Part shown: in pieces, positions 1-64,000 of the stretch
Layout of the letters: every line of letters begins with the position of its first letter
How positions within the stretch are numbered: position 1 is the stretch's first letter
Source: Glaciimonas sp.
GTDB lineage: Bacteria > Pseudomonadota > Gammaproteobacteria > Burkholderiales > Burkholderiaceae_D
NCBI GenBank assembly: GCA_012927625.1
Contig: JABBOV010000024.1
Coordinates: 186,001-250,000 of the forward strand
Direction of reading: 5' to 3'
DNA length: 64,000 nucleotides
The notes under the pieces: model-generated
What the model was told of the DNA's origin: nothing
What the model saw: only the letters and a program-made list of their open reading frames with translations
Database searches by the model: none
Translations under genes and position numbers: made by a program

Positions 1-783
1 GTCAAGCGCGCTGCCAGTCCCGTTAATGCGGTTGTAGAACAGTCGCCCAAGCGGCTCCAATCGCTGGAAAAAAATTATCGCATCTTGGTGCAGCCCGGTT
101 TTGTGCTGCACAGTTATCCGTACAAGGAAACTAGCCTCATCATCGATTTTTTTTCGCGTGATCATGGTCGTGTAGCACTGGTTGCCAAAGGCGCCAAGCG
201 TCCGCATTCCGCCCTGCGTGGCGTGCTGCAAACGTTTCAGCCGTTATCGGTGGGCTGGAGCGGCAAGGCGGAAATCCGCACACTGATTGGAGTTGAATGG
301 GTCGGCGGCTTGCTGCCGCTGGAGAAATCCGCGCTGTTGTGCGGCTTTTATCTGAATGAATTACTGGTCAAGTTGCTGGCCCGCGATGATCCCCATCCGA
401 CTCTGTTTAATCACTACGTTTCGACGCTGAATCAGTTGGCACATGGAGAAGCAGCACCCATCGTATTACGCCGCTTCGAGCGTGTGTTGCTGAAAGAAAC
501 CGGGGTAGCGGTGGATTTGACGCTGTGCACCACTACGCGAAGTGTCGTAACAGCGGATGCAATATATGTTGTTGACCCGGAACGCGGGGTGCGCCTGGCG
601 CGGCCGGGCGATCCCTGGCCGCAGGTTAGAGGACAGACTTTGCTGGATATGGAATGCGGAAATTATGCTGATGCAACTACTCTTGTTCAGAGTAAGCTCA
701 TGATGCGCGCTCTGCTGGCACATCATTTGGGCGGCACACCGCTGAATACACGTCAAATTCTGATAGATTTAATGCAGTTATAA
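1..783 (+). CDS. recO: DNA repair protein RecO (frame stays open to the window start, so the N-terminus may lie upstream)
   Basis: Protein ...[39 protein letters not shown] typical of RecO; the ORF track starts at a TTG at 85 but the frame is open back to base 1. Confidence 0.93.
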
Positions 784-805
784 GTCAACCATAGTCACCA
801 CTCCC

Positions 806-1579
806 ATGAGCTTTTTGCAACCGAGCAGTCAAATCATCGATTTAGGCGTCAATATCGATCACGTCGCAACCTTGCGCAATGCGCGTGGCACCATTTATCC
901 TGACCCCATATGTGCTGCATTATGGGCAGAAGAGGCCGGTGCTGATTCCATTACCCTGCATTTGCGTGAGGATCGACGGCACATCAAAGATGCAGACGTG
1001 GTGGCGATCCGGCCGCTACTGCTGACGCGGATGAATCTTGAATCCGCAGTCACTTCCCAGATGATTGATTTCGCCTGCCGTATCAAGCCGCAGGATGTTT
1101 GTCTGGTACCCGAGCGGCGCGCCGAAGTGACTACCGAGGGTGGACTGGATGTGGTGCGTTATTTCACCCAAATCAAAGCTGCAATTATTCAGTTGCAGGC
1201 GGAAAATATTCGCGTGAGCCTGTTCATCGATCCTGACCCGGAACAAATTGCAGCGGCCGCGCAAGTCGGCGCGCCAGTGATTGAACTGCACACCGGTCGC
1301 TACGCCGACGCGCACACGCAAGAAGAGCAGATTAAAGAATTGGCACGGGTAAAGGAAGGCGTGCTGGATGGCAGCAGGCGCGGCATGCAAGTCAATGCCG
1401 GTCACGGCCTGCATTACACCAATGTGCAAGCGATCGCTGCCATTACCGGAATTGCCGAGCTGAACATCGGTCATGCTATCGTGGCCCATGCGGTATTCGT
1501 CGGCTGGAAAGCAGCGGTGGGCGAAATGAAGGCAATCATGGTGCAAGCGCGTCTGGCTGCACTGCAAGTGCGCGAGTAG
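806..1579 (+). CDS. pdxJ: Pyridoxine 5'-phosphate synthase PdxJ
   Basis: [22 protein letters not shown]...HLREDRRHI motif. Confidence 0.97.
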
Positions 1580-1602
1580 GTGCAATAACGGATGGGTCAA
1601 AA

Positions 1603-1995
1603 ATGATTTTCGGAATCGGTACTGACATCATCCGCATCCAGCGAATCGAGGCTGCACTGGAGCGCAATGGAGAGCGCTTTGCGGAAAAAATTCTCGGTCC
1701 GCTGGAGCTGGAAAAATACCATCAGCGCAAACAGCAAGCCTCCGCGCGCGGCATCCGTTTTCTGGCTACCCGTTTTGCGGCCAAGGAAGCATTTTCCAAG
1801 GCAATCGGCCTCGGCATGTGCATGCCGATGACTTGGCGTGCGATGCAGACGCTCAATGCACCGAGCGGCAGGCCCGTCGTTGTCGTCAGCGGTGCGCTCA
1901 AGGAATTCATGGACAGCAACCGGTTGGCGGCCCAAGTCTCGATTACCGACGAGACCGATTATGCTGTCGCCTTCGTGGTGGTAGAAAAAACGTAA
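1603..1995 (+). CDS. acpS: Holo-[acyl-carrier-protein] synthase
   Basis: [16 protein letters not shown]...[13 protein letters not shown] motif. Confidence 0.96.
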
Positions 1996-2025
1996 AAATA
2001 AACGCACAAAAAACGTAGGAAAAAC

Positions 2026-3105
2026 ATGAGAACAATTCGTAAGGCAGATTTCATCGCACCTTCCTTGGCCGCAACTTTTGGCCCCATCATGCTCGATGTG
2101 CTCGGCACTAAGCTGGCAGCCGATGACATCCGCCGCATCCGGCATCCGCAGACTGGCGGTGTCATATTGTTCGCGCGCAATTACATCAACCGTGAGCAAT
2201 TGACCGCATTGACTGCAGCGATCCATGCAGCCCGCCCAGGCTTATTGATTGCGGTCGATCACGAAGGCGGACGCGTGCAGCGCTTCAAGACCGGTGGCTT
2301 TACGAAGTTGCCGGCGATGCGGACTTTAGGCGCTTTGTGGGAGCGTGATGTTTTGCAGGCCACCAATGTTGCTACTGCGGTGGGCTATATTCTTGCTACT
2401 GAGCTGCGCGCCTGCGGCGTCGATATGTCCTTCACCCCAGTGCTGGATCTGGACCATGGTGCATCCAGCGTGATCGGCGACCGGGCCTTCCATCACGATG
2501 CGCGGGTGGTCACGTTGCTGGCGAAGAGCCTGAATCATGGCCTGCTGCTCGCTGGCATGGCCAATTGCGGCAAGCATTTTCCCGGTCATGGCTTTGTTCA
2601 TGCCGATTCGCATGTCGCCATTCCGGTTGACGAGCGACCGCTGCAGGTTATTCTGGCGGAAGATGCTGCGCCTTACAATTGGCTCGGCATGAGCTTGTCG
2701 GCAGTGATGCCGGCGCATGTAATCTACCCCAAGGTTGACAAGCATCCGGCCTGTTTTTCGAAAAAATGGTTGTCGATGCTGCGCAATAAAATGGGTTTCG
2801 AAGGTGCCATTTTCAGCGATGATCTGAGTATGGAAGGCGCCAGCGTGGCCGGCAGCGTACTTGACGGTGCCAAGGCAGCGCTGAAAGCAGGTTGCGATGT
2901 GGTGCTGATCTGCAACGCACCCGACAAGGCAGATCAGCTGCTGGCAGGGATCAAGACTGGTACCAGCGTGGCGGCGCGTGCCGCTGCTGTACGTTCGGCG
3001 GCGCGCCTGGCAGCCATGTTACCGGCTGGGCCGGCGCTGGATTGGCAGAACTTGCAACAGGATGCGCGTTACCAGGCGGCGCTTGTCCTGATGAAATCGC
3101 TATAA
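2026..3105 (+). CDS. nagZ: Beta-N-acetylhexosaminidase NagZ (GH3)
   Basis: IAVDHEGGRVQRF and GKHFPGHGFVHADSH motifs. Confidence 0.95.
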   Translation: MRTIRKADFIAPSLAATFGPIMLDVLGTKLAADDIRRIRHPQTGGVILFARNYINREQLTALTAAIHAARPGLLIAVDHEGGRVQRFKTGGFTKLPAMRTLGALWERDVLQATNVATAVGYILATELRACGVDMSFTPVLDLDHGASSVIGDRAFHHDARVVTLLAKSLNHGLLLAGMANCGKHFPGHGFVHADSHVAIPVDERPLQVILAEDAAPYNWLGMSLSAVMPAHVIYPKVDKHPACFSKKWLSMLRNKMGFEGAIFSDDLSMEGASVAGSVLDGAKAALKAGCDVVLICNAPDKADQLLAGIKTGTSVAARAAAVRSAARLAAMLPAGPALDWQNLQQDARYQAALVLMKSL

Positions 3106-3108
3106 ATG

Positions 3109-3193
3109 GTATTTATAGAGAGTATATTTTTTACCGCCATGAATTAATGCGGTAATGGTATTATTTATTGATATACATAGATTAGTATGTTTT
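3109..3193. repeat. AT-rich intergenic repeat family, divergent copy A
   Basis: Core TTACCGCcATGAATTAATGCGGTAA palindrome; its reverse complement resembles copy E (TTACCGCATTAATTCA). Confidence 0.55.
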
Positions 3194-3254
3194 ATTTTCC
3201 GGTGCCGTATAAACACTATTCCTGACTGACACATTACGTATTCATGTTCTCGCG

Positions 3255-5111
3255 ATGACCGAAAATGTTGTTCCACTTCCCCGTGATCTCGTTTTGGAAA
3301 CGGTTGCCAAACTGCCGCATTTGCCCGGCGTGTATCGCTATTTCGATGCGGAAGATAAAGTGTTGTATGTCGGCAAGGCGCGTGACCTGAAAAAACGTGT
3401 TTCGAGCTATTTTCTGAAAAACCTCGCCAGTCCACGCACCGCAATGATGGTGGAGCGCATTGCGCGGCTGGAAACTACTGTGACTCGTAGCGAGGCCGAA
3501 GCGCTGATTCTTGAAAACAATCTGATCAAGTCGCTGCAGCCGCGCTTCAATATCCTGTTTCGCGACGACAAGTCGTATCCTTATCTGAAGATCAGCGCAC
3601 AGAATGTGCCACGGATGGCGTATTACCGGGGTGCGGTCGACAAGAAAAGCCAATATTTCGGACCTTTCCCGAGTGCTTGGGCGGTCAGGGAATCGATGCA
3701 AATCCTGCAAAAAGTATTCCAGTTGCGCACTTGTGAAGATAGCGTGTTTGCCAACCGCACCCGGCCTTGCCTGTTGCATCAAATTCACCGTTGCAGCGCG
3801 CCTTGCGTAAATATTATTGCGCAGGAGGATTACCTGATCGATGTCGAGAACGCAGCCAAGTTCCTGCGCGGTAGGCAGTCTGAGGTGCTGCAGACGTTGG
3901 AAGCAAAAATGCATGCGTTTGCCGCTGAACTCAAGTTTGAGCAGGCCGCGGCAGTACGCAATCAAATGAATGCCTTGTCGCGCGTGTTGCACCAGCAAAG
4001 TATGGAGAGTACCGACGATAGCGATATCGATATCATCGCGGTGCTGGTGCAGGGTGGACGCGCCTGTGTCAATCTGGCTATGGTGCGGGGCGGTCGTCAT
4101 CTTGGCGACCGCGCTTATTTTCCGACCCAGCTCGACAGTGCTGGCGTAAGTGTCGGGGAGACACTCGAAGTTGAGGTTTTAAAGGCATTTCTGGCCCAGC
4201 ATTACCTCGAAAAATTTATTCCCGGCACGCTGATCCTGAGCATCGAATTTGATGAGCCGGCTTTGATGGTGGCGCTGATGGAGCAATGCGGCCATCGGAT
4301 CAACCTGTTGTTTCAGCCGCACGGGCAGCGCCATCAATGGCTGGAAATGGCTGCCAAAGGAGCCGAAATATCGCTTGCGCGCCTGCTCTCGGAACAGGGC
4401 TCGCAGCAAACGCGCACCCGCATGCTGGTCGATGTGCTGGGCATCGATATTGCCGACATCGATGCGTTGCGCATCGAATGCTTCGATATCAGTCACACTC
4501 AAGGCGAAGCGACCCAGGCATCATGCGTGGTGTTCCAGCATCACGCGATGCAAAATGGAGAATATCGGCGCTACAACATCACCGACATTACGCCTGGCGA
4601 CGATTACGCAGCAATGCGTCAGGTATTAAAGCGGCGTTACGAGAAAATTGCCAACGGCGACGGCATAATGCCGGATGTGGTGTTGATTGATGGTGGCAAA
4701 GGGCAAGTTGAAATGGCGCGGCAAGTGTTTAGCGAACTGGGACTTGATATCAGTTTGATTGTCGGTGTTGCCAAAGGAGAGGGCCGTAAAGTCGGACTGG
4801 AAACGCTGGTGTTCGTTGACGGCCGTGCGCCGCAGGAACTAGGGCGCGAATCTGCCGCCCTGATGCTGGTGGCGCAAATCAGGGATGAAGCGCATCGTTT
4901 TGCCATTACCGGCATGCGAGCCAAACGCGCCAAAACGCGCCAGACTTCGCGGCTGGAAGAAATTGAAGGGATTGGCGCTAAACGGCGCCAAAAACTTCTG
5001 ATACGATTCGGCGGTCTGCGTGGCGTGGTAGACGCCAGCGTGGATGATCTTGCTTCGGTTGATGGCATTTCGCGACAACTGGCAGAAGAGATATACAAGC
5101 AACTGCACTGA
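3255..5111 (+). CDS. uvrC: Excinuclease ABC subunit C
   Basis: [35 protein letters not shown]-terminal HhH. Confidence 0.97.
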
Positions 5112-5174
5112 ATCGGCCGCTGGATTGCCTAATCCGTAATTCGCATATTAAGATAAGAATTAAAAGATGAACTT

Positions 5175-5759
5175 ATGCCACTGAACATTCCTATTTTTCT
5201 TACATGGTTGCGCGTTGCGTTGATTCCGCTGGTGGTCGGCGTATTTTATTTGCCCCACGCAATGTTGTCGCCCGACGCCCAGGGCCTGGCTTCAACGCTC
5301 ATATTCATTGTGGCTGCCATGACGGACTGGTTAGACGGTTTTCTGGCTCGCCGCTGGAATCAGACTTCTGCATTTGGCGCCTTTCTGGACCCGGTGGCGG
5401 ACAAGCTGATGGTAGCGGGTGCATTGCTGATACTGGTGCACCTGAATCGTGTAGACGCAGTGATTGCGTTTATCATTATCGGGCGGGAAATCACTATCTC
5501 AGCGTTGCGCGAGTGGATGGCCCAGATCGGTGCTTCCAAATCAGTTGCAGTAAGCTCTCTGGGAAAAATAAAAACTGCGGCGCAAATGATTGCCATCCCC
5601 ATGCTGCTTTATTACGATGACCTGTTTGGTGTAATCGACACGCGCTTGTTTGGTGCCTGGTTGATGGTCGTGGCAGCGGTTCTTACGGTGTGGTCGATGT
5701 TTTATTATATGCGCCGCGCGTGGCCGCTCATCAAAGAAAACGCCGGTAAATTACTCTAA
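5175..5759 (+). CDS. pgsA: CDP-diacylglycerol--glycerol-3-phosphate 3-phosphatidyltransferase
   Basis: DWLDGFLARRWNQTSAFGAFLDPVADKLMV CDP-alcohol phosphatidyltransferase motif. Confidence 0.95.
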   Translation: MPLNIPIFLTWLRVALIPLVVGVFYLPHAMLSPDAQGLASTLIFIVAAMTDWLDGFLARRWNQTSAFGAFLDPVADKLMVAGALLILVHLNRVDAVIAFIIIGREITISALREWMAQIGASKSVAVSSLGKIKTAAQMIAIPMLLYYDDLFGVIDTRLFGAWLMVVAAVLTVWSMFYYMRRAWPLIKENAGKLL

Positions 5760-5763
5760 GTTC

Positions 5764-5791
5764 TTGACAAGCAATTTGCGTATTATATAAT
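5764..5791 (+). promoter_or_regulatory. Consensus sigma70 promoter (TTGACA-N16-TATAAT) for the tRNA-Gly cluster
   Basis: TTGACA at 5764-5769 and TATAAT at 5786-5791, immediately upstream of the first tRNA. Confidence 0.85.
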
Positions 5792-5808
5792 GTGCGGCTG
5801 TTGTGAAT

Positions 5809-5884
5809 GCGGGAGTAGCTCAGTTGGTAGAGCGTAACCTTGCCAAGGTTAAGGTCGAGAGTTCGAGACTCTTCTCCCGCTCCA
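5809..5884 (+). tRNA. tRNA-Gly(GCC) copy 1
   Basis: 76-nt cloverleaf GCGGGAGTAGCTCAGTTGGTAGAGC...TTGCCAA...GTTCGAGACTCTTCTCCCGCTCCA with encoded CCA. Confidence 0.97.
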
Positions 5885-5922
5885 GTTTTAGAAGTAGCAG
5901 TGGAAGTCAGGTAATAAAAAAT

Positions 5923-5998
5923 GCGGGAGTAGCTCAGTTGGTAGAGCGTAACCTTGCCAAGGTTAAGGTCGAGAGTTCGAGACTCTTCTCCCGCTCCA
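5923..5998 (+). tRNA. tRNA-Gly(GCC) copy 2
   Basis: Identical to copy 1, 114 bp downstream. Confidence 0.97.
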
Positions 5999-6036
5999 GT
6001 TTTAGAAGTAGCAGTGGAAGTCAGGTAATAAAAAAT

Positions 6037-6112
6037 GCGGGAGTAGCTCAGTTGGTAGAGCGTAACCTTGCCAAGGTTAAGGTCGAGAGTTCGAGACTCT
6101 TCTCCCGCTCCA
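6037..6112 (+). tRNA. tRNA-Gly(GCC) copy 3
   Basis: Identical to copies 1 and 2. Confidence 0.97.
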
Positions 6113-6118
6113 GTTTAT

Positions 6119-6155
6119 AAAAGGAAGCTATCAAGCTTCCTTTTTTTATTTTTGT
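6119..6155 (+). terminator. Rho-independent terminator of the tRNA-Gly cluster
   Basis: AAGGAAGCTatcAAGCTTCCTTTTTTTATTTTT hairpin plus T tract. Confidence 0.88.
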
Positions 6156-6439
6156 CTGGCGTTTTCGTGGCTAACCGGACAAACACACATTAGTCTGCGA
6201 ATTGCGTCCTGTACGCTCCATGACGTAACGGCTTAAGCCTTCTTGACCCACAGGCTGCACCAGCCCTCGGGGCTGATCTGGCTTTCTTGCGTGAAGCAGA
6301 TAATCGGGAGGCGTCATGTTGCGCAGGCATGCGGCGCAATGGTGTAGCAGTGTTCCGGGTGGCATTGCACCGCGCCTGCGAACCGGTGTCAGCGTGCAAG
6401 CGGATAACGATACGCTATTGATAATACTCCCTAAAATAA

Positions 6440-7933
6440 TTATTTCGCATGGTGTAATAGTGCCGCCAGCAAAGGCGCGCTGGCGTCGGCGATGCGGTTC
6501 AGGCTCTGTTCGCGCAATTGCCCGAGATCGACGCTATTGTCCGTTTCCAGTCCGGCCCAGCGCAGCAGGGCAGCGCAGGCTTCGGGGCTGTCAAACAGGC
6601 CGTGCAGGTAGGTGCCCAGGATTTGGTCGTCGGTTGAACGGGCGCCTTCCGGCCGCATTTGGCCACCGGTGTTGATGACGAAGGCTGGGCGCGCCAATGC
6701 TGAACCGTGCGAAATTCCCATGTGGATTTCGTAGCCAACCACCGGAATGCATGCTTCGACGTCGCCGAACGCGCAGTGGCCGGCGGCTTGCGATAGATGC
6801 TTGTCTTTTGTCAGCAGGGTGTCGATATCGAGCAAGCCCAGCGCGGATGTGACGCCTGCCTTGCCTTCTACCCCATGCGGGTCGGTCACGCTTTGGCCCA
6901 GCATTTGGAAGCCGCCGCAGATCCCGATCAGTTTGCCGCCATACCGCAAATGCTTGACCAATGCATCTTGCCAGCCTTGCGCTTTCAGCCAGTCGAGATC
7001 GGCGCGGGTATTTTTGCTGCCGGGCAAGATGATCAGGTCGGCGGCTGGGATTGCGTGACCGGGGCCGACGAAGATCAGGTCGATGTCGGGATGGGCGCGC
7101 AGCGCATCGAAATCGGTATGGTTGGAAATACGTGGGAATACCGGTACCACTACGCGGAATTTTCCGCCTGCGGTCTGGCCCGGCTGGATTGCGTCTTCGG
7201 CGTCCAGGAATAATCCGTGCAGGTACGGCAAGACCGCCAGCACCGGCTTGCCGGTTTGCTGTTCCAGCCAGTCCAGGCCGGGTTCGAGCAGGCTGATGTC
7301 GCCGCGAAAACGGTTGATAACGAAGCCGATGATGCGCGCACGTTCGCTGTCCGACAGACAGGCCAGCGTGCCGACAAAATGCGCGAAAACGCCGCCACGG
7401 TCGATGTCGGCCACCAGGATCACCGGGCAATCGACTGCTTCGGCAAAGCCCATGTTGGCGATGTCGCGCTTGCGCAGATTGATTTCGGCCGGGCTGCCCG
7501 CGCCTTCGACCAGCACCACTTCATAACCGGCCAGCAAGCGCTGGTGCGATTCCAGCACCGCTGCCATCGCGATCGTCTTGTACTGGTGATAATCGCGTGC
7601 GTTCATGTCGGCGCGCACTTGGCCGTGGATGATGACTTGCGCGCCGGTGTCGCTGGAGGGTTTCAGCAGCACCGGGTTCATGTCGGTGTGCGGCTCCAAC
7701 CCTGCGGCCCGTGCTTGCAAGGCTTGGGCGCGGCCGATCTCGCCACCGTCGGCGGTGACGGCGCTGTTCAGGGCCATGTTCTGCGGCTTGAACGGCACCA
7801 CCCGTATTTTTTCACGCGCCAGCAGGCGGCACAGCGCTGCTACCACGGTGGATTTGCCGGCGTCGGAGGTGGTGCCTTGCACCATCAAAGTACGGTACGG
7901 AAAAGGAAAATTTGTCGTGGCTTGATTCGTCAT
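6440..7933 (-). CDS. cobQ: Cobyric acid synthase CobQ/CbiP
   Basis: [38 protein letters not shown]...; the ORF track extends ~100 aa upstream spuriously. Confidence 0.95.
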
Positions 7934-8835
7934 TACTGGATCTTTCGGTGTTGGCGCGCCAGTTCGAGTTTTTCGCACAGTGCCGCCGCGCCGTCGATCA
8001 TGCGCGGGCCGGCGCGGCTGAGCAGGTCGCCGTCGAGTGAAAACAAATTGCCGCGCCGCACCGCCGTCATGGTGCTGTAGCGCTGCCACAAAGTGACACC
8101 GCCGCCGCTGGGTTGAGTACGCTGGTTGCGTTGGTCGCCGCTGAAAATGGCTTCCGGATTTTCTTGCAGCACCGCTTCGATACTGACATTGGGCGCGGTG
8201 ACCGTCATGTTGGCAAAGATGTTTTCGCCGCCGCACAGGCGCATCGCGTCGCTCAGGATGTGCTGGCCGTTGAGCGTGTACAAGGGTTTGTCCCAGACTT
8301 GGTAAAACATCCGCACTGGCGGCCGGCTTTGGTATTGCGTCTTCAGCTTTGTCAGTTTCTGGCGCAGTTCGGCGGCTGCTGCTTGTGCCGTCTGGTCGGT
8401 TCCCAGTAACTTGCCGATGCGCAGGATGTTGTCGGCAATCTCATCGAGCTTATGCGGCTCGCTATAAAACAGCGGGATGCCGAGTGCCCGCAATTGGTCG
8501 ATCTGGCGCTCGGCACTGCCATGCAGCCAAACCACAATTAAGTCTGGCTTGAGTGCGATCACCCGTTCCATGTCGATCTGGCGGTTGTCGCCGATTTGCG
8601 GGATGCTTTTGGCTGCTGCTGGAAAATCGCTATAGCTGACGGTGCCGACGATGCGTTTGCCGCCACCGGCCGCAAATACCAGTTCGGTTACGTGCGGGGC
8701 CAGCGTCACGACACGTTGCGCCGGTTTTTGCAGCGTTACTGTCTTGCCGGCGTCATCCTGCACGCTAATTGTCGCCATTGCCTGGCTTGAAAGCAGGCAA
8801 AGTGTAAGGAATAACTGCGTCAGTCGATTTTTCAT
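7933..8835 (-). CDS. btuF: Cobalamin ABC transporter periplasmic binding protein BtuF
   Basis: Signal peptide; [35 protein letters not shown]; lies with btuC/btuD. Confidence 0.88.
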
Positions 8836-9848
8836 TGTTGGCCCTGGTCCCGATTCCATTCAGTGAGCGCAGCGCTCAGGCGCTGCCATCCATCTTCGTC
8901 CGGCGGCAGTCCGAGCCGGATGCCGTGGGCGGCATTCTCAAACAGGCGTACCCAGATGCCGCGCTGCGCCATGTGCTGCCAGAATGCTACCGCTTGCGGC
9001 TGCAACCACGGCCACCATTGATACAGTGCGCTTCCACTGCTGGCAATGCCCACTTCGGCCAGCAGTTGCCGCAGGCGCGCGCCATCCATGTGCAATTCTG
9101 CGCGCATGGCACTCTGCCATGTCCTATCCATTAATGCCGCGTAGCCGATCTGTTGCGCCGGGCCGCTGACTGCCCACGGGCCGAGCATATCGGCCAGCGC
9201 GGTCAATATTTCCTGCCGGGCGGCAACGAAGCCCAGCCGCAGACCTGCTAATCCAAAAAATTTACCGACCGAGCGCAGCACGATCAAGCCCGGGCGGTCG
9301 CTCCACTGCGCGATGCTGTTGTGCGGCGTCATGTCGCCGAAGGCTTCGTCGACTATCAGCCAGCCGCCGCGCAATGCCAGCCGTTCAGCCCAGGCCAGCA
9401 GTAGTTCCGGCGCGATAGTGGCACCGGTCGGGTTATTCGGATTGCAGATCACCATCACGTCGCACGCATTCACCACGGCGTCCAGTTCGGCGTAAGGAAC
9501 TTGTTGCATTTGATGTCCATGCTGCGCCCAGTGGTGCGCGTGTTCCGCATACGAAGGCGCTGCCACCACCACCCTGGAAGCTCCATTTGACAACCAGCGC
9601 AAGCGCGGCAAAGTCTGGATCGCTGCCTGCGTGCCGGCCACCGGCAACATCAGCGGCGCGTTGTAATACGCAGCCGCTGCCAGCGCCATTTCGGGATCGT
9701 TTTCCGGCAGCCGGTGCCAGGCGTCAAGCGTCAGTTGCGGCACGGGATACGGATGCGGATTGATGCCGGTCGAGAGGTCGAGCCAATCCTGCAATGGTCG
9801 ATCAAAACGGATTGCCGCGTCGCGCAGATTGCCGCCGTGTTCAAGCAT
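8832..9848 (-). CDS. cobC: L-threonine-O-3-phosphate decarboxylase (CobC/CobD type)
   Basis: LEHGGNLRDAAIRFDRPLQDWLDLSTGINPHPYPVP; PLP aminotransferase fold. Confidence 0.92.
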   Translation of the reverse strand: MLEHGGNLRDAAIRFDRPLQDWLDLSTGINPHPYPVPQLTLDAWHRLPENDPEMALAAAAYYNAPLMLPVAGTQAAIQTLPRLRWLSNGASRVVVAAPSYAEHAHHWAQHGHQMQQVPYAELDAVVNACDVMVICNPNNPTGATIAPELLLAWAERLALRGGWLIVDEAFGDMTPHNSIAQWSDRPGLIVLRSVGKFFGLAGLRLGFVAARQEILTALADMLGPWAVSGPAQQIGYAALMDRTWQSAMRAELHMDGARLRQLLAEVGIASSGSALYQWWPWLQPQAVAFWQHMAQRGIWVRLFENAAHGIRLGLPPDEDGWQRLSAALTEWNRDQGQQ

Positions 9849-9876
9849 GGATTATTGCCTCAATAATTTATTGTTA

Positions 9877-9955
9877 TGGAGTATGCTTATAAAGCATGGT
9901 ATCTGCGCATATATTTTAAGATGAATTAAAAAATACATAGCCGTAGTATGTTTAA
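9877..9955 (+). repeat. AT-rich intergenic repeat family, copy B
   Basis: AGTAT 9880, GCGCAT at +25, TAC at +54, AGTAT at +65. Confidence 0.75.
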
Positions 9956-9964
9956 AAATACTGT

Positions 9965-10912
9965 TCAAGCCGCAGGTAGAAGCAGTATCCCGAACAGAGC
10001 TAGCACGGCAAACCACAATGCTGCCGTTGTCGCTACAAGCTGCCAGGCACGGGAGATATCCGCCGCCACCGCAGCGCGCCCCAAGCCCAACGGCGGGCGA
10101 TGCTCCAGTTCGCCGTGATACACCGCTGGGCCACCCAGCGCCAGGCCGAGCGCACCGGCACCGCTGGCCATTACCGGCCCGGCGTTCGGGCTGGACCAGG
10201 CCGGCGCTTGTGTGCGCCAGCACTGCCAGGCGCGGCGTTTGTCGGCCAGAGTTTCGCCCAGCACTACATACGACAAGGCCGTCAATCTGGCCGGAATCCA
10301 GTTCAGCACATCATCGAAGCGCGCTGCAAAGCAGCCGAATGCGAGCAGGCGGGGCGTGCGGTAACCCCACATCGCGTCTAGCGTATTGGCCAACCGGAAC
10401 AGCAGCGCGCCCGGCCCGCCGGCAATGATGAACCAGAACAGGGTGCCGAATACCGCGTCGTTGCCGTTTTCCAGCAGCGACTCCACGCCGGCTTTAGCCA
10501 GATCGGTTTCCGGCGCGGTTTGGGTGTCGCGGCTGACGATGCGGGCGGTCAATAAGCGCGCCTGCACCAGATCGCCACGCGTCAAGGCTTCGGCAATCGG
10601 CAGCGCATGTTCGCGCAGGCTGCGCAAGCCGATGCAAAAATACAGCAGCAGCGCATGCAATAGCAGTCCTGCAATGCCGCTATTGGTCAGCCACGCCGCC
10701 AGCAGCGTGAACGGCATGACCGCCAGCAGCCACGCCAGCGTACCGCGCCAAAAACGGCCGATGCCGCAGTTCAGTCGGCGTTCGATCAAATTCGCCCAGC
10801 GCCCGAAACCGACCAGCGGATGCCAGCGCCGTACTTCGCCCAGCAAAGCATCGAGCGTGATGCCGGCCACTGCCAGCAGCACCAATATCGGAAAATCCAG
10901 TCCGATCAGCAT
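9965..10912 (-). CDS. cbiB: Adenosylcobinamide-phosphate synthase CbiB/CobD
   Basis: RRWHPLVGFGRWANLIERRLN...ENGNDAVFGTLFWFIIAGGPGALLFRLANTLDAMWGY. Confidence 0.94.
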   Translation of the reverse strand: MLIGLDFPILVLLAVAGITLDALLGEVRRWHPLVGFGRWANLIERRLNCGIGRFWRGTLAWLLAVMPFTLLAAWLTNSGIAGLLLHALLLYFCIGLRSLREHALPIAEALTRGDLVQARLLTARIVSRDTQTAPETDLAKAGVESLLENGNDAVFGTLFWFIIAGGPGALLFRLANTLDAMWGYRTPRLLAFGCFAARFDDVLNWIPARLTALSYVVLGETLADKRRAWQCWRTQAPAWSSPNAGPVMASGAGALGLALGGPAVYHGELEHRPPLGLGRAAVAADISRAWQLVATTAALWFAVLALFGILLLPAA

Positions 10913-11475
10913 CGCTCACCTTTAAGCGCCAGCGGCAAACCGGCTGCAACCAAAATCACACGTTCGCAACGGGCCGCCACCGCCTGATTCAGGCGTCCGG
11001 CTTCGTCGGCGAACCAGCGCGAGACTGCACTGAGCGCCACCCCGCCCATCCCGACTTCATTCGAGACCAACACGACGTCGCCGGTCACCGCCTCCAATGC
11101 GTGCAAAAACAGTGCACGCTGGACTTCAAAACAAACCGGCGGCGTGATGCGGCCGATTGCGGGGAAATCCTGCGCGTCGGCAAACAGCAGATTCGATAGC
11201 CACAAGGTCAGGCAATCGACCAGCACCAGACGCTCGGGCGTGCTCCATTTCAATAGCGTGTCGCCCAGCGCCAGCGGTTCTTCCACCGTGGCCCAGACGG
11301 CAGGACGCTGCTGCCGGTGATGCGCAATCCGTGCTGTCATTTCAGAGTCGCCGGCTTGCGCGGTGGCGAGATATATCACTTCGCGGCCGCTGGCAATCGC
11401 CAGACTTTCAGCAAAGGCGCTCTTGCCGGAACGGGCACCGCCTAAAATCAGGCTTCGGGTCAAGTGTTGGTTCAT
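10906..11475 (-). CDS. cobU: Adenosylcobinamide kinase / guanylyltransferase CobU/CobP
   Basis: LILGGARSGKSAFAESLA...VLVSNEVGMGGVALSAVSRWFADEAGRLNQ. Confidence 0.95.
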   Translation of the reverse strand: MNQHLTRSLILGGARSGKSAFAESLAIASGREVIYLATAQAGDSEMTARIAHHRQQRPAVWATVEEPLALGDTLLKWSTPERLVLVDCLTLWLSNLLFADAQDFPAIGRITPPVCFEVQRALFLHALEAVTGDVVLVSNEVGMGGVALSAVSRWFADEAGRLNQAVAARCERVILVAAGLPLALKGERC

Positions 11476-12245
11476 GTCGTTTCCTCGCCGGGAATATAAA
11501 TTGTCCGCTTGCCGTGCTGTACCGTTTCAATCGGATGCCCCAGGTAGCGGCTCAGAATTGGCGCTTGCATCACTTCGGCCACCGGCCCGGCTTGCCAGAG
11601 GCCGTCGCCCATCAATAACAGCGCATGACTGGCCACGCTATGGGCCAGATTCAGATCGTGGCCTACCATCACTACGGTTTTGGCCTGCTCACGGCATAGC
11701 CGTGCCAGCAAACCCATCACACTGACCTGGTGTGCAAGATCCAGCGCATTGGCCGGTTCGTCCAGCAACAGCAGGGAAGTATCTTGCGCCAGCAGGGCGG
11801 CAATCGCGACCCGTTGCCGTTCGCCGCCGGATAGCGTGCGCACATCGCGCGCGGCCAGTTGATCGACTTCCATCGCCTGCAGCGCTTGATGTGCGGCCAG
11901 ATGGTCGTCTCTGGCTTCCCAATACTGGTCGGCGTGATACGGATGGCGCGCGGTCAGCACGGTTTCGATCACGCTATAGCCGAACGCGTCGCTGCGCGCT
12001 TGCGGCAGGAAAGCACGTTCGCGTGCCAGCGCTTCCAGCGGCCAGTCGGAGAGCGCTTTGCCGCCCAGTTCGATATGGCCGCCATCCGGTTGACGCAAGC
12101 CGGCCAAAGTGCGCAACAGCGTGCTTTTGCCCGCGCCGTTGCGGCCGATGATGCACCAGCATTGTCCAGCCTCGACTTGCCAGTCCAAGGCATCAATTAG
12201 CAGGCGTGCGCCGATCTGCAGTTTGAGATTAAAGGTACGCATCAT
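11472..12245 (-). CDS. btuD: Cobalamin ABC transporter ATPase BtuD
   Basis: MMRTFNLKLQIGARLLIDALDW...IIGRNGAGKSTLLRTLAGL...LSGGERQRVAIAALLAQ; the 428-aa track ORF carries a spurious N-terminal extension overlapping btuC. Confidence 0.9.
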   Translation of the reverse strand: MMRTFNLKLQIGARLLIDALDWQVEAGQCWCIIGRNGAGKSTLLRTLAGLRQPDGGHIELGGKALSDWPLEALARERAFLPQARSDAFGYSVIETVLTARHPYHADQYWEARDDHLAAHQALQAMEVDQLAARDVRTLSGGERQRVAIAALLAQDTSLLLLDEPANALDLAHQVSVMGLLARLCREQAKTVVMVGHDLNLAHSVASHALLLMGDGLWQAGPVAEVMQAPILSRYLGHPIETVQHGKRTIYIPGEETT

Positions 12246-13282
12246 TTGCGCCGGATATGGTGCAGTTGCAACAGGAATACCGGCACCCCGATCATCGCGG
12301 TCACCACGCCGACCGGCAATTGTTGTGGCGACAGTACGGTGCGCGCCAGAGTGTCGGCCAGCACCAGAAAAGTCCCGCCGACCAGCACCGATGCCGGCAT
12401 CAGCAGCCGGTGATCCGGCCCCAGCGCAAAGCGACAGGCGTGCGGCACGATCAGCCCGACAAAGCCGATACTGCCGGCGCTGGTAACTGCGCTGGCAGTG
12501 AGCAGTGCAGAGCACAGGAACAGCCCTTGGCGCAGCAAGCCGACGCGTACCCCCAAGGTTGCCGCCGCCTCGGCATGCAGCGCCATTACATTGATCGAAC
12601 GCGCCACCCGCTGCGCGAACAACAAGGCTGCGACCAGCACCAGCCACGGCAGCCAGCGCACCTGGGTGCCGGACAGATCGCCGATCATCCAGAACACCAT
12701 GCCGCGCAAACGACTGTCCGGCGCAATCGACAGCATCAGAGTCACCAGCGCACCGCAACCCGAAGCCAGAATCACGCCGGTCAGCAGCAACAATGAGGCT
12801 CCGCCTTCTGCCGCCAAGCCGCCGCGCAGATCGCGCCGCGCCAGTAGATACAGCAGCAAAGCCACCGTTATCGCACCGCCGAAGGCCGCCGCATCGATCA
12901 CCCAGGCCGATGCCATCAGCAACATCGCCGCCAGCGCGCCGACCGCCGCGCCGCCCGAGACGCCCAGCACATACGGGTCGGCCAGCGGATTGCGCAACAA
13001 CGCCTGCATCATCACGCCGGCCAGCGCCAGCGCCCCGCCGGTAACAAAGGCCGATAGCGCCCGCCCGAGGCGTAATTCAAGCAAGGTCGCGGCCAAGGTG
13101 GATGGCGCACCTCGCAGGATTTCGCCCAGGGCCGCAGCCAGATCAGTCACCGGCAAAGCGATCGAACCGACTATGCCGGCCAACAGCAGCGCGCCAGCGG
13201 CCAGCAACGCGAGCAACATCAGAGTGACGACGCTACGATGACGCGCTGTGAACGATGCAACAGAATCAGGATTACAAGACAC
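12242..13282 (-). CDS. btuC: Cobalamin ABC transporter permease BtuC (FecCD family)
   Basis: FVTGGALALAGVMMQALLRNPLADPYVLGVSGGAAVGA. Confidence 0.92.
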   Translation of the reverse strand: MSCNPDSVASFTARHRSVVTLMLLALLAAGALLLAGIVGSIALPVTDLAAALGEILRGAPSTLAATLLELRLGRALSAFVTGGALALAGVMMQALLRNPLADPYVLGVSGGAAVGALAAMLLMASAWVIDAAAFGGAITVALLLYLLARRDLRGGLAAEGGASLLLLTGVILASGCGALVTLMLSIAPDSRLRGMVFWMIGDLSGTQVRWLPWLVLVAALLFAQRVARSINVMALHAEAAATLGVRVGLLRQGLFLCSALLTASAVTSAGSIGFVGLIVPHACRFALGPDHRLLMPASVLVGGTFLVLADTLARTVLSPQQLPVGVVTAMIGVPVFLLQLHHIRRK

Positions 13283-13383
13283 TCTTGTCCTTTGTCAGGG
13301 ATAAAACGGTTACCAGCAATTAATCTGCGCCAGCCCTCGGGCGCGGGATTTAACCTTGGCCCAATGTACAAAATAAATAAAAA

Positions 13384-13460
13384 CGGGAGTATGCCTAAAA
13401 ATAATGCACTTTCCGCACATGTTATCTCGACATTGTATAAATACAAGGCAGAGTAACAAT
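13384..13460 (+). repeat. AT-rich intergenic repeat family, copy C
   Basis: AGTAT 13388, CCGCAC at +25, TAC at +54, AGTAA at +64. Confidence 0.75.
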
Positions 13461-13567
13461 AAAACTTGAGGCTAACGACACAGATTCATAACAATTCTTT
13501 AGTAACTGATGGTGCGCATGGCGGACCCTGCTTTTTTGATTGTCATTTCGACTGCATGGCGAAATCC

Positions 13568-14215
13568 TTATTTCGGCGCTGTCAGCCAGCTATTTTCATA
13601 CACCATTTCCTGCAAATCTTGCCGTTGCGCCCAGCCTTCCAGTTCCAGCATTGGCTTCGGATAGAACGCTTCCACATGGCCAACGCACAATATGGCAACC
13701 GCTTTGGCACCGTCAGGCATGCCCAGCAGCAACCGCAGTTGTTCCGGGTCGAACAGCGACACCCAGCCCACGCCGATTCCTTCGGCGCGTGCCGCCAGCC
13801 AGAGGTTCTGGATCGCACAGGCGACTGAGGCCAGATCCATTTCTGGCAACGTGCGGCGTCCGAACACATGTTCCTCGCGCCGGTCCATCAGCGCCACTAC
13901 CAGCAGTTCGCCGCATTCGCGTATCCCTTCGACTTTGAGCCGCATGAATTCATCTTCGCGCGCATGCAAAGCTTGCGCGGTAGTGACGCGCTCTTGCTCA
14001 ACCATCTGATGCATCGTGGCGCGCAGGGCGGAATCAGTAATCCGGATGAAGCGCCACGGCTGCATGAAGCCGACGCTGGGAGCAAGGTGCGCGGCATTTA
14101 GCAGGCGCGCCAGCAATTCCGGAGCGACCGGATCGGACAGAAAATGGCGGATATCGCGCCGTTCGGCAATGGTCTTGTAGACCGCTGCGATCTCTTCGTT
14201 GCTGAATTGGTTCAT
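13568..14215 (-). CDS. bluB: 5,6-dimethylbenzimidazole synthase BluB
   Basis: ERRDIRHFLSDPVAPELLARLLNAAHLAPSVGFMQPWRFI. Confidence 0.95.
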   Translation of the reverse strand: MNQFSNEEIAAVYKTIAERRDIRHFLSDPVAPELLARLLNAAHLAPSVGFMQPWRFIRITDSALRATMHQMVEQERVTTAQALHAREDEFMRLKVEGIRECGELLVVALMDRREEHVFGRRTLPEMDLASVACAIQNLWLAARAEGIGVGWVSLFDPEQLRLLLGMPDGAKAVAILCVGHVEAFYPKPMLELEGWAQRQDLQEMVYENSWLTAPK

Positions 14216-14244
14216 GGCAAGCTCATGGAAAATTCGTGGAAAAT

Positions 14245-15561
14245 TCATGGCAAAAACAGCGCGGCGGCCGCGACTGGGTTGGAGGGGAAGTAACAGTGCA
14301 AATAACTGGCTGTCAATCGCCCTGATTGGAAAATTTTTTCACCGGGCGACGTATTGTGCAAGCGGGTTCCGCAAGCCAAAGGCACTAACGGCGACTCGAT
14401 CATCGAATGGTGAAAGGTATGGCTGCGCAACACGCCGCCCGGCATTGCTGCCGATTGATAACCAAGGCCTTTCAGGCCCGGCTGCATCACCGCATGGCCT
14501 GGCAACAGGCCTGCCATCGCGCCGCGTTGTCCGGACTTGTCGGTCAGCGATTCGAACAGATACAGCATGCCGCCGCACTCCGCGTATATCGGCTTGCCCT
14601 GTTTGAAATGGCGCTGCAATGCTGCTTTCAGCGCCACGTTGTTTTGCAACTCTGCCAGATGCAGTTCCGGATACCCGCCCGGCAGGTACAGGCTGTCCAC
14701 CTGCGGCAGCGCCTGGTCAAGCAGCGCAGAAAAGAACACCAGTTCGGCCCCCATCGCCCGCAGCAGATCCAGATTGGCCGGATAAATGAAGGAGAACGCC
14801 GTATCGCGTGCAATGCCGATACGCACGCCTGCCAGAAGCTGCTGCGGCGCATTTTCAGCGCCGGCGTTGAATTCGACTGCGGCCGGCAATGCGGCAAGGC
14901 CGGTCAATCCAATTGCGGCGGCGGCGGCCGACAGGCGGGCTTCGAGGTCGTCGATCTCGTCGGCCTGTACCAAGCCCATGTGCCGTTCCGGCAGCGCAAA
15001 GTGCGCGGCACGCGGCAGGCTGCCGAAATAATGCAGTTCCGGGCGCATGCCCTGCTGGATCATTTCCGCATGGCGCTCGCTGGCAACGCCGTTGGCGAAG
15101 ACGCCGGCAAACGGCAAGCCTGGACGAAAATGCGCCAGTCCATAGGCGATCGCTCCCAGCGTTTGCGCGACGCCCGTGGCATCGATCACGGCCAGCACCG
15201 GCACGCCCAATAGTTCGGCCAAGTCGGCGCAGCAGGGCGTGCCGTCGAACAAACCCATCACGCCTTCGATCAGGATCAGATCGGCGTCCAGCGCGGCTTC
15301 ATATACCAGCCGCCGGCATTCGGCCGCGCCGGCCAGCCACAGATCAAGTTGATACACCGGCTGACCGCTGGCACGTTCCAGGATCATCGGATCGAGGAAA
15401 TCTGGCCCGGCCTTGAATACCCTGACTTTGCGTCCCTGATCCGTATGAAAGCGCGCCAGCGCCGCCGTCACGGTGGTTTTACCGTGATTGGAAGCGGGCG
15501 CGCTGACGAATAGGGCTGGGCATAGGGCAGGGCAGCGTCGCGGATTATGCGGAATATTCAA
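14245..15561 (-). CDS. cobB: Cobyrinate a,c-diamide synthase CobB/CbiA
   Basis: LFVSAPASNHGKTTVTAALARFHTDQGRKVRVFKAGPDFLDPMIL. Confidence 0.95.
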   Translation of the reverse strand: MNIPHNPRRCPALCPALFVSAPASNHGKTTVTAALARFHTDQGRKVRVFKAGPDFLDPMILERASGQPVYQLDLWLAGAAECRRLVYEAALDADLILIEGVMGLFDGTPCCADLAELLGVPVLAVIDATGVAQTLGAIAYGLAHFRPGLPFAGVFANGVASERHAEMIQQGMRPELHYFGSLPRAAHFALPERHMGLVQADEIDDLEARLSAAAAAIGLTGLAALPAAVEFNAGAENAPQQLLAGVRIGIARDTAFSFIYPANLDLLRAMGAELVFFSALLDQALPQVDSLYLPGGYPELHLAELQNNVALKAALQRHFKQGKPIYAECGGMLYLFESLTDKSGQRGAMAGLLPGHAVMQPGLKGLGYQSAAMPGGVLRSHTFHHSMIESPLVPLACGTRLHNTSPGEKIFQSGRLTASYLHCYFPSNPVAAAALFLP

Positions 15562-16160
15562 AACTCGACGCCTTTTTGCGCCTTGATGCCCTGCGTCTGA
15601 TACGGGTGCTTGAGCGGACGAATCTCGCTGACCAGGTCGGCCAGTTCTATCAATTGCTCCGGCGCATGCCGGCCAGTGACCACGATGTGCAGCATCTGGT
15701 GCCGCTTGGCGAATACATCGAGCACTTCAGCCAGGTCCAGGTATTGATACTTGAGCACGATATTGAGTTCATCGAGTATCACCATGTCGTAGGACGGATC
15801 GTTGATCATCCTGAGCGCTTCGGCCCAGCCGCGGGCGGCGGTTTCCATGTCGGCGTTGCGGTCCTGGGTGTTCCAGGTGTAACCGGCGCCAACCACATGA
15901 AAATCGCAATGCGGATTGCTGCCCAGCACTTCGCGCTCGGCACTGTGCAACGCGCCCTTGATGAATTGCACCACGCCCAGTTTCATCTGGTGGCCGAGTA
16001 TCCGCAGGCCCATGCCGAAGGCGGCAGTGGATTTGCCTTTGCCGGTGCCGGTGTAGACCATCAGCAAGCCTTTTTCCTTTTGTGCTGCGGCTTTCTTCTT
16101 TTCGAAGCCTTCTTTGTGGCGCTCGGTCATCCGCTTGTGGGCTGCTGTATCGGTTTTCAT
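15558..16160 (-). CDS. cobO: Cob(I)yrinic acid a,c-diamide adenosyltransferase CobO/BtuR
   Basis: GLLMVYTGTGKGKSTAAFGMGLRILGH...VILDELNIVLKYQYLD. Confidence 0.96.
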   Translation of the reverse strand: MKTDTAAHKRMTERHKEGFEKKKAAAQKEKGLLMVYTGTGKGKSTAAFGMGLRILGHQMKLGVVQFIKGALHSAEREVLGSNPHCDFHVVGAGYTWNTQDRNADMETAARGWAEALRMINDPSYDMVILDELNIVLKYQYLDLAEVLDVFAKRHQMLHIVVTGRHAPEQLIELADLVSEIRPLKHPYQTQGIKAQKGVEF

Positions 16161-16166
16161 TCAGGA

Positions 16167-17279
16167 TTACCTCCAGGTGGTTCCGCTCAGGTCGGATAAA
16201 AGTGCCGCTACCCGGGCACGGCTCGGGTGGTAGCCGATAAAAACCAGCTCCGACTTCTGCGGTGCCGGCTTGACTGCATCGGTGCTCATGACCAGCCGCG
16301 AGCGCACCGCCTGCACCAGTATCGTGTTGGCGCTGTCATCGCTGCGGATGAAGCCTTTGATTCTTAATAGCGGTTCTTGCTTTGCAGCTTCGAGCAGCGC
16401 CGTTTTCAATTTTTCCGCCTGCTGCGGCCCGGTGCTGCGCAGCGTGAACGATAGCCAGCCCGGGTCTTGCTCATGGAAGTGCTTGTGCGTTGCCAGCCCA
16501 TGCGTATGCGCATTCATGCCGGAGTGTGCATGGCCGTTCAAGCGGTTCTGGCTGGCGAGTACGGAGGTATCCGAATCCGGCATGGAAGCTATCGGCGTGT
16601 AGCTTTGGTGCGCGACTAAGGTTGGCTGGTGCAGCCGCAGCCCGAGTGCCAGACGGATATCGAGTTGTGCGTTGTACGCGAGTTCCAGGAAGCGCACGTT
16701 CGGCGCACGTTGCCGCACCCGGGTTTCGGCCAGCAGCAAGGCGGCTTCGTCCAGCGCGTCAATCTTGTTCAATACCACCACATCCGCATATTCGAGCTGC
16801 TGATCGAATAGGCAGGCTACTGAATTGGCAACAGCATCGCTATTGCGTTCGAACTGATCCGACAGCAGCAGCGGCGTATCCACTACCGCCAGCGTCGCGT
16901 CCAGAATGAAATCATTCACCAGTTCAGGCCCTTGCAGCAGTTCCATGATCGCCGTCGGCAGCGCCAGTCCTGAGGTTTCAATCAGTACATGATCGACATT
17001 GGCACGGCGGGCAGCGATCGCCTGCATGGTGGGGATAAACAGTTCGTCGTCGCCATAGGCAATCAGGCCGTATGGAAAATCATGAATCCGAATCTGCTCG
17101 TGGCCCTCCGCACTGTCGCGGATCAGCGCACCATCAATCGACACTTCACCGAATTCGTTGATCAATAACGCCAAGCGACGACTTTGCCGGCTTTTGATCA
17201 GGTTGCCGAGCAAGGTGGTTTTGCCGGAGCCGAGGAAGCCGGTCACGATGGTGACTGGGATCATTTCCGAATATCCCAT
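16167..17279 (-). CDS. cobW: CobW-family metallochaperone GTPase with His-rich segment
   Basis: IPVTIVTGFLGSGKTTLLGNLI...INEFGEVSIDG; HAHSGMNAHTHGLATHKHFHEQD. Confidence 0.93.
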   Translation of the reverse strand: MGYSEMIPVTIVTGFLGSGKTTLLGNLIKSRQSRRLALLINEFGEVSIDGALIRDSAEGHEQIRIHDFPYGLIAYGDDELFIPTMQAIAARRANVDHVLIETSGLALPTAIMELLQGPELVNDFILDATLAVVDTPLLLSDQFERNSDAVANSVACLFDQQLEYADVVVLNKIDALDEAALLLAETRVRQRAPNVRFLELAYNAQLDIRLALGLRLHQPTLVAHQSYTPIASMPDSDTSVLASQNRLNGHAHSGMNAHTHGLATHKHFHEQDPGWLSFTLRSTGPQQAEKLKTALLEAAKQEPLLRIKGFIRSDDSANTILVQAVRSRLVMSTDAVKPAPQKSELVFIGYHPSRARVAALLSDLSGTTWR

Positions 17280-18835
17280 TCAGCCAACTGCTGCAGCACT
17301 GCCGCAAAGGTCGAGGCGGCCAGCGGGTACGCCAGTTGCGGCCTTTCGATCACCAGCAGCGGAATATCCAGCGCGTGCGCCGCCGCCACTTTGGCCTGAT
17401 AGCCGCCGGCGTCGCCGGAATCTTTGGTGACTACGCAATCGATTTCCCAGTCTTGCCACAGCGCGGCATTGAACGCTTGCGAGAACGGCCCTTGCATTGC
17501 ACAGATATGGCTGCGCGGCACCCCGGAATCGATTGCCCGCTGAATGAATTCAGGTTCCGGCGTTACCCGCACAAACCACTCGCGCCCGGCTGCACCCGGC
17601 GCTTGCAGAAAGGTCGTCAAATCCTTGGAACCGGTAGTCAGAAAAATGCGTTTGCCGATGGCAATCGCGTGCTGGGCCGCCTGCTCCACGCTATCAAACA
17701 ACTTTTCGTGCAACGCATCGCATTCTGGTTCAATCGCACTAGGGCGCTCGTAACGGATATACGGAATTCCAAGCGTGTGCGTCAGACCGATTAATTGTTC
17801 CGACATCTGGTTCGCATACGGATGCGTCGCATCCAGCAACACACTGGCCTGAGCGCGGGTCAATGCCTGCTTGCGCGCTTCCACTCCTTGCCGTCCGGCC
17901 CAGACTGTCACGCCCGGGCAATTGTCCATCGCCACTTCCGCGCCATATTCAGTGGCAGCGGAAACCACTACCGGGTAACCCAGTCGCGCCAATTCGGTAG
18001 CCAGCGCATTGCCATCGCTGGTGCCGGAAAACACCCACACCGCATGTTCCGGCATCGGTTTATCTTCCACTTGCTGCTTGGCGGAAGAGGCCCAGTCGTT
18101 GTAACCGCGTGGCGTAAAAATCCAGTCGCGCTTGCGCGCTGTAAAGCGGTTGCCGATCACGATGGTGGTGAGCATGTCGAACTTCAGCGTTAGCAATTCG
18201 TCGAGCCGGTGAATGCTGACTTGCTGGTCGGGCCGATAGGCATTCCTGACCACGCCGCACAGGGTTTGCGGGGCCTTTGATTCGAGCATGATGTTCAGAA
18301 CCCGATACACGCCTTGCTGGCGGCCGGCGCTCTGCACGTTGTAAAACACGCAAGCCAGATCGGCCTGCGCAATATGGCGTGCGCGGTTTTCGATCCAGTC
18401 CCACGGACAGAGCAGATCGGACAGGCTGAGGGTCGCGAAATCATGCGACAGCGGCGAGCCCAGCAACGATGCGCAGGCGTTGGCCGAGGTAATACCTGGC
18501 ACCACATTGACCGTGAAGGTATCGTCTTCGCGGATTTCTTCGAACGCCAGTGCCGCCATCGCATAAATACCGATGTCGCCGCTGGAAACCAAAGCAACTT
18601 TGGCGCCGCTACGGGCTTTTTTGATTGCCAGCAAGGCGCGTTCGCGTTCCTGCGTCAGCGGCGGCGTGTGGATTTCCTTGCCTGCCAGCCAGGGTTCGAT
18701 CCAGCGTAAATACAGTTCGTAACCGACGATTACTTCGCTGTCGCGCAATGCCGCTTCGGCACGCGGCACGACCATATCGGCAAATCCCGGCCCGACTGAC
18801 ACCAGATTCAGTACTCCACTCATGTTGCTATCCAA
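17261..18835 (-). CDS. Fusion: precorrin-3B C17-methyltransferase (CobJ/CbiH) + precorrin-6A reductase (CbiJ/CobK)
   Basis: N-half LVSVGPGFADMVVPRAEAALRDSEVIVGYELYL; C-half VWVFSGTSDGNALATELARLGYPVVVSAATEYG...DATHPYANQMSEQL. Confidence 0.93.
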   Translation of the reverse strand: MDSNMSGVLNLVSVGPGFADMVVPRAEAALRDSEVIVGYELYLRWIEPWLAGKEIHTPPLTQERERALLAIKKARSGAKVALVSSGDIGIYAMAALAFEEIREDDTFTVNVVPGITSANACASLLGSPLSHDFATLSLSDLLCPWDWIENRARHIAQADLACVFYNVQSAGRQQGVYRVLNIMLESKAPQTLCGVVRNAYRPDQQVSIHRLDELLTLKFDMLTTIVIGNRFTARKRDWIFTPRGYNDWASSAKQQVEDKPMPEHAVWVFSGTSDGNALATELARLGYPVVVSAATEYGAEVAMDNCPGVTVWAGRQGVEARKQALTRAQASVLLDATHPYANQMSEQLIGLTHTLGIPYIRYERPSAIEPECDALHEKLFDSVEQAAQHAIAIGKRIFLTTGSKDLTTFLQAPGAAGREWFVRVTPEPEFIQRAIDSGVPRSHICAMQGPFSQAFNAALWQDWEIDCVVTKDSGDAGGYQAKVAAAHALDIPLLVIERPQLAYPLAASTFAAVLQQLAEWDIRK

Positions 18836-18836
18836 T

Positions 18837-19637
18837 TCATGTTTTGTTCCAATTCATATCCTGCACCACTGCCACGGCCACACCGTCCAAAGTTGTTTTC
18901 GGCACCAGCAAACTGCCGCGCCCACTGGCAATCAGCGCGCAGGGCTCGCATACCCCATCAACCCCCACATTTTGCTGCACCCATGCCGAAGGCTGCGTCA
19001 CCCACGGCCGCGCTGCCACGGTTGCGCGTGCGATCACGCGCAAGGGCAAGTCATAGCGCTCGCAGAAATCAAGTAATCCCGGCTCCCGCGCTTTCAGGTC
19101 AATCGTCGCTATCTCGCGGATTTGACTGATGCGGCGCTGCCCCAGTGTCAGTGCTTGGGTCAGTGCCTGGGTCAGTGCCTTACATACCGCCGCTTCGATC
19201 CGCTCGGCAGATACGCCTTTGCGGCAACCGATCCCGACCACCAGCGGCTTCAATGCCTCCGTCGCGGTTGTCACCACCGGCACCGCGCCGACCGCATTGG
19301 CCACTCGATATGCCAAGCGGTTGGCACCGCCTTCGTGGCCGGCCAAGAGCGACACCGCGTAGCGCCCGGCTTCATCCAGTACTACCAGTGCCGGATCGCT
19401 GTGTTTGTCAGTCGCCAGCCCATCGAGAAAACGTACTGCGATGCCGCTGGCCGCCAGCATTAGCCACTGCCCTTGCTGTCGATAAGCTGCGGCAAATTGC
19501 TGTTTCTGCGTCACATCAGGCTTCAGCCAAGGGCGATAAATTTCACCGCCTAGCCGTGCTTGCAGGGCAAGCGCAAGCGCTTCGCCTTCGGCGCGCACCG
19601 GCCAGATGCCGAGCATCGTTTCTGATGCAACATTCAC
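18837..19637 (-). CDS. cbiG: Cobalt-precorrin-5A hydrolase CbiG
   Basis: LLAGHEGGANRLAYRVANAVGAVPVVTTATEA...VVGIGCRKGVSAERIEAAV. Confidence 0.9.
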   Translation of the reverse strand: MNVASETMLGIWPVRAEGEALALALQARLGGEIYRPWLKPDVTQKQQFAAAYRQQGQWLMLAASGIAVRFLDGLATDKHSDPALVVLDEAGRYAVSLLAGHEGGANRLAYRVANAVGAVPVVTTATEALKPLVVGIGCRKGVSAERIEAAVCKALTQALTQALTLGQRRISQIREIATIDLKAREPGLLDFCERYDLPLRVIARATVAARPWVTQPSAWVQQNVGVDGVCEPCALIASGRGSLLVPKTTLDGVAVAVVQDMNWNKT

Positions 19638-20452
19638 GCAGCGACCTTTTCAAGCTGCTCTGGTGTTTCGGCTTTGACGGCTTTCGACCTAGGTTTTTTC
19701 ACCGCACGGAACAGATGTTTGAAATCTTTCGAGTACAAGCTCGATTCCACTTGCGCGCCATGTCCCAGTGCCGCACCCACCAGCATCATGGTGGTCAGGT
19801 TCCATTCGCCGCGCTTAGTTTCTTTCAGTATCGTGCCCAAGGTGCCCTGATAGATGCGCTGTTCCGGCCAACTGGCGCGATACACCAGAGTCACCGGCGT
19901 ATCCTCTGGATAATGCAGGCGCAAATCAGTGACGATTTTCTTCAGATGCGGCCCCGACAGGAAGATGCACATGGTGGCGCGATGCTCGGCCAGTTTTGCG
20001 ATCGCTTCCGCTTCCGGCACCGCTGACGCACGCCCGGAAACACGGGTCAGGATCACGGTCTGCGACACTTCCGGCTTGGTCAGTTCGGACTTGATGGCCG
20101 CTGCCGCTGCGAAAAATGACGATACGCCGGGCACCACTTCGTATTCGATACCCAGCGCATCGAGCCTGCGCATCTGTTCAGCCGTCGCCCCGTAGATCGC
20201 AGGGTCACCGGAATGCAGGCGCGCTACATCGCTGCCGGCCGCTTGTGCGCGCACATAGCAAGCCTGTTGCTGTTCCAGGTTGAGTTCAGCGGTATCGATC
20301 AGCTCTGTTTCCGGGCGACAATGCTGCAGCATCTCTTTCGGCACCAGCGAACCTGCGTACAGGACCATCGGAACTTGGCCCAGAATCTTGGCGCCGCGTA
20401 ATGTAATCAGATCGGATGCGCCGGGGCCGGCGCCTATGAAATACACTTTCAT
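19634..20452 (-). CDS. cbiF: Precorrin-4 C11-methyltransferase CobM/CbiF
   Basis: MKVYFIGAGPGASDLITLRGAKILGQVPMVLYAGSLVP...RLHSGDPAIYGATAEQM. Confidence 0.95.
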   Translation of the reverse strand: MKVYFIGAGPGASDLITLRGAKILGQVPMVLYAGSLVPKEMLQHCRPETELIDTAELNLEQQQACYVRAQAAGSDVARLHSGDPAIYGATAEQMRRLDALGIEYEVVPGVSSFFAAAAAIKSELTKPEVSQTVILTRVSGRASAVPEAEAIAKLAEHRATMCIFLSGPHLKKIVTDLRLHYPEDTPVTLVYRASWPEQRIYQGTLGTILKETKRGEWNLTTMMLVGAALGHGAQVESSLYSKDFKHLFRAVKKPRSKAVKAETPEQLEKVAA

Positions 20453-21210
20453 GAATGTCTCTTTTCTCTTGGTGTCTTGCGTATCAGTAGCGTGGCGAGA
20501 TAACCCATCGCCTCGGTTGCACATAGGTTGCCGACATCGGCAGACAGCATTTCGCCCGGCAAGCCGATGCGGCGCGCAAACGCACAATGCTCGGCAATCC
20601 CCATTTCGCGCAGCAAATCCAGCACCCAGACCAGCCGAGCGCCGACCTTCATCAGTACGATGATGTCGTGGCTCTCGATGTCGCTGCGCAACGCAGCAGC
20701 ATCATCGGGGCAGGGCAGGATCAGCGTGCGCTCTTTGCCTTCACCGAGCGGCCAACCGAGCGCCGACGCGGCTGCCGCGTAGCTGGTAATGCCGGGAAAG
20801 GTGCGATGCGGCATATTCGGTATATTCGGCAGCCGATCGCGCAATGCCGCCAGCACATAGCCGTAAGTGGAATAGGTGAGTGAATCGCCGATTGTCAGGT
20901 AAGCCACATTGCGCCCTGCGCACAGCTCGACGGCAATCGTCTCGGCCACGCCGGTGTAATGTTCGCTTAACACCGAGCGATCCGGGTCCATGTTGAACTC
21001 GACATCCCGTATCCGTTCCGGTGCGATGTCTATACCGGCCAGACATTGCAGCGCGACCGAGTCCTGCGTACCACGCGCTCGCGGCGCGAACACGATATCG
21101 GCCTGCAGCAAGGCTTCGACCGCCGCCAGGGGGATATAGCCGGCGGGACCGGGGCCGACACCTATGCCCCAGAACATGCCGGGTTTTTGGGGCGCGCTGG
21201 TTGCACTCAT
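20449..21210 (-). CDS. cbiL: Precorrin-2 C20-methyltransferase CobI/CbiL
   Basis: FWGIGVGPGPAGYIPLAAVEALLQADIVFAP...YLTIGDSLTYSTYGYV. Confidence 0.93.
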   Translation of the reverse strand: MSATSAPQKPGMFWGIGVGPGPAGYIPLAAVEALLQADIVFAPRARGTQDSVALQCLAGIDIAPERIRDVEFNMDPDRSVLSEHYTGVAETIAVELCAGRNVAYLTIGDSLTYSTYGYVLAALRDRLPNIPNMPHRTFPGITSYAAAASALGWPLGEGKERTLILPCPDDAAALRSDIESHDIIVLMKVGARLVWVLDLLREMGIAEHCAFARRIGLPGEMLSADVGNLCATEAMGYLATLLIRKTPREKRHS

Positions 21211-22361
21211 GCGTCCTCTCCAAGCGCATTGCCGTGCAGATCGAACAGGCGTACTTCGATCCGCTTGGCTGCCGGCACGCGCTGGTGTGCCAGCACGCCG
21301 ATGCGGCGTTCGATTTCGATCCACAAGGCGTGCGCGCCGGGTTCACTTTTCATTCGTTCCATCGCTGCTTCCACTGTGTTTGCATTCGTTATTTCCTGTA
21401 CCAGATGCGGCGCGAATCCGCGCTCCGCCGCCACTCGTGCCACACATCCCATCGCCATTCCGCTCTTGCTGGAATGCGTGTCCCACACACCGTCCAGCAC
21501 CTTGGCCAGCTTGCCCGGGTGCCCTAGAAGCCATAGCACATCGAGCCGGCGCTGCCCCTCGATCAGCGCTGTTTGCGTGAAGTCGAGCGCGTCACCGAGG
21601 AAATTCGCAATCTGCACCGTGCGTTTTTCCGGCAACAGCAGCACGTCCCTCGCATAGTCACGGCCGATCTTGCCCGGCAGGTAAGCGATGGTTTGCGCAT
21701 CGCCACCCAACGCGACCCGTATGTAAACCTCAATCGAGGCGATCCAGGACGCCATCGACATCGGCTCGACAATGCCCGAAGTGCCGAGTATCGAGATGCC
21801 GCCGAGGATGCCGAGGCGCGGGTTAAAGGTTTTCCTCGCAATCACTTCGCCATTTTCGCAACCGATGTGCAGATCGAAGCCTGCATCCTGTTCTTTTCCG
21901 CCGTCAGCTTGTTCCGCCAGCACTTCGGTCACCGCCTGCCGCATCATCTGGCGTGGTACCGGATTGATCGCCGGCTCTCCCACTGCCACCCGTAAACCGG
22001 GCTGGGTAGCGGTGCCGACACCTTTACCGGCGAAGAACCGTATCTGTCCCGCAGCATTGCGGCGCACTTCGGCGAAGATAGTCGCGCCGTGGGTATTGTC
22101 TGGATCATCGCCGCCATCTTTCAATACTTCTGCACGCACTGTGGTTGTATTCAGCCACTGCAGATTCTGGATCGGCACCATCAGATAATGAGCGCGGTCC
22201 GGCAGCGTCACGCGTACCTGTTTGCGCTCATCTCCATCCAACAGCAGGTACAGCGCGGCCCTGACCGCGGCTGTCGCGCAACTGCCGGTTGTCCGTCCCC
22301 GGCGCAGGCCATTCAGCGCCAGTACACTCAGATCGAATTCCTCTTGTTCAGCCAGGCTCAT
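21207..22361 (-). CDS. cbiD: Cobalt-precorrin-5B C1-methyltransferase CbiD
   Basis: [22 protein letters not shown]...[28 protein letters not shown]. Confidence 0.95.
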
Positions 22362-23934
22362 ACGCTGCGAGCTGATTTAATGCGTCGATCATCATTGCGT
22401 TGACCACGGTTGCGGCCCAGGGCGAACCGCCGCGTGTGCCGCTGTTGGTAATGCGCGGCACTTGCATGCAGCGCCGCAAACTGTCCTTGCTTTCACGCGT
22501 GCCGACAAAGCCGACCGGCAGCCCGATCACCAATTGCGGACGCCAACCGTGTTCGCGTATCAGGCGTGTCGCTTCTGTGATGGCGGTGGGCGCATCGCCT
22601 ATTGCCAGAATGATGTCGTTGCCGAATTTTTCCCAAGCGCGCCGGATTCCGGCTGCAGAGCGGGTGATGCCTTGCGCCTGCGCCATCAGCACGGTTTCCC
22701 GATCATGCACGCCGCACCAGGTTTCGATACCGAGTTGCTCCAGCAATGCACGCTTGAGGCCGGTCTGCACCATGGTCACGTCAGTCACCACACGCTTGCA
22801 ACGCAATAGCGCGCGGATCCCGGTCTCAATAGCGCCCGGCGAAAAATAGATGTCATCGACCGCATTAAAGTCGCCGCTGGTATGCACCAGCCGCTGCAGC
22901 GCTGTCAGATGCGCGGTAGGAAAAACCGACCAGTCGCGCCCCGCCGCGATAATGCGAAAGCTTTCGGCTTCGATCGGGTGCGGTTCGTAACGCGTAAATT
23001 CGGGTTGCGTTGGTGCTGCGGTCAGCGCGCTTGCATTCTCTTTTTCCAGCAAGCCGCGTACCTGCAAATGATGCGCTTGCTGCGGCTCTCCGACTTGTTG
23101 CTCGAAGCCGACAATTTGCACCCGATATTTGCATAGCGTGCAATTCATCGCGGCACGACCTTCAACCGCCTCCCGCGCACGATCGATCAGCACATCGGCC
23201 ACGAATGGATGTACTCCAAGATAACCTGCCTTGATTACTTCCAGCGCCGGCTCGCGCTGCTGCACCGCATCAGCGGCGGCGTAAATGCGCTTGACCAGTA
23301 CACCGTCGAACAGGAAAAACGGCAGCACAACCAGCCGCTTGAATCCCAATCGGGCGGCAGCGCGCAGGCCGTCATCGACCATCGGCTTGGCAGTGCCGGA
23401 AAAACAAACCTGGACGCCGCCGAAACCCATGCCTTCTTCGAGCATGCGGGCGAGCTTGGCGATTTCCCCGTTGGCATCTGGATCAGTAGTGCCGCGACCG
23501 ACCAGCACCAGACAGGACTGATCGCGCCGCACTGTCAGCGCAGAAAGTGCTTCGGCTGTAACGATACGTTCCTGGGCCAATTGCAATAGTTGTGGATGCA
23601 GATTCAGCGGCGCGCCGAAATGGAAGTCGATTTCGGGATATGCCCGGGCCAGTGCCAGCACCTCGCTCGGCATGTCATTCTTGGCGTGGCGCGCACCCAG
23701 CAGCACACCCGGCACCACGGCAATGTGCCGCACGCCTGCAGCCAGGTTGGCTTTAACCGCCTGGGCTATGGTCGGGCTGGCAAATTCCAGATAACCGTGA
23801 CTGACCACATGCTGCGGCGCACGTGCGCGGACCAGTTCAACCAGCGCCTCGAACTCGCGCACGCCATCCGGATCGCGGCTGCCATGACCGGCAACGACGA
23901 TGCCGAATTGAGCAGGATTTTGCATCTGCGTCAT
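22348..23934 (-). CDS. Fusion: sirohydrochlorin cobaltochelatase (CbiX) + precorrin-8X methylmutase (CbiC/CobH)
   Basis: N-part [26 protein letters not shown]..., linker [15 protein letters not shown]-part [13 protein letters not shown]...[22 protein letters not shown]. Confidence 0.93.
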
Positions 23935-24635
23935 GTCAACTCCGCTGCTTCGATCTGGCTGGACATCGGATTGCGCGTGCGGATCAGCATGATGCTCATG
24001 TCGGAGACATCGCGCTGCGCGCATTCGGCCAGGGTGCCGCGCCATTCGGCTTCGTCGCGTGTCAGGTTTTCCCATACTTCAGTCGGATGTTCTGGCGAAA
24101 TGCCGTTTTCGAGCAGGTAAGCGGCTATATGGCGGGGCATGAACGAGCGCGCTGCGTCCCACGGGCAGGGGATCACGATGGCATTGCGATTATCTTCGAG
24201 TACATGCACCAGATGACGTTTGAACGGAGTCAAATCGCCGCGTCGATGAAAGGTGATGAAGGTGGTTTCATCAAAGCAGACCTTGCCGCGCGAGGCCAGA
24301 ATTTGCGCCGAGGAAATTCCGGGCAGGGTTTCCACCGGATGACCGCAGGCGCGCTCGACCCGCTCCAGATATTGGAAGCCGCTGAAGTGGATGTCACCCA
24401 TGAAGACCACCACGCAACGCTTGCCGGCATGGTGTGCTGCGGCCACTTTTTCCAGTTGCGCGACCTGATCGCGATAATTCATCAGCACCACTTCGGCGCT
24501 GGCGGGAATGATGCTTTGCACGACGTTGACCACCGCGTCGAATCCGGCCACTACGTCAGCATCACGGATTAACTCTGCGCCGCGTTGGGTCAAATAGCCG
24601 ATGTCGCCCGGGCCTGCTCCAATACAAATAATCAT
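23931..24635 (-). CDS. cbiE: Precorrin-6Y C5,15-methyltransferase, CbiE domain only
   Basis: [32 protein letters not shown]...[13 protein letters not shown]; 234 aa, no CbiT domain. Confidence 0.88.
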
Positions 24636-24711
24636 GTCTGTTCCTCAAAAATCGTCAACGGGATTGATGCTTCCCATATTCATGTTGCTCATGTTTTCTT
24701 CATGCAGAAAG

Positions 24712-24784
24712 GTAGGTCGGAAAAGCGCAGCGCCTTCCGACAATCAGACGCAACGTCGGAAGGCGCTGCGCTTTTCCGACCTAC
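24712..24784. repeat. Perfect 30-bp inverted repeat with 13-nt loop (REPIN/MITE-like)
   Basis: GTAGGTCGGAAAAGCGCAGCGCCTTCCGAC-aatcagacgcaac-GTCGGAAGGCGCTGCGCTTTTCCGACCTAC. Confidence 0.93.
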
Positions 24785-24807
24785 AGTTTTTCCCATGCTC
24801 ATGTTGC

Positions 24808-26754
24808 TCATGTTGCATTTATGCAGCCACGGATCGTCAGCGCCAGATTTTCCGCCGACAACTCTTCTAAAGTCAGACATTCGGCCCCTAAAGCCTGCGC
24901 TAGTTGCGCGGCCCGCCCCAGGCGCAGATAACCGGTTTCGGTATCGAGTACCAGCGCCGGAATACCGCGTCCGGCCAGCATCTCCGCCAGCGCCAGCGTT
25001 TCATGCCAGGGGTCGCCGCCATCGCGCAATGCCACGTTGGCCTTGCCGTCACTGAGCAATACCAGCAACGGAGGCGCGCCGTTGGCAGCGGCCTGTTCCA
25101 GGGTTTCCAGCGCCAGTTGCAGCGCGTGTGGCAACGGCGTGCGGCCGCCGGTGGGTAATTCGCGCAAGCCTTGTTCGGCACGATCGACGCTGCGGGTAGG
25201 CGCCAGCAGCAGCGCCGCTGCGTCGCCGCGAAAGGAAATGACTGCCACTTCGTCACGCCGTTGGTAAGCATCGGTCAGCAGCGCCAGTACCGCGCCCTTG
25301 ACCGCTTCCATGCGACGCTGCGCAGCCATCGAGCCGGACGCATCCACCACAAACAGGATCAGGTTGGCGCTCTTGCCGATGCGGATTTGCTGGTGCAGAT
25401 CGCTCCTGTTTACCTTGAATTCGAGCGGCTGGTCGGTTGCTGCTGTCCGCAGCGCCGCGCTTCGCAATGTGGCCCCGACCGCAAGGCTGGTTGGGTTCTG
25501 ATCCGGTACTGCACGCACCACACGACCACGCGGCGCATCCGCCACCGCGCTGCGCCGGCCGGCAATCGGATGCATAGCGACCGCGTCCACTGCAATCCGC
25601 CGCACAGTGCCGCTGGCTGCTGCGGCGAATACCTGCTGCCCGGTTTCTTGTTCCGATTCTTGTTCAGATTCTTGCTGTGACTTTGGCTGTGGCCCGTCTT
25701 CCTCGGATGAAGCCTCGGACTCTTGTTCGGACTCCGGCGGCGGGCTGGCTTGCTGCATCAATTCGTCGAGCCGATCCTGATCTAGTCCCGGCTGCTCGAA
25801 AGGCTTGCGCCGACGGCGGTGCGGCAGCACCAGTTGCGCTGCACTGCGCACATCGTCGGGCGTTACCTGCAAGCGCCCGTCGAGTGCGGCCAGCGCGCGC
25901 GATGCCTTGTGCATCACGATATCGGCACGCAGGCTGGCGACATCGAATTCGCAGCACAGATGGCTGATCAGATCGAGCAGTGCATCATCCAGTATCACTT
26001 TCGACAACAACTGTTGCGCGGTGGCGAGCTGCGCCCGCAATGCATTTTGCTGCGGAGCCCAGGCGCTGACGTAAGCGGCCGGATCGGCTTCAAACGCAAT
26101 GCGACGGCGCACCACTTCGGCGCGCAAGGTTTTCTCGCGTGGCGCCGCCACTTCGACCATCAAGCCGAAACGGTCCAGTAGTTGCGGGCGCAGATCGCCT
26201 TCTTCCAGATTCATGGTGCCGATCAGGGTGAAACGCGCCGGGTGCGTGACCGACAGACCTTCGCGCTGCACCGAATTGACGCCCATCGCCGCCACGTCCA
26301 GCAGTACATCGACCAGATGATCTGCCAGCAAGTTGACTTCATCGATATACAGAATGCCGCGGTGCGCTGCCGCCAGCAAGCCGGGTTGAAAGGTTCGTTT
26401 GGCGCCCTGCAACGCGCGCTCCAGATCGAGTGTGCCGAGTACCCGGTCTTCCGTCGCACCGAGCGGCAGCGTAATGAAAGGCACCGCACAAGGCTGCACC
26501 GTTGCATTCGCGTTACTACAAATCTCGCAGTGACCGCAGGGTGTGCCGGGCAGACAGTTGAATGCGCAGCCTAGAATACGTTCTATCGGCGGCAGGATAT
26601 CGGTCAGCGCCCTTGCCGCCGTGCTTTTGGCGGTGCCTTTATCGCCCCGGATCAGCACCCCGCCCAAAGTGGTATCGACTGCGCACAGCAGCAGTGCCGT
26701 CTTTAACTGCTGCTGTCCGACGATGGCGGAAAATGGAAAATGCATGTTTGTCAT
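24808..26754 (-). CDS. Fused AAA+ ChlI/BchI and ChlD/BchD-type (VWA) chelatase subunit, putative cobaltochelatase partner of CobN
   Basis: LIRGDKGTAKSTAARALTDILPP...; acidic linker ESEQESEASSEEDG; VWA motif LFVVDASGSMAAQRRMEAVKGAV. Confidence 0.9.
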   Translation of the reverse strand: MTNMHFPFSAIVGQQQLKTALLLCAVDTTLGGVLIRGDKGTAKSTAARALTDILPPIERILGCAFNCLPGTPCGHCEICSNANATVQPCAVPFITLPLGATEDRVLGTLDLERALQGAKRTFQPGLLAAAHRGILYIDEVNLLADHLVDVLLDVAAMGVNSVQREGLSVTHPARFTLIGTMNLEEGDLRPQLLDRFGLMVEVAAPREKTLRAEVVRRRIAFEADPAAYVSAWAPQQNALRAQLATAQQLLSKVILDDALLDLISHLCCEFDVASLRADIVMHKASRALAALDGRLQVTPDDVRSAAQLVLPHRRRRKPFEQPGLDQDRLDELMQQASPPPESEQESEASSEEDGPQPKSQQESEQESEQETGQQVFAAAASGTVRRIAVDAVAMHPIAGRRSAVADAPRGRVVRAVPDQNPTSLAVGATLRSAALRTAATDQPLEFKVNRSDLHQQIRIGKSANLILFVVDASGSMAAQRRMEAVKGAVLALLTDAYQRRDEVAVISFRGDAAALLLAPTRSVDRAEQGLRELPTGGRTPLPHALQLALETLEQAAANGAPPLLVLLSDGKANVALRDGGDPWHETLALAEMLAGRGIPALVLDTETGYLRLGRAAQLAQALGAECLTLEELSAENLALTIRGCINAT

Positions 26755-26759
26755 TTTTT

Positions 26760-29700
26760 CTAAGTTTGTATGCCGCGTGGAGTTTCACCGCGTGCTTCCA
26801 GCAAGGTTTCGCTTTGCAGATACAGTTCGCGCAGTGCTTCCAGCGTCTGCGGTTTCGGCTCAGCCCACATGCCGCGATGAGCGGCTTCCAGCAGGCGCTC
26901 GGCGATGGCGTTCTGCGCCCACGGATTGGCTTCCTGCAGGAAGCGCCGGATTTTGGGATCGAACGCATAACTGCTCGCCACCTGCTCGTACATCCAGTCA
27001 TCCATCACCTGGGCAGTGGCGTCGTAACCGAACAGATAGTCGACTGTGGCAGTCAGTTCCAACCCGCCCTTGTAGCCATGTCGCTGAATGCTCGCCAGCC
27101 ACTTCGGATTGACCACGCGAGAGCGGAACACCCGCAAGGTTTCTTCCTTCAGATCACGGACCTGAGCCCGCGCCGGGTCATGACTGTCGCCGAAATAACG
27201 GCGCGGCTGCTGGCCGGTCAGGACGCGGATGGTGGCGATCATGCCGCCGTGAAATTGCAGGTAATCGTCGCTATCGAAAATGTCATGCTCGCGATTATCC
27301 TGATTGTGCAGCGCTACCTGAACGCCGGACAACCGGACCCGGAACGCGTCGCGCTGGTCTGTCCCTTGCGTGCCACGTGCATACGCATAGCCGCCCCAGT
27401 TGACATAGGCTTCGGCAAAATCGGCATCGGTTTGCCAGTTTTTTTCCTGAATCAGCGGCAAGATACCGGCGCCGTAGCTGTCGGGTTTTGCCCCGAAGAC
27501 ACGATAGCCGGCGCGTTGTGATGCCTCTTCTTGCGGCAAGCCCTTGCCGATCCACTGGCCCAATTCAGCCAGATAATGCTTGCGCACGAAATTCTGCGAC
27601 GGCGGTTCGTCGAGCTTGATCACGGTATTGACCGCATCATCGATCAGGTCGATCAACTGTGGGAATGCGTCGCGGAAAAAGCCGCTGATACGAGTTGTTA
27701 CGTCGATGCGTGGACGTTTCAGCTCCGCCAGCGGCACCACTTCGACGCCGATCAGTTGACGGTTCTCCGGCCGCCACAGCGGGCGTACGCCGAGCAGCGC
27801 CAGTATCTGCGCCACGTCGTCGCCGTGGGTGCGCATCGCGCTGGTGCCCCAGATGCTGATGGCGACGCTTTCTGGATAATCTCCGGTTTCGCGCAGATGG
27901 CGCGTCAGTACTTCGTGCGCCAGTTGCTGCCCGACGCGCCACGCCGATTGCGACGGCACGCTGCGCGGATCGACCGAGTAAAAATTGCGTCCGGTCGGCA
28001 GGATGTGCGCCATGCCGCGAGTCGGCGAGCCACTTGGTCCTGCAGGAACATAAGCGCCGGACAAACCGCCCAACAAATTGTCGATCTCGTCCGAAGCACG
28101 GGCCAGATTCGGCACCAGTTCGCGGCAGGCAAAACCCAGCACCCGACGCAAGGCGTCGTAGCAATCGCTGTCATCGGTCACTGCATCCTTGTGCGCGATG
28201 CGCTCCGGCATGCTGCGCGCTGCTGGCACCCGGTGTTTGCTCACTTGCGACAAAACACTACTGCGCGAACGCAGTGCCGGTTGCAGCAGCGGCCGACGCA
28301 CTGCGGCACTATCGGCATCCAGCCCGGCAAATATTTTGTTCAGGACTTCGTCAATGCGCGATGCAAGAAAATCGTGCGCCTGCAATTCGATGAACAATTT
28401 GCGGCACAGCACGTCGATTGCTTCCAGTGCATCGGCACGGGTCACGACAGGCCGTTCGGCCAGGTGGCCCAGAGCGCTGACGACATTCAATCGACGCCCC
28501 TTGGAATCCAACAGCATCTCGATTTGCAAGCCGAACAGCCGCGCCACTTCCGCCTGCAAGCCGGGAATATCCTGATTCGGCAGGCGCGTCAGCGACACCA
28601 GCATCTCCACCAGTTGCTCGTTTTGTGGCGACTGTCCGAGGATATGCAGGCCATCACGGATTTGTGCCATCCCTAGCTCGCACAGGTAGCCGTCGAGGTC
28701 TTCAATCAGATGGGCGACATCGGCGCCCTCCATATTTGTCAGCGCAGCCGGAAGCGCTTCGTCATGCTGATGGGGATGTTCGTGGCCATGTTCGTGATCG
28801 TGTTCGTGTTCGTGTTCGTGTTCGTGGTCATGATCATGGCCATGATGCAGCAGTCGGGCCTGCAAATCCGCATCCAGATTGGTTTGCTTGACCAATTCCC
28901 ATATCTGTTGCTGCAACAACGGCAGCTTGGCCGGATCGAGAACCTCGACCTGATAATACTCATCCACCAGTTGCGTCAACTGAGCCAGCGCGCCATAGGT
29001 ATCGGCGGTAGTCATCGGCGGTGTCAGGTGATCGACGACGACCGCGTGGGCGCGGCGCTTGGCTTGTGCGCCTTCGCCCGGATCGTTGATGATGAAAGGA
29101 TAAAACAGCGGAATATCCGCCAGCAGCGCATCAGGAAAACAATTCTCCGACAGGCCAACGCCCTTGCCGGGCAACCATTCGAGCGTGCCATGCTTGCCGA
29201 CATGGACAATGGCGTCGGCGCGCCATTCGTCGCGCAACCAGCGATATAGCGCGTAGTAATGATGGGTCGGCGGCAAATCCGGCTGATGATAGATCGCGTC
29301 CGGGTCCATGCCGTAGCCGCGCGGCGGTTGCAGTGCCACGAAGGCATTACCCAGTTCTATCCCCGCCAGCGCCAGATGATCGTCATGCAGATAGGCAACA
29401 CCCGGCGCTGCGCCCCATTGCGTGGTCATTTTTTCCTGCAACGCAAACGGCAAATCGGCAAACCATGCCGCGTATTGCGCTGACGACACGCGGCCAACTG
29501 CGTGCGTCAACTGCTCGCTGGTGAGATAGGTATTGTCGTAGGCGCAGCGATCAATCAGCGCGTGGATCAGCGCGGTGCCGCTCTCAGGCAATTGGTCAAT
29601 CCGGTAACCGGTGTCTTGCATTGCGCGCAGGATGTGCATCAGCGAGGCAGGCGAGTCGAGCCCAACCGCGTTACCGATTTGCGATGCCTTGCTATTCGAA

Positions 29701-30881
29701 TTGGTGAAGATGAAAGCCACGCGTTTGTCCGCATTGGGCAAGCGCTTCAACTGTGCGAAGCGCGCTGCCAGCCCGGCCACACGCGCCACGCGATCTGGTA
29801 CAGGTTCGTATTCGATCAGTTCCTTCGCATGGCCGGCAGCCTTGGCCTTGAACGACACCGGCACACTGATAATGCGGCCGTCGAACTCCGGCAACACCAC
29901 GTTCATCGCCGCATCGAGCGGATTGAGACCACGGGCTGATTGCTGCCACTGATCTTGCGTCATGCCACTGGCAATGGCTTGCAACACTGGCACATTCAAC
30001 TGTTCCAACGCGCTGACCGACCAGCCGGCTGGAGTTGGCCGGCCCGCCGTGATCTCGCCCATAGCAAACGAAGTGGTGTTGATCAGGACGTCGATATGTG
30101 GGCCCGGTTTGCCATCGAATTTATCATCGCTTATGCCACTGAAATAACGCAAAGCAATCGGCAGCTGTGCGCCACCATCGCTGCCGGCACGCAACGATGC
30201 AGTAAACACCGGCAACACATTCATGCCGCGTTTTTCCAGTGCATCGATCAACGCATCGACAAAACGCGTATTGCCACTGATCCAGTGGGCACGGTAGAAA
30301 ATGATTCCGACGTTCGGCCGTTGCGATCCATGCACTAATTCGCGCTGCGCCAGCCAGTCATCGATACCGGCACCCTGGGCTAGGTCTGGGTGGTAGATTC
30401 CATGCTCGGGCAAGGCAACCGCAGGCTCGTAAGCGAAGCCGCTCAGTAGGAAATGATCGGATACATAGCGCAGGAACTGGGCCAGGTTCACGCTGCCGCC
30501 GGCATGGAAATACGCTAACGCCTGCCGCAATACATCCGATGAAACAGTCGATACAGCCGCCAGCTCCAGGTCGGGTTCACCGGTGCCGCTGATGGCGATC
30601 AAATGCAGACCGCGATTCTGGACTTGTCGCAGCAGTTCGGTAAAACCCGGCACACTGCCAAGACGCCCGAGTACCCGCAAAATAATGATTTGTGCGTCGG
30701 CGAGTTCATGCGTCAGCAGCGCCGCCATCTGCGTTTCGCTTTCCAATGCCTGCAGGTTTACCCCGGCGACAGCAGAAAATTCTTGCGGCAGTTGTGCCAG
30801 CGCACTCTGCAGCACGGTCAGATCGTTCGGTGCATGCGTCAGCAATGCAATTTGGGCGTTCGCCACCATTGCTTCAGACAT
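26760..30881 (-). CDS. cobN: Cobaltochelatase subunit CobN with His-rich insertion
   Basis: 1373 aa; [63 protein letters not shown]. Confidence 0.95.
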
Positions 30882-31212
30882 GCTGGTTTTCCAATGGACA
30901 GGTATCGCCTTCAGCCAGCCGGTGAAAAATCAGATCGCTAACTTCACGCCCACCTTCCAGATGTTCGACAACGATACGTTCCAGCGCTGCCTCGTCGGCG
31001 CATTGATACCAAACGCCTTCCGGATACACGACGAGTATCGGGCCCTGATTTTGGCAGGCAACCATGCAATGGGTTCGGGTACGCTTGATGCGCAACTCCG
31101 GGCGGGCATCAATTTTCTTCCCCATCAATTCGAACATGGCTTGCGCCTGCACGCCGTCCTCGGTGCAACGCGGCCCGATGCACATGAATGCGTGTCTGGT
31201 GTGAGTTCTCAT
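30874..31212 (-). CDS. (2Fe-2S) thioredoxin-like ferredoxin adjacent to cobN
   Basis: [14 protein letters not shown]...[26 protein letters not shown]-terminal start chosen at MRTHTRH. Confidence 0.85.
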
Positions 31213-31285
31213 CAAATTTTCTACAAAGTTGTCCGGGTTTGCACCACGGAAGCTGTTAGCTGACCGGTGTTGCTGAAGCAGTTTT

Positions 31286-31360
31286 TTGTAGGAGCGCACC
31301 TGGGCGCGATCAACGGCTGCAGTCTGGCGACTGCTTTCGCGCCCGGGTGCGCTCCTACAA
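31286..31360. repeat. REP/REPIN-like inverted repeat, 24-bp arms (1 mismatch), 27-nt loop
   Basis: TTGTAGGAGCGCACCTGGGCGCGA...TCGCGCCCGGGTGCGCTCCTACAA. Confidence 0.92.
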
Positions 31361-31423
31361 AATCACATCATTTCGCTCTTAATTGCCTTGCCGGCTGAGT
31401 AGTTACGTAATTTTCATAAAAGT

Positions 31424-31500
31424 AAGGAGTATCGTTATTTTTATGGTGTTTACAGCATACATTTATTGCAGTAATAAAATATACTATTATTGGTATATAA
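31424..31500 (+). repeat. AT-rich intergenic repeat family, copy D
   Basis: AGTAT 31428, CAGCAT at +25, TAC at +54, GGTAT at +64. Confidence 0.75.
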
Positions 31501-31537
31501 ATCCGACATCCCTGTGAAAGTGAGGATGACTGGATTT

Positions 31538-32329
31538 TCAGGAATTACTTCTTGCGTGCTGTATAGTCGCCAGCTTCTTGTAAAACAAGCCCATCAAGCC
31601 ACCCAGCGCCAGCCAAAACACGGCATTCGCAATCGTCGTGGCATGGATGAAAGCCTGCGCCAGTTCGGCGGGTGCTGCGCTTGCGTGAGTTTCCGGTTGT
31701 GGCGCACCAATCAGATGCGGGACAATTAGCAACAGTGCGCCGAACAGTTTGAGTTTCCAGTTGTGCGTAAAAATCAGCAACGATAATCCGCCCGCCGTCA
31801 TTACCGCCGTAGCGAGCCACCAGAGTTGCCGATTCGCCAGCGGTGCTGCTGCGGTGCCGGGTACCTCAGGCGGCAAGCCCAAAGAAGGTGCAATGAAAAA
31901 AACCGCATAGCCAGCCAGGCCCCACAACAAGCCGGAACGCCAGCCGCCGGCACCACCGCGCAAACATAATCCGCCGCCCAGCAACAGCCCGAAACCAACG
32001 GCCAGACTGATATTGGCTAGCGCCGTAAACATCGTTCGCTCTAAACCATCAGCCGGTTGCCACGCATCCGGCGCATGTTCGTGTTCGTGCGCTTGCTCAG
32101 GAGTATGGGTATGCGCATTTTCGACATGTGAAAGCGCAACAGCAGCATCGGATACTGCAGCCGCAGCTTCCTCATAGACTTCGGCTTTCGAAATGATCGG
32201 GCTGACCTGAATTTTCTGAACCACTGTCAATGTCAGACCCGCCAGCAGACCCGCCAATACAGCAGCGGTAACGATGCGCTTGAATGCCGCCATGTTAATG
32301 ATCCCTGACATTGGTATTGGCATATCCAT
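31538..32329 (-). CDS. cbtA: Predicted cobalt transporter subunit CbtA
   Basis: FKRIVTAAVLAGLLAGLTLTVVQKIQVSPIISKAEVYEEA; His-rich HTHTPEQAHEHEHAPDAW; downstream of cbtB and a B12 riboswitch. Confidence 0.88.
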   Translation of the reverse strand: MDMPIPMSGIINMAAFKRIVTAAVLAGLLAGLTLTVVQKIQVSPIISKAEVYEEAAAAVSDAAVALSHVENAHTHTPEQAHEHEHAPDAWQPADGLERTMFTALANISLAVGFGLLLGGGLCLRGGAGGWRSGLLWGLAGYAVFFIAPSLGLPPEVPGTAAAPLANRQLWWLATAVMTAGGLSLLIFTHNWKLKLFGALLLIVPHLIGAPQPETHASAAPAELAQAFIHATTIANAVFWLALGGLMGLFYKKLATIQHARSNS

Positions 32330-32532
32330 CAGTGGCAGGGAAAGCCGGCGGAATGACGGCCGTCATGCGCAGCATTATGCAAGGCTGAAGTGTCGGCGAA
32401 AGCCGCGCCATACAGCAGCACCAGTCCAAGGCTGGCGGCCAGTAAAACGGGCATTACTTTGTCTTTCCAGGCAGTTGAGCGGGAGTGGGATTGTGAATCG
32501 ACGTTATCGAGCAAACCAGGTATTGAGGACAT
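32329..32532 (-). CDS. cbtB: Predicted cobalt transporter subunit CbtB
   Basis: One-TM small protein ending HNAAHDGRHSAGFPCH; start at ATG after the riboswitch (the ORF track start is upstream, within the riboswitch region). Confidence 0.85.
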   Translation of the reverse strand: MSSIPGLLDNVDSQSHSRSTAWKDKVMPVLLAASLGLVLLYGAAFADTSALHNAAHDGRHSAGFPCH

Positions 32533-32718
32533 GTGATACCCCTTCTTAAGGAAAACACCCAAGCCATGACAATAATCAGCGCAGAGATAGAAGACATCTC
32601 CATAGCCAATCAGCGCCATAAGCGCATGAATGAGCTTGTATGTTAAGAAGGAAGTGATAGACGGAGGGCGCAACAGGCCAGCCATCTGCATCGCCCTCCG
32701 CGATACAAACTCTACGAT

Positions 32719-32929
32719 AGCTTCAGGCTGGTCTCCGGGCTTACGAGTGGAATTCCCTTGTTGGGTTTTCCTAGATTTGCGCCTTCCCATGCATTGCACA
32801 GTGGCTTACTGCAAATCTTTTTACTCGATTACCGTTGCGGGGGCAGCGTCGGATTTGCTCTCTAATTCAGAAAACTTACCGACTTCCCATTTCATTCTAC
32901 AAACGACTGTTTGCAAAATACCTGAAGCA
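32719..32929 (-). promoter_or_regulatory. Cobalamin riboswitch upstream of cbtBA
   Basis: On minus strand: GCTTCAGG ... GACGCTGCCCCCGCAACGGTAA ... GCCACTG ... CCCGGAGACCAGCCTGAAGC; P1 GCTTCAGG/CCTGAAGC pairs. Confidence 0.92.
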
Positions 32930-33057
32930 AAGAAAATTATTATATGCGCCGAAGTTGATACATACAAGTCATTAAAACGCGCTGTTCCGTCAGAACGGCA
33001 TCGCTCATGTGGCTTGCAAATTATGTATTTGCAACGGCGGTAAAGACATCAAAAAGA

Positions 33058-35019
33058 TCAGAAATCGTAGCGCGCAGAAAGCTTCAACTGGCGGCCGTTG
33101 TCAGTGTAAATTCCACTTTGGCAATTGCCATAAGCATTCGTGAAATAATGTTTATCTGTCAGGTTGCTACCTGCGATTGCGAATTCCCATGCACCAACAC
33201 GCTTGGCATAACGTCCGTCCAGCGTAGCAAACGACGGCATCCGTGCTGAACACGTATTGGAGAAGTCGCCGCCATAGCGTTGCGAGTCAACCCATTGCAC
33301 ACCGACATCGGCGCTTTGACTATTGTCCGGCATCCAATTGATACGCACGGTAGCGATATTTTTCGGCACTAGCGTAATTTCGTTGCCAGCATTTTGCCCT
33401 TCAATAAATTGGGCGGAAAGATGCTGCAGGTTGGCCGACAAGGTGAAAGTTGATGCAAGACGCATGCTCGTTTCAATTTCAATCCCTTGCCGCTTGGTCG
33501 GGTCAAGATTGACGTTGGCGCCAAAAAATCCTGCTGTAGGATCGAAGAAAATTTCGTTTTTCAAGCGATGCTGGAACAACTTCACCGTCACTTTTTTCTC
33601 GATATTGCCTAGCGTCGCACCCAGCTCAAGGTCATGCGAAATCTGAGGTTTCAGCGGTTGGTTGGCAACCGGCGTAAAGCCATTTTCATCGACATTGGCG
33701 ACCCGATAGCTTTGGCCCGCTTTTGCAAACACATTGACACCCGGCCCGACAAGATAATTACCTTGTAAATCCCAGGCATTCAATGCCTGCGAAATATCGT
33801 AAAGGCCGACGCCATTATTCGCGCTATCTTTATCGAATATTTCATGACGTGCACCAAACGCCAGGCGTGCATTGCCGACTTTTACCTCGTCGCGCGCATA
33901 CAGTGCTTTGGACTGTTGCGACGCATCTACATTTGTATTTGTACTACGTGTCCAGTGCGAGAAATCCATCCCAAACACTAACTCGTTGGTCAAATCGCCA
34001 GATATGAACAAATGCCGAACACGCGGGGAAAATTGCGTCATTCCGCCATCGTATTGCAAAATGGACGAGCCAAACGAACCGACGTACTGCGCCTTGGCCG
34101 TCCTGTCACGATGCGACAGTTCCGCCGCTAGTTCGAATGCGCCAAGACGGCGTTCCATAAATGCCGTGTAGCGGTTAGTATCAATCGAAGCCATATCATT
34201 CGGGCTCAAGGTTTGACGCGGATTTCCCTCAAATTGCGCCAAAGAAAGCGCGCCTGCCAAACGGGAATCCTGACGCGCGATATCCACCCGCAAGCCGGCT
34301 CGTCCCTCGTTTGATGCCCACTGAGCGCCGCCGCTGAAATTATTCTGCCGCACCGCATTGTTATCGCGATAATTATCGGATTCCAGCTTACTCACGTTGG
34401 CATCCAGAGAAAATCCCCCCCATCCTTTCGCGGCAGACGCACGTACTTCCTTGTGACCGAACTGGCCAATTTCAGTTGTGATGCTGCCGTGCAACGCGTT
34501 ACCTTGCGGGCGCTTGGTGATGATTTGAATCACCCCTGCAGTCGCACCATCGCCATACAAGACGCTGCTGCCGCCGCGCACGATTTCGATGCGTTCGACG
34601 GTTTCGATCGGCACTGAAGAAAATAGAGCACCGGATATTTCGTTTTCAGACAGGCGAATGCCATCCAGCAGTACTACCACGTTGTTGATGCTGGTCGCAC
34701 CGAATCCACGCAGATCAAGCCCAAAATCTTGCGTGCCATCACCACTTTGACGGCCGAATACACCGCCGATTTTACGGATTGCCTGATTCACATTCCCGAC
34801 ACCGGCTTCGCGAATTTGTTCGGCAGTGATGACTGTCGCACCGATCGGGTTGAATGCAGGATCGTTCGCAAAGCGTGACGCCGTCACCATAACCGGCGCT
34901 AGCGTTTTATCGTTATTGGTTTGGGCAGATGCAGGGGCGATGAAGCAGGCAGATAAGGCAGACGCCAGCGCAAGCGGCTTCCAGACCGGCGCGCGGCTGG
35001 GGAGGGTGGAGAAAATCAT
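33058..35019 (-). CDS. btuB: TonB-dependent outer membrane receptor, probable cobalamin/cobinamide (BtuB-like)
   Basis: LAPVMVTASRFANDPAFNPIGATVITAEQIREAGVGNVNQAIRKIGGV plug, C-terminal LKLSARYDF; riboswitch upstream. Confidence 0.87.
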   Translation of the reverse strand: MIFSTLPSRAPVWKPLALASALSACFIAPASAQTNNDKTLAPVMVTASRFANDPAFNPIGATVITAEQIREAGVGNVNQAIRKIGGVFGRQSGDGTQDFGLDLRGFGATSINNVVVLLDGIRLSENEISGALFSSVPIETVERIEIVRGGSSVLYGDGATAGVIQIITKRPQGNALHGSITTEIGQFGHKEVRASAAKGWGGFSLDANVSKLESDNYRDNNAVRQNNFSGGAQWASNEGRAGLRVDIARQDSRLAGALSLAQFEGNPRQTLSPNDMASIDTNRYTAFMERRLGAFELAAELSHRDRTAKAQYVGSFGSSILQYDGGMTQFSPRVRHLFISGDLTNELVFGMDFSHWTRSTNTNVDASQQSKALYARDEVKVGNARLAFGARHEIFDKDSANNGVGLYDISQALNAWDLQGNYLVGPGVNVFAKAGQSYRVANVDENGFTPVANQPLKPQISHDLELGATLGNIEKKVTVKLFQHRLKNEIFFDPTAGFFGANVNLDPTKRQGIEIETSMRLASTFTLSANLQHLSAQFIEGQNAGNEITLVPKNIATVRINWMPDNSQSADVGVQWVDSQRYGGDFSNTCSARMPSFATLDGRYAKRVGAWEFAIAGSNLTDKHYFTNAYGNCQSGIYTDNGRQLKLSARYDF

Positions 35020-35104
35020 GATGTCGTTTCAAATAAGAATGCTCCAGTCTGCGTCCCCGCAAGCCGGAATCAACGAAGGTGCAAATTCGCGCACTTTCAC
35101 CTAT

Positions 35105-35300
35105 TTTGGCCGGTATCCGGGCTGACAAGTCAGGCTGCCTCACCTTCCCGTGCAAATAGCACAGTGGTACTGAGAGACAGTTTGTCACTGAAATTTCCTA
35201 GTGACGCTTGTTTTACCGTTGCGGGGGCAGCACACGTTGGCCGATGAGGGTGTCATCTGCGCCGTGTTTCCCGTTTAACTGCAGGCATGGAGATGTCTGC
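35105..35300 (-). promoter_or_regulatory. Cobalamin riboswitch upstream of the TonB receptor gene
   Basis: On minus strand: GTGTGCTGCCCCCGCAACGGTAAAACAAG ... ACCACTGTGCTATTTGCACGGGAAGGTGAGGCAGCC ... GCCCGGATACCGGCC. Confidence 0.88.
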
Positions 35301-35567
35301 GGGCACCAAAACGTGCGTATTGTATGCCGCAAGCCGGACTTACGACAATTGAACTATGAAATTTTTTTTGTGGGTATTTCGTCAATCCGTGCGGATTGGC
35401 GCGGTGGATATGGCATTTTATTGTTGCGCGGTTAAGCATGTTGAATGTAAAAAATAAAGCGGACATCGTTTTTCCCACGCAGGTTTGTTAGCCTTTTCGC
35501 GACGATATAGTGGGTAATCTGTAATGTCCCAACTTTGGGAATACTTGCTTGTCTTTCAAAATATAGA

Positions 35568-35583
35568 TTGCAACTTGATTGCA
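35568..35583. promoter_or_regulatory. Candidate metalloregulator operator 1
   Basis: TTGCAACTTGATTGCA, imperfect palindrome matching the site at 35611. Confidence 0.5.
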
Positions 35584-35610
35584 CAGTTCTATATGCCTCT
35601 GTCATACTGC

Positions 35611-35626
35611 TTGCAACCAAGTTGCA
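35611..35626. promoter_or_regulatory. Candidate metalloregulator operator 2
   Basis: TTGCAACCAAGTTGCA: TGCAAC-N3-GTTGCA palindrome. Confidence 0.55.
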
Positions 35627-35646
35627 TGTAGCGCGCTGCCTTTATG

Positions 35647-35667
35647 CTTTCTTTCTTTCTTTCTTTC
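35647..35667 (+). repeat. Simple sequence repeat (CTTT)5
   Basis: CTTTCTTTCTTTCTTTCTTTC in the 5' leader of the metal ABC transporter operon. Confidence 0.95.
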
Positions 35668-35692
35668 AATAATTAACCGATTGACTTCAATC

Positions 35693-35839
35693 ATGCCTTT
35701 TCGCACGCAATTTTCTCGTAGCTTTGTTTTTGCAGTCCTGGCCTGGCCGGCTTGGTTGCGTGTGCTGGCGATTTTGCCGGTCATTCTAGTCTTGTGGCTA
35801 GGCGTGCTTTGGGCGCTGGCTGGGGAGTTGCCGTGGTGA
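35693..35839 (+). CDS. Small (48 aa) predicted membrane protein
   Basis: MPFRTQFSRSFVFAVLAWPAWLRVLAILPVILVLWLGVLWALAGELPW; stop overlaps the GTG start region of the ABC ATPase. Confidence 0.5.
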   Translation: MPFRTQFSRSFVFAVLAWPAWLRVLAILPVILVLWLGVLWALAGELPW

Positions 35840-36570
35840 CGCTGGATGATCTTACGGTGGCCTTTCGGCGGCATCCGGCGCTGCATCACATCAGTGGACA
35901 ATTTGCCAAAGGTTCTCTGACGGCCGTGACCGGCCCCAACGGAGCGGGAAAAAGTACTTTGCTCAAGAGCATTCTTGCCTTGTTGCCGGTCAATAGCGGC
36001 AGCATCAAGGTTGCTCCAAATCTGCGATGCATCGCATATTTGCCGCAGCAGTCGGAAATTGAACGTAATTTTCCAATCTTGGTGCGCGATTGCATATTGC
36101 TTGGTTACTGGCAAAAGGTGGGGCAATTCGGCAGCATTTCTTCTGTTTTGATGGCGCGAGCAGAAGCTGCGCTAGATGCAGTTGGACTGGATGGATTTTC
36201 GCAGCGCGCAATTGGCTCCTTGTCGGCTGGCCAGTTCCAGCGTGTATTGTTTGCCCGCATGTTGTTACAGGATGCCGATTTGATCCTGCTCGATGAGCCT
36301 TTCAATGCGGTCGATAGCAAGACCACAGCCGAATTGTTGCGGATCATCGCTTCCTGGCATCGGGAAGGCCGCACGGTGATAGCGGTGTTGCATGACCATG
36401 CGCAGGTGCGTAGCTACTTTCCGCAAACGCTGCTGTTGGCACGCAATGTAATTGCGTGGGGCGATACGGCAACGGTCATGACCGATGATTATTTGCGTCA
36501 AGCTAAAGTGATGGCTGAGGCGTGGGACGAGAATTCACTCTTATGCGAAGTTGGAGCCAGGGCGGCATGA
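35833..36570 (+). CDS. Zn/Mn-type metal ABC transporter ATPase
   Basis: VTGPNGAGKSTLLKSILALLPVNSGSI...LSAGQFQRVLFARMLLQDADLILLDEPFNAVD; GTG start inferred. Confidence 0.9.
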   Translation: MVTLDDLTVAFRRHPALHHISGQFAKGSLTAVTGPNGAGKSTLLKSILALLPVNSGSIKVAPNLRCIAYLPQQSEIERNFPILVRDCILLGYWQKVGQFGSISSVLMARAEAALDAVGLDGFSQRAIGSLSAGQFQRVLFARMLLQDADLILLDEPFNAVDSKTTAELLRIIASWHREGRTVIAVLHDHAQVRSYFPQTLLLARNVIAWGDTATVMTDDYLRQAKVMAEAWDENSLLCEVGARAA

Positions 36571-37442
36571 TCATCGATATTTACCAATTTGCTGTCGCTC
36601 CCTTCCAGGAGTTCGCTTTCATGCGCCGGGCGCTGGTGGGCACTATCGCTCTGGCGATGAGTGCTGCGCCGCTCGGCGTCTTGCTGACCTTGCGCCGGAT
36701 GAGCTTGTTTGGCGATGCATTAAGTCATGCGGTGCTGCCCGGCGTGGCTGCGGGCTTTTTACTGTTTGGCTTGTCGCTCACGGCGATGATGGTGGGTGGT
36801 TTTCTGGCCGGCATCATCGTGGTGGTGATTGCCGGGCTGATCAGTCGCTATACCGAGTTGAAAGAGGATGCAAGCCTGGCTGCGATTTATCTAGTGGCAC
36901 TGGCATTGGGCGTGATGCTGATTTCGCGCCGGGGAACCCAACTCGACTTGCTGCATATCCTGTTTGGCAGCGTGCTGGGAGTAGACGTCGGCGGTTTGCT
37001 GCTGGTAGCCGGCGTTTCTACCTTCAGCTTGCTGGCGTTGGCGATACTGTATCGCGGTTTGTTGCTGGAGAGTTTCGATCCATCCTATCTGGCGGCCAGC
37101 GGCAGCCGCGGCATTGTGCTACAGCAGACATTCCTGATGCTGGTGGTATTAAACCTGGTGGCAGGTTTCCAAACCTTGGGTACGTTAATGGCGGTCGGCT
37201 TGATGATGCTACCGGCCGTATCGGCACGGCTCTGGCACGACACTTTGCCCGCACAATTGCTAGGTAGCATGCTGCAGGCGGCCTGTGCCGGTTATTTTGG
37301 CCTATTGCTGTCATACCACATTGACACGCCATCGGGGCCGACCATTATCGTTTGCGCCGGCGTGCTGTATTCGGCCTCGCTACTGTTTGCGCCGCGCGGC
37401 TGGTTACCCAGGTTGCGGCGCTCGTCGCATTTGCAGGGCTGA
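36567..37442 (+). CDS. Metal ABC transporter permease (ZnuB/MntB family)
   Basis: FMRRALVGTIALAMSAAPLGVLLTLRRMSLFGDALSHAVLPGVAAGFLL. Confidence 0.92.
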   Translation: MIIDIYQFAVAPFQEFAFMRRALVGTIALAMSAAPLGVLLTLRRMSLFGDALSHAVLPGVAAGFLLFGLSLTAMMVGGFLAGIIVVVIAGLISRYTELKEDASLAAIYLVALALGVMLISRRGTQLDLLHILFGSVLGVDVGGLLLVAGVSTFSLLALAILYRGLLLESFDPSYLAASGSRGIVLQQTFLMLVVLNLVAGFQTLGTLMAVGLMMLPAVSARLWHDTLPAQLLGSMLQAACAGYFGLLLSYHIDTPSGPTIIVCAGVLYSASLLFAPRGWLPRLRRSSHLQG

Positions 37443-37479
37443 ATATGTCCGGTTTTCCTTACCTCCGAAAGAATACAAA

Positions 37480-38379
37480 ATGCATCAATCTTGGAAAATT
37501 TTGTTTGCAGCCTTGCTGCTGCTGATGTCGACTGTTGCTACTGCGGCCGATAAATTGCCGGTCGTGGCGAGTTTCAGTATTTTGGGTGACTTGGTTTCGG
37601 TGATTGGCGGCGATCGGGTTGCTATTTCTACGATGGTAGGGCCGAATCAAGATGCGCACATGTTCGCACCGTCGCCGGCAGATGCGAAAAAGGTGGCCCA
37701 ATCGAAGCTGGTGGTGGTCAATGGCCTGGGGTTCGACCAATGGCTGAATCGATTGGCGGGCGCTGCCGGCTATAAGGGGGCAATAGTGGTGGCTTCCAAC
37801 GGCATCAAGGCGCGCCAGATGTCCGATGAAGGCCAGACCGGCAAGATGCATGCCGATCCGCACGCATGGCAGGATCCGGCTAATGTCATTATTTATGCGG
37901 GAAATATTGCCGCAGCACTCGCCAAGCTCGACCCCGCTGGCGCAGGTTATTATCAAGATAATCGCGCCCGCTATGTGCAGTCACTCAAGGAACTCGACGG
38001 TTGGGCCGGTCAGCAGTTTGCGCAAATCACGGCGGAAAAACGCAAAGTTATCACTTCGCACGACGCTTTTGGCTATCTGGGGGCGCGTTACCGGATCACA
38101 TTCCTGGCTCCGCAAGGAACCTCGACTGAGAGCGAAGCGAGCGCTAAGGATGTCGCCAGACTGATTCGTCAGATTCAGCACGAGCGGATTAAGGCCGTGT
38201 ATATAGAGAATATGAGCGACCCTAAGTTACTGCAACAACTTAGCCGCGAAGCTGGCGTCGCTATGGGCGCCAAGCTCTACTCAGACGCTTTGTCCAGTCC
38301 GCAGGATGTCGCCCCCACTTACCTGAAAATGATGCGTTACAACATTGGACAGTTGATGTTGGGACTCAAGTTGAATTGA
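37480..38379 (+). CDS. Metal ABC transporter substrate-binding protein (ZnuA/cluster A-I family)
   Basis: Signal peptide; LPVVASFSILGDLVSVIGGDRVAISTMVGPNQDAHMFAPSPADAKKVAQSKLVVVNGLGFDQWL. Confidence 0.92.
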   Translation: MHQSWKILFAALLLLMSTVATAADKLPVVASFSILGDLVSVIGGDRVAISTMVGPNQDAHMFAPSPADAKKVAQSKLVVVNGLGFDQWLNRLAGAAGYKGAIVVASNGIKARQMSDEGQTGKMHADPHAWQDPANVIIYAGNIAAALAKLDPAGAGYYQDNRARYVQSLKELDGWAGQQFAQITAEKRKVITSHDAFGYLGARYRITFLAPQGTSTESEASAKDVARLIRQIQHERIKAVYIENMSDPKLLQQLSREAGVAMGAKLYSDALSSPQDVAPTYLKMMRYNIGQLMLGLKLN

Positions 38380-38387
38380 GGATTGCT

Positions 38388-39236
<849 letters not shown>

Positions 39237-39294
39237 TCAGGCTTGTGTCAAATGCGCCCTGGCATCTCGGCAAGGACGAAGGCATTTTGCTGCA

Positions 39295-40176
39295 TCAGGT
39301 CGGTGCATAAGCCAGTCGCACGTAAATCGGAGCAAACGGTTCAGCCTGGGTGATTTCTATCAGGGTTTCCTTTGCAAGTTCGAGCAATGCAACAAAGTTC
39401 ACTACTAATACCGGTATTCCGCGCGTGCTATCAAATAGGTCAGAAAACTCGACAAACTTGTTGCTTTGTAAAGCACGCAAAATGCCCGACATGTGCTCCC
39501 GCACCGAGAGTTCTTCGCGGCTGACCTGGTGGTGCTGGATCAGGGTCGCCCGCTGCAAGATGTCGTTCCAGGCTGATTGCAACTCTATGGCGCTAATATC
39601 GGCCCAGCGCACCGCACTTTGATCAATATGTATCTGCGGCAGCAGGAAATCGCGTCCTAGTTGCGGTAGTGCGTTGATCTGCAGTGCAGCTAGCTTCATT
39701 TGCTCGTATTCCAGCAGGCGGCGTACCAGTTCGGCGCGCGGGTCTGCGGCTTCGTCACTACTATCGATTTTCCGGGCCGGCAGTAACATGCGCGATTTGA
39801 TCTCGATCAGCATGGCTGCCATGAGCAGGTATTCGGCGGCCAGTTCAAGATTATGAATGCGCACCTGTTCGACGTATTGCAGGTATTGTCGGGTTACCTG
39901 CGCCATCGGGATGTCGAGGATATTGAAGTTCTGCCTGCGAATCAGGTATAGCAACAGATCCAGCGGCCCCTCGAATGCTTCCAGGAAAATTTCCAGCGCA
40001 TCTGGCGGGATGTACAGGTCGGTCGGCATGCGCAACATCGGCTCGCCGTACAATTTTGCTAGTGCAGGGGTTTCAATCGGATTATTGGCATTCACGACTG
40101 CTTCATCAACTGTGGTCGCGGCGTTTCCCTGTGCCAGCGACTGCGCCTGCTGCGCTTTAAGTTGCACTTTCTGCAA
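39295..40176 (-). CDS. scpA: Segregation and condensation protein A
   Basis: FEGPLDLLLYLIRRQNFNILDIPMAQVTRQYLQYVE. Confidence 0.95.
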   Translation of the reverse strand: MQKVQLKAQQAQSLAQGNAATTVDEAVVNANNPIETPALAKLYGEPMLRMPTDLYIPPDALEIFLEAFEGPLDLLLYLIRRQNFNILDIPMAQVTRQYLQYVEQVRIHNLELAAEYLLMAAMLIEIKSRMLLPARKIDSSDEAADPRAELVRRLLEYEQMKLAALQINALPQLGRDFLLPQIHIDQSAVRWADISAIELQSAWNDILQRATLIQHHQVSREELSVREHMSGILRALQSNKFVEFSDLFDSTRGIPVLVVNFVALLELAKETLIEITQAEPFAPIYVRLAYAPT

Positions 40177-40185
40177 CTGGTACTC

Positions 40186-40395
40186 TTAAACTTTGTTTTG
40201 GTACACGTAAGCCTGTTGCTTCACCAGCGAATCCTTGTTGCGTTCTTGCGTATTCAGATCAACCGGTTCCTTGTCCCAAAGCAGGGCGCGACCTTCACGT
40301 TGACTTTGTTCGATACTTGGGTTTTGTTCTTTCAAATTCTTGAGAAACAGGGTTATTTCGGATTCGTAGCGTTGGAATTGTTTGGTGAGTTTCAT
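40186..40395 (-). CDS. DUF3460-like small protein
   Basis: MKLTKQFQRYESEITLFLKNLKEQNPSIEQSQREGRALLWDKEPVDL. Confidence 0.75.
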   Translation of the reverse strand: MKLTKQFQRYESEITLFLKNLKEQNPSIEQSQREGRALLWDKEPVDLNTQERNKDSLVKQQAYVYQNKV

Positions 40396-40505
40396 TATGA
40401 TTTTGATTGCCTGGTAAGTTCAAGACATTATTCTACCTTGTCTTAAAGCGGTTTTAACTAAAGGAAAAAGTACTTTTTCCCACGATTTTCTTGCGCAATT
40501 CGTTT

Positions 40506-41018
40506 TTAAACGCGTACAGATACCGCTGTCAATATACCCCGGAGAATGTCGATCGGTTTTGGCGGGCATCCTGGCACGGTTACATCGACCGGAATTACAT
40601 TTGAGACGCGACCACAGCTTGCATAACTTTCGCCGAAAATTCCGCCAGTACAGGCGCATTCTCCGATTGCGACGACAAGTTTCGGATGCGGAATGGCGTC
40701 ATAGGCATACAGTAATGCGGCTTCCATGTTTTTTGTCACAGGGCCAGTGACTAGCAGCATATCGGCGTGGCGTGGACTGGCAACGAACTTGATGCCTAAT
40801 CCCTCCATATTATAGTAGGGGTTGCCTAACGCCTGTATCTCCAGTTCGCAGGCATTGCAGGAGCCGGCATCCACTACCCGAATACATAGAGCGCGTCCAA
40901 GGGTATGAAGGATTTCTGTTTGAATTTGCCCATGTTCTGTGCGCCAGGCATCATGTGGCTCGGGTGCCGTTTCGGTCGGAATGCCAACATGAACGATTTG
41001 TTTAAATAGTTGCCACAT
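40506..41018 (-). CDS. Hyf/Hyc-like NADH dehydrogenase subunit B (HyfI/NuoB) family, 4Fe-4S protein
   Basis: DAGSCNACELEIQALGNPYYNMEGLGIKFVASPRHADMLLVTGPVTKNME...GECACTGGIFG...GCPPKPIDIL. Confidence 0.92.
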   Translation of the reverse strand: MWQLFKQIVHVGIPTETAPEPHDAWRTEHGQIQTEILHTLGRALCIRVVDAGSCNACELEIQALGNPYYNMEGLGIKFVASPRHADMLLVTGPVTKNMEAALLYAYDAIPHPKLVVAIGECACTGGIFGESYASCGRVSNVIPVDVTVPGCPPKPIDILRGILTAVSVRV

Positions 41019-42574
41019 CAGAGGTCATGTCCCGAATAGCTGAGGTTAAAGGATTTGTTAATCAGCGGGAAGTCTGGAACAATATTGCCCATGATTGCAT
41101 GTTGAAGGACAGGCCAGTTTTGCCAGGAAGGATCGTGGCAGTGACAACGGAGAATTTTTCCCTGCGCATCGTTTTCTATCGCTACCAGGATCGGGCCGCG
41201 CCAGCCTTCCACCCAGCCTACGCCTAGGCCCTCCGTAGTGGGTTTGGCTAAGGCTGTCATTGTGGGGCCCTGCGGTAATTGATGGGCGATTTGCCGCAAC
41301 AGGCGAATGGACTCGAAAATTTCATCGAACCGTACAATAACCCGTGCCGCGACATCACCATTATTGTGTGTCGCCATGCGAACATTGAGTTGCGTGTAGG
41401 GACTAATGGGTTGGTCGGCTCGCACGTCCCATGCCTGCGCGCTGGCTCGCCCGGCCAATCCGCACAATCCGAGTTCTGCCGCCAGTTTTGGCAACACGCG
41501 ACCAGCGGTAATAAAACGGTCCTGCAAACCTGCATGTCCTTCATAGATGCTTCTGAGAGTACTGACCTCGACCTCAATGTGCGCACACTGCGCCATCATC
41601 AGGTCTATACCGGATGCGTCGAGATCGACTGCGGCGCCGCCAGGGACAATGCAATCCATCATGAAACGGTGGCCAAACAGGCGATCATTCAGCCGTACCC
41701 AATCTTCTTTCAGTAGCGTGAACTGGGCCAGTCCCACTGCAAAACCGGCATCGTTTCCGATTCCGCCCAAGTCCCCCAAGTGATTGGCAATACGTTCACG
41801 TTCCAGCAGCAGTGCGCGTAGCCATTGCGCGCGCGGCGGGGTCTGAGATGTGGTTGCTGCCTCAACTGCCATGCAATAGGCCCAGGCAAATGCGACCGTC
41901 GAGTCGCCGGAAATGCGGCCAGCCAGCTTGTACCCGTCAGCGATATGAAGCCGTGTAAAAAGCTTATCCGTTCCTTTGTGGGTATAGCCAAACCTTTGTT
42001 CCAGACGCAGCACTTTCTCACCCACTACCGAGAAACGGTAGTGCCCCGGCTCGATAATGCCGGCGTGAATCGGGCCTACGGCAATTTCGTGTACGCCGTT
42101 TCCGGCTACGGATACAAAGGGATAGTTTTCTAACTGGTTGTCAAATTGTTCTAGTCCTGAAACCTGTTGCCGCAATGGAAAATAGTCTATAGGCCACTTG
42201 CCGTGATTGAGCCAGGGACGCACATCCTCTGCTCTATTTGCGCTAATCCCCAAAAGATCAAAAATCGTGCGTTGCAAGCGCACCGCAGTAGGAAATACCC
42301 CAGATATATCTGGATATCCTTCCTGTTCAGTTACAGGTAGCCGAAACCAAAGCACTCCTTCAGCCACACAATATGCTGCCGAGATAATGAATTGAGTGAT
42401 ATCTGGTGTTTTGTGGGTGCCCCAAAGGGAGATTAGGCGCCCTCCCTCAGTCTGGATTATTTGCGCAATGCGCACCCAGTCCTGCCTCCCGATCTCGGCA
42501 ATCCAAACCGGCGCACTTCCCGGCAAGGATCTGAGCGGGGCCGAATATCTTTCGACCAACGTATCAGTTTTCAT
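41018..42574 (-). CDS. Hydrogenase large subunit-like protein (HyfG/NuoCD-like) lacking NiFe-ligand cysteines
   Basis: VGPIHAGIIEPGHYRFSVVGEKVLRLEQRFGYTHKGTDKLF; GRISGDSTVAFA and SFNLSYSGHDL at positions where NiFe enzymes carry CxxC. Confidence 0.9.
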   Translation of the reverse strand: MKTDTLVERYSAPLRSLPGSAPVWIAEIGRQDWVRIAQIIQTEGGRLISLWGTHKTPDITQFIISAAYCVAEGVLWFRLPVTEQEGYPDISGVFPTAVRLQRTIFDLLGISANRAEDVRPWLNHGKWPIDYFPLRQQVSGLEQFDNQLENYPFVSVAGNGVHEIAVGPIHAGIIEPGHYRFSVVGEKVLRLEQRFGYTHKGTDKLFTRLHIADGYKLAGRISGDSTVAFAWAYCMAVEAATTSQTPPRAQWLRALLLERERIANHLGDLGGIGNDAGFAVGLAQFTLLKEDWVRLNDRLFGHRFMMDCIVPGGAAVDLDASGIDLMMAQCAHIEVEVSTLRSIYEGHAGLQDRFITAGRVLPKLAAELGLCGLAGRASAQAWDVRADQPISPYTQLNVRMATHNNGDVAARVIVRFDEIFESIRLLRQIAHQLPQGPTMTALAKPTTEGLGVGWVEGWRGPILVAIENDAQGKILRCHCHDPSWQNWPVLQHAIMGNIVPDFPLINKSFNLSYSGHDL

Positions 42575-44031
42575 GCATTTCCCACGATGATATTGACCGC
42601 TTGCCGGAACCATGTATTCAGATATGGCGGGATGTACAAGCCGAGTATCAGTGCCAGCCCAAGATGGATGAATACCGGGAACAATGCCGGTGAATGTGCG
42701 AGTGGCTTCGCCGTGGTTTCGCCGAATACCATCGACTGTACGCGACTAAAAATCGAGGCAAAAGCTACGCCCAGCGACAATAGCAGGATTGGTGTCGCCC
42801 ACGGCAAATCACGCATGGCAGTTGTGACGATTAAAAATTCACTGGCGAATACACCAAATGGCGGCATGCCGAGGATCGCCAGCGATCCCAACAGCATGCC
42901 CCAACCCACCGTCGGGCTGACTTTTACCAAACCGCGGATGTTTGCAATTACCTGTGTACCAGCTTTCTGGCACGCATGCCCGACAGTGAAAAAAATCGCG
43001 GATTTCACCAGTGAATGAACAGTCATGTGCAGCAGACCGGCATACGTTGCGATTGGCCCGCCGATGCCGAATGCAAAAGTCATAAGCCCCACATGCTCAA
43101 TTGAGGAGTAGGAAAACATGCGTTTGACATCTTTTTGCCGAGACAAGGAAAAAGTCGCCACTACCACCGAGATCAAGCCGAAACCGACTAGCAACTTGCC
43201 CGGGATGCCATTTTGTAACGCACCATCTGCGAGTACTTTGAAACGCAGCACCGCATACAGCGCGACATTAAGTAAAAGGCCGGACAGTACGGCAGAGATT
43301 GGCGTCGGCCCTTCGGCATGAGCATCCGGCAACCAGTTATGCAGCGGCACCAGGCCCATCTTGGTGCCGTAGCCAACCAGCAAGAAAACAAAGGCGAGCG
43401 ACATGATGGCCGGCTCAAGTTGTGTCTTGATACCATTAAGATTAGTCCATAACAGCGCATCACTGTCTCCGCCAAGCTGGCGATCAGCGGCAAGATAAAG
43501 AAGTATCGTTCCAAACAGTGCCAGTGCAATACCGACTCCGCACAAAATGAAATATTTCCAGGCCGCCTCCAGGCTGGTGGGGGTACGATACACGCTGACC
43601 AGCAAAACAGTGGCTAGCGTTGCGCCTTCCATCGCCACCCACAGGATGCCCATATTGTTGGTCAATAGCGCCAGCAACATGGTGAACATGAATAACTGAT
43701 ACATGCTGTGATACAGACGCATGCGGCTGGGAGTCATTTTGCCGTGATCGCGCTCGATGCGCATATACGGACGGGAAAATAATGCGGTAGTCAAGCCGAC
43801 AAATGCCGTCAAAGTAACGAGAAATACATTCAGCGGATCGACGAAAAATAATTTTCCCAAAGCGAAAATAGGACCGCTCGCGATGATCTTTACGGTCAAT
43901 ATTGCTGCAGCGATGAAGGTGGTCAAGCTGAACCCGACGTTGATTTCAGGCGCTGCTTCATGTTGCCCCACCAGGCCCAGCACGATGCCGCCTAGCAGTG
44001 GGGTGATGAGAACCAGCAATAATGGATCCAT
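42571..44031 (-). CDS. Hydrogenase-4-like membrane subunit HyfF (proton-conducting antiporter family)
   Basis: HNWLPDAHAEGPTPISAVLSGLLLNVALYAVLR...KDVKRMFSYSSIEHVGLM. Confidence 0.92.
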   Translation of the reverse strand: MDPLLLVLITPLLGGIVLGLVGQHEAAPEINVGFSLTTFIAAAILTVKIIASGPIFALGKLFFVDPLNVFLVTLTAFVGLTTALFSRPYMRIERDHGKMTPSRMRLYHSMYQLFMFTMLLALLTNNMGILWVAMEGATLATVLLVSVYRTPTSLEAAWKYFILCGVGIALALFGTILLYLAADRQLGGDSDALLWTNLNGIKTQLEPAIMSLAFVFLLVGYGTKMGLVPLHNWLPDAHAEGPTPISAVLSGLLLNVALYAVLRFKVLADGALQNGIPGKLLVGFGLISVVVATFSLSRQKDVKRMFSYSSIEHVGLMTFAFGIGGPIATYAGLLHMTVHSLVKSAIFFTVGHACQKAGTQVIANIRGLVKVSPTVGWGMLLGSLAILGMPPFGVFASEFLIVTTAMRDLPWATPILLLSLGVAFASIFSRVQSMVFGETTAKPLAHSPALFPVFIHLGLALILGLYIPPYLNTWFRQAVNIIVGNA

Positions 44032-44032
44032 G

Positions 44033-44692
44033 TCAGTCCTCTTTTAAATTTTCCAGATTGTGGATATCCAGGTTGTCGAACTGCTCGCGGATCTGGAACA
44101 TAAATACACCGAGTATCAAAATACCGACCAGAACGTCAAGGGCTACTCCGAGTTCGACGATCATCGGCATTCCATTAGTAGCTGCAGTCGCAGCGAAAAA
44201 TAGTCCATTCTCCATGGCGAGAAATCCAATTACCTGCGGCACCGCTCTGGAGCGCGTGATCATCATCATGAAAGCAAGAAGAATACAAGCCAGCGCAATG
44301 CCAAGAGTGCCGCGGGCGATGGAGGAGGATAGTTTTGCTACCGGAAGAGCGAGATTGAAGGAGATGATCACCAGCACGATTCCAACCAGCATAGTGGTTG
44401 GGACATTAATCAGGGGTTCCACATCCCACTTGACATTCAGGCGCAGAATTAACTTATGGAGTACCCAGGGAATAAATACCACTTTAAGTACAAACGTCAA
44501 GCCGGCAGAAAAATAGAGATGGGGGTCATTCGTCGCATACGCCACCACTAAGGCGGAGGCCACCAGTGTGGCGCCATGTAAAGTGAACAGGTAAATCAAT
44601 GAAAGGATTCTGCGCTGACTGAGCATGGCAAAGGTCAGCAGCAGTAGCGTAGCAGCCAGCAGATTTAATATTTGAATCGTGAAATTTGGCAT
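44033..44692 (-). CDS. Hydrogenase-4-like membrane subunit HyfE
   Basis: ITRSRAVPQVIGFLAMENGLFFAATAATNGMPMIVELGVALDVLVGILILGVF. Confidence 0.9.
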   Translation of the reverse strand: MPNFTIQILNLLAATLLLLTFAMLSQRRILSLIYLFTLHGATLVASALVVAYATNDPHLYFSAGLTFVLKVVFIPWVLHKLILRLNVKWDVEPLINVPTTMLVGIVLVIISFNLALPVAKLSSSIARGTLGIALACILLAFMMMITRSRAVPQVIGFLAMENGLFFAATAATNGMPMIVELGVALDVLVGILILGVFMFQIREQFDNLDIHNLENLKED

Positions 44693-44693
44693 T

Positions 44694-45644
44694 CTATGCG
44701 CCTAAAAGGAAATGCACGAGCATGCCGATGACCGCCAAAAGAAACGCGGTGGTAAGAAATTCAGGGACTCGAAAAATACGCATTTTGGCGCTGGACGTTT
44801 CAATCAATGCGAGTAATGCACCACCAATTGTCAGTTTAAATAACAAAATAGGAAGTGCCGAGAGTAGCGCAAGCGGACGGCTGGCTTCAGCGATTCCCCA
44901 AGGTATGAATAGTGCAATTCCTATGCATGAATAGGCAAAAAGTTTCAAGCTGGCAGCCCATTCCATTAACGCCAGATGGCGTCCCGAATATTCCAGCAAA
45001 AGTGCTTCATGAATCATGGTCAGTTCAAGATGCGTGGTGGGATTATCGATTGGCACACGGGCATTTTCTGCCAGTGAGACCATCGTAAACGCCACTCCGG
45101 CAAAGGCCAGACTTGGGTAGATCGCCAACTCCCGGTGCACCAGGCTATCTACCATGCTGGTGAGTAAGGTCGATTGTGTAATCAGGGAAGCTGAAAACAA
45201 TACCATCAGCAGTGCGGGTTCAGCCAGGAAGCCGACCAGCATTTCCCGGCGCGCACCCATGCTGCCAAAAGCAGTGCCGACGTCCATCGCCGCCAGCGAC
45301 ATGAAAACGCGTGCCAGCGCAAGCAGGCCGACTAGCGCAATCGCATCGGCGGCAGGCGATAACGGTAGATCGGTCGACAGGGTAGGAGTGATCGCGCAAG
45401 CTAGCGTCAAGCAGCCAAATACGATGTAAGGCGCCATGCGAAACAGCGGGCTGGCGTGTTCGGCTAACACCGATTCTTTATGGAATAGCTTGTGCAGCAT
45501 ACGATATGGCTGGAACAGGCTGGGAGCGGTTTTATTCTGCAGCCAGGCACGGCACTGATTGACCCATCCAGTCAAAAGTGGAGCAGCTGCAAGCGCCAGT
45601 ATTATTTCCAGTAGTTGCGAAAGAGAGCCGAAGAAAGTGATCAT
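44694..45644 (-). CDS. Formate hydrogenlyase subunit 4-like (HyfC/HycD/NuoH family)
   Basis: PLLTGWVNQCRAWLQNKTAPSLFQPYRMLHKLFHKESVLAEHASPLFRMAPYIVF. Confidence 0.92.
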   Translation of the reverse strand: MITFFGSLSQLLEIILALAAAPLLTGWVNQCRAWLQNKTAPSLFQPYRMLHKLFHKESVLAEHASPLFRMAPYIVFGCLTLACAITPTLSTDLPLSPAADAIALVGLLALARVFMSLAAMDVGTAFGSMGARREMLVGFLAEPALLMVLFSASLITQSTLLTSMVDSLVHRELAIYPSLAFAGVAFTMVSLAENARVPIDNPTTHLELTMIHEALLLEYSGRHLALMEWAASLKLFAYSCIGIALFIPWGIAEASRPLALLSALPILLFKLTIGGALLALIETSSAKMRIFRVPEFLTTAFLLAVIGMLVHFLLGA

Positions 45645-47650
45645 AGGTTCACTGCCAGCAACAATATCAAAAGGGTCAGAAAGCTATAGAGCAGGTACAC
45701 AGCAATCCGCCCTTGTTGCAGCAGGCCAATTAAGCGCGCGATGCGATCGGTAATCGCAGCGATAGGGCGATATAGCAGGTCCCAGAATGGATCTTCAATC
45801 GTGACCTTATAGCGAGGAACTTTATCGAATGCGGAAGGCAGTTCCCGCGTCATTCGGAAAAAAGAGCCGAAAATTTCCCGGATCGGCTGACCAAAGCCTT
45901 CTGCGGTATCTTGCATCCGTGCCGTTTGAAAAGGGAATCCGCAGCCCCACGGAATAGAGCGTCGAAAGCGGCCATGATACAAACGACGCACCAGCAAGTA
46001 AGCCGCGAAGCAGCACACCAGCAACATCAATACAAACGCCACCGGCATGTAACTGGCACGGTCAGGTGTGACTGGGGCGAGCAGCAGCCAGCCATTTTGC
46101 GCGACCGATGCACCGATGCCGGCTCCCACCAGCAGGTGCGTGACTTGATCTATAAGCACCACCACTTGCACTGGAAATAAGCCGAAGAATATGCAGGCTG
46201 CGACCAACCATGCGAAACCAAGACGCTCCCAATTATCCGCGTCATGCGCATCGTATAATTTTTGCTCGCGCGGTTGACCGAGAAAGATAATGGCGAAAAA
46301 TTTGACCATCACGTAACCCGCTAATGCGCCAACTAATGCAATGACGGCAGCCACGACAGGGATCAGCATATTGAGGAATGAGTTCGGCAACCCGGGTGTG
46401 AACAGGAAACTTTGCAACAATAGCCATTCGGATACAAAACCACCAAATGGCGGCAGACCGGCAGCTGCCAGTGCGCCAACCAATGCGGCCCATCCAGTCC
46501 AGGGCATAAAACGCATGAGTCCGCCCAGATGACCGAGACTGCGCTCCTTCGTCGCATGCAACACCGTGCCGGTGCCGAGGAAAAGTAAACTTTTGAAAGC
46601 ACCATGGCTTGCTACATGATATAGCGCGGCAGTCAGCGACAGTGCTGCCAGGGCAGTCATATCGTAGGCGCTAAATAGAATCGTCAAACCGATGCCGACA
46701 AATATCAGGCCGATATTTTCTATGGAAGAGTAGGCAAGAAGACGTTTCATGTCGGTTTGGGCGGCACTCAGCACTACGCCGAATAAGGCGGTCGCAAGTC
46801 CGATTGCCATTGTAATTCCGCCCCACCACCAAATTTGGGTATGCAGCAAATCGAACGTCACGCGCAAAACGCCATAGATACCCGTCTTCAGAACGAAGGC
46901 GCTCATCAGGGCCGAGATCGGCGATGGTGCAGCGGGGTGCGCTTCAGGCAGCCATATATGTAATGGCAATATGCCCGCTTTGGCGCCAAATCCGAATAAG
47001 GCTAAGAAAAAGGCAATCGCGGCCCAGAACATATCCAAATGCTGCAGGCGCATGTTGGCAAATGTGTAGTCGCCGGTATTCGCCTGTAGCAAACCAAAGC
47101 AAAGCAACAGCGCGAGCGCGCCAACATGCGATATCAAAAAGTAAAGGAAACCCGCGTAGCGCACTTCAGGCATCCGGTGGTTTGCGGTAACCAGTAGTGT
47201 TGCAGACACTGTCATTGTTTCCCATGCAACCATGAACACATAGGCATCGTCGGCGATCAATAACAATGCCATGCTGGCAAGGCAGATATGATACTCAAGG
47301 CATAGCAGGCCCGGCGGTGTTCCTTCGCCTTTACGAAAATAGCCGGCAGAGAAAATGGAGACTCCGGTGCTGACGATGCCGAACACAAATAGGAAAAAAG
47401 AAGACAGACTATCGAGTCGCAGGTGGAACGGCAAATCGGGCAAGCCGATTGCCAAGACTGCAGTTTGCGGTACTCCAAAGGCGCTCACTATGCCGGTGAT
47501 TCCCAGGACGACGCCTAGCGTTGCACCCAACGGGAACAACACATAGGCAACCAAAGTGGTTCTCTTTATGACAAGCAGGCCGCATACGCCAATAACCAGC
47601 CATCCTGCTATGACCAAAAGTATGTAGTCAATGGGAATCAAGTTTGGCAC
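45641..47650 (-). CDS. Hydrogenase-4-like membrane subunit HyfB (NuoL/M/N family)
   Basis: LPLHIWLPEAHPAAPSPISALMSAFVLKTGIYGVLR...DMKRLLAYSSIENIGLIFVG. Confidence 0.93.
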   Translation of the reverse strand: MPNLIPIDYILLVIAGWLVIGVCGLLVIKRTTLVAYVLFPLGATLGVVLGITGIVSAFGVPQTAVLAIGLPDLPFHLRLDSLSSFFLFVFGIVSTGVSIFSAGYFRKGEGTPPGLLCLEYHICLASMALLLIADDAYVFMVAWETMTVSATLLVTANHRMPEVRYAGFLYFLISHVGALALLLCFGLLQANTGDYTFANMRLQHLDMFWAAIAFFLALFGFGAKAGILPLHIWLPEAHPAAPSPISALMSAFVLKTGIYGVLRVTFDLLHTQIWWWGGITMAIGLATALFGVVLSAAQTDMKRLLAYSSIENIGLIFVGIGLTILFSAYDMTALAALSLTAALYHVASHGAFKSLLFLGTGTVLHATKERSLGHLGGLMRFMPWTGWAALVGALAAAGLPPFGGFVSEWLLLQSFLFTPGLPNSFLNMLIPVVAAVIALVGALAGYVMVKFFAIIFLGQPREQKLYDAHDADNWERLGFAWLVAACIFFGLFPVQVVVLIDQVTHLLVGAGIGASVAQNGWLLLAPVTPDRASYMPVAFVLMLLVCCFAAYLLVRRLYHGRFRRSIPWGCGFPFQTARMQDTAEGFGQPIREIFGSFFRMTRELPSAFDKVPRYKVTIEDPFWDLLYRPIAAITDRIARLIGLLQQGRIAVYLLYSFLTLLILLLAVNL

Positions 47651-47946
47651 CGTCGTTCCTTATATTTATTCTTAACCGGGGAACCGGCAATCATCGCAGT
47701 AAAAATGCCGACTTCCGGCAGGAAGAGGTTGATGGACTGATGCCCTTCAATCGAACAGGGTGGAAAGGTGAAGTCGACGCACGTCATGGACTGTTTTTCG
47801 CGTCGATTTAATTGAACGGCTAGTCTAAGTTTGAGAGGAACTTATTATGCGCCTTGCAACATGGAGATTTCAAGCGTTGCTAGAGAATTTATAACCGGTT
47901 TTTCTGAAAATACTTTTGCCACCAAGCTTTTAAATATAAAAAATAA

Positions 47947-48020
47947 GGGGGTATAAGAAAAAAAATAGTATTTACCGCATTAATTCAGTGCGATTTTAAA
48001 AATACATTACTTAGTAATTT
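47947..48020 (+). repeat. AT-rich intergenic repeat family, copy E
   Basis: GGTAT 47950, CCGCAT at +25, TAC at +53, AGTAA at +63. Confidence 0.75.
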
Positions 48021-48492
48021 ATCGCTTAAGAATCCTGCGCATGACGGTCGGCGCTGGTTCTTGCTGGTTGGCGTGGGTGTATTCGAGCTCTGGCGCGACT
48101 TCGAATCCGAGTGCCGCATAAAAATCCAGCAGGCGCGGCTGATCGGCACGCACTGCCAGTCGCAGTTCAGTGACATCGCAACCGAGCGCATGGTGGATCA
48201 CGGCTTCGAGCAAATGTTGCGACAGGTTTTGCTCGCGGAATGCTGGAATAATGCCCATGCGCAGTATTTCCCAGATGTTGTGTTCGGTATCCATCGGAAG
48301 CCAGCGCACCGAGCCGACTGTCAGCGGTCCGACTTGCAGCATAAAACCGCCGCCGAGGTGCAAGTCCTGTTCGACCCTGGCGGCCGATTCGGTATGGCCG
48401 CTGGAGCTTGCTGCCACTTTTTCCGCCCAAGCAGCGGTGGTGATCTCCGCGATGGTTTGGGCATCTGCCAGATTTGCTTCTCGTATGATCAT
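48019..48492 (-). CDS. GNAT-family N-acetyltransferase
   Basis: MIIREANLADAQTIAEITTAAW...ILRMGIIPAFREQNLSQHLLEAVIHHA...RLLDFYAALGFEV. Confidence 0.8.
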   Translation of the reverse strand: MIIREANLADAQTIAEITTAAWAEKVAASSSGHTESAARVEQDLHLGGGFMLQVGPLTVGSVRWLPMDTEHNIWEILRMGIIPAFREQNLSQHLLEAVIHHALGCDVTELRLAVRADQPRLLDFYAALGFEVAPELEYTHANQQEPAPTVMRRILKR

Positions 48493-48575
48493 GTCTTTGA
48501 AAAATCGACAGCTAGAGCAAAAGCCGGTTGGTGAAGAAACGTCATCGATATTGTCCGTTACTGGCCTTAATTCCG

Positions 48576-50699
48576 TTAGCCGACTCGCATTCCAGGCGTG
48601 GCGCCTGGCCACGGATTGAGGATGAAAATCCCTGGATTGGCTTTTTCATCAGCAGCAGATGCGGCCAATACCATGCCTTCCGACACGCCGAACTTCATCT
48701 TGCGTGGCGCCAGATTGGCCACCAGAACGGTCATTTTTCCAATCAATTCTTCTGGTTGGTAAGCTGATTTAATGCCGGAAAATACATTGCGCATGCGGCC
48801 TTCACCTGCGTCCAAGGTTAAACGCAATAGCTTGTCGGAGCCTTCGACGTGTTCGCAATTGACGATCATGGCGATGCGCAAGTCGATCTTGGCGAAATCG
48901 TCGATCTTAATTTCCGGCGCAAGTGCTTCAATCTTAAAATTGGCGGAGCTGCGGTTCTCACCCTCTCCCTCAGGGAGAGGGCCGGGGAGAGGGTGGGTTT
49001 TTTGTGTGTCGGCCACCTGTTCCGGCATCTCAAACAACGCATCCAGCATTTTTGGGTCAACCCGCTGCATCAGGTGTGTATAAGGTTTGATCCGATGTCC
49101 ATGCAACATCGGCACACTTACGTCGGCCCATTGCAATGGCTGTAGATTGAGCATCGATTCAACCTGCTGCACCAGTTCAGGCAGAACCGGTTTCAGGTAA
49201 ATGCTCAAGATGCGAAATGCTTCCATCAGTCGGCTGCACACTTCATGCAATGCGGCGCTGTGGGCCGGGTCTTTCGCCAATTCCCACGGTTTGTTGGCGT
49301 CGACATAGGCGTTGACGATGTCGGCTTGATCCATCGCTGCGCGCAATGCCTTGCCAAATTCGCGGCCGTTGAAGAGAGCCTGAATCTCGGTTGCGGCAGT
49401 GCGCAACGTCAATAAAAAAGGGTCAGAATCAGTCGCCCATTCCATGCTGAGTGTGCCGTCGAATTTTTTGGCGATGAAACCGGCGGCGCGGCTGGCGATA
49501 TTCACGTACTTGCCGATCAAATCCGCATTTACCCGCGCCACGAAATCTTCTGGATTGAAATCGACGTCCTCCACCTTGGCATTCAGCTTGGCTGCGATGT
49601 AATAGCGCAACCATTCCGGGTTCATGCCGATGTCGAGGTAGCGCAACGGCGAGATACCGGTGCCGCGCGATTTCGACATTTTCTCGCCGGACACCGTGAT
49701 GAAACCGTGCACGAACACGTTGTTCGGAATTTTATGGCCGGAAAACTTCAGCATTGCAGGCCAGAACAAAGTATGGAAGTAGGTGATGTCCTTGCCGATG
49801 AAATGGTATTGCTCGGTCGTCGGGTCAGTCATGAAGGCGTCGAAATCACGCCCGGTCTTGTCAAAATAGTTCTTCAGCGACGCCAGATAGCCGACTGGCG
49901 CATCTAGCCAGACGTAGAAATATTTGCCCGGCGCATCGGGAATTTCGATGCCGAAGTAGGGCGCGTCGCGGCTAATATCCCAGTCGCTCAGTCCGCCGTC
50001 GTTTTCCAGCCATTCCCTGGCTTTGTTGGCTACTTCCGGTTGCAGGCGCGGTTTGCCATCGACCGCATTATCAATATTCCCTAATGCCCATTCACGCAGA
50101 AAGTCCACACATTGCTGGTCGGATAGTTTGAAGAAGAAGTGTTCGGACGATTTCATCACCGGTGTGGCACCGGTCAGCGTTGAGTACGGATTTTTCAGGT
50201 CAGTCGGCGCATACACTGCGCTGCAGGCTTCGCAGGAATCGCCATATTGGTCTTTGGCGCCGCATTTCGGGCATTCGCCCTTGATGTAGCGGTCTGGCAG
50301 GAACATGCTTTTGACCGGGTCGTAGAATTGTTCAATGGTTTTCGTGGTGATGAATCCGGCGGCTTTGAGCTTGCGGTAGATGTCGCGCGATAGTGCGTGA
50401 TTTTCCGGGCCGTCGGTCGAGTGCCAATTGTCGAAGGCGATATGAAAGCCGTCCAGATACTGCTTGCGCCCTGCCGCGATGTTGGCAACGAATGCCTGCG
50501 GCGTGACACCAGCCTTTTCGGCCGCGATCATGATCGGTGCGCCGTGCGCGTCGTCGGCGCCGACGAAGTGAACCTCGTGGCCCTGCATGCGCTGAAACCG
50601 GACCCAGATGTCGGCCTGAATGTATTCCATGATGTGGCCGATATGAAATGCGCCATTGGCGTAAGGCAGGGCAGTAGTGACGAACAGCTTACGGGTCAT
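48576..50699 (-). CDS. metG: Methionyl-tRNA synthetase with C-terminal tRNA-binding domain
   Basis: [33 protein letters not shown]...[13 protein letters not shown]-terminal [29 protein letters not shown]. Confidence 0.97.
48956..49004. repeat. Palindromic dispersed-repeat-type element inserted in frame in metG
   Basis: TTCTCACCCTCTCCCTCAGGGAGAGGGCCGGGGAGAGGGTGGG, encoding [18 protein letters not shown] in MetG. Confidence 0.8.
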
Positions 50700-50812
50700 G
50701 GTTAGTGCGCTTTTGATATGAAGTAAGCGCTATTTTAACAGTGCAATAGGCATGTGTGACATAGGGGCATGCTGTAGCGCCTGCGGTTTTGCGCTAGACT
50801 TGCCCATCAATT

Positions 50813-51913
50813 ATGGAGATACGTATGCAGATTAGTGTAGAAGCGGTTAAGGAAGTGCTGTCGGGGGTAATCGACCCAAACACGAACAAAGATTTCGTAG
50901 CCACCAAATCGGCGAAAAATATTGTGCTTGACGGTGCCGATGTCTCACTCGATATCGAGCTCGGCTATCCGGCCAAAAGCCAGATCGATGCGATCCGCAA
51001 AAGCGTGATTAGCGCGCTGCGCGCCATTCCCGGCGTGGGCAATGTCAGCGTTAATGTGTATGTCAAGATACTTTCCCACGCAGTGCAGCGCGGCGTCAAG
51101 CTGATGCCGAACGTCAAGAACATTATCGCCGTCGCCTCCGGCAAGGGTGGCGTCGGCAAATCGACTACCGCGGTCAACTTGGCGCTGGCGCTAGCCGCCG
51201 AAGGCGCGTCCGTCGGTATTCTGGACGCTGATATTTACGGCCCGTCACAACCGATGATGATGGGTATTTCCGGGCGGCCGGAGACGGTTGATGGCAAGAC
51301 CATGGAGCCGCTGGAAAACTACGGCCTGCAGGTATCCTCGATCGGTTTCATGATCGACCCCGACGAGCCGATGGTGTGGCGCGGCCCGATGGTTACGCAG
51401 GCACTGCAGCAATTGCTGGAACAGACTAACTGGCGCGACCTCGATTATCTGATCGTCGATATGCCGCCGGGCACCGGCGACATCCAATTGACGTTGTCGC
51501 AAAAAGTGCCGGTGACTGGCGCAGTGATCGTCACCACGCCGCAGGACATTGCGTTGCTGGATGCGCGCAAGGGGCTGAAAATGTTCGAGAAGGTCGGGAT
51601 TCCCATCCTGGGCATCGTAGAAAACATGAGTACGCATATCTGTTCCAACTGTGGCCATGCCGAAGCGATATTCGGCTCCGGCGGCGGTGAGAAAATGTGT
51701 TTGGAATACGGCGTTGCGTTCCTCGGCGGGTTGCCGCTGACGATGTCGATTCGCGAACAGGCCGATTCCGGCAAGCCCACCGTGGTAGCCGACCCGGATG
51801 GCCCGGTGACGGCGATTTACAAGGAAATCGCCCGCAAGATCGCGGTTGGTGTAGCTGAAAGGGCGCGCGACATGAGCAGCAAGTTTCCCAGCATCGTGAT
51901 CAAGAACGATTGA
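50813..51913 (+). CDS. apbC: Iron-sulfur cluster carrier protein Mrp/ApbC
   Basis: NIIAVASGKGGVGKSTTAVNLALALAAEGASVGILDADIYGPSQPMMMG. Confidence 0.95.
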   Translation: MEIRMQISVEAVKEVLSGVIDPNTNKDFVATKSAKNIVLDGADVSLDIELGYPAKSQIDAIRKSVISALRAIPGVGNVSVNVYVKILSHAVQRGVKLMPNVKNIIAVASGKGGVGKSTTAVNLALALAAEGASVGILDADIYGPSQPMMMGISGRPETVDGKTMEPLENYGLQVSSIGFMIDPDEPMVWRGPMVTQALQQLLEQTNWRDLDYLIVDMPPGTGDIQLTLSQKVPVTGAVIVTTPQDIALLDARKGLKMFEKVGIPILGIVENMSTHICSNCGHAEAIFGSGGGEKMCLEYGVAFLGGLPLTMSIREQADSGKPTVVADPDGPVTAIYKEIARKIAVGVAERARDMSSKFPSIVIKND

Positions 51914-51962
51914 ATCCCGGCGCGGACGGGTTCTTTCTGTTGACGGAGTTACTCAGTTACAT

Positions 51963-52042
51963 GGGGAGTATAATTAAAAACAAATGTTTTTCCGCATTAT
52001 TCTTGTGCTGTGTTAAAAAATACATTATTGAGTATGCTTTAA
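51963..52042 (+). repeat. AT-rich intergenic repeat family, copy F
   Basis: AGTAT 51967, CCGCAT at +25, TAC at +54, AGTAT at +64. Confidence 0.78.
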
Positions 52043-52112
52043 TTCAAAGATGATCCGGCTGTAACATCAGTAAGGATCGATTTGATCCATCGTACTGAAA
52101 TGAGGTCTGATC

Positions 52113-52634
52113 GTGGAGACGCAAGCAATTGATGTAAGTGTCATCATGCAGCGCAAGACGCTCGATAATCGCTGGCAGTCGCACCAGTGGCGTCCGTTGG
52201 AAGTGCTCGACAGCGCCGCCTTGCCGCCCAGTAGCGTGCGCTGTTTGCTGGACGATGATAGCGATATGCGCTGGCTGTTTCCGGGCTTCAACATCAAGCT
52301 GTTTAGTGATGAAGGCGAGGGCTATTACCTCAATATCAGTTCCGCCACCCCATGCTGGTTCATCATGTGGCGCATCGAGCAGATCGGTGCGCTGGATGTG
52401 GCCGTGCCCAAGGCGGTCACACTGTCTTACAACGAAGCGGCGCGCCTGATGGATGGCGGCGAACAGGTTGATACGCTGCCGGCATCGGCGGCGATCATCG
52501 AGCGGCTAAGTCATTTCACTCAAGAACATTACCAACCCCAGATCAAGCGCAAACGCAAAAAACCCTCATTCGAAGGCGGCGCCGGTGTAGACCTGATGGC
52601 GCGGGCGGAAGGGAAGGGCGATGGCGGCCGATGA
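52113..52634 (+). CDS. DUF3305-type formate dehydrogenase-associated protein
   Basis: VSVIMQRKTLDNRWQSHQWRPLEVLD...FPGFNIKLFSDEGEGYYLNISSATPCWFIMWRIE; gene context. Confidence 0.75.
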   Translation: METQAIDVSVIMQRKTLDNRWQSHQWRPLEVLDSAALPPSSVRCLLDDDSDMRWLFPGFNIKLFSDEGEGYYLNISSATPCWFIMWRIEQIGALDVAVPKAVTLSYNEAARLMDGGEQVDTLPASAAIIERLSHFTQEHYQPQIKRKRKKPSFEGGAGVDLMARAEGKGDGGR

Positions 52635-53211
52635 TTTTTTCGCGCGCTGGAACAAGCGCAAAATGGATGCGACGTCAGCGCAAGTCGTCATTGATTCTGC
52701 AATCGCGCCTGATGTAGACAATTCGCCGGCGGTAGCCGATGCGCCAGCGGTAGTCAAACTTTTACCCACGCTGGCCGATGTCGAGGGCTTGACGGCAGAA
52801 TCCGATTACACCGCATTTTTGGCTAAAGGCGTCGATGAGAGCGTCAAGCGCTGCGCCATGAAGAAACTGTTTGCGCTGCCGCAGTTCAACATCATGGATG
52901 GGCTCGATATTTATGTCGGGGACTACAGTCAACCCGACCCGCTGCCGCCAGGTATGCTGGAAACGTTAAATCACGTCAAAAATGCGCTTGATCCGGCGCA
53001 ATTCTTTACTCGTCCGGTGTCGCAATTGCTGGATAAAGTGGAACAACAAGCGCCGGTTGCAGCGAATCTGCCCGAGAATACTGAACTTGACCAGGACGCA
53101 GCAAAGTCGGAGTGCGCAACGGATAATTCCGCGTCAGTCCTGGCGCAAGCAGATACTCAAGCAGGCCCGCAGCCATCTGCCGTCGAAACACTTAAGGACG
53201 AGACTGTATGA
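52621..53211 (+). CDS. DUF3306-type formate dehydrogenase-associated protein
   Basis: DDFFARWNKRKMD...LPTLADVEGLTAESDYTAFLAKGVDESVKRCAMKKLFALPQFNIMDGLDIYVGDYS; gene context. Confidence 0.78.
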   Translation: MAADDFFARWNKRKMDATSAQVVIDSAIAPDVDNSPAVADAPAVVKLLPTLADVEGLTAESDYTAFLAKGVDESVKRCAMKKLFALPQFNIMDGLDIYVGDYSQPDPLPPGMLETLNHVKNALDPAQFFTRPVSQLLDKVEQQAPVAANLPENTELDQDAAKSECATDNSASVLAQADTQAGPQPSAVETLKDETV

Positions 53212-55340
53212 CGACCGAATTCAAAATTTGCAACTGCAATCACAGCATGCCGCTGGACATTGCGGCGGGCGCACAGCTTGGCGCGGCTCTCGGTGTCGGC
53301 GCGCTGCCGGTGGCAAGCCAGTTATGCCGACGCGAAATCGGTGCATTTCTGGGCGCGTTGGATGGCGTGGACGGTGGTGATAAGGTCGTCGTCGCTTGCA
53401 CCCAGGAGCGTGCGTTGTTTGCGGAACTGGCGCAACAAAAAAATACTGTGGCGCCGATTCGCTTCGTAAATATCCGTGAAACCGCCGGCTGGAGCGCCGA
53501 GTCGAAAGCGGCATTGCCTAAAATGGCTGCGTTGCTGGCCGCCGCTGCTTTGCCCGACCCGGAGCCGGTGCCGATTGTCAATTACGATTCGGCCGGACAT
53601 ACGCTGATTATCGGGCCGGCCGATCAAGCGCTGCCGTGGGCGCAGCGTCTGGGCGATCAAGTCGATGTCAGTGTATTGCTGACCTCCGGCAGCGATGCCC
53701 AGATGCTGGGCGAACGCAGTTTCCCCAGCTTTTCGGGCAAGCAAATCGCGATTTCCGGCTGGTTGGGCGCATTCAAAGTACGCTGGCAGCAAGACAATCC
53801 GATCGATCTGGAAACCTGCGTTCGCTGCAACGCCTGCATCGAAGCGTGCCCGGAAAACGCGATTGACCTGACTTACCAGATCGATCTCGACAAATGCCGC
53901 TCGCACGGCGATTGCGTCAAAGCCTGCGGTTCCATTGGCGCAATCGATTTTGCCCGTGGCGACATCAAAGCGGGCAACGACCGTAGCGGCGCGTTCGATT
54001 TGATATTCGATCTATCCCAAACGTCGCAAGTGCGCACCCATCAGTTGCCGCAGGGATATTTCGCGCCCGGACAAGATGTCGCCCGCCAGTTTGAAGATGC
54101 GCTGAAACTGACGTCCATGATTGGTCAGTTCGAAAAGCCGAAATTTTTTACCTACAAGGAAAAACTGTGCGCCCATAGCCGCAATAAAATAATCGGTTGC
54201 AACGCCTGCATCGATATTTGCTCGGCTGAAGCTATCAGCCACAACGGCAATCACGTCAAGGTCGATCCGAATCTGTGCGCCGGTTGCGGCGCTTGCACCA
54301 CGGTCTGCCCGTCCGGTGCGATGGCGTATGCCTACCCGCGTGCCGCCGATATGGGGCTGCGCGTGAAAACGTTGTTGACCACCTATGCCAAGGCCGGCGG
54401 CCGCCAAGCCGGGCTGTTATTCCACAGCAAGGGGCAGGGCACGACATTGGTTGAGCAAGTGGGCCGTTTGGCGAAAGTTGGCGGGCGCGGCATTCCAGCG
54501 CGCATCATTCCGGTCGAATTGCACCACACTGCTGCGGTCGGCATCGATGTATGGCTGGCCGTGTTTGCTTACGGCGCAACCGATATCAGCGTACTGGTCA
54601 CGGAGGAAGAAGCGCCGCAATATCTGGAAGCGTTGCAGCAGCAGATGGAAATTGCCCAAACTATTCTGTCCGGTTTGGGATATACGGGTATCCATTTGCA
54701 GTTGATCCGCGCTAAAACTGCCACTGAACTTGAGGTCGCCATGAGCGCGCAAGCACTGATACCAGCGCAGACGGCGCAAAGCTGCGCCACTTTCAATGTG
54801 GCGGCCGACAAGCGCACTACGCTGGAATTCGCGCTGGCGCATTTGCACCGGCATGCGCCCACCAAAGTGGAACAGATGGCCTTGCCAGCCGGTGCCTTGT
54901 ATGGCGCGGTAACGGTCAACAAAGACGCCTGTACTTTGTGCATGTCCTGCGTCGGCGCTTGCCCTGAATCTGCGTTGACGGACAACCCGAATTTGCCGCA
55001 ACTGCGCTTTATCGAGAAAAATTGCGTGCAATGCGGCTTGTGCGAAAAAACCTGCCCTGAGGCGGCGATCACGCTATCGCCGCGTTTGTTGTTTACCGAC
55101 GCCGCCAAACAGGCGGTGGTATTGAACGAAGCGCAACCCTACCATTGCATTCGTTGCAACACTCCATTTGGCACACTACAGATGATCGATAACATGCTGG
55201 TGAAATTGTCGGCGCACGGTGCCTTCGCCGGTAATCTGGATCGCATCAAAATGTGTTCCGAATGCCGCGTGATCGACATGATGGAAAATAAAAACGAGGT
55301 TTCAATAACCGCCACTACCACCTTGACGCGCCCGCATTAA
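53208..55340 (+). CDS. Multi-cluster 4Fe-4S ferredoxin-type protein (six CxxCxxCxxxC-like motifs), formate dehydrogenase-associated
   Basis: CVRCNACIEACP, CRSHGDCVKACG, CNACIDICSAEA, CAGCGACTTVCP, CTLCMSCVGACP, CVQCGLCEKTCP. Confidence 0.88.
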   Translation: MTTEFKICNCNHSMPLDIAAGAQLGAALGVGALPVASQLCRREIGAFLGALDGVDGGDKVVVACTQERALFAELAQQKNTVAPIRFVNIRETAGWSAESKAALPKMAALLAAAALPDPEPVPIVNYDSAGHTLIIGPADQALPWAQRLGDQVDVSVLLTSGSDAQMLGERSFPSFSGKQIAISGWLGAFKVRWQQDNPIDLETCVRCNACIEACPENAIDLTYQIDLDKCRSHGDCVKACGSIGAIDFARGDIKAGNDRSGAFDLIFDLSQTSQVRTHQLPQGYFAPGQDVARQFEDALKLTSMIGQFEKPKFFTYKEKLCAHSRNKIIGCNACIDICSAEAISHNGNHVKVDPNLCAGCGACTTVCPSGAMAYAYPRAADMGLRVKTLLTTYAKAGGRQAGLLFHSKGQGTTLVEQVGRLAKVGGRGIPARIIPVELHHTAAVGIDVWLAVFAYGATDISVLVTEEEAPQYLEALQQQMEIAQTILSGLGYTGIHLQLIRAKTATELEVAMSAQALIPAQTAQSCATFNVAADKRTTLEFALAHLHRHAPTKVEQMALPAGALYGAVTVNKDACTLCMSCVGACPESALTDNPNLPQLRFIEKNCVQCGLCEKTCPEAAITLSPRLLFTDAAKQAVVLNEAQPYHCIRCNTPFGTLQMIDNMLVKLSAHGAFAGNLDRIKMCSECRVIDMMENKNEVSITATTTLTRPH

Positions 55341-55352
55341 GCCGGAGATTGC

Positions 55353-55967
55353 ATGAACACTAGCCAGCCATTGAAGTTTGAAACCCCGGATCAAGGCGAA
55401 GAAACCGCCCGCGCGGATTTATACGGTTTGCTGGCTACGTTGTTTTACGCCCCGCCATCACAGACGCTGATTGACACCATCGGTTCGGCTCATTCCGAGG
55501 GCGATGGCGTCTTGGAACATGCCTGGGCCGAGCTGGTGTTAGCGTGCAAAAATGCAAAGGCAGAAGAAGCGCGAGAGGAATACGATCAACTATTTATCAG
55601 TACCGGCAAGCCGGAAGTGCTGCTGTACGGCTCGTATTACCTGTCCGGCTTTTTAATGGAAAAGCCCTTGGCAGCATTACGCACCGATCTGGCCGAACTG
55701 GGATTGGAGCGCGTAACTGCAATTACCGAGAGTGAGGATCACATTGCCAGTTTGTGCGAAGTGATGCGTTATTTGATCGACTCGGATGATGCGCTGATGG
55801 CCAATCTTGCAGCGCAAAAAACATTTTTTACCACTCACATGCAAGCCTGGGTTCTGGATGCATGCGCAGCAATCAATGCCAGTCGCCACGCCCGGTTGTA
55901 CGCGCCAGTGGCCAATTTGGCGCGGTCGTTTTTCGAAGTGGAGATGCAAGCTTTTGATATGGATTAA
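55353..55967 (+). CDS. TorD/DmsD-family molybdoenzyme maturation chaperone
   Basis: RADLYGLLATLFYAPPSQTLID...EEYDQLFISTGKPEVLLYGSYYLSGFLMEKPLA. Confidence 0.85.
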   Translation: MNTSQPLKFETPDQGEETARADLYGLLATLFYAPPSQTLIDTIGSAHSEGDGVLEHAWAELVLACKNAKAEEAREEYDQLFISTGKPEVLLYGSYYLSGFLMEKPLAALRTDLAELGLERVTAITESEDHIASLCEVMRYLIDSDDALMANLAAQKTFFTTHMQAWVLDACAAINASRHARLYAPVANLARSFFEVEMQAFDMD

Positions 55968-56041
55968 ATTTTCATCAGTAATTAACGTTTCCTAACATTC
56001 AGCACAGAGCCAAATTTTTCACCAGGACGATTCTTGAAATT

Positions 56042-56120
56042 AAGTATACTTTTGTAGAGTATTTTTTATTTACGCATTAAAAACATGCGGTAAATGCACC
56101 ATTTTTTATAGTACTCCCTA
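56042..56120 (-). repeat. AT-rich intergenic repeat family, copy G (minus orientation)
   Basis: Reverse complement: AGTAC, CCGCAT at +25, TAC at +54, AGTAT at +65. Confidence 0.75.
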
Positions 56121-56334
56121 ATTTTTAGGATTTATAAAAACGGCATGGCAGGCTTGAGCATATATATGCGAAACCATTCCCGCAAAAATGATGTTAAATT
56201 ACTAATATGAGTCTGTAATTGTGCGTTGAACTCTTGAAATAACTTACCTAAGATATATAGCAATAAACGGTCAAATCATAGTCCACGATTGGCTGCAAAA
56301 AATCAGGATTCCCAACCTGTATAAGGAGACTGTA

Positions 56335-56532
56335 ATGGCAGATATAAACAAAATCGCACGCCGGACGTTTTTTTCCGGGCTCGGCTTGGCGGTTGTGGCT
56401 GGAGTAGCGGCCAAGGTTGCAACTACCGTACCTGCTGGAAAAGCGCTGGATGTCGTCGTGGCCGAACCTGCTGGCACTGGTTATCGATTGACAGAGCACG
56501 TCAAAAAATACTACCGCACTACCACTATTTAA
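56335..56532 (+). CDS. Small Tat-signal protein of the formate dehydrogenase region
   Basis: MADINKIARRTFFSGLGLAVVAGVAAKV...; 65 aa, twin-Arg motif. Confidence 0.8.
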   Translation: MADINKIARRTFFSGLGLAVVAGVAAKVATTVPAGKALDVVVAEPAGTGYRLTEHVKKYYRTTTI

Positions 56533-56554
56533 TACTGAATACTGAGGTGACAAC

Positions 56555-59515
56555 ATGCTGTTGACTCGCAAAAGCGACGCCGGTTCGCGTTCGCACAGCC
56601 GTTTTACATCAAGTCTTGCCGCGAGTTTGTCGCGTGCGCTACCGACGATGGATCGCCGGCTGTTCCTGAAACGTTCCGGCATCGGCGTCGGAGCCGGCAT
56701 CGCCGCCGCGCAATTGGGCTTGATACAAAAAGCCAAGGCGGCCGTGGAAGGCAAGTCAGTCGGCGCCAAGATCGAAGTGAAGCGCACGGTATGCACCCAT
56801 TGTTCGGTCGGTTGCGCAGTGGACGCTGTGGTGCAAAACGGCATCTGGATTCGTCAGGAGCCGGTCTTCGACTCACCGATTAATCTGGGCGCGCATTGCG
56901 CCAAAGGCGCTGCGCTACGCGAGCACGGTCACGGCGAATATCGGCTGAAATATCCGATGAAGCTGGTCAACGGCAAGTATCAACGCATTAGCTGGGATCA
57001 GGCGCTAGATGAAATTTCCGCCAAAATGCTCGATATCCGCAAGGTCAGCGGCCCGGATTCTGTGTTCTGGGTCGGCTCATCCAAACACAACAACGAACAA
57101 GCTGCGCTGTTGCGCAAGTTCGTATCTTTCTTCGGTAGCAATAATTGCGATCACCAGGCGCGCATTTGCCATTCGACTACGGTCGCAGGCGTGGCCAACA
57201 CCTGGGGTTATGGCGCGATGACGAATAGCTACAATGACATGCAAAACTCGAAAGCGGCGATGTATATCGGCTCCAATGCCGCCGAGGCGCATCCGGTATC
57301 GATGCTGCATCTGCTGCACGCGAAAGAAGCCGGCTGCAAGGTGATCGTGGTCGACCCGCGTTTTACCCGTACTGCAGCCAAGGCACATCAATACGTACGG
57401 ATTCGCTCCGGGTCTGATATTCCATTCCTGTATGGAATGCTGTATCACATCTTCCAAAACGGCTGGGAAGATCAGGAATATATCAATAATCGCGTCTATG
57501 GCATGGACAAGATCAAGGAGGAAGCGCTGACCTGGACCCCTGAAAAAGTGGAAGAAGCGTGCGGCGCGACCGAAGCCGAAGTCTTCAAGGTCGCCGAAAC
57601 CATGGCCAAAAATCGTCCTTCAACCGTGGTCTGGTGCATGGGGCAAACCCAACACACTATCGGCAATGCGATGGTGCGCTTGTCCTGCATCGTGCAACTC
57701 GCGCTGGGTAATGTCGGTAAATCGGGCGGCGGCACCAATATTTTTCGAGGCCACGATAATGTGCAGGGCGCAACTGACGTCGGGCCAAATCCTGACTCTT
57801 TGCCGGGCTATTATGGACTGGCAACCGGTTCCTGGAAGCACTGGTGCGCAGTGTGGGGCGTGGATTACGAATGGGTTAAAAAGCAGTTTGCGTCGCAGGA
57901 AATGATGGAAAAATCCGGTACTACCGTGTCGCGCTGGATCGATGCCGTGCTGGAGAAAAATGAGTTTATCGACCAGGACAACAATGTCAATGCGATGGTG
58001 TTTTGGGGTCATGCGCCGAACTCTCAAACCCGCGGCCTGGAGATGAAGACAGCATTCGATAAGCTCGACCTGTTGGTCGTAATCGACCCGTATCCATCAG
58101 CAACAGCAGCCATGGCCGCCATGAAAGTGGATGGACAGGAACTCAACCCCAACCGCGCGGTGTATCTGCTGCCTGCCGCGACGCAGTTCGAAACCTCGGG
58201 TTCCGTCACGGCATCGAATCGTTCGCTGCAATGGCGCGAAAAAGTCATTGAACCTTTGTTCGAGTCGCGTACCGATCATATGATCATGTATCAGTTGGCG
58301 CAAAAGCTCGGCTTCGGCAAGGAGTTGGTCACCAAGATCAAGCTGGTGCCGGGCAAGGGCGGCATGATGGAACCGGAGCCGGAGGACATGTTGCGCGAGA
58401 TTAATCGCGGCAGCTGGACCATCGGCTACACCGGCCAGTCGCCGGAGCGGCTGAAAGCGCACATGCGCAATATGCATTTATTCGATGTCAAAACATTGAA
58501 ATGCAGAGGCGGTAAGGATGCCGCCACCGGATATGACTTGACCGGAGATTATTTCGGCTTGCCGTGGCCCTGCTATGGCACGCCTGAACTCAAGCATCCG
58601 GGCACCTCCAATCTGTATGACACCTCCAAGCATGTGATGGATGGCGGCGGTAATTTCCGCGCCAATTTTGGCGTTGAAAAAGATGGCGTGAATTTGCTGG
58701 CTGAAGACGGCTCGTATTCGAAAGGTGCCGATATCACCACTGGTTACCCGGAATTCGATCATGTGCTGCTGAAAAAACTGGGCTGGTGGAATGAATTGAC
58801 CGATGCCGAGAAAACGGCTGCAGAAGGCAAGAACTGGAAGACCGATCTGTCCGGCGGGATTCAGCGCGTAGTGATGAAAAATCATGGCTGCCATCCATTT
58901 GGCAATGCCAAGGCGCGTGCAGTGGTGTGGAATTTTCCTGATCCGGTGCCGAAACATCGCGAGCCGCTGTATGGAACACGGCCCGACCTGGTGGCGAAAT
59001 ATCCGACGCACGACGATAAAAAGTCATTCTGGCGCTTACCGACACTTTACAAGTCAATCCAGGACAAAAATGTGGCGGAGAAACTATACGAAAAATTCCC
59101 GATCATTCTTACCTCGGGCCGATTGGTCGAATATGAGGGCGGCGGCGAGGAAACCCGCTCCAATCCGTGGCTGGCAGAATTGCAGCAAGACGCTTTTGTC
59201 GAATTGAATCCGAAAGCTGCTGCCGACCGGGGCATTCGCAATGGCGAATATGTGATCGTTTCAACGCCAACCGGGGCGCGCATCAAGGTCAAGGCACTGG
59301 TCACACCGCGCGTCAATGCCGAAACCGCGTTTATTCCATTCCATTTCTCAGGTTGGTGGCAAGGCAAGGATTTGAAAGAATACTACCCTGAAGGTGCAAT
59401 GCCGATTGTGCGTGGTGAAGCTGTCAATACGGCAACCACGTACGGCTACGACTCGGTCACGATGATGCAGGAAAGCAAGACAACCATCTGCAACATCGAA
59501 AAATTCGTTGTGTGA
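56555..59515 (+). CDS. fdhA: Formate dehydrogenase alpha (catalytic, molybdopterin) subunit, Cys-type, Tat-exported
   Basis: MDRRLFLKRSGIGVGAGIAA Tat signal; VCTHCSVGCAVDAVV; DHQARICHSTTVAGVANTWGYGAMTNSYNDM. Confidence 0.95.
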   Translation: MLLTRKSDAGSRSHSRFTSSLAASLSRALPTMDRRLFLKRSGIGVGAGIAAAQLGLIQKAKAAVEGKSVGAKIEVKRTVCTHCSVGCAVDAVVQNGIWIRQEPVFDSPINLGAHCAKGAALREHGHGEYRLKYPMKLVNGKYQRISWDQALDEISAKMLDIRKVSGPDSVFWVGSSKHNNEQAALLRKFVSFFGSNNCDHQARICHSTTVAGVANTWGYGAMTNSYNDMQNSKAAMYIGSNAAEAHPVSMLHLLHAKEAGCKVIVVDPRFTRTAAKAHQYVRIRSGSDIPFLYGMLYHIFQNGWEDQEYINNRVYGMDKIKEEALTWTPEKVEEACGATEAEVFKVAETMAKNRPSTVVWCMGQTQHTIGNAMVRLSCIVQLALGNVGKSGGGTNIFRGHDNVQGATDVGPNPDSLPGYYGLATGSWKHWCAVWGVDYEWVKKQFASQEMMEKSGTTVSRWIDAVLEKNEFIDQDNNVNAMVFWGHAPNSQTRGLEMKTAFDKLDLLVVIDPYPSATAAMAAMKVDGQELNPNRAVYLLPAATQFETSGSVTASNRSLQWREKVIEPLFESRTDHMIMYQLAQKLGFGKELVTKIKLVPGKGGMMEPEPEDMLREINRGSWTIGYTGQSPERLKAHMRNMHLFDVKTLKCRGGKDAATGYDLTGDYFGLPWPCYGTPELKHPGTSNLYDTSKHVMDGGGNFRANFGVEKDGVNLLAEDGSYSKGADITTGYPEFDHVLLKKLGWWNELTDAEKTAAEGKNWKTDLSGGIQRVVMKNHGCHPFGNAKARAVVWNFPDPVPKHREPLYGTRPDLVAKYPTHDDKKSFWRLPTLYKSIQDKNVAEKLYEKFPIILTSGRLVEYEGGGEETRSNPWLAELQQDAFVELNPKAAADRGIRNGEYVIVSTPTGARIKVKALVTPRVNAETAFIPFHFSGWWQGKDLKEYYPEGAMPIVRGEAVNTATTYGYDSVTMMQESKTTICNIEKFVV

Positions 59516-59546
59516 AGCCCGTAGACACGATTGGGAGGGAAGTTAA

Positions 59547-60176
59547 ATGGCACGAATGAAATTCATCTGCGACGCTGAACGTTGCATCGAGTGTAACGGC
59601 TGCGTCACCGCCTGCAAAAACGAGCACGAGGTGCCCTGGGGCGTGAATCGACGTCGGGTCGTCACCATTAATGATGGTGTTGTCGGCCAGGAAAAATCGA
59701 TTTCCGTTGCTTGCATGCATTGCTCTGACGCACCCTGCATGGCGGTATGCCCGGTTGACTGCTTTTACCGCACCGATGAAGGCGTGGTGCTGCATGACAA
59801 AGACGTTTGCATCGGTTGCGGATATTGCTCTTACGCTTGTCCATTTGGTGCGCCGCAATTCCCTTCCAACGGAACTTTCGGTTTGCGCGGCAAGATGGAT
59901 AAATGCACTTTCTGCGCCGGCGGCCCCGAGGAAGACGGCTCACAGGCGGAGTTTGAAAAATACGGCCGCAATCGTTTGTCCGAAGGCAAGCTACCAGCCT
60001 GTGCAGAAATGTGTTCTACCAAAGCTTTGCTAGGTGGGGACGGCGATATGCTTGCTGATATTTTCCGTAATCGCGTGGTTCAGCGCGGCGCAGGCAGCGA
60101 AGTGTGGGGCTGGGGAACTGCCTATGGTCGTGCCCCGCATCCTGAAGCAAAACCACCGGTGGAGAATAAATCATGA
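59547..60176 (+). CDS. fdhB: Formate dehydrogenase beta subunit (4Fe-4S ferredoxin type)
   Basis: MKFICDAERCIECNGCVTACKNEHEVPWGVNRRRVV...CMHCSDAPCMAVCPVDCF. Confidence 0.93.
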   Translation: MARMKFICDAERCIECNGCVTACKNEHEVPWGVNRRRVVTINDGVVGQEKSISVACMHCSDAPCMAVCPVDCFYRTDEGVVLHDKDVCIGCGYCSYACPFGAPQFPSNGTFGLRGKMDKCTFCAGGPEEDGSQAEFEKYGRNRLSEGKLPACAEMCSTKALLGGDGDMLADIFRNRVVQRGAGSEVWGWGTAYGRAPHPEAKPPVENKS

Positions 60177-60397
60177 TCCGTTTTCTTTTTGTATTTATGA
60201 GCGCTCTGGTATTAATGGCTTGCAGCGAACGAGATCAGTCGCTAACCGGGTCTACCGTCAAATCCGACGGCAAGCCCTGGCAGGGTGCGAAGAATGACTT
60301 TGTCGCCCGTGGCTGGACTCCCGGCGACAAGGAAAGCTGGGAAAAACAAATTCATACCCGCGGTCAAAATCAAAACGAATATGTTCGAATGAATTGA
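60173..60397 (+). CDS. Small putative lipoprotein within the formate dehydrogenase operon
   Basis: MIRFLFVFMSALVLMACSERDQS lipobox (LMAC); 4-bp overlap with fdhB. Confidence 0.7.
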   Translation: MIRFLFVFMSALVLMACSERDQSLTGSTVKSDGKPWQGAKNDFVARGWTPGDKESWEKQIHTRGQNQNEYVRMN

Positions 60398-60428
60398 TAG
60401 TGCTGGCAGGCCGTCAAGTGGAGACAAT

Positions 60429-61556
60429 ATGAAAACGAAATTTGGTAGCGTGATATTGGGTTTTTACCTATTGTCCGGCTGGATCGGCGTGGCGGCACAG
60501 GGCGTGCCGCCAGTGGGTGCCAGCCCATCCAGCCAGGCAGCACCCAATGTTGAGTCGATTGATATTTTGCAACAGAATCAGGCTCAACGCAGTCAAAGTC
60601 AGCCTGGCAATTTGGCGCCGACGTATCGCATCGTAAATTCTGGTACGCCAAACTATTCCAGCCTGCCCGCGCTGGAAGCGAGTGTGCTGATACAGCCGAA
60701 AGCGCAGTTTCCCGGACAGGCCCGGTCAACCACGGCTGGTGAAGCGTGGCGGCAATATCGCAATGGTCCGCTCACTAATATTGGTGGTTGGCTATTGATA
60801 GCAGTGCTGCTGGCGCTGGCTGCGATGTATCTGATCAAAGGACAAATTAAGCTGAAAGATAGCGCCACCGGGCGCTTGATAGAGCGCTTTACCTCGGTCG
60901 AGCGTTTGGCGCACTGGACCACCGCAATTAGCTTCGTAGTGCTGGCACTCACTGGCGGCACCATGTTGTTTGGCAAGTATGTGTTGCTGCCGGTATTCGG
61001 GCTCACACTTTTTGGCTGGCTGACATTTGCTTTTAAAAATATCCACAATTTTGCGGGCCCGATATTTACTTGTTCAATAATTGTATTTTTTATAATTTAT
61101 GTAAAAGACAATTTGCCAGAAAAAAGCGATCTGAACTGGTTTGTACAGCTGGGCGGTTTGTTGAGCGGCAAGCACGTCAGCGCAGGCAAATTTAACGCCG
61201 GTGAAAAAATCATGTTCTGGGGTGCATTGGTGGTATTCGGCTTGATTATGAGCGCCTCCGGTTTTGTGCTTGATATGCTGGTTCCGGGTCTGTTATATAC
61301 ACGCGGAAATATGCAGATAGCTAGCATTGTTCATGTTGTCGCGGCGGTATTAGCCGCTAGTATGATTCTGGGTCATATTTACCTTGGAACCTTGGGCATG
61401 GACGGTGCTTATAAAGCAATGCGCACAGGTTATGTTGATGATGCATGGGCCAAGGAACATCATGATTTATGGTATGGCGACATCCAGTCTGGAAAAGTAG
61501 CGCGGAATCGCTCATCCGATGAGCGCACTGAAATAGCCAAAAAGGCCAATGGTTAA
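60429..61556 (+). CDS. fdhC: Formate dehydrogenase gamma subunit (cytochrome b556)
   Basis: RFTSVERLAHWTTAISFVVLALTGGTMLFGKYV...VHVVAAVLAASMILGHIYLGTLGMDGAYKAMRTGYVDDAWAKEHHDLWY. Confidence 0.93.
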   Translation: MKTKFGSVILGFYLLSGWIGVAAQGVPPVGASPSSQAAPNVESIDILQQNQAQRSQSQPGNLAPTYRIVNSGTPNYSSLPALEASVLIQPKAQFPGQARSTTAGEAWRQYRNGPLTNIGGWLLIAVLLALAAMYLIKGQIKLKDSATGRLIERFTSVERLAHWTTAISFVVLALTGGTMLFGKYVLLPVFGLTLFGWLTFAFKNIHNFAGPIFTCSIIVFFIIYVKDNLPEKSDLNWFVQLGGLLSGKHVSAGKFNAGEKIMFWGALVVFGLIMSASGFVLDMLVPGLLYTRGNMQIASIVHVVAAVLAASMILGHIYLGTLGMDGAYKAMRTGYVDDAWAKEHHDLWYGDIQSGKVARNRSSDERTEIAKKANG

Positions 61557-61575
61557 CTCACGTGGTGGGGCGGGT

Positions 61576-61926
61576 ATGAATAAATTTATTTATATGGTTT
61601 GTATGATGTTGGGCTTGATGGCAACGGGCCTGGCGGTTGCCAAGTTACCGCCAATCAGTGGAGAAGCGGCAGCCAAGGCTGCAGAAGCCAAGGCCAAAGA
61701 TGCCTGGGCCTCCAAAGTGAGTGTGTATAAATTATGCTTGTCGCAAGATAAAGTTGTCGCACGTTACCGGCAGGAAAAAAGTGCAACTGCGCAACCCGCC
61801 GACGCAACACCATCTTGTTCGGATCCTGGACCTTATGTCGTCGCAAGTCCTGTGGCTGCAAACGCAGTCGACGCACCTGCGGGATTAGCGGTTGCCACGG
61901 ATGCAACGGCCGCCCCAAAAAAATAA
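61576..61926 (+). CDS. Small secreted hypothetical protein in the formate dehydrogenase operon
   Basis: MNKFIYMVCMMLGLMATGLAVAKLPPISGEAAAKAAEAKAKDAWASKVSVYKLCLSQDKVVARY; signal peptide. Confidence 0.6.
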   Translation: MNKFIYMVCMMLGLMATGLAVAKLPPISGEAAAKAAEAKAKDAWASKVSVYKLCLSQDKVVARYRQEKSATAQPADATPSCSDPGPYVVASPVAANAVDAPAGLAVATDATAAPKK

Positions 61927-61982
61927 GCATGCCGGCCTGTCATCAACTTACCAAACGTCAGCACCAGATGAGGTTGTTCTCC

Positions 61983-62837
61983 ATGACTACAGGGCCAATT
62001 CTTTCCAATGCACACGCAGTATTGACTTATCCGGTGGAGGTACTGGACGAGCAGGGACGTGCTTCGATTATAGAAATTCCGGCCGAGCGGCCTTTGACAG
62101 TCTATCTGGACAAGCGCGAACTGGTGACTCTGATGACTTTGGGCGGCGCGCCGGAAGCACTCATACTGGGTTATTTGCGCAATCAGCGGCTGGTGAAAAC
62201 GATTGCAGAAATCGTCGCCGTGCAAGTGGACTGGGATGTGGAGGCGGTGGCGGTAACCACGCACCACGGTGTTGATTACATCGAAGAGCGCACTGCCAAA
62301 AGGGTTATAACTACCGGTTGCGGTCAAGGTTCCATGTTTGGCGGACTGATGGACGAAGTCGATACCATCATGCTCCCTGACGCAAAATTGAAGCAGTCAA
62401 CGCTCTACAGAGTCGTTGATCTGATCCGTACCCAGGCGTCAATTTACAAACAGGCGGGCTCAGTGCACGGGTGTGCGCTATTTGATGCGGAGGGCGAATT
62501 ACTGTACTTCATCGAAGATGTCGGCCGCCATAATGCGGTGGATGCGATCGCCGGGAAAATGTGGCTGGACAGCATTAGCGGTCATGATAAAATTTTTTAT
62601 ACTACCGGCCGCCTGACCTCGGAAATGGTAATCAAAGGTGCGCAGATGGGGATTCCTTTCTTATTGTCGCGTTCCGGTACTACGCAAATGGGCCATGCGG
62701 TAGCGCAACGTGTCAATATGACCTTGTTGGCCCGCTGTACCGGCAAACACTTTCTTTTACTAACAGGCAAGCAAAGGTTCATTGCAGAACCGCAGTTGCT
62801 TGATGGCAGTGTTTTAAAATCATTCAGGGTCGCCTGA
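61983..62837 (+). CDS. fdhD: Formate dehydrogenase accessory sulfurtransferase FdhD
   Basis: ERPLTVYLDKRELVTLMTLGGAPEALILGYLRNQRLV...GCALFDAEGELLYFIEDVGRHNAVDAIAGKM. Confidence 0.92.
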   Translation: MTTGPILSNAHAVLTYPVEVLDEQGRASIIEIPAERPLTVYLDKRELVTLMTLGGAPEALILGYLRNQRLVKTIAEIVAVQVDWDVEAVAVTTHHGVDYIEERTAKRVITTGCGQGSMFGGLMDEVDTIMLPDAKLKQSTLYRVVDLIRTQASIYKQAGSVHGCALFDAEGELLYFIEDVGRHNAVDAIAGKMWLDSISGHDKIFYTTGRLTSEMVIKGAQMGIPFLLSRSGTTQMGHAVAQRVNMTLLARCTGKHFLLLTGKQRFIAEPQLLDGSVLKSFRVA

Positions 62838-62964
62838 CCGAAACTACAAGAAAGAGGCAAGGCAAGGTAAGGTAAGGGGCAAGTACCGCGGTTGTTATGC
62901 AACGCGGTAAAATAAGCTTTTAACGCCATCACGGCTTTGGTCAACCAAGGCCGTTTTTATTGCC

Positions 62965-64000
62965 ATGATTGTTCGCACTCGTTTCGCCCCCAGCCCAACC
63001 GGTTATCTGCACCTTGGCGGCGCTCGCACCGCGCTTTTTTCGTGGGCTTATGCCCGTCATTTTGGCGGTACTTTCATCTTGCGCATCGAAGATACCGATC
63101 TGGAGCGATCCACCCCAGAAGCAGTCGAAGCAATCCTGCAAGGCATGGACTGGTTGGGCTTGTCCCATGACGAAGGCCCTTTCTATCAGATGCAGCGGAT
63201 GGATCGTTATCGTGAAGTCGTGGCGCAAATGCTTGCCGCAGGCACCGCTTATTATTGCTATTCATCGCCGGAAGAGGTGGAAGCCATGCGTGAGCGTCTG
63301 CGCGCTGCCGGGGAGAAGCCGCGCTACGACGGCACCTGGCGTCCTGCAGCGGGCAAGACATTGCCCGCTATTCCAGCGCACCGTAAGCCCGTGGTGCGTT
63401 TCAAAAATCCACTGGATGGCGATGTGAGTTGGGATGATGTCGTCAAAGGCACGATTACCATCTCTAATCGTGAGATGGACGATTTGGTGATTGCCCGTCC
63501 AGACGGCACTCCAACATATAATTTTTGCGTGGTGATTGATGATTGGGATATGCAGATTACGCATGTTATCCGTGGCGATGATCACGTCAATAACACGCCG
63601 CGTCAGATCAATATCCTGAAAGCGCTCGGAGCAACTCTGCCGCTATATGGCCATGTACCGATGATTCTCGGGGCCGATGGGGAAAAACTGTCGAAGCGGC
63701 ATGGCGCGGTCAGCGTGATGGATTATCCGGCGCAAGGATATTTGCCAGAAGCGATGCTGAACTATCTGGCGCGCCTCGGTTGGAGTCATGGTGATGACGA
63801 AGTCTTCTCGATGGACCAATTTTGTGCATGGTTTGACCTCGATCATTTATCCAAGTCGCCGGCGCAATTCAATCCGGAAAAATTGGCCTGGCTGAACAAT
63901 CATTACATCAAGCTGGCAGACAATGCTCGCCTGGAAAGTTTGGTCAAACCTTTGATGGAAAAAGATGGGGCGGATTTCGTCAATGCGCCAGACCTGCAAG
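62965..64000 (+). CDS. gltX: Glutamyl-tRNA synthetase (truncated by window end)
   Basis: [49 protein letters not shown]; not in the ORF track because there is no stop in the window. Confidence 0.96.

Follow-up and report, generated by a model that had tools for sequence, protein, structure and literature searches.

The window, a stretch of 64,000 nucleotides from a Glaciimonas sp. genome, contains a run of co-directional cobalamin genes. In this run a chlID-like gene (24808–26754, minus strand; TIGR02442, 801 bits), encoding a putative cobaltochelatase subunit related to ChlI/ChlD, is followed by cbiE (23931–24635, minus strand; NF004457, 348 bits), which encodes a cobalt-precorrin-7 C5-methyltransferase. 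The closest named relative of CbiE comes from an Oxalobacteraceae MAG, followed by Duganella and Herbaspirillum. The gap between the two genes holds a perfect inverted repeat bracketed by imperfect direct repeats. We compared this junction with the rest of its own genome (G000; 3.81 Mb in 25 contigs, with the assembly 97.8% complete), with three other members of the genus (G001, G002 and G003, the last being the sister species) and with 112 genomes of the family.

The inverted repeat consists of two arms, at 24712–24741 on the plus strand and 24755–24784 on the minus strand, that are complementary at 30 of 30 nucleotides and enclose a 13-nt spacer (AATCAGACGCAAC, 24742–24754), just as an earlier note on this DNA had described. 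Both arms have the same sequence (GTAGGTCGGAAAAGCGCAGCGCCTTCCGAC), a GTAG-tagged palindrome in which a single arm is predicted to fold into a 7-bp stem, an AA/C bulge, a 3-bp stem and a 3-nt loop, with the GTAG left unpaired at one end. This is the form of a REP, and two such REPs head to head are arranged as in a REPIN (Bertels and Rainey 2011, PMC3116915). When 3 mismatches were allowed in the 26-nt core of the arm, the number of matches expected from shuffles of the window was 0. CT is the cleavage dinucleotide of TnpA-REP, and it stands immediately 5′ of GTAG on one side of the element; we dropped it as a cleavage signature, since it precedes GTAG in only 4 of the 37 copies overall.

A search of the same genome found another head-to-head pair with the exact arm, on contig C10, and variants of the arm at other sites. 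With a relaxed pattern, 7 copies were counted in this genome and 3, 8 and 20 in the other three genus members, and matches appeared in 17 of the 112 family genomes (10 of 44 genera); the pattern read backwards gave 0 matches in the same genomes. The arm is thus not unique but repeated across genome, genus and family, although 7 copies of the relaxed form, against 0 in the control, are few for a REP family, a point that counts against the REPIN reading. Two compensated variants of the stem, GTAGGTCGG..CCGAC and GTAGGGCGG..CCGCC, differ by matched changes (T..A / G..C). The arm also occurs singly, and some pairs are hybrids that join different stems. Spacers similar to that of the window were found in the C10 pair (AATCAAGACGTAAC, reverse complement) and, in the sister species, on contigs C49 (AATTAAGGCGTAAC, reverse complement) and C22 (AAACAAGCCGTAAC); they are alike among the pairs of the window and of loci L011, L078 and L079, and those of the remaining copies are unrelated. 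The arm sequence of the window and similar spacers are therefore present at unrelated sites, and several pairs with this stem and a similar spacer, together with the variants and hybrids, are what movement of the pair as one unit would be expected to produce. Hybrid pairs at L013, L084, L089 and L090, from several genus members, lie in similar flanks (TTATTGGAGTATATGCAATAAA), which suggests an old, inherited REPIN site.

RAYTs, also called TnpA-REP, are HUH single-strand transposases. We obtained four Y1_Tnp matches in the genome of the window. The protein at C10:640393 is a RAYT, and it was ruled out as the cognate one, with 31% identity over 100 residues to the cognate-type RAYT of the sister species and no REP of the window's family found around its gene; likewise, the GTAG palindrome of this family was not found near the match at C14:208360. 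Otherwise, the genome gave a single fragment match (~46 residues) to the cognate type, so that in this 97.8% complete assembly we found other RAYT types and a fragment, and no complete cognate RAYT. The RAYT that the earlier note proposed to look for elsewhere is thus present in the genome, but of other types; the cognate type was found intact only in relatives. The sister species encodes a 177-aa RAYT with a GTAGGGCGG.. REP a few nucleotides past its stop codon and, upstream, a composite REP on a contig with a 73 bp overlap; the protein matches E. coli TnpA-REP (PDB 4er8) with E 5.5e-59 and the REP-associated transposase model REP_Tyr_transpos of NCBIfam with 204 bits. RAYTs related to it are also present in G001 and G002. 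The window's genome does have, with the RAYT absent, a 114-bp stretch that includes a composite REP and shares 94% identity with the sequence upstream of the sister RAYT; the same site adjoins a broken RAYT in G002. Given this flank without a RAYT and a fragment match only, the genome looks as if the cognate RAYT was lost or never kept, and present-day movement of the REPIN there is doubtful, as no complete cognate RAYT was found. A cognate RAYT in the same genome is not strictly required, since loss of the REPtron has been described in E. coli strains (PMC3733652).

The imperfect direct repeats, put at ~36 bp in the earlier note, proved to be 37 bp long and identical at 31 of 37 positions (84%), with one copy on the cbiE side (24671–24707) and the other at the chlID end (24790–24826). 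Their starts are 119 nt apart and they lie 4 and 5 nt outside the REPIN arms. Shuffling the window gave an expectation of 0 matches to the motif, and shuffled flanks always scored below the direct repeat. The right copy does hold the last ChlID codons (RGCINAT-stop, with the stop at 24808–24810), and we can add that both copies resemble the chlID end, as the cbiE-side copy would read CMKKT-stop. Within its own genome the motif occurs at this junction only, and in the sister species it is the native gene end; we therefore ruled out that the direct repeat is part of a mobile unit.

The sister species, whose CbiE is 97% identical to that of the window, lacks the window's REPIN in its chlID-cbiE gap. 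In its place is another REP-bearing element of ~98 bp (L048:2249–2348), in which 11-nt inverted ends (GACTTACGCAA../..TTGCGTAAGTC) enclose two paired copies of another GTAG REP (GTAGTGCAGGCCTCCGTGCCTGC), one that flanks a RAYT elsewhere in that genome; this element was inserted at the same junction independently of the window's REPIN. When its flanks are joined, one copy of the 37-nt stretch remains. Since the sister has a single copy, the chlID end was indeed duplicated locally, and the duplication is either specific to the lineage of the window or lost in the sister. G001 and G002 yielded distant CbiE matches only, and neither the direct repeat nor the window's REPIN was seen in the other family junctions that were read. 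Relatives therefore differ at the junction, although the one in the sister, occupied by another element, is not a clean empty site, which counts against the explanation that we prefer.

That explanation, which we hold with high confidence, is that the inverted repeat is a REPIN of GTAG-tagged REPs that was copied by a RAYT, landed by a duplication of the chlID end after the split from the sister species and is now a stranded copy. Two REPs facing each other across a 13-nt spacer would constitute a non-autonomous element, which a RAYT would have copied in the past. The REPIN most likely entered the chlID-cbiE gap once the two lineages had separated, at or beside the point where two tandem copies of a short stretch of the chlID 3′ end meet; this order of events is our inference. 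In its present genome it is apparently stranded, as no complete cognate RAYT was found there. The earlier note had also read the element as a REPIN, and the arm bears this out, being GTAG-tagged, often in head-to-head pairs, repeated at all three levels and located at a site where relatives differ.

It is unlikely, though worth weighing, that the insertion of the REPIN itself made the 37-bp repeats in one event, as a long target-site duplication or via gap repair. The REPIN lies 4 and 5 nt from the copies and the sister has a single copy, both of which speak for such an event. Nevertheless, none of 15 other REPIN loci that we compared has a direct repeat adjoining the element on both sides; a 10-bp match was seen in one of them, and a significant long direct repeat in one, L078, at 40–50 bp from the element, which we ruled out as a second case of long duplication because it belongs to another interspersed repeat family. 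Among the IS200/IS605 relatives, larger target-site duplications are reported not to arise (PMC2817692). Moreover, the two copies differ from each other at 6 of 37 positions, much as each does from the sister (6 and 5 of 37), a comparison over few sites, while the 30-nt arms differ at 0. Judging from this divergence, the 37-bp duplication was probably a separate and older event than the REPIN, rather than its target-site duplication. An older duplication by slippage, followed by a younger insertion of the REPIN, is the more likely order than one event, and slippage is favoured because short repeats occur inside the stretch (GCAACATGAGCAACATGA). Hence, of the target duplication proposed in the earlier note the duplication stands, with one copy in the sister, and the insertion as its mechanism is not supported, in view of the 15 loci and the divergence of the copies.

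A role of the hairpin in ending transcription, or as a regulatory RNA dedicated to the cobalamin genes, seems to us very unlikely. The minus strand of the region, as RNA, has a predicted fold of −83.3 kcal/mol (z = −8.7), so the great stability that had been claimed for it is borne out, and roles in termination and mRNA stabilization have been proposed for REPs (PMC3733652); yet our search at the hairpin found no T-tract terminator, no Rfam family scored over its gathering threshold, the hairpin is missing from this junction in other family members and the same sequence occurs at unrelated sites. The sub-threshold Rfam matches to microRNAs are probably artefacts of a long hairpin. Least credible of all is a DDE-type MITE with terminal inverted repeats, which the earlier note had offered beside the REPIN and for which we saw no evidence here. 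A short, multicopy and perfect inverted repeat would fit such an element, but what is repeated is one GTAG-tagged arm, which also occurs alone and in hybrid pairs with other stems, the cognate-type transposase is of the HUH class, and no short target-site duplication adjoins both ends, the 37-bp repeats being 4 and 5 nt off.

Transcription of the co-directional cobalamin run would include the REPIN, giving a very stable hairpin in the RNA, and the element may affect mRNA stability or cbiE expression. A 40-codon open frame (24689–24811, minus strand) opens at an ATGA where it overlaps the chlID stop, crosses the entire REPIN and closes at a second ATGA overlap, located in the repeat copy on the cbiE side. 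Read from the sequence, this frame may be accidental. We think it improbable that the insertion brought the 37-bp gene-end duplication and so recreated the ATGA stop/start overlap, with the frame through the hairpin keeping translation coupled from chlID to cbiE. Ahead of cbiE is a 15-codon open frame (MSNMNMGSINPVDDF; 24645–24692, minus strand) with a counterpart in the sister species (MNVGSINPVDEY) and none in the other family junctions that were read; it may encode a leader peptide or just be conserved 5′ sequence.

Short-stemmed REPs that carry the GTAG tag, often paired head to head, have been described as a superfamily (Di Nocera 2013, PMC3733652); four Oxalobacteraceae genera that we looked for do not appear in that paper's main text. 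With the REPINs/BIMEs of these REPs the window element shares the GTAG tag, the short palindrome, the head-to-head dimer, a spacer similar between copies, a position downstream of a gene and a RAYT in the lineage; it differs from them in its low copy number and in being flanked by a 37-bp duplication of a host gene end. REPs of the E. coli type (group 2) are recognized by a bulge in the stem (PMC8266576). The window arm resembles those of the E. coli REPtron (TnpA-REP, PDB 4er8) in its GTAG and in a bulged stem with AA on the 5′ side, and the RAYT of the sister species is closely related in sequence to TnpA-REP, whereas the stem sequence is different, the AA of the bulge stands opposite one C, and the window's genome yielded no full cognate RAYT. 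The inverted repeat is, then, a new copy of a well-known type of element, from a REPIN family spread through relatives. What it adds for the Oxalobacteraceae is such a family, with a cognate-type RAYT and two stem variants that are compensated, and a junction where each of two sister species gained its own, different REP-bearing element almost at the same position. This leaves the picture of how REPINs work unchanged, and is of use for annotation and for the study of REPIN persistence after the loss of a RAYT.

Finally, two copies of the other interspersed repeat, ~70–80 bp long (CCGCATATATTCATTGCGGCATAAATTTATACA...), flank the REPIN at L078:1300–1800 (contig C49 of the sister species). This repeat had no Rfam match above the gathering score, and it is present in many copies, with 73–89% identity, in all four genomes of the genus.
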